From NCBI RefSeq assembly GCF_020921035.1, contig NC_063158.1, forward strand, positions 3,888,001 to 3,952,000: a stretch of DNA of 64,000 nt. Direction: 5' to 3'. This document shows, piece after piece, positions 1-64,000 of the stretch. The translations under genes and the position numbers were made by a program. The notes under the pieces are model-generated. The model was not told the origin of the DNA, searched no databases, and saw only the letters and a program-made list of their open reading frames with translations. This DNA is from Rhodamnia argentea (lineage: Eukaryota; Streptophyta; Magnoliopsida; Myrtales; Myrtaceae). Numbering within the stretch: the first letter of the stretch is position 1; every line of letters begins with the position of its first letter.

Positions 1-1230
1 TTTAATGGCTTAATCAATGTTAAAATGGTTGATTAATAAAGTTAATATATAGCTACTTTTATTAAGATATTGATCGATTTTTTTTTAACAATTTTTGTTT
101 TTTACTACTATTATGGATATCTTAATTTCTAATACTAAATTTAACTATTGCTTTTCTCCGTTTTCATTATTCGTTTTCTTTTTTTTTTTTTTTTTTGTTT
201 ATTATAGAAATCAATGGTGAAGGAGAGGTTTCCTTGATGGATGAGGCGAAAATACATGTTTACTCTTTAAAAGTAATGTGCGTTGAACATGTTAACGGAA
301 ATTATAACGGAGGTTTAACGGCTTCGACAAAATGAAAGCTGAAAGGGGCAGCATGTAACAATTGAAGTTTTCAGAGCACATTTCATTAAGATTTAACAAG
401 TGCGCACTAGCTACTCTTTTAGCATTTTCGTTAAAAATTCCACGGTGAGGACAATGTTATAAAAAGAAACGGTCTCTTGAATCATGGTTACTTGATCTCT
501 ACCGGGAATCATTTGCATCCCTTGTGGTTCGTTTAACTATGCAATTTACAGTGAAGATTACAATGAGTACAGATCAGTATTTTCTTCGCTCTGGCATTGT
601 TTAATGCGCGAATCGGTTCCGGTCGTGCTACCCTTTTGATTCGCGGGGCAATGAGCATCGACCGCTTGTGTTGACAGGCGTAGCTGGGAGCGCCGGGAGC
701 CCCGGTGGAATCAGAGTCTGGACAGGGGTTTCTTGGTTCCTCCTGCTGATTTGGGCACCAACGATGCTTTATTGAGACCTGCGGGAAATAGGAAATGACC
801 GAGTTTGTTGAGCATTTTAGTTCCGAGGAGCATCACATTTCCGGAGCACAGAGATTTTTGAATCGGTTTCTTTGTCACCCCTTTTGCTCAAACGTTTGAT
901 TGTTTCAGTCAGCGTCAATTATGATTCTCGATGATCGTCGCATCGTCTTTATCGCAAGCATGGAGTTTATCAAGTGTTTTCTGCTTTCGTGCGTACCGAC
1001 TGAATAAAGTGATGTATTCCGATTTTGTGGGCATTTTTTAAGTTAAGATGTTATTACATGGCGTTTTACTTTGGAATTTTTCATTTTAATGCTCGTGCTC
1101 TCCCTTCGTAGACAGGTACATAGTTACCTTTTAATGTGATAACTGATAAGTTACTGACAGCATGTAAAAAAATAATCACTTATTGTAATTATGAATATGG
1201 CGGAATTTTTCTCTTCTATGAAGGCTATGA
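1..1230. other. Unassigned left edge, possibly 3' UTR of an upstream gene
   Basis: No open frame of convincing length or recognisable protein is visible on either strand. The part from about 300 to 1030 has a more mixed base composition than the AT-rich DNA around it and ends near an AATAAA-like signal (about 1003-1008). That would suit the untranslated 3' end of a plus-strand gene starting outside the window. A pyrimidine-rich tract followed by TATTATAG at about 180-208 could be a splice acceptor for such a last exon. This is a guess from composition and signals only. Confidence 0.2.
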
Positions 1231-1235
1231 TAATT

Positions 1236-1432
1236 TCGTGAAAAATGAATAATTTGAAAAATATTTTCCTAAAAGTGATCGCTTGTATAAATGAAAGATA
1301 TTCTCATTATCGTAAAAAATTTATGTCCAAATATTTTCGTAGATAATGAAAATATTTTTTGTTTATTCATTTTTATAAGAGACATAAACGATTATTTTCA
1401 GAAAAAAATTTCCAAATTATTCATTTTCTCCA
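1236..1432. repeat. Foldback MITE-like inverted repeat
   Basis: The two ends are imperfect inverted copies of each other. The left begins GTGAAAAATGAATAATTTG and the right end read in reverse begins GAAAATGAATAATTTGGAAA. The interior (ATTTTCGTAGATAATGAAAATAT and its inverse) is also partly self-complementary. The AT-rich content and small size fit a non-autonomous DNA transposon. Related sequence occurs near 7923-8136 and 16740-16800. No clean target duplication was found. Confidence 0.5.
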
Positions 1433-1609
1433 AAAACAAACAAAGCCAAAAAGGAATTAACCATACGGATAGTGTGTTTTTCCAAGAAAAATTACCTTTT
1501 AGGGTCAATCCTCTTGCATCGTGAAATATTTATTGTCAGAAAATACTTTATCCATTTTTTCCGGCGTTTGGATTGCTTAAGAAAATGAGTCAATAGAAAA
1601 ATCGAGATA

Positions 1610-2350
1610 ATTATCCAAATTTTTTTAAATCTATTGTAGGGTAACCTAAACCTTTCAATTATACCAATATAGTCATAAACCTTTCGACAATTTATCGGAT
1701 TACTCATATCGATCAATTTTTTTGACTGAAAATCAATAATATGGATGTTGACTATCCCACGTGTCCTCTACTGATGTGAACAATTACAATTTTCTTTATA
1801 ACTCTGTGAATGTTGATTAATTTTTATTATATCTCTATTCTTTTTTTCTCCCTTTATCCATTGATATGGTTGTCAATACTCGCGACGACACGCTATTCGG
1901 CCACTAGGCAATACCACGATGCCTTCACTAAAGGCTCATGAAGGCAAGCGAGGGCGTCTTGAAATTCGCTTGTGGCCAGCCGACTGGCCATCGTTGCGAC
2001 CTCAATTGTTGGAGGAAAATAGGAAAACAAAAAAGAGGAAAAAGAAAGAAAATAAAATAAAAGGCAAAAGAAAGAAGGAAAAAAACTAACAAAATATGAG
2101 TGCTGGCTCGTCACGAGGTGACGCCGGGAAGAGCGGTAATGGGTTACACGCAGTTGCACGCTAGAGGCACGTGCAGCCCAGCTAGCCGAGGCGGGCCGAC
2201 ATCATGGCCGACATCAACCATGTGTGGTTAAGGGCCAACCGCCGGACCAATCCAACCCGTGACCGAATCACTGACTCATTGATCGACCCGACCATTGATT
2301 GGTGATCGGTTGGATCGTATTTTTTAAATAGTTTAGCGAAAAGAAATTCC
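1610..2350. repeat. Degenerate long-TIR repeat remnant with GC-rich core
   Basis: The left part carries the phrase 'cctaaaccttt...accaatatagtcataaac' seen in the long-TIR repeats at 17752-18293, 48365-48560 and 53222-53913. The core (about 1880-2000 and 2100-2290) is GC-richer and resembles the filler inside those elements. The right end is not defined. It is probably a decayed copy of the same family. Confidence 0.35.
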
Positions 2351-2514
2351 TAGAGGCCCGTAGGAGACCATGTGATATCCGATTGGGGTTGTTTTTGCTA
2401 CCATTGCGTTCGTAGTGAAATTTTCTATACAGGGGTGTGTTTGTATTACCTATTTATATATCATGGATTATGAGTAATCCTCTTGATTCGCTTTTATTGC
2501 AGGAACAAGGGTAC

Positions 2515-2820
2515 ATATGATACAATCCCCTACATTCACAAGGGCATCAAAAGAAAGATTAAGACTTTCAAGGCTGAAAGATGAGTTAGATGCTTATCGA
2601 TGGGATGATGGTGTTGACATAACGACACATGTTATCATGGTCAATAACACTATACTAGAAATCACATGGACGGGTTATCTTATGCCAGACTTTGAGAAGA
2701 TTTATGCCCTGAAAACTACTCTTCCTAGGGAATGACATGGAGTCGTGGATCATTTATGAGAAGTTAGTTGGAAAAGTTATGGAGAGTTTGGGATTAGTTT
2801 CCTAAGAAAGTTTATAAGTT
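2515..2820 (+). pseudogene. Ty1/copia gag (UBN2-like) fragment, broken
   Basis: The frame from 2517 reads as part of a copia-type gag/UBN2 segment: a 'LKDELDAYRWDDGVDITTHV' stretch followed by 'EKIYALKTTLPRE'. The frame then hits a TGA where the family normally has Trp ('LPxxW'), and gag-like residues (HGVVDHL) continue beyond it before a second stop. It is about 70 residues long with no protease, integrase or RT nearby, so it is a relic and not an active element. The family call rests on remembered motif patterns. Confidence 0.45.
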
Positions 2821-3135
2821 GAGGCACTAAAGACGTTAACTCTTGCAATAAATGGGTTCTCACGAAAATTAATTTATTGCCAAACGACGAAAATTGTTTT
2901 TCAATTTATTTTTAAGTTTCAGCTAAATATTGAAAAATATAATATTTTTTTGAAAATTGATTTTCTAAAAAAATATTTTTTCGAAATAATCGTATTTTTC
3001 GGGAAAGAAGCTAAAAAAAAAAAAAAACAATTGTGACCATATCCAAATCCAAACGGATAAAAATGCACGCACACACGGACCAGGAGCTTCACTCCACGGA
3101 CTCGCCGGTGCTGTACTACTCGGAAAAGGTCGTCG

Positions 3136-6027
3136 ATGGCCGCTCTCACGATCGGCATAGCCGCAATAGCGAGCATGACCACCTCCATAGCCGGCTCCAG
3201 AAGCTTTCAACGACTCCGTCACAGGCCGAGAAGAATCTCCTGCGTCGGATGGGTACATATATATCTCGAACTCTCTCTCTCTTTCGAAAAAACTTCCAAC
3301 ACCTGAATTCGCACTCACGTAGCCTGATGGAAGCTGTAATCTCGCTCTCGCTAGGATCCGGAAGGCCTTTTCGGACCGCCTCAGACCGGCCACATCGCCC
3401 GCCGCGAGTTCCGCAGGCGGCTCGAGAAGGATGCCGAGGCTCGCGAGGAGTTCGAGCGCCACGTCCGCCAGGAGAAGGAGCGTCGCCGAGCTGTCCGAGA
3501 AGTAATTCTCCGAATTTGAACTTCGTTTGAAAACGCGATTCCGTGGTTTTTGCCCCTTGGATCGTCGTTTTGCGATGGATTGTTTGAATGAAGTCTTTTG
3601 CCTTTTGATTCGTGTTAGCATAGTCTCGGGACGTGCCGGAGACTCCGGCGGAGCTGATCGAGTACTTTCTAGACACCGAGGCTCAGGAACTCGAGTTTGA
3701 GATGGCGAGGATGAGGCCGCGGTTAGTCTTTACAGTTTGTTAATTGCACTCTGTCCCAGTTGCATAGCCTGTACCAGTGACTTAGCTACTATCTACACCG
3801 ATGATATCTGCGTTATAGGTGTTTCTAGTCCTGCTTTGTTCGTGCATGTAGGAAAAGACACGGATGAATTGTATTTTCAATATGTTTTTATGTGCTTGGA
3901 GGTTGCATCCACTTGTATGATATCGTTTGACTGACTTTTTCTGCTGGTTGTTAACATAGTCATTTAGTATAATTTTTTTCCTCTGGAGAAGATGTCTGGG
4001 ATGTGCTAAATTGCTGATATCCGATAGAACGATAATAGGCCAGCTTGTATAGGGGTGTCCAAGAGATGAGGATGATTGCCCAGCAGTTGAATGTGGAATT
4101 ACTCTGATTGCATTGGTCTCTGGTGGAGTAGAATCGAGGATACTATATGACCAATGTTCCACTTGCTTCCTGCTAGACGTTAGTTTAGGATCTTTCACAT
4201 GGAGGATAGAAGATTTCACTTCAGTAAGTTGCGCGTCCTGCATCAGCTTCTGTTTGTTAAGTGCGGTAGATGCTGGTTATAAACAATTTGGACAAGGTTG
4301 CTATTTGAACTATTAAAAAGTGGGTTCCCTGCCAATAATGCTACATTTGCGGCACTAAATACTAATTGGAGTAGGATGATACAGCTTGCCCTGGAAGTCT
4401 CATCTATTTTGTTGGATGGCACTTAAGTGACTGATGTAAGACAGTATCTCTTTGCTGGTCAGCTGCTGGAATGCTCTTAACTGACACAGTTTAGGGATGT
4501 GCAATCTTTGCTCCTCTGGTGCAGGAAATGTAGGAATTTTAATACTCCTAAACTTTATTGAGACAAGTCAATGCATGTCTTGGGAACTTAAAACTAGAAT
4601 GACTAACCAGTCAGGCATATGATATCGATGGCTATCTCCTCTTGCATATTGGTGAAATTGTTTTATTTTTGGTAGAAGTTCTGACGGCTACTGTTATGGT
4701 ATTTCGATGAAGCTGTTTATTCATTTCATGATATTAATCTAGAGACCGAAACGAATTGATTTGCAGGTTAAATGAAGAATTCTTTGCCCACCTAGAGTTT
4801 GAATTGGGCCAACTTCGATTTTCTGTTTCAAAAACCCAGGTCTACTGTTCAAACTTCTCCATTACATTGTCATGCACGGTAAACTATATGCTCAAGAAAG
4901 AAAGGGTGATGGTATTGCTAGGACATGGAAGACAGATTGATTGAGCTGGAAGCTTTGCAGAAGGCTTTGCTTGAGGGGACAGGTTTGCTATTCCTAATCA
5001 GACACTGATTTTACTGCATCGACCGGTTCTGTTTCCTCATGTTACTGATAGACTAGATCTCTGGTTTAATCATGTGCAGAAGCCTATGACAAAATGCAGG
5101 TTGACCTTGGAAAAGCGAAGAACAGCCTGACAAAACTTTTGACATCGAAAGATGTTAAAGCGACTGTATGTCTTGCTCCATCCATCTAAGCTCCTCTGCA
5201 TTAACTATTTGCACATTATTCACTCCAAATTTGTCTGGTCATGCAGTTACTAGACATGGTTGAGCAGAACGAACTGAACAGATCATTATTGACGCTTCTT
5301 GATGAAAATATAGCAAATGCTCAGAAGGGTAACCAGGTAGAATAACAAATAAGAATTCCAGTTTGTCATGTGGAACTTCTTTGTTTTGTTGTTTCCTTGA
5401 TACTGATATTGTGCAGTTGTGAGGCCGAATGTGCTATGAACTTGGTACGGTGACAACTTCATCATAAGATTTATTGCCATGGTAGCGAAGGAAGGGTAGC
5501 AGAATATCCTTTCAAAGTTGGATGGAGGAAATTCAAGGAACTTAAAGTCCTAGATAAAGAGAATGGAGGCCATGTGCAGGATAGGTGTTTCTAGATTGCA
5601 TCTATCGTAGCTACAGAATATACTCCATTTGCATAGTGCATATTTAGAAATCCAGAATAAATCTGGTGTCATGAAGAAACTTAATGTTCTGCTAACATCA
5701 TGTGGTAATGCCCTCAGTATGAGGCATGTAGCCATCCTAGAAGTGGAGGACAATAGGATTGCAGAATATCCTTTGTGGAAAAAACATTGCCATGAGAGTT
5801 CATGTGATAGAGACTTTGTCTTTTCAGTTTGACATTCCTCATAACTGCATTTTTGCCATGCAGTATATATTAGATTCCACCCGATCTGAACTGAAACTAT
5901 TTGGTGTAGATGCATTGGTCCACAATATCCAGGAATGTCTAAGTTTATTTGCAATATATTCCAGGAAAAAATCGCAGTTTACATGGAAAAAATGCGTGCA
6001 GCTGTTCTCAAGTACATGACAGTCTAA
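3136..6027 (+). CDS. Plastid-type coiled-coil protein of unknown function, 8 exons
   Basis: Eight exons with GT-AG borders join in frame: 3136-3252, 3355-3501, 3624-3721, 4767-4839, 4922-4982, 5080-5165, 5247-5336 and 5965-6027, giving about 244 residues. The first ~39 residues are rich in Ser, Arg and Ala with few acidic residues, as in chloroplast transit peptides. Next comes a highly charged helix rich in Arg/Glu (about 55-88, likely coiled coil) and then a conserved-looking helical core ending LLDMVEQNELNRSLLTLLDE and MEKMRAAVLKYMTV. There is no catalytic motif I can name. I believe it is the orthologue of a small uncharacterised Arabidopsis chloroplast protein (AT1G62780 by position). 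That is from memory and from gene order, not an alignment. The exon 8 boundary and stop are the least certain part. Confidence 0.72.
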
Positions 6028-6679
6028 TGCCTGGTCAGTCCATGCTATGATTTCTTGATGATGTTCAGTTGACTTCTCTCTCCACAGGTATTCAGTCATC
6101 GTCGACTTTCTTTCTGAATTACATAGCACATAGTTCACTTTTGGAATAGTCAATTCATGTGGACAGTACAATGATGATGTAATTGCTAATGAGCCAGTTA
6201 GCTTGAGTTAGCAATTGCCTATTTTGTCCAATAACATGGCATATCCTCTCTCATGCCCTCTGTGGTTACATGACGCCTTCGGGTAATAATCCATCGTGAA
6301 ATCCTTGTCCTGCTGGAGTTGAGGTCTGAATTGGCAATTTTCGTGTAAAAAAAGGTAGAAAGTGAATGGGCAACTAAGTACCTTATAAATACATTAGGTG
6401 CATATTGGCACCTCAGTTTCCCATGCCTTACCCTCCTTTCAGCTGAATTTGCAAAATTGGGAACAGTGTTGTCACCTTAGGGCGTCTGTGTTATTCTAAA
6501 ATTCAGAAAATCACGTTTGCTACTCTTGCTAGCTGTTTAAAAAACATGTATGCAATTGTAGGCCAACTTTATTTTCCTCATTTTGGGATAACACTGCAGG
6601 CAAGTCTCCACGGACAACTGAAATTGGAGTTTTGCTGTTGCCGGTTGAACATCACATGGCCACGCTGTGTCTCCCTTTG

Positions 6680-6763
6680 GGATCCATTGGGTTAGTCAGT
6701 TTGGAACAATGTCAGGCTTTGAAGTTAAGCGGCTGCGTTATGGGCTAGAGTGCCACTGGATCG
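6680..6763 (+). pseudogene. 5S rRNA-like relic
   Basis: GGATCCATTGG, then GAAGTTAAGCG, then GGGCTAGAGTGCCACTGGAT occur in the same order and near-native spacing as the middle and 3' parts of plant 5S rRNA (GGATCCCATC, GAAGTTAAGCG, GGGCGAGAGTAGTACTAGGAT). The GAAGTTAAGCG block, part of the internal Pol III promoter, is intact. The flanks do not match the 5S ends, and there is a short insertion after the block. It looks like a decayed dispersed 5S copy or a 5S-derived SINE head, not a working gene. Confidence 0.45.
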
Positions 6764-7922
6764 AGCAAAATTTAGTGCCATTACTTAATTTTATAATTGA
6801 ATGATCTTGGGTGTTGATTCTTATTTTCCCCTGAATTTTGGATGAAAAAATTCAGGTAGTGTATTTCTCGGATATAAGCAACATGTCTTTCAGCGGGACA
6901 GGTACAGAGCATTATCACTCCTCAACTAACAAAGTCAGTTGCTTCTTGAGAGAACATTTCGGCCAGTACTCCTGGCATCTTCTACGCCAGCATTAGAATC
7001 CATTCTACTGCAAGTTTCTTTAGTTCCAGTCTAGAATCTTCAGGACCCCACCTCTCCCTAACGGGCACCGAGTGAAAACCGGGCTCATCCTCAGTCAATT
7101 TGACTTGTCCATGAGCCCGGAATGCTTCCTAACCGGTATCGCTCCCAGTGCATTTATCCACATACAGAAAACGAACGTCTTCCTGATGGCATTTAACTGA
7201 TGTTTGGCATATATCTTTGATGTGATATCCCTATCTAGGACCCATCTGTTGAGCCAAACTTTTCAGCTGAGAGAAGTTTTGGCACGCCTATCCTAGCAAT
7301 TAAGTCATCCTGCGCCAAACTAGAAAAGAAGGAAATGAAGGAGCATGTAACTCTAGCTGTTCATAGTTAACTGCAATTGACGCTTGCTCGGGCGTTTTGC
7401 TTAAAGTTCGATCCCCTTGCTGGCGATTCCTTTGATTGACCTCTCGAGTCACAAAATTTTGTTACTTTGTAACTATGCGAGTGTAATTACTTTAAGCGGT
7501 TGAGATTGGACGCCGTGGGGACTAGTTAATAGTTAATTGGTATCGACTGTACCCATCGATATCAAACGAAAATTTGCAATTCATAGAATTTCTTACACTT
7601 GATTTGAGCGGAAAAGAATAAATGCTAAAGTAAAAGACAAAGCAAAAGTAGAAAGCAAAGAAGCTTATAAAGAGGGGGGGCAGCAATGATGGTGCCGCGA
7701 GTATGGGCTCACACTTTATTGCTGGTTTCATAGGGCTAGAGGACCGAGCTGGACCGAGCTGGACATGAACTTGACTAGACTAGATTTACATATTTCATGC
7801 TAGAAACTTGATTTGAATTCAATCGGCTCAAGCTCAATTTGAATAGAAAATCCAGATATATGTACTCAACTTGACTTGATTCGATTAGAAGTAAGCATTG
7901 AAGGAGCTTGATTTTGAACTTA

Positions 7923-8136
7923 GGCTCCGTTTGTTTTGTCCATAGAAAATATTTTTCTAAAAATTATTGCTTACATAAATGAATGAATTAATATTTTTAT
8001 TGTCCACGAAAATTCTTAGGCATATATTATAATTGGCAATACAAAAAATTATTGCTAATTATCTTAAGCGACGCAAGTAATCGTTTTTAGAAAAATACTT
8101 TTAAAATTATTTATTTTTTGTGAAACAAATAGAGTT
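7923..8136. repeat. Foldback MITE-like inverted repeat (hAT-like ends)
   Basis: The left end reads CTCCGTTTGTTTTG and the right end in reverse reads CTCTATTTGTTTCAC. Inside, ATTTTTCTAAAAATTATTGC on the left pairs with GTAATCGTTTTTAGAAAAATA on the right. The AT-rich hairpin of ~210 bp has no coding content. The 'GGCTCCGTTTGTTT' start is typical of abundant plant MITEs. The target duplication was not resolved. Confidence 0.5.
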
Positions 8137-8400
8137 TTAATAAGTTGGAATATTTTCTGAGGTTATACTCTCTCTTTTTTCGAATTCTGAGTTTATAGTT
8201 GTGTGAGTCCTTTATATGGGAAACTATTACATATTCTTCAGAAAACAATCGGATAATCATCGACTCATTATTTTTTTCACTAAATTATTCCCCAGAACTA
8301 TATGAACAAAATTCGCTCTGCTCTGGGTAGCCCATCATATATTCTTACGACCCTTGACATTCAGAGTGCCACTCCTCCCCATCTCTCGCCCCAGACAAAA

Positions 8401-9039
8401 ATGGCGAAACCAAAACCATCTCTCTCCTTCTTCTTCCTCCTCTTCCTCTTACTCTCCCTCACCACCACCCCATCACAATCCTTCGTCCACAGCCACCCCA
8501 AACCAGCTCCCACCAGCTTCATTGTCTCCTCCTGCCGCGCCACCCGCTATCCGGCCCTCTGCGTCCACTGCCTCGCCGCCTATGGCCGTGCCATCCAACG
8601 GAGCGACCACCACCTCGCCCAGGCCGCCCTCATCGTCAGCCTCGCCCGGGCCCGCTCCGCCGCCTCCTTCGTAGCCAAGCTGTCCCGAGCTCGCCGCATC
8701 AAGCTCCGCGAGCTCCGGGCCGTGAGGGACTGCATTGAGAACATGGGCGACTCCGTGGACCGTCTCGCCGATTCGGTGAGGGAGCTCGGGCGCTCGGGTC
8801 GGGTCGCGGGCCAGGATTTCGCGTGGCACATGAGCAACGTGGAGACATGGGCGAGCGCCGCACTGACGGACGAGAACACCTGCATGGATGGGTTCGGGGG
8901 TCGGGTCATGGACGGGGACCTGAAGGTGGTGGTGAGGCGGAGGGTAGCGAATGTTGCTCAGGTGACGAGCAACGCCCTGGCTCTCGTGAACCGGTTCGCT
9001 TCCAGGCATGGGACGGTCACGGCAGCGGGAGATCCTTGA
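8401..9039 (+). CDS. Pectin methylesterase / invertase inhibitor (PMEI) domain protein
   Basis: A single-exon gene of 212 codons. I chose the ATG at 8401 over the in-frame ATG at 8302 because it begins directly with a classical signal peptide: Lys, then a long Phe/Leu run at about residues 9-20, with cleavage probably near residue 26. The mature part has the PMEI pattern: CRATRYPALCVHC supplies the first disulfide pair, a four-helix bundle follows, and later Cys residues lie in RDCIENM and ENTCMDGF. Family members are secreted and bind pectin methylesterase or acid invertase in the cell wall; which one this protein inhibits cannot be told from sequence. It has no catalytic domain, so it is a stand-alone inhibitor. 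The coding region is very GC-rich compared with its surroundings. A short 3' region with a poly-A/AAG tract follows. Confidence 0.9.
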   Translation: MAKPKPSLSFFFLLFLLLSLTTTPSQSFVHSHPKPAPTSFIVSSCRATRYPALCVHCLAAYGRAIQRSDHHLAQAALIVSLARARSAASFVAKLSRARRIKLRELRAVRDCIENMGDSVDRLADSVRELGRSGRVAGQDFAWHMSNVETWASAALTDENTCMDGFGGRVMDGDLKVVVRRRVANVAQVTSNALALVNRFASRHGTVTAAGDP

Positions 9040-11290
9040 GTGAAGTAAGAGAATAGGATTTACCTCGTACTTTGTCAGTTCTTCTTCCCTTTCTTGTTTT
9101 GTGTAAAATGTGGGAGGTGAGCAGCAGCAGTAGCAGTGTGGTGAGTATTATTCCTGGCTTGTTAGACGTCGATCGAAATGACAAAAAAAAAAAAAAAAAG
9201 AAGAAGAAGAAGAAGAAAACGAGCGAACATTACATCACTTGTAGTCTTGGGAGTTACCAGTTGTAAAATACACTCGCTGTACGTGTTCGATTCGCCGTGT
9301 CAAGATTTGATAGTTTGATGTTCCCACCACTAATCTGACGTCTTTACTTAGTCCACGACACTCGAATTTGTTTTTCATAGTTAATTAGTTTTGTTTGTAA
9401 GTATTATACAGGTGAAGTATGAAGCCACGGTAGATTTCTGCAGCCAGTGACCGAGGACATGATCGTTCAAATTTTTAAACCTTGGCGATCCAGAATGACT
9501 TTGCCATGGCGAATCGAATCTTGTCCGCGTGAATTGAGTTTATATGCATCGGTTGCAATCAGGAATTTTTCGATAACTGTGGGGCAATATGAAGATGACC
9601 TCAAATTAGACGAGGGCCACAACATAAACACTTGAAATTAAGGAATTTGAATGGGATTACACTCTTTTGTGGTCGGAGATTAGGGTTAGGCGAGGGAACA
9701 ATTAGAGGCGAGATTTGTGGGAAATTTTCTTTAAAGTAGATTTCTTTTTAAGCTTTCTGTAGACGGATGTGGACTTCTTCTCTTGCTCTATCACCATCGG
9801 CTCGTCAAAATCAGATCTGGGTTTGATTCTGGCACGTCGGCACAGCATTAACTTCGACCCATGTAGAAGATGCATTCCACGTAACCATCTTTTCCCGTCT
9901 GATACTTAAATTCGATTTTGATGTGCTAACTCTCAAGCCAGCGAGTAATAATGGCTAATTTAACCATCTTTTGAGGCTTTCTGTTAGGTAACCTTCTTGC
10001 GATCTCTAGCCTGTTGGATCTGAGAGATGATCCTAAGTGGGATCTGCCTAATTTATGAATTTCGTACGTTTTAGTTGGGCTCACGCGCGTCGAGAGTATT
10101 GTACCAACAGCCGCAGGAAAAGCAGGAAGCAAATGAGCAAACTGGAAGGTAGTTTCTAACGAAAGTTTTAAGATTGGACAAGACACGAGTCGCGTACGTG
10201 AGTCAAACGTCGTCAGTGTCAGTGGAGTGTACCTACTCTTCTCTACTTTTTTTGGCCTCTCGACAAAGTTGATGATGGCAGGTAATCCCACCGTCCGTCG
10301 TGGGGCTCACGTTCTTTGGCCTTTTGCTTCTTCTAAGATGCCATTAAAAAAAAAGACCCAGTTCATCAGATTGAAATTTCAGAGACTCGTGAGGCGATCA
10401 GATGATCTGTGACCGAGAAATTTTCTGATCCGAATCCAAAAGATCATGCCGGACGATCCAACCTAAAGACCACAAGCTTCCCATCAATAAGAGATTCCTA
10501 TCACCCCATGGCCTTGAAGGTCAGTTTGTTGATGATTGCAACAGTTTTCGATGAGCAGCTCAAGAAAAGGCATCGAAGTCGAATCCGAAACTGAAGTACA
10601 TTCAAACTCAATATAGTTCGTCTATTAGGTACTTATGTAACTTGAGCTAGAAAATATTTAGTCTCGAGATTATCGCCAATTCATCTAAAATCTTAAACCA
10701 TTCGAGATCCACGAGTGATTTAAAAATTCAGTGTTCCGACAAAGTGTTGATGCTAAACTAATCGTTTGAGAAAGATCACGGGCTCGACCCGCTTGGATAT
10801 TTCTTGGGGGCTTTTCATCTTGATGAGGACCTGAGGGGGGATCGGGTATGATCGGACCTGCTTTCTTGAACCCGATGATCATTGATAATGACATTTTCAC
10901 TCGGTGCACTCGAGTGCTTTTCCATTCCTGCCAAAATAATTGCAGCTTGCTTGGTGTACGACTGCAATCAGTTTTGCCTCAGATAGAACCTCCATTGAAA
11001 AATCTCTCTCGTGAATGAATAGCGGAAAGTGAAGGGGGGGCAGTTGGGGAATTATTGTCGTTCTAAAAAGGCGTGGCAGGGGCCGAATTGATTGTTGGCA
11101 CGGCATGATCTTTGCGGGTGACCTTCTCGATAAGGTTAAGATAGAATCGAACTTTGGCAGGAGAGATTTGATTCTTTTAAAAAGAAAGAAGCAGCTAACT
11201 AATGTCCTCAAAAGGTTTTTTTGTGTCGATAAAAATTTCAAACTTGTAGCCGTGTAATACATTTACGTTCCATCATTGTTCCGTCACTTG
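9040..11290. other. Intergenic DNA, nothing recognised
   Basis: After the PMEI stop there is a probable 3' UTR with a poly-A/(AAG) tract at 9181-9218. Beyond it lie several open frames of 60-120 codons on both strands. The longest (9926-10291 minus, 10897-11262 minus) have no motif, no codon-bias signature and no splice logic I could support. I treat the interval as non-coding. Confidence 0.45.
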
Positions 11291-12048
11291 AGTACCATTA
11301 AAAATCTTATGAGGGCAGCTGAAGTAAACGACGGAATGCAAACGATGTTAAGTAGCGCCATGTGGCCGACTTAAAAGTGCAATAATGTCATTTTGTATCT
11401 AAAATTGCTAAAATATGAGAAAGCGACCGCGTATGCTTTCTCTCTTTCTCTCTACACTCAAAGCTTCATTGCTCGTGTGCTTGAGTGCTCTCTATCTAAA
11501 ACTCAATTTGTCCATGTGAACGAGGTCGTTTGCATGTTTGTCTCGTGGTTGGTCCACAGAACTCGATTTCGAGCGATTGGGAACTTTTGGGTTTAGTATG
11601 TTGCTAGACTCTCTCTCTTTGTAGGAAGCTTAATTTGTTCGGAGCTTGTTTGCTGGCTGATGGCGATTTGGGGCTTTAGAGTTCAGTACGTGGGTCGATT
11701 CTCTCATTCTTTCAAGGAAGTTTGATTTGTCCGAAGCTCGTTAACTTGTTGAAGGCAATTTGGGGGCTCTTCTAGGGTTTTCTTGCTGGATTCGGTATCC
11801 ACATAGAAGCTCGATTCAGTCGTTCAAAATCATCACGTTACAGATTCGTCTTGAAGGTCTTGATTCACCAACATTCTGTCATCGATGTTTATTTCCGAGG
11901 GCCTTGTTTGGCAATTTTGCGATTTTTGTGTGCTCCAATAGATGAAAGAATCGTATGTTTGAACAAAAAAAAAAAAAAAACAATTGCTTTCACAAGCAAC
12001 GGAAAGTTGCTTGCTAGCTTGAAATATGATACAAGGCTAGAGGAACAC

Positions 12049-12608
12049 TAGGGGTGTGCAACCGGACCGAGTTTACCCGGAACCCGGATCGGATCACCAA
12101 AAGATAGGTCCGAGAACCGGTTCCCATTCAACCCGGTCCGGGAACTGGTTCTAAATTTTGGGAACCGTTTCAAACTGGGCCGATTCTTAGTTCCAAGAAC
12201 CTAAGAACCGGGCCGATTTTGGAACCCATTTTTAGCTATTATTAAAAAAAAAATCCTAATCTGGCTCGCCTCACCTTCTCTATTTTTAGTGGATTGTAAT
12301 TTCTATTGCTCATATTAGAAGTTGTTGCTTATGGCGGATAGTGAGTTTTATTATTCATATTTTACTTTGAATCATTTCATTACAACTTGTATTATTTTAC
12401 TGAAAAATTAAATCAAAAAATAAAATAAAATAAAAATAGGTTCTCAAGTAGATCCTAGAATCAGACCGAAAAAACAGGTGGGTTCTAAAATAGTTTCTAA
12501 GACAAATAGTGTAAATTTCAGGTTTCAAAAATTTGAAACCCGATTATAACGAGATCGGTTTCAAGGTCTAGGTTCGGATCCTACCCACCTGGCCCATTCT
12601 CACCCTTA
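12049..12608. mobile_element. hAT-like non-autonomous element, TAGGGGTG ends
   Basis: It begins TAGGGGTGTGCA and ends TTCTCACCCTTA, short inverted ends of the hAT type. It is flanked by AGGAACAC (12041-12048) and AGGAATAC (12609-12616), a 7-of-8 target duplication of the length hAT transposases make. The inside near both ends is rich in AACCGG/CCGGTTC-type words and the middle is AT-rich. There is no open frame. It is inserted in the larger element 11295-14822. Confidence 0.7.
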
Positions 12609-12740
12609 AGGAATACCACAAGTAACATGTCTTGTGGCTAAAAAGACAAGAACCTTGCTCGTTATGGTGATGGAAAACAAAGTTATATAGTTCTTGTTTA
12701 ATGCACTCACATAAGTTAATGACAAATTATCTATGAGGTC

Positions 12741-12985
12741 ATTCAATTAGTATCTTGTAAATTTTAATTTGTTCAATCCAGGATTAAAATTGAAACTTTC
12801 ATACAGCCCTTGGACCAAATTGAACATATACCAATAATTTATTAACCACATTGAAGAAATTAAAAGTTCGGGGACGATATTGCATATTGGGTTAGAGTTC
12901 AAGGGCCATGACGAATAAATTTAAAGTTTGTGGACCACATTGTACATTGAGTCAAGTTTATGGACCACTTGTATCGTTATCTCTT
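12741..12985. repeat. Foldback repeat, 'ttgttcaatatggtc' family (copy 1)
   Basis: The two halves are inverted versions of each other: 'aaattttaatttgttcaat' on the left against 'gaccacattgaagaaattaaaagttc' on the right. The same family recurs at ~17160-17415 and ~55125-55440, with phrases such as 'ttgaacatataccaa' and 'gttcaatattgtc'. It is non-coding and probably a MULE-type MITE. Confidence 0.5.
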
Positions 12986-13182
12986 TAATGAACTATAATT
13001 GAAAAGATTTGACTAAAAAAAACCTATCATTGAAAAGTGAACTACAGTCTTAGTTAGACATGAGATTCGAGTCTCACACTCAATTTAAGAAGGTCGTGCA
13101 AAAATATGCAATCACAAATGATTACAACATTGGTTGAATGAAAAGTGAATTTATCAAGATGCATGCGAAGTGTATGATTGGA

Positions 13183-14139
13183 GGGAGAAGAACATGAAGA
13201 GTGCTAAAATTTATATATGACGCTCACTTTAGTGCCAAAAGTTTTCCTCGGATCACTTAAATGCCAATTATTTTGAAAAATGATCACTTAAATACCAACT
13301 TCAATTTGCTCGGCCGAAAATCCGAAATGGCATTTTTTACTAATATTTTAAGGTAACGTGGCTCGACGAAGGTCCAATCAATAAGATAAAAAAGAAGAAG
13401 ATAAAAGTTGAAAAAACATAACAATAAAAATACATATTAAAAAGCTAAAAATTCCAAAAATAAAATTAGATTAAAAATTAAATCGAATCCTTCCCTCAAT
13501 TAAAAAAAATTAAATTAAAATTAGATTTAAAATTTTGTTAAAATGCAATTTTTTTAAATGCAAATTTTTATTTAAATTAAATTTAAAAATAGGTTTAAAA
13601 TTTTAATGAAAAAAGATAAAGAAAAAATTAAAGGGGGAGGGGAGGGGGAAAAACTAGGCAGCGAGAATTTTTATTAATTGTGTTCTAATATATTTTGAAT
13701 TTTTTATACCAATTTCCCCCTAATTTCTTTCAATTTTTTTGATTTTTTTTTAAAATTTAAAATTTAAGAATTTTAATTCCCCCCTTTTAAATTTTTTAAA
13801 ATTTTAAGCTTATTTTTAATTTAATTTAAATAAAATTTGTAATTTAAAAAAAAAACTAGTTTTAGAAAAAAATTTAAATCAAATTTTAATTTATTTTAAA
13901 GTTGAGAAGTCTACATAGAAGCCCACATGGACTTAATTTTTTTTTATTTAAATAATGCCACTTTTATATTAAAAATTTAATTATAAATGCTACGTACTAA
14001 TTTTGGCGGTAATATCTCATTGGAGGCACATAAGTGATCGTTTTTTCTTCGATTTGGCACTTAAGTGATCCGGCGTAAACTTTTGACACTAAAGTGAGCA
14101 TCGTACACGACTTTTTACACTTCTGATGCTCTTCTCCCC
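13183..14139. mobile_element. Long-TIR non-autonomous element (~957 bp)
   Basis: The left end (GGGAGAAGAACATGAAGAGTGC...GACGCTCACTTTAGTGCC) matches the reverse of the right end (GGGGAGAAGAGCATCAGAAGTG...GATGCTCACTTTAGTGTC) for more than 90 bp, including GGATCACTTAAATGCC / GGATCACTTAAGTGCC. The centre is extremely AT-rich with no open frame. The flanks (TGATTGGAG and TGGTTGAAT) are only weakly similar, so the target duplication is doubtful. It is nested in the 11295-14822 element. Confidence 0.6.
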
Positions 14140-14384
14140 GTGGTTGAATGTAAGTGTTCTTTTATATTAGTTGGTTGAAGAAAGATAAAAATTTTGTTAT
14201 GAAACAGTTGGAGAAAAACAACTTGCCCTAGAACCATGAGAAACCAAAATGAAACTTACATATGACTTGCAGAATAGTTCTTGCCTTAGATCAAAGCTAA
14301 CCTAAAATATATTGTAGCACAATTGTAGGCAGATGTAACGGAGATGTGGGACTCACACTCGATTGAGATATAACCACAAATTGA

Positions 14385-14654
14385 CTTCAATGATGCAATA
14401 GAGCTTTGGATGCGGAGCAATCGAGAGAGAGACGGAGAGAAAGAGAGCACTCGGGCTTCAACAACGAATCGAGTTCTTGTGGACTGGTCGAGCTTCAAAC
14501 GAGGAGCACTCGAGCATGGGAGCAATGAAGCTTTGTACGTGGAGCAACCAAGAGAGAGAGAGAGAGAGAGAGAGAGCACTTGAGCTTCAGCCATGAATCG
14601 GGTTCTCTTCAAACAGAGAGCACTCAAGCACCGGAGCAATGGAGCTTTGCACGT

Positions 14655-14689
<35 letters not shown>

Positions 14690-14710
14690 ATATTCTCGTA
14701 CTTCAGCCAT
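14385..14710. repeat. Tandem repeat, about 105-125-bp unit with (GA)n tracts
   Basis: Three units, each with a 'GGAGCAAT(G/C)(A/G)AGCTTTG...CGTGGAGCAA' head, a GA-rich microsatellite (pure GA runs near 14551-14577 and 14658-14688), and 'GAGCACTCGAGC' and 'GAATCGGGTTCT' words. An inverted, more diverged set is in the other arm of the same element at about 11440-11800. The open frame across it on the minus strand is only a translation of the repeats. Confidence 0.6.
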
Positions 14711-15752
14711 GTCCAATATTAAATGGCGTCGTTGCACTTTCACTTATGTAACGTGAGCATTATGTCGGCAGTATTTGCATTCTGTCTTTCACATTAGCCG
14801 CCACATAGAAGTTTTAACAGTGCTCGATGCTTGTCGACCATACCTCGACGGGGGGTGAACATGTTACACGAAAATAATTTTAGGATTTTGGTGATTCAAA
14901 AATGAGTCTGGGGCATTGGTCTCACAATGGATATAGTTTGAGACTTTTTTGTGACTTTTTTCCTTTATTTTTGGAATTGGCTAGGTGCCTAATTGTCGGC
15001 GAATACCAAACGTGTCTTTGAGTTTGATTTTCATTGTTGAGGGGGTCTTACTTAATACACTATACAATCATAATTCTTTTGTGATATTGGGCCCCTTCGT
15101 ATGCACCCGATCTCCGTCAGCCCAGCCTACTTATGATAAAAGAAATTGATTTGTTGTTACAAACCCGGCCCCTAAGCGGGCCGGACCTAAGAAGCAAATA
15201 TAATGGGCCGAGTACTTTAGAAGTCCCAAACAGGCCAACCGTAGGCCGAAAAGATAGAGACTAGCAAGTGGCAGAAGCTAATTTGAAAAAATATATATAT
15301 TTTTGGGAAAATGCCAAAAAAGGGCCCCAAGTGTACTTGTTTTCTCGATTAAGGGCCTGAAGTGCAACTTGTGTCAAAAAAGGGCCTCAAGTACCATTTT
15401 TTATTCAAACGAGGGCCCGAACGGGGACATTTTTGTCTTTTTACATTTAGTGATTATTTTCCTTTTTTTTCTTCTGTTTTTTTCCTTTTCTTGCAAAAAA
15501 ACCAGGACGTTATTAGTCCCGCAAGGCTGATGATTAGTCTGGATTAGGAAACGAATTAACGATAAAAAAATCTGTGGTCATCCGATAATCACCCTCCCCA
15601 TTTTCAGCATTTCTCCCATGAAAATTAATCAACATAGAAAAGAAACAAAGATTAGAAACCGATTTTGTTGGAACTTGGTTGATTACCCAGCGCTTTGTTT
15701 TCGGGTCTCGTCTCGTCAAATTTGAATAGACTTCAAAAAATCAAGAACATTG

Positions 15753-15959
15753 AAGGATATGGGAGATGAAGGCGGGGATGGCGGAGGCGAAGGCGGAGGT
15801 GGAGGAGGCAGCGGCGATGTGTCGTCGCCGACCAACAAGGTCAAGTTTTTTTGCGGCCACGGCGGGAAGATTCTGCCGAGACCCGGCGACGGACATCTCA
15901 AGTACATGGGCGGCGAGACCCGCGTCATCTCCATCTCTCGCGACGCTACCTTCTCCGGT
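15753..15959 (+). pseudogene. Captured first exon of a PB1-domain gene
   Basis: The frame begins [20 protein letters not shown] and runs into a PB1 start: [20 protein letters not shown], then [21 protein letters not shown]. The basic Lys and the GGETR motif are those of plant PB1 proteins. A good splice donor follows (TCTCCG|GTGCC), but intron-like sequence runs directly into the GC-rich triplication and no second exon exists. The PB1 fold therefore lacks its second half. Upstream (15500-15750) there is leader-like sequence, probably captured with it. It lies wholly inside the Pack-MULE. Codons are intact up to the donor, so the capture looks young. The parent gene is not in this window. Confidence 0.75.
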
Positions 15960-16084
15960 GCCTTTTTCGCTTTTCTCCGTGACAATTTAACGTTGGATTT
16001 GTTCATGTCAATGGAACTCTGAGCATGTTTCTTTGTTTTGTCGGAGCAGATTTAAAGAAGAAGCCGATTACTACCCGGATCGAT

Positions 16085-16460
16085 GCGACCTTGCACCCGT
16101 CTGCAGCCGGCGACGAGAGATCCGCGGGCTGAACGGCCGAGATCGCGGGTGGCGAGGACGCGGGGCGGAGAGACCGAGGCGCGGGTCCTCGTGTCACTCA
16201 TCGCCGCTGAAGCGACCTTGCACTCGTCTCCGGTCGGCGAGGAGAGATCCGCGGGCTGAGCGGCCGAGATCACGGGCGGCGAGGACGCGGGGCGGAGAGA
16301 TCGAGGCGGGGGTCCTCGCGTCGCTCATCGCGCTAGAAGCGATCTTGCACCCATCTGCGGCCGGCAACGAGAGAGCCGCGGGCCGAGCGGCCGAGATCGC
16401 GGGCGGCGAGGACGCGGGGCGGAGAGGCCGAGGCGGGGGTCCTCGCGCCTGTTTGCGGCT
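16085..16460. repeat. Three tandem 127-bp GC-rich repeats inside the Pack-MULE
   Basis: Units start at 16085, 16212 and 16339, each with GCGA(C/T)CTTGCACCCGTCTG-like heads followed by 'GAGATCCGCGGGC', 'GGCCGAGATCGCGGG', 'GCGAGGACGCGGGGCGGAG' and 'GGGTCCTCG'. The spacing is exactly 127 bp twice. The long open frame 16033-16584 is a by-product of the GC content and repeats, not a gene. The units resemble the GC-rich filler seen in other long-TIR elements here. Confidence 0.8.
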
Positions 16461-17159
16461 CTCCTACTGGCGGTGCAAAGGGAAGAAGAAAGAAGAAAAG
16501 GAAAAAAACAGAAGAAAAAAAAGGAAAATAATCACAAAATGTAAAAAGACAAAAATGTCCCCGTTCGTGCCCTCGTTTGAATAAAAAATGGCACTTGAGG
16601 CCCTTCTTTGACACAAGTTGCACTTCAGGCCCTTAATTGAGAAAACACGTACACTTGGGGCCTTTTTTTGGCATTTTCCCTATATTTTTTAAAATATAAA
16701 TGCTTGTATCACTTAAAATAATTAATTAATAAAAAATTATATTATCAATAACAATTTATGTTTAAATATTTTCGTGGGTGATGAAAATATTTTTTGTTGA
16801 GCCATTTTTGTATAAACATAGTTTTGTTTGGCAAGCATACAATTTAATGGATGGTTTTAAGTTAAAAAGCCACTTCAATGTGGTCACTTCTCACTACGGA
16901 AGAGATTGATTAATTGGTTGAGTTACAAAATATGTAGTGAATGTAACAAATTACCAATTATGTCGTTGGAACTGTCAGACAATCTTTTATTCAGAACTTA
17001 AGAAAGCTTCAGCACTTGATGGTCTCTATTTAACAATTTTCAGCACTTATTTTATCGGACTGTGCCCCAAGTTAGGAAAGTATAGAAATTCATCTGGCCA
17101 CCCAAAACAAGCCGTGTATTAGTCGTTTTATTGTATTGCTCGAAGGGAGAGGGGTTTAT

Positions 17160-17415
17160 CTTGAATTTTAAATTTATTCAATGTGATCTATGAATTTTAT
17201 CATAATGTGCAATGTCGTTTCTGAACTTTTCATTTGTTCAATATGATCTTTGGATTTCTGTTACTTATTCAATTTAGTCTAGGTATGAAAATGTTCAATA
17301 TTGTCATTCTATTAATTCAAGTTCAAGGACAATATTTTACTAAATTGAACACATTAAAAGTTTAGGATGACATTATACACTGGGTAAAAATTTATGGACC
17401 ATATTAAATCGAGAA
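17160..17415. repeat. Foldback repeat, 'ttgttcaatatggtc' family (copy 2)
   Basis: The left half (TTTGTTCAATATGATCTTTG, ATGAAAATGTTCAATATTGTC) and the right half (CAATATTTTACTAAATTGAAC, ATGGACCATATTAAAT) are inverted relatives of one another and of the copies at 12741-12985 and 55125-55440. It is non-coding. Confidence 0.55.
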
Positions 17416-17751
17416 ATGGGTTTGATTGTCCATCTTTGGGACAACGCTGACAGAGCGAATCACTTGACTAAGGGTAACAAGCTCCACTAACTGACTTCAT
17501 TTTTAAGTGTACTCTTTTCTTGGTGAAGGATACTACACTCATTCGATTTAACTTTAAGCATTATAGGTTGAGCCATCAGTTTCCTTTATGTATGATTTCA
17601 TTATAGATTCCACGGTATTCTTCCAATCAAGATCAACAGTAAGATTATTTTATTAGGCAATGGCGATACTTTAAGCATTCAAAGACAAGGGAAAAGCTGG
17701 TTGGATTCCGGAAAAGACTAGCATGAGAAATCACAAGGTCACCCTAAAGCA

Positions 17752-18293
17752 GGGAAAAGTATTAAAAAAAGTCCTAAACATATTGTATTTGTGTCAATTC
17801 AATCATAAACCTTTTACATTGGTGCCAATTTAGTCTTAAACATTTTGTATTCTTGTTAATTGAGTAAATCCAAACAATTTTAGCAAGAAATTCGTTAACA
17901 TGGATGTCAATTGTCATGTGTGGCATTACTGGCTCCGACGTAGATTTTTCTTTTATATTTTAAAATATTTGTCATAAATTTTTAATAAATATTTTGGTTT
18001 TTTCTTTTTTTTTCTCAACCATTAAAAAAATTATTAGAATTATTTATAAATATTTAAATAATATTTAAAAATATCCATGTCGGCGCTAGCCGTGCCACGT
18101 AGAATTCTTGAAGGCCACGTGAGTGAATTTCTGGCCAAAATTGGCCGGATTGACTTAATTAATAGAAATATAAAATGTTTAGTACTGAATTGGCTCTAAT
18201 GCAAAAGGTTTAGGACTAAATTGACACCAATAAAATGTTTAGGACTAAATTGACACAAATATAATAGGTTTAGAACTTTTTTGACATTTCCCC
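17752..18293. mobile_element. Long-TIR MULE-like element, 'cctaaac...ttgtgtcaatt' family
   Basis: The left end (GGGAAAAGTATTAAAAAAAG, then TCCTAAACATATTGTATTTG) matches the reverse of the right end (GGGAAATGTCAAAAAAGTTC, then TAAACCTATTATATTTG) for about 190 bp, down to the '(A)CGTGGCA' region. The flanks CCCTAAAGCA (17742-17751) and CCCTGAAGTG (18294-18303) agree in 7 of 10 positions with only transition differences, consistent with an aged 9-10-bp target duplication. There is no transposase. Relatives are at 48365-48560 and 53222-53913. Confidence 0.65.
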
Positions 18294-18378
18294 CCCTGAA
18301 GTGCTCATGGGCAGACTTAAAAGATCGAATGGAAGGATGCATAGACAAGTAAATCCCATGAATTGGCAAATCTACCAG

Positions 18379-18643
18379 GAATTCGGATCGCCTAACATTG
18401 AGATTTTCGTTACATGTATGACATTACTCAAATCAGGCCATCCAAATAAAAATTGATGGCCCGATTTGAGCTACGTTTGGGATTCAAAATTTTTCAAATC
18501 CAAAAAAAATTCCCACCCATATTTTTTCATCCCTTTCAACACATGACGTGACTCAAATCGGGCCGTCCATTTTTATTTGGATGGCCTGATTTGAATAATA
18601 TCATGCATGTCACGAAAATCTCAATGTTAGGCGATCCAAATTC
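18379..18643. repeat. Foldback element with 98-bp arms (~90% identical)
   Basis: The left arm 18379-18476 and right arm 18546-18643 are inverted copies with about nine differences, separated by a ~70-bp AT-rich loop. Arms start GAATTCGGATCGCCTAAC / GAATTTGGATCGCCTAAC and include ATCAGGCCATCCAAATAAAA. A transcript across this would fold into one long near-perfect hairpin. It is probably a MITE, but the structure is also that of a siRNA or miRNA-like precursor. No coding content. Confidence 0.7.
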
Positions 18644-18984
18644 AATCAACCATCGTAAGGGAGCACACCCGGAATAGATGACGATTTGATAAGAAGAGAA
18701 GTTGAGAAGTTGAAAAGAGAGTTGAGTTCTTCGCTTTCATATCCAAAGAACCTGACCCTAGCATGATACCGATTAGTGAGCAGTTGAAGATAGACACAGA
18801 ATGAGGAGACATCATGGGGAATGTTGATAGAAGGACGATTCAATAAACGACTTTGTCGATCTCAAAAATTTGATCAATAATATCAATCCCGGAAATGTTC
18901 TGCCATAATTAGCACAGTCAAATCAATTAGGTGCGACCAAAAAAATCAATTTGGTCGAAATTTATGGATTATTTCTGTGATTTA

Positions 18985-20370
18985 AAAAAAGAAAATTTTC
19001 AAATAAATGTCTCAAGTACCATTGTTTTCTCAAATAAGGATCTGTAGTGGACTTTGTTTCAAAGAAGGGCATGTAGTGTCCTCTTTATTTCAAAGAAGAG
19101 CCTAATCAAGCATATTTTTGTCATTTTCTTTTTATGGGTTTTTTCAATTTTTCTTTCTTTCTTTCCTTTTTTTTTTTCTTTTATTCTGTTTCTTTTTTTG
19201 ATCTTCGTCTTCTTCTTCTTTTGCAGTTGGCGCACTTGCAAGTGGAGCTGCAGAGAATGAACGCAGAGAACCAGAGGCTGGCCGGCCACAGGCGAGGGCC
19301 TCGCCCAGGCGTGGACAGGGCAGCCCAGGCAGGACCGCCCTCGGATCCCGCTCGAACGGAGACGCGGGTCTTCCTCATCGAATGAATGCAGAGAGCTAGA
19401 GGTTGGGAGAGATGCTTGGCCAAGTCACAAGCAACTACAGTTCATTGGAGCTGCACCTCTCTTCACTGCTCCAGCAGCAACAACAGCACCAGAACAATGG
19501 AGTTGAGCTCACGCAAGATCGCGAGGTAAGTTTAGTTTCTTGGAGTGTTAATGGTATATGTAAAAGGAGAAGATTGTCGTGGAAAAGAAAGTGTTCTTGG
19601 ATCAGAATCGTTCTGACGCCATGTGTTCGAAAAATTGCAGGGCATGATCTAGAAGAACCGAACGGTGGTCCCGAGGCAGTTTCTTGAACTCGGCTTGGCA
19701 TCGGCCGCGGCCGAGCTCGCCGAGATCTCAAACTCTTCGTCGGAAGAGAGAACGAGGGACGGTTCCAGGTCCCCATTGCACGTCATGGAAATCGCATCGT
19801 CGGCCACTCACAACAGTAAAGTGGACAAAGACAACTCCAGCGCCGGAGATGGTGGCTAGAGAAGCGTTGGGAGCAATAACCCCCGATGACTCTTAAACCT
19901 TGGGCTCCCAGCAAGGCGCCCAAGTTGGATGCTGCCGCGAGGACAAGCATCGATCAGTCCACGGACACCACGATGAGGAAGGCCCGCGACTCTGTTCGAG
20001 GGCAAACTGAGGACGGCCCTCGCCGGGGCTGCCGTCTCCACTCCCGGGCGAGGCCGTCGCCGGTGGTCGGCTAGCCCCTGGTTCTCCGCGTTCATTCTGT
20101 GCAGCTCCACTTGCAGGGGCGCCAACTGCAAAAGAAGAATAAGATGAAGATCCAAACAAGAAACAGAACAAAATAAAATAAAAGGAAAGAGAGAAAGAAA
20201 AAAAAAGGAAAAAAAATCATAAAAAGAAAATGACAAAAATATCCTTGAGTAGCTCCTTCTTTAAAATAAAAAGGCCACTTGAGATCATTCTTTGAAACAA
20301 AGCCCATTTTAGATTTTTATTTAAGAAATTGGTGTTGTTTAAAGTCCTTATTTGATTTTTTTATTATAAA
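18985..20370. mobile_element. Long-TIR element carrying a WRKY gene fragment (Pack-MULE-like)
   Basis: The outer ~230 bp of each side are inverted relatives: 'aaataagga(t)ct...ggactttgtttcaaagaa' on the left against the reverse of 'ttctttgaaacaaagccc...' on the right, plus 'atatttttgtcattttctttttat' on both. They share layout with the TIRs of the Pack-MULE at 15305. The inversion extends inward through a short WRKY-derived segment present at 19227-19280 and, reversed, at ~20085-20136. Ends are approximate: candidate target duplications (ATTTAAAAA and ATTATAAAA) are low-complexity. The interior holds WRKY-derived exons and GC-rich filler, with no transposase. Confidence 0.6.
19384..20010 (+). 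pseudogene. Captured group IIb WRKY gene fragment lacking the WRKY domain
   Basis: Exon-like 19384-19525 encodes a leucine-zipper region: MNAES*RL, then GEMLGQVTSNYSSLELHLSS and a Gln run, ending NGVELTQDRE. GTAAG follows and an intron runs to TTGCAG at 19640. The next exon reads GMI*KNRTVVPRQFLELGLA, AAELAEISNSSSEER, SHNSK-like and later SIDQSTDTTMRKARDSVRGQ. This is the order of a group IIb WRKY factor up to the residues just before WRKYGQK, which is absent. At least four in-frame stops or breaks show it is not functional as a protein. Keeping the intron shows capture at the DNA level. A second copy of the zipper start (LQVELQRMNAENQRL) lies at 19239-19283 and an inverted one at ~20085-20130. 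Confidence 0.75.
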
Positions 20371-20982
20371 AAATAACAGTTTCCAAAATGCCAGGTGGGA
20401 CCTACCAGACCCGCTGGAGGGAGGTGTGAGGATAGAGGGATTCAGAGAGATGTGGCAACTCTTCTGCCTCGCTCTGCTTTCTGTGGCTTCCAAATTCATG
20501 GATGAAAAAAAGACAAAATTCATGGATGACGCCATGAACGATGCCTGCAACGTCATTTTGCAAAATTACTCGAATGCCCATGACTTCAATTCTTGGATTG
20601 TGAATATCCATTGGAATATTTCGACCCAAAAAAAAGAAGAAATATATATCCATTGGAAAATCATACTGTGTGGGAATATGGCTGGTTTCGTCTTCTCTTG
20701 GCAAACAATCATCGATGGCAGATTGGTAAATCGAGTGGTATCGCAAGGGTAACAGCATAAAATCCCTTTCTATTTTCCCCAAGAAATTGTTCCCAGCCAG
20801 TAGAAAATGGAATTATATCACCTTCGGTCTTCAACCTCCAAGCTCGTTCGCTCGCTCCTGAGCCACTTCGCGCTTTCTAGGCCCCTCGCTATCCCCAACG
20901 CTCGCTCCTCGCTGAACTCGGACTTGGAGAGAGCTCTGAGACGCGAGCCCCTCACGCGCTCCACCAAGGCGGTCCTTGCCCC

Positions 20983-23900
20983 ATGATGGCGGCGGAGTCG
21001 GTGAGGTTGGCCGGTCCGTCCACGGTGTGCAGCTTCAGCGGCTCCCAGAGGAGGCCCGCGGCGCTTCTCTCTCCCGCTCCCTTCCTAGGCCTTCGTCGTC
21101 GCGCTTCCTCCCTCTCTTCGTCCGGCTCGCAGTTCCTCGCCGGAATGCGCTTGGGCTCCGGATGCTCGAGGCCTCCGGGCTCGCAGCGTCGGGGGCGGAG
21201 GGACTGCTCTGTTTTCGCCATGGCCGACGGAGGTACGTGCCGAATCGTGGTTTCGGCGATTAATTTGAGGTAGTATTTGTTTGTGCGAGTGTAATTGTGT
21301 CGTTTGACTGGCGAGGCGAGGCGAGGCTAGGTGAGAGCTCTGCTTGCGGTAGTTTTTCCTCCGCCAGGTGACTGACGAAATGCCTGGCAATGACCTTCCT
21401 CTGCGTGTTTCGGCATAATTCTTCCTCCCCGCCGACTAGTCGCGGGTTGACTGGTTTGGAGGCAAGGCATTGTCACTTGTGAGGGACAATCCGAGTGTTC
21501 TCTCTTTCTGAGAAAATTGTTTCTTTTGTCGCATTTTGTGATAAGTTAAGACGCCTAAAATATGATTCGGTGGTGAATTTTCTGTCAGGACTGACCTCCA
21601 TACAATTATACCTTGTTGACGTGTTGTTTCTTCACTGAATATTTGCTATAGTTGTAATTTTGTTGATGCTTGTCTTGAGTGTACATTGGGATCTGCTCAT
21701 TGCCTTGCTTTGTAATGGTGAAATGAGTGATCAGAGCCGTTTTAGTCACCTATGATAGGAATTCTAAGCCTATTCTAGTTTGACGCTTGTTCAGCCACCA
21801 ATGACATACTTTTCTCTTGATTCTTGCCAGATGGAAAGCGTGCGGTACCCTTGAAGGACTACCGGAATATTGGAATTATGGCTCACATAGATGCGGGGAA
21901 AACTACTACAACTGAACGGATTCTATACTACACAGGAAGGAACTATAAAATTGGAGAGGTGCACGAGGGTACAGCTACAATGGATTGGATGGAACAAGAG
22001 CAGGAAAGGGGGATTACCATCACGTCTGCCGCAACCACCACATTTTGGAACAAACACAGGATTAACATCATTGATACTCCTGGCCATGTGGACTTCACCC
22101 TTGAAGTGGAGCGAGCACTCAGGGTCTTGGATGGCGCCATTTGCTTGTTTGACAGTGTGGCTGGAGTGGAGCCACAGTCCGAAACTGTGTGGAGGCAAGC
22201 TGATAAATATGGGGTACCTAGAATTTGCTTCATCAATAAAATGGACCGCCTTGGGGCTAACTTCTTTCGGACAAGGGACATGATAGTCACAAACTTGGGT
22301 GCTAAACCCCTTGTGATTCAGTTGCCAATTGGTTCAGAAGATAATTTCCAAGGGGTTGTTGATCTTGTTGAGATGAAGGCTATAATATGGTCTGGAGAAG
22401 AGCTGGGTGCAAAGTTTGTATATGATGATGTTCCGGCTGATCTGCAAGAGATGGCTCAAGATTACCGATCACAGATGATTGAAATGATAGTTGAGTTAGA
22501 TGATAAAGCCATGGAGAACTACCTTGAAGGTGTCGAACCGGATGAGGAAACAATTAAGAAATTAATTAGGAAAGGAACTATATCGAGCAATTTTGTCCCT
22601 GTATTATGCGGTTCAGCCTTTAAAAATAAGGGGGTTCAGCCATTGCTTGATGCTGTTGTGGATTATTTGCCTTCACCTCTTGAGCTGCCACCAATGAAGG
22701 GTTCTGATCCTGAGAACCCAGAAGCAACGATTGATAGGCCCCCCAGTGATGAGGAGCCTTTTGCTGGACTAGCCTTTAAAATCATGAGTGATCCCTTCGT
22801 GGGGTCCCTCACTTTTGTGAGAGTGTATGCAGGGAAGTTAACTGCAGGGTCATATGCACTGAATGCGAACAAAGGAAAGAAGGAGAGGATTGGTAGACTT
22901 CTTGAAATGCATGCCAACAGTAGGGAAGATGTAAAAGTTGCATTGGCCGGTGATATTGTTGCTCTTGCTGGTCTAAAGGATACGATAACTGGTGAAACGC
23001 TTTGTGACCCCGATGCTCCCATACTTCTTGAGAGGATGGACTTTCCTGATCCTGTTATTAAGGTTGCTATTGAGCCTAAAACTAAAGCTGATGTAGACAA
23101 GATGGCGAATGGTCTGATCAAACTTGCTCAAGAAGATCCCTCTTTCCATTTCTCGCGTGATGAAGAGATCAACCAGACAGTGATTGAAGGAATGGGAGAA
23201 TTGCATCTTGAGATTATTGTTGATCGGCTCAAGCGGGAATTTAAGGTATGTAACTTACTCAAGGTGTTAACACAAAACTGATTCCGAAAGATGCTTTTTA
23301 CAATTCTAAATTTTCAAGATCGTTTCAAAAACCACTCGTAACTTTCAGTGTTCTGGCATCCATCTCCTGCGTGCTGATAATTCACATGCCTTTCTTATTT
23401 CTTTTGTTGATCCACTTTTCCACTACGGCAGGTTCTTCGGAAGTGCCACAACAAATTTCATTTAGTATTTGAAGATCCCTATTTGTCATTTGTCCCTGCC
23501 GTTTTGTAACTTGGCTTTTCCAGGTTGAAGCTAATGTTGGGGCACCGCAAGTGAACTACAGGGAAAGCATTTCGAAGGTCTCTGAAGTAAAGTATGTGCA
23601 CAAGAAACAGTCAGGTGGGCAAGGGCAATTTGCGGATATCACCGTGCGATTTGAGCCCTTGGAGCCGGGAAGTGGTTATGAGTTCAAGAGTGAGATCAAA
23701 GGAGGGGCAGTTCCTAAAGAGTATATACCTGGAGTAATGAAAGGCTTGGAAGAGTGTATGAGCAATGGAATTCTTGCAGGGTTTCCTGTTGTCGATGTGC
23801 GTGCTGCATTAGTTGATGGTTCATACCATGATGTGGATTCAAGTGTCTTGGCATTCCAGCTGGCTGCCAGAGGAGCATTCCGGGAGGGAATGAGGAAAGC

Positions 23901-24988
23901 CGGCCCTAAGATGCTAGAGCCTATAATGGAAGTGGAAGTTGTAACACCTGAAGACCACCTGGGTGATGTGATTGGTGATCTGAACTCGAGGAGAGGCCAG
24001 ATCAACAGTTTTGGTGACAAACCTGGTGGCCTCAAGGTAATGCAAACAAATCCAAGTTTTCTTTTCTTGCGGAGGTTTTTGCGCCTGTTAACTTTTATGG
24101 TGTGCCTAAAACACAGATTAAGAAAAACAACCCTATCTCAGCTGTTCATTTAGCTTTGCAGTATGGAGCATAAATACAGTTTTTGGTCTATATCCAACCC
24201 AAGCAATAGCAGTCCAGAGTTTTCTGTGCTCCTTCCCACTAGCTTGGTTGCTTGCCTCCAACTCACAGCTATGATCTTGCTGAGCCTTCTTGAGAGAACT
24301 ACTAAATCTTTTTCATATTGGACATGTGTAATTGTCTTCCTGCCCGAAAATGTGTTTTGTTTTGCTTGAATACTTCAGTTTGACTTGATTAGCCGAATTA
24401 TGTGGCTCTTGGCCTCTACCCGACCAAATCACTCGCGTGTTTCTAAGAATTATAAGCCTTTAATGCTGTTGTAGCCTTCTGACTCATATAGTTCATGGCA
24501 TCTTTTATGCCATGTACTGCCAGTTTGAGTAGTACAGTGTTCATGGAACATCCTTTCTGGTTCTCGTGGATCTTAATATGCGTAATGCCGCTTTAGTACT
24601 CATCATGATTATATGTTGGGGTTGCCAAATGCGCTTCGTAAATATACTTCCTTTCCAAATTGGAAACATGCTTGTGAAGAGAGATTCGTTGAATTTAACT
24701 TTCGAGTAGAAGACTCTTTGTGCTTTATCACTGAATTAATAACTTTGTTAGTTTCAACCCATATATATATATATATATTTGTTAGTGAGATGCTCACGTG
24801 CTCGGTTTTAAACTCTTCAGGTTGTTGATGCCCTCGTTCCGCTAGCAGAGATGTTTCAATATGTAAGTACCCTTCGCGGAATGACGAAAGGCCGTGCATC
24901 CTACACCATGCAGCTAGCCAAGTTCGACGTTGTCCCGCAGCACATCCAGAACCAACTTGCCTCAAAGGGGCAGGAAGTCGCTGCTTAA
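20983..24988 (+). CDS. SCO1: Chloroplast elongation factor G (cpEF-G, SCO1 type)
   Basis: Four exons, 20983-21232, 21831-23245, 23524-24036 and 24821-24988, give 781 residues. A second ATG at 20986 is an equally possible start. Residues 1-~80 form a Ser/Arg-rich chloroplast transit peptide. The GTPase domain follows with AHIDAGKT (101-108), RGITIT (143-148), DTPGH (165-169) and NKMD (219-222). The EF-G domains II-V then run without gaps to [20 protein letters not shown] near the C terminus. The protein catalyses GTP-driven translocation on plastid ribosomes. In Arabidopsis its loss affects cotyledon greening (snowy cotyledon 1). Almost every block matches my memory of Arabidopsis SCO1 (AT1G62750). 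The third intron is long (785 bp) and holds an (AT)n run. Reading frame and all key residues are intact. Confidence 0.96.
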
Positions 24989-25039
24989 ACTAATTTTCCA
25001 GATGGTGAAAGCGACAATTCTCTTTTTTCTGCTCTCTTT

Positions 25040-28000
25040 TTAATTTTACTTCGCAATGTCGGTACGTGAATGCTAGCAGGACTTTGAAGATGGAGAGAGA
25101 AAGGTTTCGATGCAGACTGTTTTGGTGAACTGAGCCTTAATAGGCTCAGTTTGGAGAACTGTAAATTGCATTGTTCTGCAGTGGGTTGGAAGTGAAATTT
25201 TGTGCTCCTTCTGGTTGGGAGGAAAGTAATTACTGTGATGTAATGCCTGGCTCGGCCTTGATTTTTTTTTTTTCAAATTGGGAATTGAATATTGTGGAAT
25301 GAAAGCAATCCAATACTTGTAATTTATCGATAGAAGAATATTAAAGGGTGCCTCTAGGACACTTGTTAAGTCTCATTAATTGTGGTTTGACAATATAAAT
25401 GTTTCCCTTAGAAGTAGATAACCTTTTTGAATCATATCATCGCTCATTCTTCAATTTGTGTTGATCAGTGCTATTTCTATTTTCACTTGTCTTAACTATT
25501 AGTGTCTCCGGGGAATTCATAAAACCAATGCACCAATGAATATCTCATGCTAATAGCAAAAAGAGAAGAAAAACTCACGATATTAATGTTGGGTTGGGAC
25601 GCAATGGAGCTTATTTGATATAAGCTCATTGCCGGCACGATTGGAAGCCTTGAACTAGTTTGAAAATTTAGTTTGTTCATAAACTTTGCTACCCAACTCT
25701 AGGATGGGTCGCGCCTCTTGATCTTTCACTCTTAGATCGAAAAGCAAAAATCACCATCGTCGATATTGAGATTTGTTGAATGAGTGAAATTTGTCGCATT
25801 TCAATCTAATGATGAAAGATTTCGACCGAAAAAATAAAATAAAATCTAACGATGAAAGATTATGTGAAGTCTGCGCCTTCTCTAAGTACCCTAGAATCAC
25901 TTAAGGAAAGGAAGGTGCGTGGCACAAAATAGAGATTTTTTTTTTTTTTGGTCTAAAATGTTGAGCTGTTTTAAAGGTGGATCTTTTTCAGTTTTTTTTT
26001 TTTTTTTCTCTTGCTCATGTTGGGGACGTTTTCAGAATTCAGAGGTGAACCACCAGAGAAAAAAGCTAAAGCATTACCAAGCTTTAAAATTAGCCCCAAC
26101 TCTTTCAAATTCATACCAACCGCAACTTTCGGGTTTTTATTTAAACATGCAGTTTAATTTATTCAGAATTGCCACTAATATATCGTGGGTCGACTAGAAA
26201 GTGAGAGTCTCACTCTACTTTTGCTAATCAGATATTCATGCATACATGGACTTGATTACGCTGGATAAATCTAACACCCTTTCATTCTCTTTAATGTAAA
26301 AAATATTTATAAAGTGAGAAAACACCTTATTTCTACGAACCGGATATTCATTGATACATGGACTTGATTATGATAAATTTATCTGACGCCTTTTCTATTC
26401 CTTTTCTCATTGTTGTCAAAAACATTTAGTAGGTAGTCTTGGTCAATTTTAAGCCTAACCCACTAACATATAGTGGGTTGATTACGTGGGTGCACAATTA
26501 GATAATGTAACATTCAATAAATCAACGTAATAAATAAATTGCCAGAAATAAGACGAACCTCAATGCATTAATCGAAGCATAACTTCTCTATGATTGATGT
26601 CACAATATCTGCAATATATTAATTAAAAAATGCATCTTTAGCCCAAACATGATTTCTCAATGCAAGAAAATTTATTTCTGTTTGGGTTTTTCTGTCTAAC
26701 GAGAATTAAACTATATGCAATACATTTGATGCAATTTCAATCTAAATTATGTCTGTGTGAATGTGATCCTAATTTAACTAATGACACGTGACAAGCGATC
26801 CATATGCAACCTAATTATAATGATGTTAAAAGAAATTGAGAATTAATTTGATATGACATGCAATGACATAAATATTATGACGTATGATGAGATGATGGAT
26901 TTGATGACATGGTAACATGATGACGCAGCCACCATGCAATGAATTTTATATGATATATGCATATTATTTTTATGTTTTTCATCCAAACTAGAATATGAAA
27001 TTGCCTAAAACATATGGCCTAATATAAACTAGGAAATAATTTATATTAAATCGAAATCCAAATTAGAAAATTTCCTAATTACTACATGATATGCAATTTT
27101 AAATAAGAAAGATAATATTTCCACCAAAAAAAAAAAGAAAAATAATATGGATTCAAGCTATCCTGACATGTAATGTAATTCTTGTTTGTACCTTTCATTA
27201 TGTGAAAATTTACTAAATTAGCAGCATGCACTACTTAAACCCGCATAACCAAGTATACTATTCACCACGTCCAAATGAAGGAAACGAAGGTAGCGGGGAT
27301 CTAAAAGATCGAAACCCCAATTATACGCACGAAACGAAAGAGGAAATTTCCTATTTAGGATATGTATAAAATCTCACTCCAAATTGTGTTAGAATTGAAT
27401 AACCACAATTTAGACAACTGATTATTTGAATCAAACACAACTTAGGAAATTACCCGAATTGGATTGTCGACTCAAACGACGATAGATACCGAGGGGGTCT
27501 CAAGGAAGATTCACGGTGGCGGTAATCGGCGAGGAACGATAAGAGGCGGGAACAACAACGTCAGGGACTGTGAACATTACAAGGGGATCTCTAAATCTTT
27601 GATGCTCCATTCCTTTGGCGAAGTTGAAGAACTTGGTTTCGTGGACATCTCCTCAAAATTTCATCGCGTTCCGACTTAGAACAAATACATACTCACCATT
27701 TTCAAGAGACTGCATGTTGAACTCTCCAATCTTGATCCACAATTCCGACAAGTTCAGTTTTCTCCATCGAACATTTGCTCTCAGATATTTTCTCATCAAT
27801 CCCATCATATGATGTATTTTTTTTTCTTTTTCTTTTTTTGGGCTCTCATGTCGTTTTTCCATTTTATTGTGTATTGCCCATTGTGAACAACCCTTAGGAT
27901 TTTCTTTCAAGAAAACAAGTTCTCACTTTCCTACCTTGGACTGTAAGAGATATATCTTGTCTTTAACAAGAGGAAACACATTTCTTTGACATGTGATTTA

Positions 28001-29400
28001 AATTATGATAATAAAGAGCTCAATTACTCTCCAAGTTTGCTCCAATAAATCAAAATCTCATAATTTGAAATCCCACATGTATAAAACATATGGTAATTTT
28101 GGCCAATTAAGGGTTTATTCCAATTTCGCTTTATGGGATTAGTCCAATTAATCTAATTAAGCTCAAAACCTCCGCTACTTGAGCCCGTCAATTCTGGTCC
28201 AATAAAAATGCAATTATATTGGCCTAATTAAAATGCTCGTTATATCTATATGTTATTTAACTAATTTTCTTCTTTATGGGTCGGGATCCATCCCTAATTT
28301 TTCCATGCAATAAATGTCTAAATGTGTTGTCAAAATTTAGGTGTCAACATTTATAACATATATATATATATATATATATATATAGCATCTTTTTCTTTTA
28401 AGAACCTAAATTCGTAGAAAGTGTCTTAATAAAGAGGAGCACTTAGCTAATCATTTGAATAACGAAATATTTTCTGTCACTAATGCACTAATTACACATG
28501 ACAAGGATAAATAATGCATTGAAAATGACAATTTTTTTTATGAGATGTTTAACGAGTATCATTCATGTGAGAACCGTTGAATTCAATTGTTACACTATGT
28601 TCCATCGCTGGGTTTTCCTTCTTTAGATGTTTAGGTTTTTGACAAAATTACTAGCTTTCACTTTAGAATATAAAATTTGGGGTCGAGCCGATTTTGCAAA
28701 AGCTTAACATCCAAGCTCCATTAAAAACTGGTCAAGTGAAGTTAAAACATTTTATTTCATGAATGTGATAACAAGAAAATGCAGTTTCGAATATTGCACA
28801 AAGTTCTCATAGGGAATCATTCACATATCTAGATTCGGACAATATTTTCTGATATTTTGCTAAAACTTGAAAATGAACTGGGAAATAATTTTCGCCGTTC
28901 CAGTATGAAGTATCAGATTTAATTCTCTTCCATGCACTCCTCTTAATAACTTTGATTTTCTATTATGTCTATTAAATTTTAAATTTTTATTTTTTACCTT
29001 TCTCCTTTTTCCTCCTCCTCGTCGGAGGAAGAAGGAGAAAGGAAAAAAAAAAAAGAAAGGAAAAGAAAAAGAAAAATAAAAAATAAAAAAAATAAATTTC
29101 GAACTTTTTTCAAAATAATTTTTTTGAATTATTTAAAACTATTAAAAAAAAGGAAATAAAAAATAAAGGAATGTGAACGAGTGGAGGAAGGAAAGATGAG
29201 GTTAAATATTTTAACTTATTCAAAAGAAAAAAAATATTTTTCTACTTTTGAAGGTTTTTTTTTTTTTTTTGTGAGAAGAACAATTTTTTATTAAAATGAA
29301 CGTCGAAAAATTCGGAATAGTGCCACTCTGTCGTTTTTAATTTTTCTGGAGTACACAGAACTCGGCTGACTCGTACCCAAACGGAACCAGGACAAGCCGA
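25040..29400. other. AT-rich intergenic region with simple repeats
   Basis: It starts with the 3' UTR of cpEF-G (poly-T at 25262, gene end probably before 25350). It then holds AT-rich DNA with a degenerate 112-bp duplication (26229-26450), an (AT)n microsatellite at about 28357-28384, and purine or pyrimidine tracts near 29000-29100. A mixed-composition patch at 27460-27900 translates on the minus strand to MRKYLRANVRWRKLNLSELW and more, but I cannot place it in a family. No gene can be supported. Confidence 0.45.
26229..26450. repeat. Degenerate 112-bp tandem duplication
   Basis: CAGATATTCATGCATACATG at 26229 recurs as CGGATATTCATTGATACATG at 26341, each followed by GACTTGATTA and a 'TAAAT(C/T)TAACACCCTTT' or 'TTATCTGACGCCTTTT' tail. 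This is two old copies in direct orientation, non-coding. Confidence 0.45.
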
Positions 29401-29687
29401 ATCTCGTGGCCAAACAGACCGAAATTCCAGCGTCACTACGCCGTTTCGCACGAGTCAATGGAAGCGAAGGACGCACGGAGAACATTCCAGAACCACACTC
29501 CTCTCCCTCTCTCTCTCTCTCCTCATCGCCAGAACTCTCTCGTCTCCTCCTTTTCCCATCTTGTTCAATTATTATAAACCCTAGCACGTCTTTCCACTTT
29601 ACTGTCCTCCATAAATCACACTCCCCCCGATCTCGAATCCTGCTCTCTACCCTTCGCGAATCGGCGCCTCGCGAGTCCCAATCTCCC

Positions 29688-32600
29688 ATGGCCGACGAAG
29701 CCAAAGCCAAGGGCAACGCCGCCTTCTCCTCCGGCGACTACCACTCCGCCGTCCGCCACTTCTCCGACGCCATCGCCATCGCCTCCACCAACCACGTCCT
29801 CTACTCCAACCGATCCGCCGCCCACGCCTCCCTCCACAACTACTCCGACGCCCTCGCCGACGCTGAGAAGACCGTCGAGCTCAAGCCGGACTGGTCCAAG
29901 GGCTATAGCCGCCTCGGTGCGGCTTACCAGGGGTTGGGCCGGTATGACGACGCCATCTCCGCCTACAAGAGGGGCCTCGAGATCGATCCTAGCAACGAGG
30001 CTCTCAAGTCCGGCTTGGCCGACGCGCAGGCCGCCGCGGGGTCGTCCAGGAGCCGTGCTGCTCCGCCGCCGAGCAATCCGTTCGGGGATGTTTTCCAGGG
30101 GCAGGAGATGTGGGCAAAGCTGATGGCCGATCCGACGACCAGAAGTTTCCTGCAGCAACCGGACTTTGTGAGGATGATGCAGGATTTGCAGAAGAATCCT
30201 AGCAGTCTGAATCTGTACTTGAAGGATCAGAGGGTGATGCAGGCGCTTGGAGTGCTGTTGAACGTTAAATTGCACACTCCGGGTCAGGATGCGGGCTTTG
30301 AGGCTGCGACGGAGGCTGAATCGCCGCCAGCGAATAAGCCAGACAAAAAGCCAGCCAAGGAACCGGAGCCGGTGCCAGAGTCAGAGCCAGGGCCGATGGA
30401 TATAAGTGAGGAGGAGCGAGAAGTAAAGGAGATGAAGGCTCAGGCTCAGAAGGAGAAGGAGGCCGGTAATGCAGCTTATAAGAAGAAGGATTTCGAGACT
30501 GCAATTCAGCACTACACCAAGGCTATCGAGCTTGATGATGAGGATATTTCTTTTCTCACGAACAGAGCTGCTGTGTATTTGGAGATGGGAAGGGTAAGAA
30601 CTTCGTCCTATATGGTGATTATATAGTTTATTTTTATTCGTTCTGGTGCTTGTTGTGATGTGAGCACGTATTTGGTTGAGTGCTTGTTTGTTGATTCTTA
30701 TGAAGGCAAAAGTTTTGCCGGCTGAGCACCAAGGCAATGGTGTAGTTCGAGAATGTGCCTGCTAATGAGTACAAGGAAACTTTATATCTTGCTGGCGGTG
30801 GTCCTTAAACAAATTTCATTTGAAGTACAAACGTTGCTCATGATTTTGTTCTGGCCTTAGGCCCTGCTTAATTGATTGGTTTAGAGACATAGGTAGTATG
30901 GATCTAGGATGTGGGCTATTGGGTAGACCGGTTATGTCTTTTATCTGACAGTAATATTACTCTAGAAAGGACATTACCATTTCCAGGAGGAAAATTTAAT
31001 TTTGTTCCTGTTGGCAATGCTTGAGTGGAACAAAGAACTGTTTAAGTAGTAAGTACTCGATGCGTGGTGGAACGGAAATAATAACAGAAGATGTTGGCCT
31101 GCCTGATGGAAGTTGGAAATTGGAACAATGAACCATGAATTACCAAATGCTTTGCTATGGCTTTGCTATGGTACTTTTTAATCAGCTTTTTTAATTGTCT
31201 GCCTGGCCTCTTTTAGATGGTTTCAGTTGATGGTCATGCTTGGAAATCAAGTAGAGTTGATGTCAGTATCCTGTTCTGTATCTGAGCAGCGGTGTCATGT
31301 CTTTAAACTGTGTCCAGCCTCTGTGGTTTTGTTTCTTGGAAGACAAATGGATGGTGCTTTTCTCATTCTTAATAAAAACCAATGACAGCCCACTGATGTG
31401 AAACCTGATAATTCTGGCTGCATGGCATTGAGGCCTAGCCTTAATTCTATGCATGTCCGGCAATATGTTTGGGCGTGTTCATTTGTGTTTAGGAGCATAC
31501 TGAAGAGTGGCAAATGCTGTTTGACGTTCTAGTCCTGTACTTCACTGTGATTGGTATGAGCTTTCTTTTGTCCTAGCCTTCTTCTTTGTACCAGCAAGCG
31601 TGGCAGCATTGGGTTCTGGTGTGGTTAATATAGGAAAGCAGATGTCCATTCTGAGAGGTGACATTTCTAGAGGAGTTCTCGATAACTGTGTCTCAATCTT
31701 GGTGTTGAAAGTTTTGCACTGAGATAACAAGAATCTGAAGGCCAGAGCAATTCCTAATGATGTTCTTTTTGCTGAAGGAAAAAGAAGCATTTGTCGTTCT
31801 TCACATGTCCATCGATACTCGTGGGGCAGCCCAGTATTGTAACTTGCATGGCGTATTGATGGATGTTTTTGGTTTTAAGATTGTGTTGCTATTCCTGCTT
31901 AATTTTTGATAATCTTCTTCAATCGGAGATTCTGAGCTATTGAATTGGTCCTAAGTAGTGTGTGGCCCTGCAATAACCTTTGACATTGAACTATAATCAT
32001 TTTGCCCTTCAGTTGTATGTGTTCCTTTTTCGGCAGTTGTATTTCTTGCAACTAGATATTTTTATCTGGCTTCTCTTTTCTCATATTTTGACACTGTTTC
32101 CAGTATGAGGATTGCATCAAAGATTGTGATAAGGCTGTTGAAAGGGGAAGAGAACTCAGATCAGACTACAAGATGGTAGCTAGAGCCTTGACAAGGAAGG
32201 GAACTGCACTTGTAAAGATGGCGAAATGCTCAAAGGACTATGAGCCTGCTATTGAGACCTTCCAAAAGGCTCTTACAGAGCATCGTAACCCAGACACATT
32301 GAAGAAACTAAACGAGGCTGAGAAAGCAAAGAAGGAACTGGAACAGCAGGAATACTTCGATCCTAAATTGGCTGATGAGGAGCGTGAGAAAGGTTCTGTA
32401 TTTTGATTTACCTATATGCATGTCTGATGTTCATTCGTAGTCTCTCTCTGCTATTTTATTTGCTTGATGAGTGCTGAAGCACTGCCTACATTTGTGGACA
32501 GGAAATGAATGTTTCAAAGAGCAGAAATATCCTGAGGCTGTGAAGCATTACTCGGAATCATTGAGAAGGAACCCTGAAGATGCGAGGGTAAGGATATTTG

Positions 32601-33386
32601 GTTTTGTCGTTATTGCTATATGTATCTCAGTTGGGGTATTGCTGATGCTTGTTTGTCTGTTTCAGGCATATAGTAATAGAGCAGCATGCTACACGAAACT
32701 TGGGGCCCTGCCCGAGGGTCTGAAGGATGCTGAGAAATGCATTGAGCTTGATCCAACTTTCTCCAAGGGTTACACACGAAAAGGTGCCGTTCAGTTCTTC
32801 ATGAAGGAATATGATAAAGCTTTGGAAACATATCAGGAGGGGTTGAAGCATGATCCAAACAACCAGGAATTGCTCGACGGTGTACGAAGGTATGGACGTT
32901 GATGGTGGAGGTCCGCTTTTACTGCTGGCTTTTGTGGTATTGATTGTTGCAGTACATAATCGAGTCTTAATACTTGTTACAGATGCGTAGAACAAATTAA
33001 CAAGGCAAGTCGTGGTGATTTGACTCCAGATGAGTTGAAGGAGAGACAGGTTCTGCATCTTGTCAAAGTTTTAGCCTTTATTGATTCAATTATTTAGGGA
33101 GGATCCTGTTCTTACATCTCTCTCTTTTATGTAGGGCAAGGCAATGCAGGATCCAGAGATTCAGAACATTCTCACGGATCCTGTAATGAGACAGGTTAGG
33201 AAACTGATCTCATGATACTAAGCAATCAGCAAGATTTTACTGGGTTGGCTAACATCCACGTGTGTTTGGCAGGTGTTGATAGACTTCCAGGAGAACCCGA
33301 AGGCTGCGCAAGAGCACACAAAGAACCCAATGGTGATGAACAAGATCCAGAAGCTGGTCAGCGCAGGAATAGTCCAGATCAGATGA
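29688..33386 (+). CDS. HOP: Hsp70-Hsp90 organising protein HOP/STI1
   Basis: Seven exons, 29688-30593, 32104-32392, 32502-32587, 32666-32889, 32983-33049, 33135-33194 and 33273-33386, join in frame to 581 residues. Order of domains: TPR1 (about 2-105; AKGNAAFSSGDYHSAVRHFS), DP1 (about 140-195; MWAKLMADPTTRSFLQQPDF), a Pro/Glu/Lys linker with a basic KPDKKPAK cluster, TPR2A (about 245-365), TPR2B (about 399-500; KGNECFKEQKYPEA) and DP2 (about 520-578; MQDPEIQNILTDPVMRQVLI). This is the full plant HOP layout. HOP bridges Hsp70 and Hsp90 during client transfer in the cytosol, including in heat acclimation. The start is the ATG at 29688 with the usual MADEAKAKGNAAF opening; upstream codons in the same frame are low-complexity leader. 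The first intron is 1.5 kb. It is next to cpEF-G, as I recall for AT1G62740-AT1G62750. Confidence 0.96.
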
Positions 33387-34430
33387 GTACTGTATTTTGC
33401 ATGAGGAGGTCATGAGTTTTTATCTGTAATTCCCTGGTGTGAAATCAAGTGGTCTTAACTATTGGAAACATATTTTAGTTGCAAATTTTGAAATGCTTTC
33501 TTCACAGTATAAATTGTGGGTTCTTTTTCGGTTCCGCCCCCGCAATTTTGGTGTTCTTGTCAGATTTCTTAGTGGTATATGCATGCCTGAGATTTGACTC
33601 TCAGTAATGCAACAATTGTTCTGTGAAGTGCTGAAAAAAAGGTGGTGTAGCCTCTGGGGGTAGAACCGGTGTTTGTCGGTTTTCCTTATCAGAAGTTGAA
33701 ACCTGTTCTAATGAGTTGATACAGAATGGAGTCCATACCGGTTCCCCTGGAAGGCCAGGCCAATCAAGGAGATGTGCCTTTTCACTCTTGTGATGGACGT
33801 GGCTAGTCTTTAATGGATGCGTAGACGTTAAGTAACGTATGAGTGTAGTGTTGCGTTCAAATTATTTCGTCGTGATACCGCTATCATTGTAAGAGATCTG
33901 CTGCACATTGGAATGAGGAGAAAGCCAATAGTAGTAGGTGGAAGGTTGTCAATCGACATCGACGACGGGGTCTCCCTTCCGAGCTGAAACATTCGTATAT
34001 CTGCGTAGCTGTGATGATGTCGAAAAATATCGGTGTCGAGGAGAAGTTTGTACCCAAGAGAAGGTTTAGGAATGCAAATACCTTCGGTTAAGTGTGTCCC
34101 GGATGTTTCTGCGATCCAACGGCAAAACGAGATCGGTCTCCTGGGCTTTCTGTAAATGATGCCTGCCGTGACATGATCGAGGCATCCGGACAAGCCTAAC
34201 ATATCATACTCGTAGCATGGAAGCGAATTGCATGCTTTTGTCAAGCAGATGGCAGGCTGATGGAATTTAAAAAATTATGAGTGCTGCTTTTCTACATGGC
34301 CACATAGCAAGTACCAGGAAAATTAGACGTCGAAATCAAGGTTGATAATCAATGGAAATAGCTCACGATACTCCTAGACAATCAACTTCATTCGACAGCT
34401 ATAATCGAAATACCTAATTCGAGGTTTATA

Positions 34431-34568
34431 CCCCAGCAGCCCCAGCTTTTTGTCGTGGCTTGGCCTGGTAACGACAAAAGATTTAGAGAATTTTATATCT
34501 ATTCTATTCCAATAGCCTCAGCTTTGTCATGGCTCGGCCTGGAATGACCAAGAGATTAGAGAATCTTG
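34431..34568. repeat. 77-bp tandem duplication
   Basis: CAGCCCCAGCTTTTTGTCGT then GGCTTGGCCTGGTAACGAC and AGATTTAGAGAATTTT recurs as TAGCCTCAGCTTTGTCATGG, CTCGGCCTGGAATGACCAAG and AGATTAGAGAATCTT. There are two direct copies, about 80% alike, non-coding. Confidence 0.6.
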
Positions 34569-35394
34569 TTAGTTTTAAACCTGGATCAATTAAGGACCGT
34601 TCAAAGAACAATGCTTTGGTCGGTAGGTCCCTCCATTCAACCAAGTGGAAAAGTTAATATAACCCTAGATATCTGCAGGGTCATAATCAAGCACCAACAA
34701 GAAAATCATTTAATGGATCTTGATAAATAGCAATCGGCCCGAAATCCGCCAAGTAAAATGACTAGAAAGGGCAGTAATTACGGTGCTTTTGCAGCCCTAA
34801 AATCTCCAAGCGCTCAACAACCAGACGTCAGCCACAAGCTTCATGGTGCCAAGCTAATTAACACGACTAGACATCGCCTATCTCTCGATCCATCATCACG
34901 GTATATCCGTTCAATCTTCGTCGTCACGACTAAAACATTTTCTTCTTCAAAGTTGTTTTCTGCGAAGAAGGAAGGAGGTTGAGTTTCAAGTCCCACTCTT
35001 CGTCCAGAAAAATCAAAACTCAGATTGGACAAGCTCCAGTTTTCACACACCTTGGTTAAGTTATTATAAGTTCCATTTCATCGCCTGCATACAAGAGAGA
35101 TCATTTTCGTCCATTTCATCGCCTGCAGAGCTGCAATTAAAGAACCAAAAGACAAAAAGGTCTTTCCTCATCAAATTAGCCTTTTTTTTTTTTAATCAGG
35201 ACTTTTAGCAGAGAGTCTTCAGACAGAGAAGAAGCTAAAAACCGACTCGCGACTCCGTCAGCTCGCACACCTGCTGCTCGAGGAGCTTCGAAGGACCCAC
35301 CATTTTCAGACCTCTTTCACGCGTGTCGCTCTCTTCTCCTGCATGCAACCCCCCCTGCTTTGCTGTGAACAAACCACAAAGGCTCTGGCTCTGG

Positions 35395-35530
35395 CTCTCG
35401 GTCTCGGTCTCGGTCTCATCACCTTATCTCTCTCTCTACGCTGTATCACCTCTCCACCCACCCCCGCCCCCCGGCCCCTCCTCTTTCTCTTCTCCTTATA
35501 TACTCTCTCTCTCTCCGCCCTCTCGCCGCC
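35395..35530 (+). promoter_or_regulatory. CT-rich 5' leader of the VPE gene
   Basis: This pyrimidine-rich stretch has repeated CTCGGT, CTCTCTCT and CCGCCC words and the TTATATACTCTCTCTC string at about 35496. TC-microsatellite leaders near transcription starts are common in plant genes. The precise start site cannot be fixed. Confidence 0.35.
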
Positions 35531-35585
35531 GTCTCCGTTAACTTTGTTTAGTTCCCTTGAAGGGGATTGTTGTCCCTCTGTGATC

Positions 35586-38500
35586 ATGGGTCGGCGACGT
35601 GCTTTCTTTATCAGCTCGGCCTGGCTGCTCATGCTCGCAGCTTGCTTGGAAGCCCGGGGAGTGAGCCGACCCGGCCGACCCGACTGGACGTTCGGGTTTG
35701 CCGAGCCGGAGATTCGCATGCCGTCCGAGAGAGAGGAAGCTGGGGATGATGAAGGCCAGGGGGTCAGGACAAGATGGGCCGTTCTCGTGGCCGGTTCGTC
35801 CGGTTATGGAAATTATAGGCATCAGGTACTATTTTGCTCCGTCTTTTCTTAGTTCTATCCATCACTGGCTCTCGGTTTTCATCTTTCACATGGAAAAGTT
35901 TTCTGCATCTCTTAAACCCTCGCGTTTTCTTCTCGAGGACTCATCAACTGGGGTTGAGCTTAAATTTAACCTGTTGGAAAGAGACATGAGGCCATGTTGT
36001 GTAGCTTTTCAAATGGTGGATAATCTCACCTCATTAACATAATTGAAACAGCTTTTATCTTCCTTGTTGTTTCTACAAGCTTGAGATTAGTATGCTCAAG
36101 AATTCATCAGTCAAGATACAAACGTGTATGCGTTTGGGCATACGTTCATGCAGGCGGACGTGTGCCATGCGTATCAAATTCTGAAGAAAGGAGGGCTCAA
36201 GGAAGAGAACATAGTGGTGTTCATGTACGACGACATTGCCGCGCATCAGTTGAACCCTAGGCCTGGGGTCATCATCAACCATCCCAGTGGTGATGATGTT
36301 TATGCTGGTGTTCCTAAGGTAAGAACTTTCTCCTTTTTCCTTTTTCCCTGTGCCTTGCACTTGCTTGAAGAATATTCCGCTCCATTGCGGTTGTCTTGTC
36401 TGCCTTTTTAAAGTCTTGAGAGGTTATTGGTTGTCTTTTGGTTGAGTAAACAAGAATTGTTCCTGGCCACTTTGTTGTTGGATGATCGGGTGGTTTGTAA
36501 GATACTTTTGGGTCATTCTGATATTGATGGATGGTGATATAGGGGTCATCATTTAGATCCAATCAATTGTGTTTATCTTTAAGTAGTGAACTTAATTATT
36601 GAGCAGAACCTAGGTTGCTAGACTTCAATCTTAAAACAAAGTGGATCGTCTTTCCTAGTTCAATCATGTAACAAACTAGGAAGTGGAGAAGTAATGGAAG
36701 TGAAACAGATTTAATAGTTTGCTGATATTGATGGTGATCATGGCAGGACTACACTGGTGAAAACGTTACGGCAGCAAATTTGTATGCGGTGCTTCTTGGA
36801 GACAAGAGCGCCGTGAAGGGCGGGAGCGGGAAGGTGGTTAGTAGCAAACCAGACGACAGAATCTTCCTCTATTACTCTGACCATGGAGGACCTGGTGTTC
36901 TGGGTGAGTCTTAGTACTTGTTCCCCTGTGTTAAATCTGCTGCAATTTCTTTGCTAGTTTGCCCTGGGTAACTTCAAACCTGAACGTAGTTCGACTTGGC
37001 TGTGATAGTAGTTTCGACCTATAGGAGTTGCCAAACTCAACAATGACGTGTGGTGGAACTTGTACTGTGAAAAGAGTTGAGACATTGTTCACATTGTGTT
37101 TTGCAGTTTAATCCCATTTGATGGATTTTGACAATCACAAGTGATACTTGTCTAACCGGTTCTATACTTTGTATCTGAATTGGACCGAAAATGCATGATA
37201 GTTTTGTCCTAGAAAGGCTGCATGTTATTTTTTATTGTGGTGGTGATGGTTCGAAGAGATCTCTCATGAAGAACATCTTCAATTTGTGCCAAAATTGGGG
37301 ACTCTTCGACATCACTAATTGGTAATCGATACAGGGATGCCGAACATGCCATTCCTCTATGCCATGGACTTCATCAATGTATTAAAGAAAAAACATGCAG
37401 CCAAGGGCTACAAAGAGATGGTATTGAGTTCGTTCTTGAAATTGGCTTTTTCACTTACCCATCATTTTTCTGCTTTTAGTCATCCGATGAGGCGCAATAT
37501 CCCTGGCCTGTACACAGGTTATATATGTGGAAGCATGCGAGAGCGGGAGTGTCTTTGAAGGGATAATGCCGAAAGATTTAGATATCTATGTGATGACAGC
37601 GTCAAACGCACAGGAGAGCAGCTTTGGAACTTACTGTCCTGGAATGGAACCTTCACCACCTCCAGAGTACGTCACTTGCTTGGGTGACTTGTATAGTGTC
37701 GCGTGGATGGAAGACAGGTAAGTAAGTCTGGTTTTCTGGAGTTTAGTCTTTTCCTAGAATAACTGCCACACCGATTAGGGAAGGACATTAGTATATGAAA
37801 ACTCTAATTGTTCTACGTAAAGCCTCGTACATTTGGACTTTTCGACTCTCTATGTTCACTGATAGAAGTGATTTTCCAGTTGTAGAATCATATGTTGTCC
37901 TGCTGTTAATTAATGATCTAACTCTATGCGACCTTGTACAGTGAGACTCACAATCTCAAGGAAGAAACCGTGAAGCAACAATATAAAACGGTTAAGTTGA
38001 TGCTCCGAGCGTTCGATATGCTTAAAACCCTGTGACTGAGGTTGGTCACTGACAGATCAATGATCGTGATTGCGCAGGTGAAGTTGCGGACATCCAATTT
38101 CAACACGTATAATGCCGGTTCACATGTGATGGAGTATGGGAACCAAAGCATTCAGGATGAGAGGCTTTACTTGTATCAAGGTTTTGATCCTGCAACGGTG
38201 AACTTCCCACCAAACAGAGTCCCTCCCGAGTTCATGGGCGTCATTAATCAAAGAGACGCGGATCTTCACTTCTTGTGGCAGATGGTACGCTTAAGCTACA
38301 TTTTTTACCCTGATAATTAACCGTAAGCGTTCATCCATTCTTCTGGATATTCTCTAAATAGAAGATTGGGTCATTTCTTCCTCATCTCCTCAAGTCAGAG
38401 GACTGTACAAAGATACATGGTCTACGCTCGAATCGGGATGTTGTACCAATGAAAATTTGGCGCTTGTAATTTTAATGCCCCAGCAGAAGAGGAACTCTCA

Positions 38501-39086
38501 GATGTACAGTTAGGCATTGGATGTCACTTTGGAATGATATGCTAAATTGAATAAGCCTGTTGCGGTTTCTCTACTTCAAGCCTTAACTAGGCATAATGCT
38601 GTGCAGTACAAGAAAACAGGAGACAATCCAGAGAAGAGGAAGGAGATCCTAGGTCAAATATCAAGTACTATGACGCACAGAATTCATCTCGATGGCAGCG
38701 TCAAAATGATCGGTGCACTTCTTTACGGACCTGAGAAGGGCTCGTCTGTCCTAACTGCCTTGAGAGAGCCCGGTCTTCCCCTGGTCGATGACTGGAAATG
38801 CCTCAAATCTATGGTAATCTCATACTGGTCTCATTCTCTTCCCTGTTTTCGCTTGCGAGCCAGTAACAGCTTCAAGGTGATGGCTCAAAACTTTGGATTG
38901 TCGTAGGTTCGAGTCTTTGAGACGCATTGTGGGTCGCTGACGCAGTACGGGATGAAGCACATGAGGGCGTTCGCCAACATCTGCAACAGCAGAGTGACCC
39001 GAGAATTGATGGAGGAAGCTTGTGCAAGTGCATGTGGCGGCCACGGCGGTCTCTTGCATCCTTCCAATCTTGGTTTCAGTACCTGA
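35586..39086 (+). CDS. Vacuolar processing enzyme (legumain, beta-type)
   Basis: Nine exons, 35586-35825, 36154-36318, 36747-36903, 37335-37420, 37518-37717, 37942-37990, 38078-38284, 38607-38813 and 38907-39086, all join in frame to 496 residues. A signal peptide (about 1-24) and short propeptide precede the C13 protease domain ([20 protein letters not shown]). The catalytic dyad is His181 in YYSDHGGPG and Cys223 in [12 protein letters not shown]. The C-terminal prodomain ends with [15 protein letters not shown] and ACGGHG...HPS, as in plant VPEs. These enzymes cut after Asn/Asp to mature vacuolar and seed storage proteins, and they self-activate at acid pH. I favour the beta (seed) type from the C-terminal sequence and from its position near HOP and cpEF-G, as for AT1G62710 in Arabidopsis. 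No residue I would call essential is missing. Confidence 0.95.
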
Positions 39087-39978
39087 ATGGGTTAAGGAAA
39101 CTTGTATATATAGTTCACAGACATAAAAGAGTCCATTTCAGTGGTCCCTCTGTTTATGCAATTGCAATGATCTCAGTATCTTGATATTGCATATTGGTTT
39201 TCACATAAGGATCAGGCAAAAACTATGCATTTGCAAACTCTGTTTTGTGCCGGCGAATCTGTTGACTCTTGGCCTTTCAGCTTCCTGATCTGTTTAACTG
39301 AGAATAACCTTGTATGGCCATGGGAAAAGATCATTTGAAAAGACGAAGTTTACATCTTTTCTAGGTTGGAATTGATTCTTCCCATATGGTACGACCCAAG
39401 GCGAAGGTGACCAAAACGGTTGTTGATTAATTAGCTCAAAGTTTACATGTAACATAGTTTTGCTTATTGTTCACTTACAATCTGACCTTTGCTAACTTGT
39501 AACGGGCGGTTAACGTGGTTATTATTGCAGTATATTCAATATTTCTTGAAAGAACAATGCATTACTCTGAAACCTTGAGAATCTCGTTATTCATTTCATA
39601 TTGAAGTACCATGCCTGCTCTGCTAATCCTAGTGTGACAGCGGTGACGAGCTCACTAAAAAAATAACCATTAGTTATAGCTTATAACTTATGGAATTTCT
39701 TTGGTCGCGGTTAAGATGATTCGACGACGCTATCCCTTCTCACTGTTCATCCATAAAATACAAAAAAAAATGTACAAAAATCAGATTATTGAAGTAAATT
39801 TTATACACTCTTAACTTATCATTCAAACATGTAAGCCGCGTTCAAGATTTTTTTATAAATTTCTGTCACATCACTATGTATATGTCGATGCGATAAATCA
39901 ATCTCTAATTAATCCTGAATTATTCATTAGTTTCTAGCACAACTTGGGACTCGGCCCATCCATTTGAGCACGTGAGGA

Positions 39979-40200
39979 TAGACATGGCCGGTTCGGTCGA
40001 ACCGCCGATTCCGGTTCCACGAAAAGGTGGAACCGGCGGTTTCGGGCCTGTTCCGGTTTCGGTTCGAAACCACCGGTTCTCGAGCCCAACGGCTCTTTCT
40101 TTCGGGCCTTTCCTTTAAAAAAAAAAAAAAAAAACGGGTTGGAACCGTGGGTCCGGTCAACTGGCCGGTTTAGGACCTCGGTTTCATTTGGCCATGTCTA
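39979..40200. mobile_element. Short hAT-like MITE, TAGACATGGCC ends
   Basis: It starts TAGACATGGCCGGTTCGG and ends with the inverse, CATTTGGCCATGTCTA. It is flanked by CGTGAGGA (39971-39978) and CATGAAGA (40201-40208), six of eight identical with transition differences. The inside is full of CCGGTT/AACCGG words and a 20-bp A run. 222 bp, non-coding. Confidence 0.6.
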
Positions 40201-40817
40201 CATGAAGAAGAAGAAGAAGAAGAAGAAGATGATGATGATGACAGATTGAGCCGAGAGAGACGTTGCAACTTGCCATTTTACCACTCCTACCGTTTTCGTT
40301 GGTATATTCGTTCGTTCTGGTAGGTAATTTCTGCAATTTTTGCCGTACAAGTCAACATAAACAAAACTGATTGCCCATTTGGTGACGTGGACACCGCACA
40401 CTGAAACTGCGCACGTGAAGACAAGTTAGAGCCGTGTCGGATCCGCACTTCCCTCAGCCCTAAACTGGGCCCGCACTTTTACTCCGACATAGGTGGGCCC
40501 AAAGTCCACTCTATTTTCGGCCCAAAAGCAAAGGGCTCGCGCTGTGGACAGCTGCAACTGGAAAAGCATAAAAGGAAAAGGATAATGCAAGAGACAGAGG
40601 TTGAAAAGAAAAGAAAAGGCAAGAGAATTATATTAGTCACGCTTTATTATCAGATGATTGATGGAAACATGTTGTGCCGACCTAATCTTTTTTCGCTTTA
40701 TTCCTTATCAATCGCTATGTAATCCGCCGTGATTCCTCGCCCCTAGCAATCACGGCTGATTACACATTTTATCTTTGGATGAGTGACATGTGGGTTTAGA
40801 GCTAGCTTTTTGATTGC

Positions 40818-41791
40818 TAGGGACGAGCAAGATGAACTAATCGAATCGAAAATCGTTTGGATCGGACTGGATCAAACCGGTCAGTTTGGTCCGATTCTCA
40901 GAGGTGTCGATCCGGTTCCTAATTCCTAAATATGGAACCCATGACTGGGCGATTTTGTTTTAGGTTCCAAGGGAGAATTGGACTTCTCGAACTGCACAAT
41001 TGGACTGAATTTTTTTTTTGAAAAATATAAAGCTAATTAGTATTTTCGCGAGACTCTCATTCTCTCACGCGTCTTTACTCTTTCCCTCTCCCGGAGGAAT
41101 TACAAATCTTAAGCATTGGTTGGTGTGATCTGTATGGTACTAGAGGAATGATAAGTTTATGGTGTGCAAGGCAATACTTCTGTTCTAGAAATCAAATTCC
41201 GATTAAAAGTTAATTTTTCTACTTCTACTTTTGAGCGGAAGTTGATTTTTCTATTTTTGGAGAGAAGTAGTTTTTTTTTTTACTTCTTCAAGTGGCTTCA
41301 AAATTATTTCTGGAGCAAAAAAAAAAAAAAACTCTATAAGTGGAAAAATAAAGTTACGTTACCAAATAGATTTCTGCTTTAGATTAAGAGAAAAGAACTT
41401 TTTTTTTTCTGATTCAATAGCACAATTTTCACAAAGAGCCATCACCAACATTATGACAGAAGCAAGGGGGAAACAAAAGTCAATTCCTACTGGCTGTTAG
41501 ACCTGCATGTAGAGGAATGCTGATAATAAGAGCTAGGCTTCTTAAAATTTAACATCACATGCAGCAATGAAGTCTTGCAATCCAACACATAAGCAAAAAT
41601 CAATTTCCATCCACCTAATGAAGTCCTGCAATCCTTGCCGATAACAAGAGCTAGGCTTATCAAAAATCAATTTCGATCGGTTCCGAGCACCTTCATCTGA
41701 TCCACGATTCTAAAAACTGGAAATCGATCCATATGATCAAGTTCTTGGTTCTTGGGTGGGACCGAACCGAATAAGAAACCGATCACTCCTA
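40818..41791. mobile_element. hAT-like element, about 974 bp, with internal AT-rich MITE
   Basis: Ends are TAGGGACGAGCAAG and the inverse of GATCACTCCTA. Both subterminal regions carry 'GATCGG', 'GGTTC' and 'CCGAT' words in opposite orientation. The flanking octamers TTGATTGC and GTAATTAC agree at only five positions, so the target duplication is weak. Within it, about 41164-41365 is an AT-rich, partly inverted segment (GGCAATACTTCTG against GGTAACGTAACTT in reverse) that may be a separate nested MITE. Confidence 0.45.
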
Positions 41792-42176
41792 GTAATTACA
41801 TTTTCCCATATTACAGGCATTCTAGCATGATTAGTTTTTTTTTTTTTGGGGGGGGTCAGATCGTAGCGTGATTCGAGTGTATTGCAGTAAATGCAGTAGA
41901 AATCTTTTAATCTTTTCAATTCCTCTTGCCCTTGTGAAGAGTAAATTCTTGTCTTTGCAATGCAATCTACAGATTCTACACAGTTCACTTAGCCCCCATA
42001 CAAAAAAGAAGAAGAAGAAATTACAGAAGAAAATTTCGAGGTGAAAAAAAAAAACTACAAAGAAAATCATGTGACCGCTTATTTATATCAAAATTTGGGT
42101 CGCGAAATTCTCGCCGACCACCCAATCCCGATCTCCGACGGCCCCACCTGCGCCCTCAAACTCAAGAGACAGAATC

Positions 42177-42719
42177 TCAGCTCCGCCGCCCCCACCCCGT
42201 CAGCCGCCGGATACCGCCGCCCACCGCGGCGATTCTGGTCTGGACCCTCTCGAGCTCGGAGATCCCGCAGGGAAGCGTGATCCCCCCCGGGTGGTCGTAC
42301 CCGTAGACCAGCTCCGCCTCCCGCAGCAGGTCCCCGAACAGCGGGTGGTTGAAGTACATCACGGGCACCACTACCCGGCGAGCGTCGCCCCCCGACTGGC
42401 CCACCACGTACACCGCCATGTGTCCCTTCGGCACGTCCAGCGACGGGCCCTTCTCTCCCGGGTCGTGCCCGACCCGGACGTACCCGTGACGGCCGGGTTT
42501 GAGGTGGCGCAGCCTCTGCCTGGCCAAATTGAGGATCTTGCAGATGGGGTTGCGACGAGATGGAGGAGGGGGAGAGCCCAAGCGGTGGTACGTCGGGCAC
42601 TGGTTGTGGAATCCGGGTAGGGAAATCCATCGGCAGAGCTTCGTGAGCTTGGCTCGGAGCCTGAATCGTCGGCATCTCCTCCTCCTCAAGCTGGTAGCGA
42701 TGTCGAGGTTGCTCATCAT
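42177..42719 (-). CDS. SAUR-family auxin-responsive protein
   Basis: An intronless minus-strand gene of 180 residues. It may start at the second Met (ATG at 42714-42716). The N-terminal third is basic (RRRRCRRFRLRAKLTKLCRW). The SAUR domain runs from about residue 90 to 165: VPKGHMAVYVVGQ, then VVVPVMYFNHPLFGDLL, then ELVYGYDHPGGITLPCGISE. It is longer than the commonest 90-120-residue SAURs, fitting the long-N-terminus subgroup. SAURs are small auxin-induced proteins; several inhibit PP2C-D phosphatases at the plasma membrane and so promote cell expansion. Expression and subgroup cannot be told from here. The coding part is very GC-rich. The large plus-strand frames opposite it are shadows. 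Confidence 0.92.
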   Translation of the reverse strand: MMSNLDIATSLRRRRCRRFRLRAKLTKLCRWISLPGFHNQCPTYHRLGSPPPPSRRNPICKILNLARQRLRHLKPGRHGYVRVGHDPGEKGPSLDVPKGHMAVYVVGQSGGDARRVVVPVMYFNHPLFGDLLREAELVYGYDHPGGITLPCGISELERVQTRIAAVGGGIRRLTGWGRRS

Positions 42720-42976
42720 GAAATTGGCTATACCCTCTATCCCGTTATGGGCGTTGAAGAGATTATCGGAGTCCCAATTCGAGATGAAGCTAACGGTGGA
42801 TTTTGTATGCTGCGTTTATGGCGTGAGTTGAATCTTTATGGGGCGGTGAAAAAGCGTTTGCGCCACAGAGAGAGAAGAGAGAGATGGTCGGCACGCGGAA
42901 AGATAGTGTGGACTGAGGGAGTGTGAGGCGATGCCGAGCGGATTTGGGGCATGAGGAAAATGGAGGAGGTGTGACG

Positions 42977-42983
42977 ATTTATA
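42977..42983 (-). promoter_or_regulatory. TATA-like box upstream of the SAUR gene
   Basis: The minus strand reads TATAAAT here, about 260 bp before the SAUR ATG. A pyrimidine-rich leader lies between (minus-strand CTCTCTTCTCTCTC near 42875). The spacing is plausible for a leader of about 230 bases. Confidence 0.35.
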
Positions 42984-43860
42984 ATTATCGCCCGCAAGTG
43001 AAAAAATATGAAGGAAAAGAAAAAGGAAAAATAAACCCAAAAGAAGAAGAAGAGATAAGTTGAGATTAGGGTAATTAATCAAGTCTTGGGGGTGAGTGAA
43101 GTTGAAATGCAACAGGTGCAATTAATAGTCCAATTTTTTTTTTGGGTCAAAATTAATAGTCAAATTGAGATGTCTAATCTTGTCTCGTATGGGTTGCTCT
43201 TTTTTGGGGTCTTGGCTCATTGAGAATTAGAGAGCGAGACCATTTGCTTCTGCTAATGCAACAATCACTAGCATCCACGTGTGGATTAACGTTTTCCATG
43301 ACCAGTCCAAAGGCTCAAATTTAACGAATCGGTTTCGTTCGAAGCTTCTTCTAGTTGGTCAAAGTCGCTGATTTTATCTTATTCATGTTTGAAATGTCAA
43401 TTGCTCTAGATTCAAGTGGGCAGACACGGAATCGATCGCGCCGGTTGTGAAGTCGTTTACCGAGTTAGTTAGATGTTATGAATTCGGCACGCAATCGGTG
43501 TAGAATCTACTAGGCATATAGATACATAGTAGTAAAAACCCTAATGACTCTTGATGTTGTTGATTGAGTGATTGAAATAAAAAAGGGTAGAATCAAGCTT
43601 CTAGAGAGGAACTACATTTTGGGTACACTATTAATTGCACGATTTTCGTGATAGAATACTTAAATATCACATCATATGTTGATCTAAAAGCGTAAGCTTT
43701 TATAATTTAGTCAACAGTAATCTCACAAAATCTTATATAGTACCGGATCGGGAAGTCTTGAGTTCAAATCTTTCCGGGCAATCGTAATACCACCCGATCG
43801 TTCCTAAAAGAAATTCACAAAATTCTTTTGAATTTCACCTTTTCAATCATATTGATTTTC

Positions 43861-44339
43861 GAAAAAAATTTCAAATAACAATCTGAAGTGCTATTATTTT
43901 CACAATTAAGGACTTGAAATGACCACTTTATACTCAAAATAAGGGCATCCCTCGCTGGTTGGCTAAATATTCTAGCCGATCAAGGGCATTTTCGTTCAAA
44001 AAAGATTTTAATTTCAATTTTTTTATTTATTTTCTTTTCCTCATTTCCTTTTGACTCTTTTCCGCGACCAGCGAAGACCCAACGACCCTTGCTGGCTGAT
44101 TCTAGGGCAGCCTCGTCCAGGTGAGACCGTCCCTCGCCCAACCCTCTTCGGTAACCGCCGAAAAAAAAAAAAAAAAACAAAAAAAATGAAGAAAAATAAT
44201 TAAAAAATAATTGAAAAAGTAAAAAGATGAAAATGTTCTTACCAATCGGAAAGTCAGATCCTTATCTAAGACTATAATGGTCGGTTCAAACTCGTATCTA
44301 AAATAAAATTCACCTCACACCTTTATTTAAAATGTTTCC
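43861..44339. mobile_element. Long-TIR MULE-like element, third member of the Pack-MULE-like group
   Basis: The left end (GAAAAAAATTTCAAATAACA, then 'aattaaggacttgaaatg') is the inverse of the right end ('agactataatggtcgg...', ending TTTATTTAAAATGTTTCC). It has the same plan as the TIRs at 15305 and 18985: two 'aaggnctnnaatg' phrases, then 'cattttcgtt'. The flanks TTGATTTTC (43852-43860) and TTTGTTTTC (44340-44348) match at 7 of 9 positions. The core at 44060-44160 is GC-richer filler with no recognised gene piece. Confidence 0.55.
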
Positions 44340-44787
44340 TTTGTTTTCCGTTGCTCCACAGGGCTTTACGAGGATGGACGGATCGTGCTCTTTCTTTCTT
44401 TCTTTTCGTTAATCGTACGATTAAATAAAGACGGACGCTTTCTGGTAAAGTTCAGCGGGTGTGTTGCCTCGCTCGTCGTTATCGATCACAACGTGTTAGT
44501 CGTCACGGATTATGATAAAACCGTGGACCGACGCCGTTAGCTTCGATGAGATCTAACATAGGACCACGATATCAATAAAAACGTACGAGCTTCAGAATCT
44601 TGAGACCTTAAAGAACCCCCAAAAAAAAAAAAAAAAGCACTTGTCGTACACTGATTGATGTTGGACTCTCCTATCAACCACACACGTGTCCTCTGCGTCC
44701 GATGCTAAACTTCGCCTGTTCTTTATTTCAACTTTTCTCTTCTTCGGATTGTAGGGCTCAACAGAACTTGCCAAATCCATGTACAAT

Positions 44788-45206
44788 GACTTAATATTAC
44801 GAATTTTTTTAAATTAATATATTTTTAATAAATAAATAAACTATTTATTATAAAAATTTTAAATCGACGCACTCTTGTTAAATTTTTCTCAAATTAATTT
44901 TTTAAATATAAAAAACACTTGTAGCAAATTTACCCTATGTTAGTTTTTGTTAAATTAAATTAATACTACGAAAAATCATAAACTAGTACACATGTGATAA
45001 ATATATGATAAAAAATATAAATTGGTACATCCGTTAACTACTACGTATCATCCGACTTAGTAATTTGATCGTAAAATGTAATGGAAACTAACGGAAGGTA
45101 AATTCGATACAAATGTACCGGGTTGCGATTTTTGGTGATTAAAAAATAAATTTGAGATGAATTTATCATAAATGCATTAGTTTGAAATTTTTCGAGATAT
45201 TAACTT
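44788..45206. mobile_element. MULE-type MITE with a perfect 9-bp target duplication
   Basis: ATGTACAAT flanks both sides exactly (44779-44787 and 45207-45215). The ends are inverted relatives: GACTTAATATTACGAATTTT on the left and, in reverse, AAGTTAATATCTCGAAAAAT on the right. The interior is AT-rich and partly self-complementary ('aactagtacacatg', 'aaattggtacatc'). 419 bp, non-coding. Confidence 0.7.
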
Positions 45207-45216
45207 ATGTACAATA

Positions 45217-46465
45217 GTGGCGTGAATTCAAAGAGGTTGTGATCCTTTAGCAGGTAGCTTGTCCTTGTAGTACTTTGTAACTGGCTCTTCTTTGGGCAGT
45301 TAGACGGGAAATGAATGGCGTGCCTTCGTAGAAGTTCCACTACAGGGAAAATATGTAGGACTACGGATTTTCCATCTTTTGTTTTGGTGAACATCTGTTT
45401 AATGGAATTTCATTTACACCAGGCATTAAGAAACTGCACAAGTCAAGTAAAGGACCAAGGCCAGGGAGAACTAGCGGGAACTAACATCACATGAGATGGG
45501 AATTGAACGTTGTTCGTTTCGGTTTTCGTTTAGCATAACGTGCAAATCTCAACATGCGTATTGAAGATAAGGATTTTGAGAAGAAAAGCATGCCCCCTGC
45601 CTTCCATTTGTTTTCAAGAGATATTTTCTCCAGCGGGGGTTCTCGAAACACATGCAATTATATGGAGATATTGCGTTATTGACTTGTTGGCCATCAAGAT
45701 GACGGAGTAGATGATGAGGGGTTATCGGTTTCGGAATGGGTTGGTTCCGAGATTGAAACTTTGGCACCTATCTCAATCTTGAAAATTTCGAATATGAAAC
45801 TAAACGAACTACACCTGGAACCCGCCTGGAATTTGTGAAACCCATATAATTGATATTGCCTATAGTGTTTTATTTTAGTCAACGACTAGTAAAGTTTTTT
45901 TTTTTTTTGGGTCGAATAGTAAAGTCTTGTTAGTCGGTGGTCTTGTGTGCATGTTTCAAGCCACACGTCGTGGGTTTCAGTTTCCCCTAGTTCTATCTCA
46001 ATTTTTTTTTTCTACATGAGGTGTATAAAATGGGTTCAACTCTAGAACTAGCCTATCCGACTTGTTCCCAGGTCGAGCCGGCGGTTTTGACATAAGAAAT
46101 GGGACTGAACCAGCTCGTTCAGGTTGCCAGATTGAACTAGCTCGGTTGCTTAGTCCTAGATGATGTTAAATAGATGTCAAAAAGAACTAAAAATTTCTAT
46201 GAACATAAGAGATCTTATTCTTTGTTGCCATATTTGGTGAGTTCCTCATTAGAAGCGGAAGATGAGTACATATGCAAGTCGCTTGTCGACTCCTAGTATG
46301 GAAGACAATTCCGTATGCTATCTTCTAGTCTCCTTCGAAGGAAATTAGGCACCCATCTACTTGGAACAGCTGAGAGAAACTTGTTGAGAGTAAATCGATG
46401 ACGTCATGAATTCGTGCATGATTGCACCTCCTGTTGTATATAATTCATTTGAGGACATTCTAATC
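45217..46465. other. Intergenic DNA, no gene recognised
   Basis: Short open frames only. A patch at about 46030-46160 has AGCTCG and CCGACT words like the subterminal parts of the hAT-like elements nearby and may be a fragment of one. Nothing else can be supported. Confidence 0.4.
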
Positions 46466-46473
46466 GTAGTGAC

Positions 46474-46779
46474 TAGGACTGAGCATAATGGATCAACTGA
46501 ACTAGAAATTTCCCGGACCGGTCAGTTTAGTCCAGTTCTTGGTTCCATAAAATTGGAATCGATTACGGGAACCAAACCGGACCGAGTAATATTATTTCGA
46601 ATTTTTTTTTAAATGTAAACCTAAACCTAAGCCTAAGATGCTTAGGACGCTTAATTTGACTTCTAGGTTTAGCAACAACATGAAGCAATTAACGAGAGGT
46701 GGTCCAATGAATATGTCGGTAACAAGAAAATTTAACGACAAATGACCAAAAAAATGCGATCGAAAACTGATCACCCCTA
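46474..46779. mobile_element. hAT-like MITE, 306 bp, TAGG(A/G)(C/G)TGA ends
   Basis: It begins TAGGACTGAGCATAATGG and ends CTGATCACCCCTA, imperfect inverted ends. The flanks GTAGTGAC (46466-46473) and ATAGTGAC (46780-46787) agree in 7 of 8 positions, as expected for hAT insertion. The inside has CCGGACCGGTC and GGTTCC words near the left end and an AT-rich middle. Confidence 0.7.
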
Positions 46780-47637
46780 ATAGTGACTAGCTATTCTTAG
46801 TTTTTGGCGCCTTCAATCAATTTCTAACCATAAACATAAGTCAGATCAACAAAACTATGCATATACATTTATGTTACGTTCTCTATGATCCTGTTCTTGT
46901 TGCTCAAATTGCAACAAAGCTTGTCAGGCGATACATCCGTCGCGATGGTCTATGCTCTCCATTGATACGATAAGGTATATATTGATACGTAACTTTATAC
47001 CAATTAATGCCGTCAACTTCTTAATTATCCTTTCAATTATTTTTTGGGTATGATGTGAATTTTGACCTCAAACGGGTACATAAATCTCGATCTTGTGAAG
47101 CGTACCATTATAAATCTCCTCTCATCCGTTCAAATGTTCGTACCGCTACTAATTGCCTTCACTCATGGATGTTTCTCTTGGGTCTCGCTTTCTGGATCTT
47201 CAAACTTGAAAATGCTGTCATTTATATTTCTAGAGGTGTCTCCTTTGGTTGTTCAACAATCAATCTTGTCTTGATCTTCTAGAGGTTTTCATCCAAAAGA
47301 AGGTTTTGATAATGCCTAGTCCAGCTTCAAGTTGACCTTCATCAGTTCGCTTGAAGAATGCAGGAACCCCTAAGCAAGAAATTAAGCTGAAAATTATTAG
47401 GATTTGACGCACAACCATAACAAAATAGAGTGTAAAAGCTTGAAAGAGAAATTGAGACATAAGTTTTATTTTGGTTTATCCTTAAAGTAGGCTACATCTA
47501 GCGGATAATTTCTCTATAGTTAGCACATCTCATCACTCAATTACAATGGGAAATAAGTATATATAATAGTAGCTATTCATGGGTCCAAACCTAAACTACC
47601 AATAAAATACGGGCTCTAATTATGAAAATCATTTGGC

Positions 47638-47713
47638 GTCCGGGAAGAGCTGCCCCTTACAATCTCGGCCAAGGTGTCCGGGAGGGGCTGCCCCTTACAA
47701 TCCCGACCAAGGC
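47638..47713. repeat. Two tandem 38-bp repeats
   Basis: GTCCGGGAAGAGCTGCCCCT then TACAATCTCGGCCAAG repeats immediately as GTCCGGGAGGGGCTGCCCCT then TACAATCCCGACCAAG, offset 38 bp. There are three differences. It is GC-rich in an AT-rich setting. Confidence 0.75.
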
Positions 47714-48364
47714 AACTCTCCTGAGCTTTCCTTGTCGATGTGAAGCATGAACCACGTCCCAACAACAACTATAAAGCAAAACGACAAAACTAAGAATGCC
47801 GGTCCTCTACGTCTCCCAAGTCTCATTCAATTAAGCGCAGGAAATATATTAACCTATAAAAGACAAGAAAAAGAGCAAGACGCAGGCCGGCCTCTCGAAC
47901 GGTGTCTAGTCTCCTAAACGTAAACAGCGGGGATCGTCCTATACTTAAAACCAATTACTTACATTAATGAAGACATTTTCTGTTAATTGACTTAGTAATC
48001 AGCTCGTCTCCTTGTCGGTTGAGCCCTCTCTGTCTCTGATGCATGCATGCAGAGCTTATCCAAATAGTAGAGGAGTTTTATGACAAAAAACTGGAGTATA
48101 GTGTTGCCAGGTTACATCGACTCCCAAGTCCCTAGAGACAAGAAGACAAAATGGCATCTTTAGTTTTGTCCTTATGTTTCTTGTCATTCTGGAGAGGTTC
48201 ATGGACCTTGTGTTGTGCTGCATGATGGGCATTGTTTAAGTGCCCCATGCCGGTGCATATTCCCTCGCAACCCGCACGAGCAGCTTCAGTGACAATTAAT
48301 GTTGGTTCCCAAAAGTTAGATCTTCGGTCGCCGTGCAAGTTTAAATTACTGTCAGTTTTTTTTA

Positions 48365-48560
48365 GCGAGAAATTATCGAAAAGTCCTAAATCTATTGTAA
48401 TTTTACCAATATAGTCATAAATATGTTGAAATTTTTGGCCAATTGAGTCATAAATCTGTTCATATTTTATCAATTGAGTTTATCCGGCCAATTTGGTCAG
48501 AAATTGTTGACATGAACGCCGATCGTCCTACGTGGCATGGCCAGTCCACCCGGCCAAAAG
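48365..48560. repeat. Single arm of a long-TIR repeat
   Basis: 'aaaagtcctaaatctattgt', 'caattgagtcataaatctg' and 'tgagtttatccggccaattt', then 'cctacgtggcatggccag', match the left arm of the elements at 53222-53913 and 17752-18293. No matching inverted arm was found nearby, so it is a solo or truncated copy. Confidence 0.55.
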
Positions 48561-49003
48561 GAAGAAAAAATATAAAAAATTTGAAAGATATTATTGGCAA
48601 AAGTGCGGTTCAGGGCATTTGGACAATTAAGATATGGTATTGTAGTGATTTGGATCCCTTTGTCTTTAGTCGTTTGAGATATTGACCGATGGTAATTCTT
48701 GATGTCAAGTCATTTGGTTGAGAACCCGATTTGCAAAATCTAGTTATATGGCTGTAATATTCCATATCGCAAACCTAGGTACGACCCTCACTAAATATAA
48801 CATACGCGTGATATCTTTAAAATTTTAATGATTTGCAAAATATAAGGTGGATGTATTAGTTTATTGTAATATGTATAGATCTTCACATTTTCTTTATAGT
48901 GGGGCTTAGTTAGAAAGTCGTCGATTCTGTTCACAACCCGGAACTGGATATGATTGCATATATTTAGAGAGTAAGCATTTTGATGAACAAATATGGGTTT
49001 CAA

Positions 49004-49732
49004 TCGGGGACGCCAACTAGTGTCGTGACGCGTTAATCGCGTCATGTTGAAACGGGATCTAACCCAAACATGACATGTTTAATAAATGTGTTGAATTGTC
49101 TCGACATGAACACAACATGCCTATAAAATGGGTTATATGACATATGACATGAAACGAATAACACAATTATCAATGGTGTCGCCATGTCTTGTGTCAACAG
49201 ATAGGATATGCTAACTAACCTGTTTAAAATGATAAACACTCAAAACATGTTTACACACAAACAACCTTTATTGTGTTAAATTGTTTGACTCATTTCAACA
49301 ACTTTCTAGATAATTAGTTCCGTTTATATTTAGAAATATATTATTCAGTTCGGAGCTCTTTATGTCCTATGACTTTTGTAGTCCTAAAAATGTTTTTATC
49401 TACCATTTCTTCTTTTTAACATGTGTTTTGTTTCTATTAAATTTTAATGATAAAAATGTTTTTGGATATGAATACTAAACGTATTGAAAAGCGTCTTATA
49501 ATATCGTGATAAAAAGATGACATATTAATACGCTAATTTAACCGTGCCAATTTGTGTCTAAATGGATTAAGTATGTCAATCCGCATAAAGCATAATTTTG
49601 GTCGTGTCTTAAACGAGCTAACCTGATTATGACACAAACCCAGTTATGCCGATATCAAATTTATTGAATTACTTACCGTGTCGTGTCATGTCATGTCAAG
49701 TAAATGTGTCATGTCGAGAATTGATGGCCCTA
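49004..49732. mobile_element. hAT-like element, 729 bp, GTGTC/GACAC-rich
   Basis: Left end TCGGGGACGCCAACTAGTG; the right end in reverse is TAGGGCCATCAATTCTCGAC. Flanks GGTTTCAA (48996-49003) and GGTTTCGT (49733-49740) agree in 6 of 8. Inside, GTGTC, CATGTC and GACATG words recur in both orientations toward each end ('gtcatgtcatgtcaag', 'tgacatgtttaataaatgtg'). No open frame. Confidence 0.5.
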
Positions 49733-50099
49733 GGTTTCGTCCTTGATCAGAATCACACAGGCTTCCTGGCTTTGTTCTTCTTCTTTCTTGTGTTTTTTTC
49801 CCTCCTCTCTGGTTGGTCAAAGTTAAAGCTTGAATGAGAAAGAGTCCAAACATAACTTTGGGCTTAGCACCGACCCAAAATGGAAATGGGCCCCTTAAAG
49901 ATGGGCAATTGTTTAGGGCAAATTGGGAAGCCGGTACCGACGCTTTCAAGCATGCACCGGCCCGATCTGTGATTTTTTTTTTTATAAATTTTATCGAAGA
50001 TGGTCTACCCCTCTCGCATTTCTCAATAAATTTTGACCTCGATACATCTAATTAGAAATTTCGCAGCCACCCTGATTCATATGAAACTGTGGTTTCGGC

Positions 50100-50478
50100 T
50101 AGGGGTGTTAAAAAAGCCCGAGCCGGCCCGGGCTAGCCTGAAAATTCACCTAATTTTCGGGAATTTTCGGGCCAGGCTTCAAGATTATCCGCGTAAGGCT
50201 CGGGCAGGCCGGCTCCAGCTTTTTTGACGTCCACGTTTTCTTTTTAATTTATTTTCTTTTCGTTTTTCTTTTTTTATATTCTTTCATTTGACGGGCTTGT
50301 CAAGTGCTTTTGATTAAAAAAAAAAGAATAAAAAGGAAGAAAAAAAGAATCCGACCCCACCCGACTAGGCCTGAAGAGTTGGGGCATATGAATTCAGGCT
50401 TGAGCAAGGCCAAGCTAGGTACTATTTAGTTTTAGGCCAGCTCGGGTTGGGCCGAGACCCGGTCCGTTGACATCCCTA
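50100..50478. mobile_element. hAT-like MITE, 379 bp, TAGGGGTGT ends
   Basis: It starts TAGGGGTGTTAAAAAAGCCC and ends CCGTTGACATCCCTA. The flanks GTTTCGGC (50092-50099) and GTTTTGGC (50479-50486) agree in 7 of 8. Subterminal GCCCGAGCCGGCCCGGGC on the left and GGTTGGGCCGAGACCCGG on the right give GC-rich arms around an AT-rich middle. Non-coding. Confidence 0.72.
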
Positions 50479-50499
50479 GTTTTGGCGAATGAGACGATG

Positions 50500-51210
50500 G
50501 AGATACTTACAGAGATAGAGGACGAGTGCCCCGACCAAGTATTGACAGATGAAGATCCTCTATCATGTTCGGTGTCTCCATTAGTATCTCGTAAATTTCA
50601 ATCGTGGATGAACGAGGCATCGAATGGGCAACACCGAGCATGGTAGATATTCTCGTCCTTGTATGAGATGGATCAGCCGATGGGTTAAGACCCTTTCATC
50701 TATATTGACTTTATGTGCCATGTTCCTATAGAACGAAGGGGACCCCTAACCACCAAAGTTAATGGCTCCATTAAGCGGCTTCTTACTTGGAAATCGATAT
50801 AACTAATTGCGGAGAACCATATTGGTATTGGTGATTCAAGGGTTACTGATATTACAAGCCACTGTGTGTGCTATTTATTATGCGTAGATTGCAAAACCCT
50901 GCTCCCTCGTTCACGCGTCCCATCTCCAACCCCCTCAAAAGGTGGAGCTTCGATCTCCCCGCCTCCTCCTGTTGAAACACGAGTATTTAAAAATCTCAAA
51001 ATTGGAGGTTCAAAACTTGACCTCGATAGACCAAACCCTTTTTATAAGAACTGGTAACTGTCCAACATGAATATGGTTTAACTACCGTACATGCTTTGCA
51101 CTAAACCCTACTAAATATGCACTACATACGTAATCAATTGTGATCATTTATGATTATCAAATGAATCATGTGCATGATGAGATATCTGATCCTTTCAATT
51201 TAAGGTCGGG
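50500..51210. other. Unassigned DNA left of the TRIM element
   Basis: Base composition is mixed, and a few open frames of up to 63 codons (50866-51057) show no family resemblance. It could be relics of older elements. Nothing firm. Confidence 0.3.
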
Positions 51211-51218
51211 GCAAGGCC

Positions 51219-51694
51219 TGTTAGGATGCATGTGTGAGTTATGTTAGAGAAGTCTCACATCGGAGAATTGATGTGGTGTTAAGCAGTTAATATATCCAAG
51301 TTGGCCCATAATTCATTGGCTTAAATTTTTAAGTGAAGGTGAATCCAATTAGATATCTTGACGGGCTCGGATTTGGGCTCTCTCTTGGCGATCTCCTCGG
51401 GTGAAGGTATCGGACTTCTGCTCCGCGCTCCTAACAAATAGTATTAGAATTAATGGTTGATTGATGGACTTGTTTCAAGGTATCTCTTCGAGTAGAATGC
51501 ACGTGTGAGTTGTGTTAAATAAGTTTCAATAGAGAAGTCTCATATCGGAGTGGCTTAAACTTTTGAGTGAAAGTAGGTCCAACTGCATATGCTGATGGGC
51601 TCGGACTTGGATGTGTTGACGGGCTCGGACTTGGGCTGCCTCTTGGCGATATCTACAGGTGAATGTATTGAATTTTTGTTGCGCACTCACAACA
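51219..51694. mobile_element. TRIM-type LTR retrotransposon with a perfect 5-bp target duplication
   Basis: Two related direct repeats: LTR1 51219-51436 (TGTTAGGATGCATGTGTGAG to GCGCTCCTAACA) and LTR2 about 51489-51694 (TAGAATGCACGTGTGAGT to GCGCACTCACAACA). Shared blocks are AGAGAAGTCTCACATCGGA, GACGGGCTCGGA and CTCTTGGCGAT. AGGCC flanks the whole unit exactly (51214-51218 and 51695-51699). Just after LTR1, AATAGTATTAGAAT resembles the initiator-tRNA-Met primer site TGGTATCAGAGC. Only about 50 bp separate the repeats and there is no gag or pol, so it is a terminal-repeat-in-miniature element, mobilised in trans if ever. Confidence 0.7.
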
Positions 51695-51699
51695 AGGCC

Positions 51700-53220
51700 G
51701 ATTAACTCAAATTACCCGAGACAGGATAAAATTAGATATATTATACAAAGAAAAGGAATAAAAATATAGGGAAATAATAATAATAAATTAAGTAAATATA
51801 AATAAACTAGGCGGGGGTGTCAAAGCACTATACATTTTGAAATTACGAAGGTGAATGATCAAGTTTTCTTTCTTACTAGATTTGACATTCGTTGGCTGAT
51901 CGACCTCTTGTACCCCATTTCTTGTCATAGTCATACTTGCAGCTCTAGAATGCTATAATGAGCTCACTTGCTATTTAAGATTTAGATCATACAATGATTA
52001 TGTACTTATAGGTAGAGGTTATCTCCATTTGTGCATTTGTGTAGTGGATCATGAAAGATTTTTACCATCCCCGTTTGTGCATTTTGAGATTCATTTATAT
52101 TGATATGCAGTTTATACCAAACAATGGATATGAAACCATGTGAAAATATTCGATTATATTAGTGCGATTCACCAAACAATGGCTAAATATTGCAAAACTC
52201 CAGAGTTAACATCTTATCTTATTCGGTCATATTCTAACCGGAAATTCAAATGACCAAACATAGCCTTTTGAAGATATGAAACATTATTTTCTCCAAAGTG
52301 AAATATAAAGAAACTTAATGAGAATGAATGAATCCTCTTAATCAATTGCTCATCCCTAGGAGCTTTGTTGCTTGGAGCTTTAAAGGGTGACTAAGACTCC
52401 CGTCCAAATCGGACTGGAAGGACGGTAGGCATACGAAAACAACCCATTTGGTACCATATGTGAACTTGGCACTGGCCACTGGGTCTTGCGCATGATGGCC
52501 TAGCTTTGCCTTACATGTTATCGCCTGCCCCCACAACAGTGAAGATACCTCCAAAAAGAGGCTGCTGTTTCCATCTCTGCATCAGATGTTACTTCTTGGA
52601 CGGACAAGGAGGACTTGTTTAATGTTTATTGTTGCATTGGGGGGAAAGGCGAATATGTCTCTTTCACGAGAGAACAGGTCATGTTTGGCATGGCCAATGT
52701 TGCCTCACCACGAGTGAAACTTTTTCAATTCCAGGTCCAGAGAAGGAGAGAAAAGAAGCTAAAAGAAATGCAGAGGCACGGCAGAAACCTAGGTTATAAC
52801 TACGGATCTAAATCATCTTCTCTTTGCATGCCGTGTGGCTGGACCACACACACACACTCTCTCTCTCTCTCTCATTTGTAAGCAAGTTAGTTCCTAAAGC
52901 TTTTGAGCTAGTTCAATATGAACAAAGTACAGTGGTTTCTCAGTGGAATGTTGGACATAGCTGTGGAAAGAGGCTTCTTTGAACTTTATTTGGTGCACTT
53001 GCCGGCACAGAATGATGAAATCTATGAGCAACATTAAGAAAGTGACTCGCGTGCAATTTTTATTAACTATCGCCATAACCCAATAATATAATAAACTATA
53101 ACATAATATATGTATGTATGTGTGTATGAGTTAGTCCCATGTATACACTAAATTTACAACTTTGTAGTTCGTGTTTATTTAATTCACAAGCAGATTAGAT
53201 CTAATAGCAGGCTTTTCTTT
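51700..53220. other. Intergenic DNA, no gene recognised
   Basis: AT-rich except for 52340-52600, which has more balanced composition and open frames on both strands (for example 70 codons on the minus strand ending at 52342) but no family I can name. An (AC)n/(CT)n tract is at about 52848-52873. Confidence 0.35.
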
Positions 53221-53221
53221 G

Positions 53222-53913
53222 TGGGGAAAATTTTCTAAAAAGCTCTAAATTTGTTGTACTTTTGCTACCAATTGAGTATTAATACTTTTTACATTTTTCC
53301 AATTGAGTTCATCCGGCTGATTTTGGCCGAAACTCACCGACGTGGATACCGGCAATCATACGTGGCATGGCTAGCGCCGACGTGAATAATTTTCAATTTA
53401 ATTTATTCCTTTTTCATGTTTTCCTTCTACTATTTTCTTTCTTTCCTTTCTCTTTTTCTTTTCCCCTCCACCGGCAATCGAAGGCCACCGGCGAACCTCG
53501 TTGATGGCCGGCGGATGTCACCGGCCTTAGGCAAGGGCATCCCTTCGCCAAATCGCCGAGGGCGGCACTCACTAGCCCAGTGCTGGGCAACCTCGCCCCA
53601 AGGCTAGCGAGGATTGGAGGAGGAGGTAAAAATAAAAAATAAAAAAAGACAGAAAATTGAAAAAAGTATATAAACAATAAAAATTAGATAAAATAGAAAA
53701 ATATTATTATACATTGTCCACGTCGCCGTATACCATGTCATAGAGGATAGCCGGTGTCTAATCAGCAATTTCGGACAAACTTGACCAGATGAACTCAATT
53801 GAAAAAATGTGAGAAAGTCTAAGATTCAATTAGCAAAATTTTTGACAAAAAAAATGACAAAACTAAAAGCTTTGGGGCTGAATTGGCAAAAGTACAATAG
53901 GTTTAGTTATAGT
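53222..53913. mobile_element. Long-TIR element with GC-rich filler
   Basis: The left arm ('tttgttgtacttttgctacc', 'caattgagttcatccggctg', 'ccggcaatcatacgtggcatg') and the reverse of the right arm ('cctattgtacttttgccaat', 'caattgagttcatctggtca', 'ccggctatcctctatgacatgg') are inverted copies of ~170 bp. The core at 53465-53625 is GC-rich 'GGCGAGG/ACCGGC' filler like that in the Pack-MULE. The right end lacks the terminal GGAAAA-type motif, so it is probably truncated. No transposase. Confidence 0.55.
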
Positions 53914-53927
53914 GAGTAAGTAAACTT

Positions 53928-54085
53928 TTAATTGCACAAATTACAGAAGTTCAAGGATTTGATTGCACCAAATGAAACTTAAAAGACTAATTGCACAAAT
54001 TCAGAAAGTCAAAGGACTTGATCGTACGAAATAAAAGTTTAGAGAATTGAATTATACAAACCCCGAAACTCAAAGGACTAAATCT
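53928..54085. repeat. Degenerate ~60-bp tandem repeat
   Basis: Three rough units of 'aattgcacaaatt(a)cagaa(a)gt(t)caa(a)gga(c)tt(t)gat' with growing divergence (AATTGCACAAATTACAGAAG, AATTGCACAAATTCAGAAAG, AATTATACAAACCCCGAAAC). Non-coding minisatellite-like sequence next to the long-TIR element. Confidence 0.5.
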
Positions 54086-54089
54086 CAAC

Positions 54090-57000
54090 TTAACCCTAAT
54101 ATCATTGGTCACATTCATGAGACAAAGGAAAAGTTTGGCCATGCTCTCATTGGACACAATTTATTTTCACTAGGACTAGCTGACATGAATGAAAAGGGCA
54201 TTTATCCTAGCACCGTCATCATCGAAATGCTTAAAATATACTTTATCCGTCTCTCATTTTCATGTTATTCACATAAAAATCCGTCTTCTCGATAAGTCAA
54301 AGACTCATGTTCCGTTCTTTTTAACTTTTCAAAAGAAGAGAAATGAATCGGCAATAATCATCGACCACCATCCCATTTTTCTTTTAACAAAAGTAGCCTT
54401 CCTTTCCTCAAATATACCACTAAACTCCGAGCCATCTCTCTTTTTCTAGATCATGTGCAACGTGTCGGATGAAATTTTTTTAGGGGAAAAACAAAACACA
54501 AACCAAGATAATGGTCCTAATCATTCCAAATCCCACTCTTTTATCCTTGATTTGTTCTCATTTCTTTATCATATTACTATCACCATAATTGGTGTTACTA
54601 TTCCGAAGGAGACATATAAACCGAAAAGTAATCATAGTCTTTGGCGTCTCTTAACATGATGAATTACGCATTTTCTTGTTCCCAGCTTGGCGATCAGTGC
54701 ATCTAGAAAAACTCGAAGCCATAATAAAAGGGAAAAGAAATTTCTTTGAAAGAGAGAATCAAGGAGTAGCCACGCCTGCAATACCAAGCGGTACATGACA
54801 TTACACTGTGTGCATGCGTTTCTGTGCCCGGGAAGGGGCCAGGGAAACAGTTGACCGGCTCGTGTGTGGTCAAAGGGTCAACTTTTGCAGGCCCCTTCTC
54901 CAATTTTGTATGTCCTCCGGTACTTGAGTGCCGGTAATTTCGGGCAGGATATTTGTAGTTATATTAATGTCTTCGCCCTAATCAAGAAAGAGGGAAAAAA
55001 AAAAAAAAGCACTCATGTCTTTTCAGCAAATATGTGCGGGTAAAATTTTCAAAATATCTTGAAAAGTTGAGTGAACTACTTGATTCTTTTTTAAAAATTT
55101 AAACTTTCAAATGATAATGGGTAAATGACATAAATAATCCATGGACTTTGGTTAAATGTGTAATATTATCCACGAACTTTAACCTAATATGTAATGCCGT
55201 CTATGAATTTTTGATTTGTTCAATATGGTCTTTAGACTTTTGGTATATGTACAATTTAGCCCCTAAACTGCATGAAAATGTTCAATATTGTCAACTATTA
55301 ATTCAAGTTTAGAGACAACATTGAGCATTTTCATAAAGCTAAGGGACCAAATTGAACATGTATCAAAAGTTCGTAAACCATATTAAGCAAATTAAAGATT
55401 CAAAGATGCCATTGCACATTAGGCATCGCACATCGGCTAAAGGGGCCCTTGAGTAATACCATTGAGAATTAATTATGTAATAGTTTTCGGGTAATTGTTA
55501 GATTAACAGCTCATTTTGGATAAAAAAAGAAAACAAATAAAAATTAATTAAAAATTATTGTGAGATCACTTCTTTTAAAATTTGCAGCACATAATGTATC
55601 GTTATTCTCACAGTCACTCAAAAACTGTTATATTATCAAAACCCAATATCATATGCCTCCCCACAATTGGGCTGTCATAGACAGTAAGATTTCTCCTCCT
55701 TGGAGGAAGATCAGTTAGACAGCCAATGATGGCGGCCACACTAAGTGCTATGCATTGCCATGATTCAATCTGCCCTGGGAAGAAAAACTTCCCTTTTCCT
55801 ACGTGAATGTTGGCCTCCAGATGGTGTACGCACTTAGTGGACCGTCGAATCATAACATAGAATTGGAAAGTGGATGCCCGACTTCTCACGAGAGTGCATG
55901 CATTCCAGGACGGTATGCCAATCACAATGATGTGCGCTTTGGCCTCTTCAGCTCTACATCAGCGAACGGCGATGCAGAACGGCCCAGTAATGATCTGTTA
56001 TTATGCTGTGGAATTAGTACTTGCTGTAGTTAATCTTTGAGGATCATTGCCTTTAACTTTCGCATGGATGGCCATCGGCTTGAGCCCTTGAATGGACTCC
56101 CAAAGGCAAAAGCATCAGTACAGGATGTGCAGAAAAGTGAAGAAGTTATATATGTTAGCTCGTAATAGTTTAAAGACATGCAAAGTGACTGATATTCTCT
56201 TGGTTATGGAGTGAAAATCGTACGCAAAAAACCAGAATGACTAATGAGTCTTGAAAGCATGCGGGCGGATTGGAGTCAACAGCAAGAAGACAAAGCCAGA
56301 AGGTTGAAAACTGTTGAACCGTGCGTCTGAGCAGAATCTTGGGAGCGATGCGAAGAGAGCACATGCGAATGGACGTGTCCAAAAGAGATTGCCGAAGTTT
56401 TGGTTTCACTAGGTCTCTGGCTCTCTGGGGGAAAAAAAAAGTAAGATGGGCACGTGCTGAATTTTGGGGTCAATGGTAATAATGGTGCTTTACGAGTGAT
56501 TGATTGTTAGTAGCTCCGCTGAATGTTGGTCTGCCGCGTGTTCATGCGCATGTGCTCGCTTTATTTGACTCTGCAATTCTTCTCTCTCTCTCAGTTGATT
56601 GAAGATTGTAGAAGTTCTATTTTTCCTGGTACACATCAATTTAAGGACTTGAATGCTGATTAAGATCACCTAAAGATTTTTTTTTTAATAACACAGTGAC
56701 TCTCTGTTGTCTTTTTTGACCTGAATAAAGTATATTCCAGGCCAAATCATAGTCCATATAGCTTTGGACTCCAGCCTCATTGATGGAACAATATATGGAG
56801 ATCCTATTTATAGGTTTTATTAGAGGACTACCTAAGAAAATCAAATCAGAAATGTATAATTAAAACAGATATAGAAAATTAGAGAAAATATCCTAAATAT
56901 CTCTAGGAGATATCTAAAGCATCTCTAACAATCTCATTATGTTCTTTTAAAATCTATTATTTTCCTCTCATATGAAAGCACGGTCTCTTTTATTTTGATG

Positions 57001-60000
57001 TCCAGCCTCGGTTTCATATTCATCGTTTTGCCTAGTCCACTTCTATCCGAATGAAGTCGAGCTAAGGTGACAGAAAGCATAGTACGACACCTAATCAGGC
57101 AATTGTTGATAGCTCGAAAAGAGAACTAAGACTCGGTAACAAAATCGAGAATTCGTGATACTGACAAGATTTCGTGATACTATATGGTTATTGGGTTTTT
57201 AAACGTCAAATAATTGCAATCTCCCAGATCACCTAAGATAAAATGTAGGCAAATGGTTGTTCCAATATAGTATATTAGAGCTCAGTTAAGGATACAATCT
57301 TGGTCCTCTCTCTTCTAATTATTTAGATCTAGTCTGCATTGTTGTTTATGTTCCTAGTTCCTACTTCTTGAATGTATGTCTACAATGGTCGAATCGTCTT
57401 AATTTGCTAATCTTATTTGAGCATCTCGTCATGCATGTGAGAGAGCGATACATTTACCTCCTGAGAAAATTTAGTTGTACTTAGACCGGTCTACAAAATT
57501 GGTATATCAAATAACGTGAGGGGATAATTAGGTAAGTGGGGGCATCTCCAACACCCATCGACATAGTTTGCCTCATCATTTAGAATACTGTCCTTATAAT
57601 CCGAACTTCGTAAATATAAAGCTAAAGAATATAAGATTTTGCTCTGGTACAATGTAAGATTTTGTGGGACCACTGCTAATAGTTCTAAAAGCTTAAACTA
57701 ATAGAAGAATGCGTGATTTAATATTTATATATTCCAACAAAGAATAAACTCGCATTTTCTTCTCTCCTAAAGTAGATGATTTTACTCCAATCCATATTTA
57801 TCCTAGCTGGTGGTCCGGCTAGTATGAAGAGAGAGAATGTCCAAGCTCCATGGCCATATGCAAAAAATAAATGAAGAACTGGTAAGCTATCGCAATAGCA
57901 GATGTGCACCCATCGATGTCCGAAAATGAGAATGAAAATACATGGCCTCAGGCGTATGGCCTACTTTTGTACTGATGTTGCCCAAACTTTACTCCATACT
58001 TTTTGTAGGTAGACATGATTTTTCTGAATCAAACCTTTGTTCGGACTGGAATTCCCAAACTACCATCTTCACAAGGTGCAACACCGAAAGCCTAACCCAT
58101 TTGCCATCCCAAAAGGAATATACACATTGGACACATGAATGACCAAACTTTCAAGGTATGACTTCATTTTCCTCTGAAAATATTGCACTTTCAAAAATGT
58201 AGGCCCTACGATAATTAGACAGCATCATCCTAGCCATGCTTTAGAGTTTGAGTCAATCCATGTTTATGCCATAAGTTTCATCTCCATACACGTCCAATGG
58301 ATTGGTTTATAATTGAGGGACGAACTGGTGCGTAGATTCGTGCTAATATTGTAAAATCTCCTTCGAGATCTCTATGTGCGATTGTTTGAAGGTCTGTGTC
58401 GCTGGTAATTAAAAATCTCACTTCTGGTTTTGTTTTTTCTCACGATCACTAGTGATAAATGTATGCCAAATTGTCCCACACTTAGATGGCCATACACATT
58501 TCACTCGACTTCTTGAAGTCACAGCTGATACCAGCCTCTCCATGTCCTGAAAAACTGCATGATCCCATCAAAAGAAATGAGGTCAACCCAAGTGAACTTT
58601 GTCATTAATTGAGCTGTTGTTGTATATCACTGAAAGAGTCATCTCTGATCCAACTGAACCTTGGTGACGACAGTGACTTTTCAAATGCAGTGGTAGGTGA
58701 CCAATGGGAACTCACCAAAGAGGACCCAATGCAACTTTTCATTAGATTTAATTATTTTTATTTTTTACTGGCGTGAATAGGATAAGCTTATTTGGGGACA
58801 GTGGGGTATCCAAGAAGAAGAAGAAGAAGAAGACACGAACTGAGAGACTTTTCGAAACGCCATCGGACAGGTTATTTTTTAAGGAAGTTGCTCATTCTCT
58901 GGTAAACGTGGGGAGCCGGGACAATCATGGGTCCATCTCAGCAATGATTAGTTCAGGACCCACCATTTGTTTGGGTTATTATCACCACTAACCCTAGTTT
59001 ACTTCTCCTCTTAATTAGGTTTAAAATTTATTGAGTTAACTAGCAGTATGATAAAAAGTGTTCCACTATGAATCGTCATAAGATAAAGACTTAAATTATC
59101 TCAGCTATGCACACAATAGCCGACTCTACGGCATTGATATGTGTAGATGAATGTGGATCTGACATGATTTGTTTTTTTTCTACACTTCAATTGCGCTGAT
59201 ATCAAACTCCTAATGCCGCTTGCGATGATTACACATTTCATGTGTGATGAATAGAATACAAAAAGCTAACTAAGCGGTAAAGAATCGTTTACCTTTCAAA
59301 AACAGTAATTACAAACAAGAGATAGTCGGTCGATTTAGAATTACTACTTACAAGTAAATTAGTTGCTCGATAAGTGTCAGAAATATACCAGTTGGTAAAA
59401 TCCATGAGATATTTTGTGGGCATTACCTAAAAAAAAATCATATGGATTTGTTCCGCCGGGCTACTCTTATACCATTTCTTATTCTAGGTTAGGGATATGA
59501 AAACTATGAAAGTGCTGCTCCAAAGCATAATGATTCTGGCCTTGAGTTTAGAGACATCTTCTGCATCAACCTATGCTCAAAGAAAAACAATGAATACATT
59601 TTTCTACAAAAGCCTAGCAAGCATGACAATAGTATTTATATGTGTTCTTATGTGAACAAGAAGAACCTTCCTCGGGGAACTTTTCAATAAATAAGTTATG
59701 CCATGGCTCTTTACATGGGAATTTCTTTTCATCTATATATAGTAACAGAAGAAACTCAGAAATGAGAATTTTTTTTTTATTCTATCCCGTCTCTAGTTAT
59801 CTTCTCTCTGGCTTTTATTTTGCATCTTTGCGGAGCGCGGGAATTGAATCCCGCACCTATGATATCAGCGTCCCCATCCTTCAATCCGTTTATCAGTAGG
59901 GCTGCATATGCTTAATGGCAGCAATGAGAATTGATGAGCCAAAGGGATGTGCAAGTTCTTTTCGTTGCCATTAAACTAGTTATAATCATGGCATAAATAA

Positions 60001-60730
60001 TAAATTGGAAGAACAATCGATTATAACCAATCTGTACTATAACCACATATAGTCAATTGCTACTCAAGATCAAGCGGGGCCCAGATGACAATTGGATAAC
60101 GTCTGAGACTTTTGCTTCACTTCTATACTTGTGTCCAATCAGAAGATAAAGTAAGTGTATTCTACTCAAAATTGATAAGAATACAAATACAATTTTTGTT
60201 GCTATTATTAGCTTTTGTAATACCCTTCACTCTTAAGTCCCCAAGCCTAGGCGAGGATTTGGCCCGATGCCCTGGAAAAAGCAAAAGGCTCACTCTCTCT
60301 TTCTCTCTCTCTCTCTTAGCTGAACTTACCGGCACGCACAAGCACAAAATAAAATATTTCATGAAGCAATTTGAAGTAATATGAACGACACAAGTGTCAC
60401 TCCGAGGAGGCAGGGCCTCCTCTTCCTAGATAATTATTGATCAATGTGATTTATGACATACGCAAGTGAAAGTCAACAGATAAATCCGGATTATATCCAT
60501 TGTATCGTATCGTATCTGAAATTTCTCTTTGTATTTTTTGTTCCGTTATGTGTCATGCTGCATTCCGTAAGCAAATCGGATGTCCCATGTTAAGACATTG
60601 TCTGAACTTACACAACCATGCTAAACAACACAGATTTCTATTGTTGAGAAACGATGGGAAGCCAATGTATAAGTTCACCATATTACAAAGTCGTGTTTTG
60701 CTCTTTAATGTTTTTTATTAATGGTCCTCG
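54090..60730. other. Long intergenic stretch, no gene recognised
   Basis: Apart from the foldback at 55125-55440, nothing codes convincingly. Open frames of 60-103 codons (largest 55614-55925 minus) lack motifs, partners or splice signals. There are (AAG)n at 58814-58835 and a CT run at 60294-60316. At 59828-59860, read on the minus strand, there is GCGGGATTCAATTCCCGCGC, a tRNA T-arm-like hairpin, but no cloverleaf could be built around it. Confidence 0.4.
55125..55440. repeat. Foldback repeat, 'ttgttcaatatggtc' family (copy 3)
   Basis: The left half (GATTTGTTCAATATGGTC, TGAAAATGTTCAATATTGTC) and right half (GACCAAATTGAACATGTATC, AACCATATTAAGCAAATT) are inverted relatives, with 'atggactttggtt' near one end and 'gccattgcacattagg' near the other. 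It is the fullest of the three copies here. Confidence 0.6.
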
Positions 60731-60736
60731 GACCTT

Positions 60737-61081
60737 GTGAAAGCTTAGGACATATTCTTTTCGCCCAAGAAAGATTATAATATGTGTAAAGTTTATTTGG
60801 GAAGAGATCAATTATTATAAAATCGCGGACCGACCAACCACAGGTCGCGTGCACTTGCTGGTGAGGGGCGTATATATAGTATTATATTGACTCTAACGTT
60901 CGAGAAAAATAAAAGAAAATAAAAAGTCCCAAAAGGAAATTTCAAGATGCGATTTGTAATTATTTAGTCGGTGCAAGTCACTCGTCTTATTGAGCTTGTT
61001 CTTGGCCATGCGTCACGCTGCTATTGAAAAAAAAGAAAAAGAATTACTCTTAATAGGAAAATTTTCAATGGAGATCTATCG
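60737..61081 (+). repeat. Direct repeat, copy A (~345 bp)
   Basis: It starts GTGAAAGCTTAGGA and continues with AATTATTATAAAATCGCGGA, CCAACCACAGGTCGCGTGCA and AGTATTATATTGACT, ending near GGAGATCTATC. It matches copy B at 61714-62055 along its length, about 630 bp farther on in the same orientation. Confidence 0.6.
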
Positions 61082-61281
61082 GTTAAAAATAGCCGTTTAA
61101 TAAAGCTGCGATAGTGAACTTTTTATACGGAATAACAATTAACTTTGTCCATCATTAATAACGGAAATTCGTGTTTTCGAACCACGTATTGAGATCTACG
61201 GAATTCCCAGCCGAGGAGCGAGCACGAGCTAGTATTAGCGATTGATTTGTCCACCCTATCTCTTCCTCAAATCATCGAGAA

Positions 61282-61440
61282 AATTTCTTTCCCAGCATTT
61301 CAACCACGTATAAAGTTCGACAAAAAAAAAAAACCCATGTATAAAAATAAATTTGTCTCCGACCAAAAAAAAAGAAAAGGAAAAAAAAATTTCTTTCACA
61401 GCATTTCGACCACGTATAAAGATAAATTTGTTTCCGACAA
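61282..61440 (+). repeat. 106-bp tandem duplication between the direct repeats
   Basis: AAATTTCTTTCCCAGCATTT then CAACCACGTATAAAG (61282-61316) recurs as AAATTTCTTTCACAGCATTT then CGACCACGTATAAAG (61388-61422), followed by related 'ATAAATTTGT(C/T)TCCGAC' ends and A-rich tails. Confidence 0.6.
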
Positions 61441-61713
61441 AAAAAAAAAAAAAAGATAAGATGAATTTGTCCAAAGAGAAGAGAACTGAATGTGTGGCTA
61501 GAGGGACCAGAACGGGAAACGGGGTTGGGCCCCATGGGCATAACCGGCCTGCACCCCGAACGCGTACACCCCCCAAAAAAGGCACTATCATTTTCACCCC
61601 AACGGTGGGACCCACCTTCCACAACCGAGGGCTCACGGGGCAAAACTAGCCACCGGACGATCCGATACTTCGGCTCAGGGTCGGGTCGGGTTGGTTCCCG
61701 GGGGGCCCGGCTC

Positions 61714-62055
61714 GTGAAAGCTTAGGAAGTATAGTTTAGTTTTTTTTTTTTTTTTCTTTTCTTTCTTTAAATCTAAAAAGGCGTGTGATATTTATATTTC
61801 GTCTGAGGACAAATTAATTATTATAGAACGGTGGACCAGCCAACCAGACGTCGCGTGCACTTGCTTGTGCGGGGCATGGACAGTATTATATTGACTTCTC
61901 ATCACTTCATACACCCCAAAAAAAAAAAATCGTAAAAAGGACATTTTAAGAGCTATTTGTAATTATCCAGCATCGCGCTCTTTTCCAGTAATTTTTTTTT
62001 GGTTCAAGCGCTTATGATAAATATTCGTTTAAGGAAATTTTTCGGGGAGATCTAA
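61714..62055 (+). repeat. Direct repeat, copy B (~342 bp)
   Basis: It starts GTGAAAGCTTAGGA and continues with AATTATTATAGAACGGTGGA, CCAACCAGACGTCGCGTGCA and AGTATTATATTGACT, ending GGGAGATCTAA. With copy A it brackets 632 bp of mixed sequence. The pair resembles an LTR arrangement but no primer site or target duplication was found. Confidence 0.6.
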
Positions 62056-62069
62056 TCATACTGCCCCTT

Positions 62070-62950
62070 TTTTTTTTTTTTTTTTTTTTTTATAAACTTT
62101 CAATGATAACTCCTTCTCAGTATGAAAATAACTATATGTTGAGCAACATTGATATTAGCGAGTACTTACATTTGACACAATATGAATCACATCACATGAT
62201 CTTAAGTTCAACATTGAGAGTACTATCTATTAGATATACAAAAAGTAGAATGCGATCACTTGTGCCTATGATCCTGGGGTTCATATCAGATGGCCAAAGT
62301 TCAAAGGTGTTGGAAATTATCGGAGCCTCTAAATGGACACACGCCGAAAATCTTATTAACTGGGGCGTTTCTCATCTATGAATGGCAATGTCATACGTGA
62401 ATATTGGATCTACAAATGTATGCTAGAGACATAAAGGAGGGGAGCTTTTGCACTTGAATTGTCATGACTTGCTTGCTAGCTTGCTCCTTTACCTACACAA
62501 AAGCCAAGGAGTATATCTCCCTTAAGCTGCACTAAATAGACTATACTGATTAGCAAGGTAAGTCTAAGAATGGTTTTGCCAAATGGGTGCAAGTAAATGT
62601 GCTCAAGTAAGCATTTTTAACGCTTGGAAATTGTGCAATAATATTGCAATAAGTAGGCATGAATCACGCCCCCCAGTGATGAACTTTTCCCACCCCATGT
62701 CAACACACAACCCAAAGGCCAACAAGAAAAAGCACAAAGAGGTTAAAAAAGGAAGAAGGCAAAGCTCATTAATTGCATATGATAAAATTCATTTATGTCA
62801 GTAAAGTCCCCCGAGTTATTTTAAGTGCACTTTTTGGGTCGTGTCACTCAAGGACCCCTCACTGCAATCATTCTCTCTCCCAAAAGAAAAAAGAAAGAAA
62901 AACATTCTCCTGTGGTCTCCATCAATGGCTGGTGGCTAATATAGTAGAAG
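62070..62950. other. Intergenic DNA upstream of the right-edge gene
   Basis: It begins with a long T run (62068-62091), then AT-rich DNA with 70-90-codon open frames lacking motifs (for example 62103-62381). Probably distal promoter sequence of the gene at the right edge. No coding gene supported. Confidence 0.35.
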
Positions 62951-62998
62951 TTCCACCTTCATCACTCTCTCTCTCCCTCAATGTCTTCCTCCTTTCAT

Positions 62999-63029
62999 CT
63001 GCGAAAGATAGAGAGAGAAGCTTTCGCAG
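62999..63029 (+). repeat. Short perfect inverted repeat in the right-edge promoter
   Basis: CTGCGAAAG (62999-63007) and CTTTCGCAG (63021-63029) form a 9-bp perfect stem around a 13-base GA-rich loop. It lies about 130 bp before a TATA-like box. Function unknown. Confidence 0.5.
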
Positions 63030-63150
63030 CAATCAAGCGATCTCTGAAAGATAAGGAGAGAGAAGCAGAGAACCCTAGTGATGAGAGCGATGGGTTATTG
63101 CCATTAGGGCATCTGGGTTGTGTGCTGTACTTTCTTCTTTCTCCCACCCT

Positions 63151-63157
63151 TATTTAA
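63151..63157 (+). promoter_or_regulatory. TATA-like box of the right-edge gene
   Basis: TATTTAA preceded by a pyrimidine stretch (TCTTTCTCCCACCCT) and followed about 50 bp later by a long (CT)n leader. Best candidate core promoter in the region. The start of transcription would be near 63180-63190. Confidence 0.4.
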
Positions 63158-63179
63158 CCCCACCTCTTCTCATTTTTCC

Positions 63180-63203
63180 CATTCCTCAACCCTTCTTTCC
63201 TTT

Positions 63204-63239
<36 letters not shown>

Positions 63240-63554
63240 TTTGGCTCTTTCCATTTCCTCGGGATCTGATGATCTCTCTGATATTTGCCTCGACAACAAG
63301 AAGACAACTCTCTTTTGTTCGAGGCTTTTCATCAGTTGAATCTCAATTCCCGAGGAAATTCTCTCTCTCCCTCTCTCTCTCTCTCTCTGGTGTATGTTTT
63401 CTTGTCCTTCTTGAACGAGGAAAAGTTACAGAAGAGTGACGATAGCAAAAGCCAGCAAAAAGAAGCTTAAAAAGGGTCGTGGTATTACATCCCTGAGCTG
63501 ATAGCGAAGACACATACGAGGTTTGGTTCGATCCTGTCATCAGATCTGTTCACT
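63180..63554 (+). other. Probable 5' leader exon of a gene extending past the window
   Basis: CT-microsatellite leader (63206-63235, 63361-63389) then mixed sequence ending GTTCACT|GTGAGT, a strong splice donor at 63555. There is no long open frame in it, so it is read as untranslated. Many plant regulatory genes have such long, CT-rich, spliced leaders. The gene itself cannot be identified. Confidence 0.45.
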
Positions 63555-64000
63555 GTGAGTTCAGTTTCTGCAGTTTCTTGTTGAAGTTTTCTTGCTCTTC
63601 TTCATCTTCATCTTCATCTTCATCTTCATCTTCATCTTCTCCTTCTCCTTCTCCTCCTCCAACTTTGGTTTAGATTCCAATACATTCGATTAACTGCAGT
63701 TGGTTTGCATTAGAGTGATCAGTGCTCGAGTAGGAGGATGTACGATGCTTTGGATGCAAGTTTTAGGGTAGACATTAGGATTACCACTTTGTTCGGACAA
63801 GAAGCCATGATTGTGTTAAGCTAAAAGATCCAACTGTTTGGTGCGTTGTTATCATTTGAGTGCTCTTGCGCACAAAACAAGTTTTTAACTTAAAATCTCT
63901 TCCTGGTTTGAGTTCTTTCTGGGATTTGAATAAGATAAATTAGGTCACCTCATATTAATTGTTTATAATAAATTGGTGTTTCATTTCCTCTTTCTCCTAG
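63555..64000 (+). other. Probable first intron, ending at the window edge
   Basis: It starts GTGAGTTCAG and the window ends TTTCATTTCCTCTTTCTCCTAG, a polypyrimidine tract plus AG. A (TTCATC)n run is at 63599-63638. The composition is T-rich and intron-like. If right, the next exon starts at the first base beyond the window. Confidence 0.45.

Follow-up and report, generated by a model that had tools for sequence, protein, structure and literature searches.

The DNA analysed here, referred to as the window, is a stretch of 64,000 nucleotides at C9:3888001-3952000 of the 346.7-Mb genome of Rhodamnia argentea. Three open reading frames of host genes are recognised in it by Pfam, and between the first two, those of a PMEI inhibitor and elongation factor G, sits a Pack-MULE candidate that spans 15305-16680 (1376 bp). 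The features, in window positions, are as follows.

8284-9039: host gene, open reading frame of a PMEI inhibitor (Pfam)
15296-15304, no strand: left target site duplication (TSD), TATATTTTT, 9/9 identical to 16681-16689
15305-15492, plus strand: left terminal inverted repeat (TIR), 188 bp, starting GGGAAAATGCC
15493-15540, no strand: spacer of 48 bp, found in all four carriers of the PB1 piece and absent from the other matches listed
15541-15758, plus strand: captured 5' leader of a PB1 gene, 218 bp, 13/218 bases unlike the donor
15759-15957, plus strand: captured exon 1, 199 bp, from ATG to splice donor, 8/174 aligned bases unlike the donor
15958-16049, plus strand: captured intron 1, 92 bp, GT and AG retained, with GT at 15958-15959
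16050-16087, plus strand: captured start of exon 2, 38 bp; likeness to the donor stops at 16087
16082-16462, no strand: tandem array, three copies of a 127-bp GC-rich unit, 73% GC
16493-16680, minus strand: right TIR, 188 bp
16681-16689, no strand: right TSD, TATATTTTT
21821-23281: host gene, open reading frame of elongation factor G (Pfam)
29370-30626: host gene, open reading frame of a TPR protein with an STI1/HOP domain (Pfam)

An initial annotation of this DNA had described TIRs of about 190 bp, highly alike, and an identical 9-mer on both flanks, and our measurements agree: each TIR is 188 bp, both start with GGGAAAATGCCAA, the arms (15294-15492 and 16493-16691, a few flanking bases included) are 94% complementary over 199 nt, and TATATTTTT stands exactly on both sides. 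The 127-bp GC-rich triplication that it had also reported was located in the array, where the three copies are 100, 87 and 84% identical to the first, and the GCG at 16085-16087, common to donor and repeat, forms the junction between exon 2 and the repeat. The exon, placed earlier at 15753-15959, is present and followed by its splice donor GT, but its true bounds are 15759-15957; similarly, the cargo does contain a clean first exon from ATG to donor site, but the leader, intron 1 and 38 bp of exon 2 were captured with it. The element consists of its TIRs, the gene fragment, the repeat and short spacers, with no transposase seen inside; judged by length, a single stop-to-stop reading frame of at least 130 aa is present, one of 197 aa across the repeat.

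Another MULE-like element, in a more decayed state, lies 2.3 kb from the Pack-MULE, at 18990-20364 of the window. Its arms are 71-75% like the Pack-MULE TIR, its flanks agree at 8/9 at best, and its interior (19382-19998) is 78% like C3:4446864-4447454, a place about 400 bp from a reading frame that matches WRKY at 23.2 bits (cut-off 21). It has the appearance of an old Pack-MULE that carries part of a WRKY gene.

The parent PB1 gene that had been expected elsewhere in the genome was found at C5:22495713-22496235, on the minus strand, with 89.4% identity over 548 alignment columns to the leader-exon part. This place is without these TIRs, and it is the sole other TIR-less leader-exon match among the matches listed. 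From stop to stop, with the intron read through, its frame is 383 aa long and fits PF00564 (PB1) as do the genes of PB1-domain plant proteins, with 37.7 bits against a cut-off of 23.6, and the match covers profile positions 26-83, mostly beyond the captured part. The capture runs from 218 bp before the ATG through exon 1 (199 bp) and intron 1 (92 bp) to 38 bp into exon 2. With gaps left out, the window copy differs from the donor at 13/218 positions in the leader, 8/174 in exon 1 and 7/93 in the intron; 25 bases of its exon 1 are unpartnered in the alignment.

Those 25 bases fall in a glycine-rich tract that is shorter by that amount in the assembled donor (about C5:22495975-22496017; gaps of 14 and 11 columns; donor exon 1 at L009 5845-6018, minus strand). 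The donor's first ATG is consequently out of frame with its own PB1 exon, while all four mobile copies are in frame; spliced from that ATG, the donor yields an unrelated 59-aa peptide, and in the PB1 frame of its exon 1 no ATG follows the stop TGA. Since the donor frame is otherwise open, we consider an assembly error in the G-rich repeat the most likely cause of the frameshift; alternatively, the donor may start elsewhere or the loss may be genuine. Judging by the transposed copies, the exon seems to have been in frame at the time of capture. That they preserve an in-frame start exon which the donor itself has lost seems to us quite improbable.

As TATATTTTT is AT-rich and would be weak evidence alone, the flanks of relatives were inspected in a sample of 36 stretches, comprising part of the window and 35 genomic loci. 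Complete elements with both TIRs were present in 28 of the 36, and 25 of these 28 are flanked by an identical target duplication of at least 9 bp. The exceptions are L023 and L056, with 8/9, and L060, with 8 bp and a one-base shift. The comparison tolerated shifts of up to 3 bases, and a shift of one base was reported for four of the 25 (L022, L055, L061 and L063), two of which (L055 and L063) also repeat 9 bp unshifted by eye. L019 and L020 have identical flanks and thus represent one insertion that was duplicated later. In L025, one pairing with a second, partial TIR match was left out (its flanks agree at 2/8). The remaining eight stretches contain one TIR (L017, L028, L062 and L064), none (L049-L051) or a fragment (L052). 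Genome-wide, the TIR-end pattern with at most two mismatches was found at 295 forward and 293 reverse places, and the pattern read backwards at 0 and 0. Mismatch-free ends account for 54 of the 100 listed places among these 588, and the total takes in at least one related group, because many one-mismatch places carry GGGAAAATTTC.

Several members are enlarged. The interval C1:7944571-7956234 (11.7 kb, with one TIR in L017 and one in L064) owes its size to other internal sequence, which may, judging from an open reading frame, be a Ty3-like retrotransposon, and L011 (5.3 kb) is likewise enlarged by other sequence inside. In L060 (4468 bp), no stop-to-stop frame longer than 158 aa was found, judging by length. 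No transposase with this TIR was found when 150 matches to the MULE domain (PF10551) were checked visually against 100 listed TIR ends out of the 588, and the TIR was present in none of 10 transposase loci opened with 1.5-kb flanks. A single pair lay within 10 kb, the transposase at C1:34133085 and an element at C1:34138614, and this candidate partner was rejected, other repeats surrounding the transposase. These are inverted AT-rich arrays with a period of 126-127 bp (L073 1897-2852 and about 6030-7890), and they match neither the 127-bp unit nor the TIR of the window element.

The 127-bp unit has a wider distribution than the PB1 piece. GC content is 73% in its array, against 40% for the window, and the CpG observed/expected ratio of the array is 1.31. 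Across the genome, at least 94 places match the unit, with 76-100% likeness (40 of 42 candidates scored), and many of them are inside this element family; at the places opened, no single-copy source stood out among them. The unit is also found in elements with other ends (L049-L052), which start with GAGAAAATATT and are about 1.1 kb long; an automated comparison detected a perfect flanking repeat in one of these four (L050, 10 bp), and a 9-bp flanking repeat is visible by eye in L051. MULE-like elements of two terminal types therefore contain one and the same GC-rich sequence. The triplication had been counted as part of the cargo; it is indeed fused to the PB1 piece, but the array also occurs in many PB1-less sister elements.

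Searching the genome at the protein level produced 22 matches, of which five exceed 90 bits, namely four elements (C9:3903759 in the window, C6:31426862, C6:1016554 and C5:3008321) and the C5 donor; the next scores 61.7 bits. Among the 28 complete elements, 4 carry the PB1 piece, 20 have the repeat but no PB1 exon, and in 4 both are absent (L059, L060, L061 and L063); PB1 matches of 41-42 bases in L023, L026 and L053 overlap partial repeat matches and were not counted as captured exon. The PB1 carriers have three (window), five (L010), four (L011) and one (L012) repeat matches, two of those in L011 being halves of one unit split by a 3.9-kb insertion. All four have in common the 48-bp spacer, the junction of spacer and leader and the junction of exon 2 and repeat, and their TSDs differ; the shared junctions point to a single capture and later spread. 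Carriers differ from one another at 7-11/199 positions of exon 1 and from the donor at 8-11/174, so that little time may have passed between capture and spread. By the same token, exon 1 sequence alone cannot group the carriers apart from the donor, and it is the junctions that argue for one capture.

Exon 1 is open in all four copies, with ATG, splice donor and splice acceptor intact, and the spliced reading frames are 93 aa in the window copy and 329, 93 and 93 aa in the others. In the carrier with the longest of these (L010 1007-2641), the ATG frame continues through the 127-bp repeats, giving 329 aa spliced or 360 aa unspliced, although the unit length is not divisible by three. The initial annotation had proposed that the element could make a truncated PB1 peptide, and a peptide of 93 aa does exist on paper, one that might interfere with PB1 proteins. 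However, unlike PB1-domain genes, the mobile piece reaches only positions 5-30 of the 84 in the PB1 profile (14 bits, E=0.052), under the cut-off of 23.6, and could probably not adopt the PB1 fold. Nor does the substitution pattern depart from neutrality. Relative to their own majority sequence, the four copies have 13 nonsynonymous and 6 synonymous changes in exon 1, and a neutral expectation built from the mutation spectrum seen in the leader and intron of these copies is about 12.3 and 6.7, with 65% of 19 changes altering the protein. Under neutrality, the probability of 13 or fewer nonsynonymous changes is 0.71, as is that of no stop, and the change rate per site and copy is 0.024 in the exon and 0.022 in noncoding sequence. 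Purifying selection on exon 1 is thus not apparent across the four copies, in a weak test of 19 changes that are not all independent (sites 15856 and 15940 are each changed in two copies). By this measure the exon looks neutral in its carriers, a functional truncated PB1 peptide is unsupported, and we regard such an interfering product as very improbable.

The element might act instead as a source of small RNAs, with a read-through RNA folding on the 188-bp TIRs and being diced, and the cargo part silencing or methylating the donor. The TIR arms pair almost fully in the predicted RNA fold of the whole element, leader and exon agree with the donor at about 94-95% of positions with gaps left out, and, according to a review (PMC13317346), Pack-MULEs and other capture elements are siRNA reservoirs in maize and can silence the donor gene. 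However, the stem of the predicted hairpin is the TIR and not the cargo, and the CpG ratio of the array does not suggest long, heavy methylation. Small RNAs acting on the donor are possible on the basis of the predicted fold, and we hold this account of the element to be unlikely. It is harder still to maintain that the PB1 stretch at 15759-15957 belongs to a genuine host gene as its first exon and that the inverted repeats are incidental. The clean ATG and splice sites would suit such a gene, but likeness to the donor stops in the repeat array, after which come TIR and TSD, and the PB1-carrying unit recurs at three other sites, each with another TSD. Continuation of the exon into real downstream exons at this locus had been named earlier as speaking against a Pack-MULE; the exon instead runs into the repeat and then the TIR. 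We give this explanation almost no credence.

We conclude, with a probability of about 0.93, that the window element is a non-autonomous Pack-MULE that descends from one capture from a PB1 gene, spread to at least four sites by mobilisation in trans and carries its cargo passively, as drifting sequence. An element made of 188-bp TIRs and the 127-bp GC-rich tandem repeat would have come first, and would then have acquired, once, a contiguous genomic piece of the PB1 gene comprising leader, exon 1, intron 1 and the start of exon 2. A transposase presumably supplied in trans would later have placed copies of the chimera at four or more sites, with 9-bp target duplications made at each, and the cargo would since have drifted, probably with no function.

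MULE target site duplications are about 9 bp long (8-11), and the window element has a 9/9 TSD and long TIRs common to its relatives. Its Pack-MULE features are a host gene fragment with a donor elsewhere and no transposase seen inside. The Pack-MULEs of rice are reportedly the subject of Jiang et al. 2004. According to PMC8903248, more than 3000 Pack-MULEs are annotated in rice, and the window element resembles those of rice and other plants as portrayed there in its long TIRs, target duplication, lack of a visible internal transposase, GC-rich cargo, and host gene fragment that includes an intron and has its donor elsewhere. Selective capture of GC-rich sequence by MULEs has been described in Oryza (PMC4858842), and captured fragments are mostly non-functional, yet numerous ones are expressed (PMC13317346). 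The window element differs from the Pack-MULEs of rice and other plants in the fusion of its PB1 piece to a tandem repeat of 127 bp, which it shares with PB1-less sisters and with elements whose ends are different. In other superfamilies, Pack-TYPE elements are also non-autonomous TIR elements with a gene fragment, but in the same source (PMC8903248) their TSDs are 5 nt (CACTA) and 8 nt (hAT), in contrast to the 9 bp found here. A literature search combining the terms Pack-MULE and Myrtaceae found no publication.

The suggestion of an intact-looking Pack-MULE with PB1 cargo is thus borne out by TIRs, TSD, relatives and a donor elsewhere, and the window element is real, well preserved and ordinary, a known kind of mobile element. 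It provides a complete case of gene-fragment capture, with one donor, one capture, four carriers and many relatives without the cargo, and it also shows MULE-like elements that differ in their ends but have one GC-rich repeat in common. Furthermore, since the exon has changed at the noncoding rate, intact exon boundaries are no evidence of function. If the donor were truly broken, these Pack-MULEs would archive the old exon and could return it by gene conversion or chimeric transcripts.
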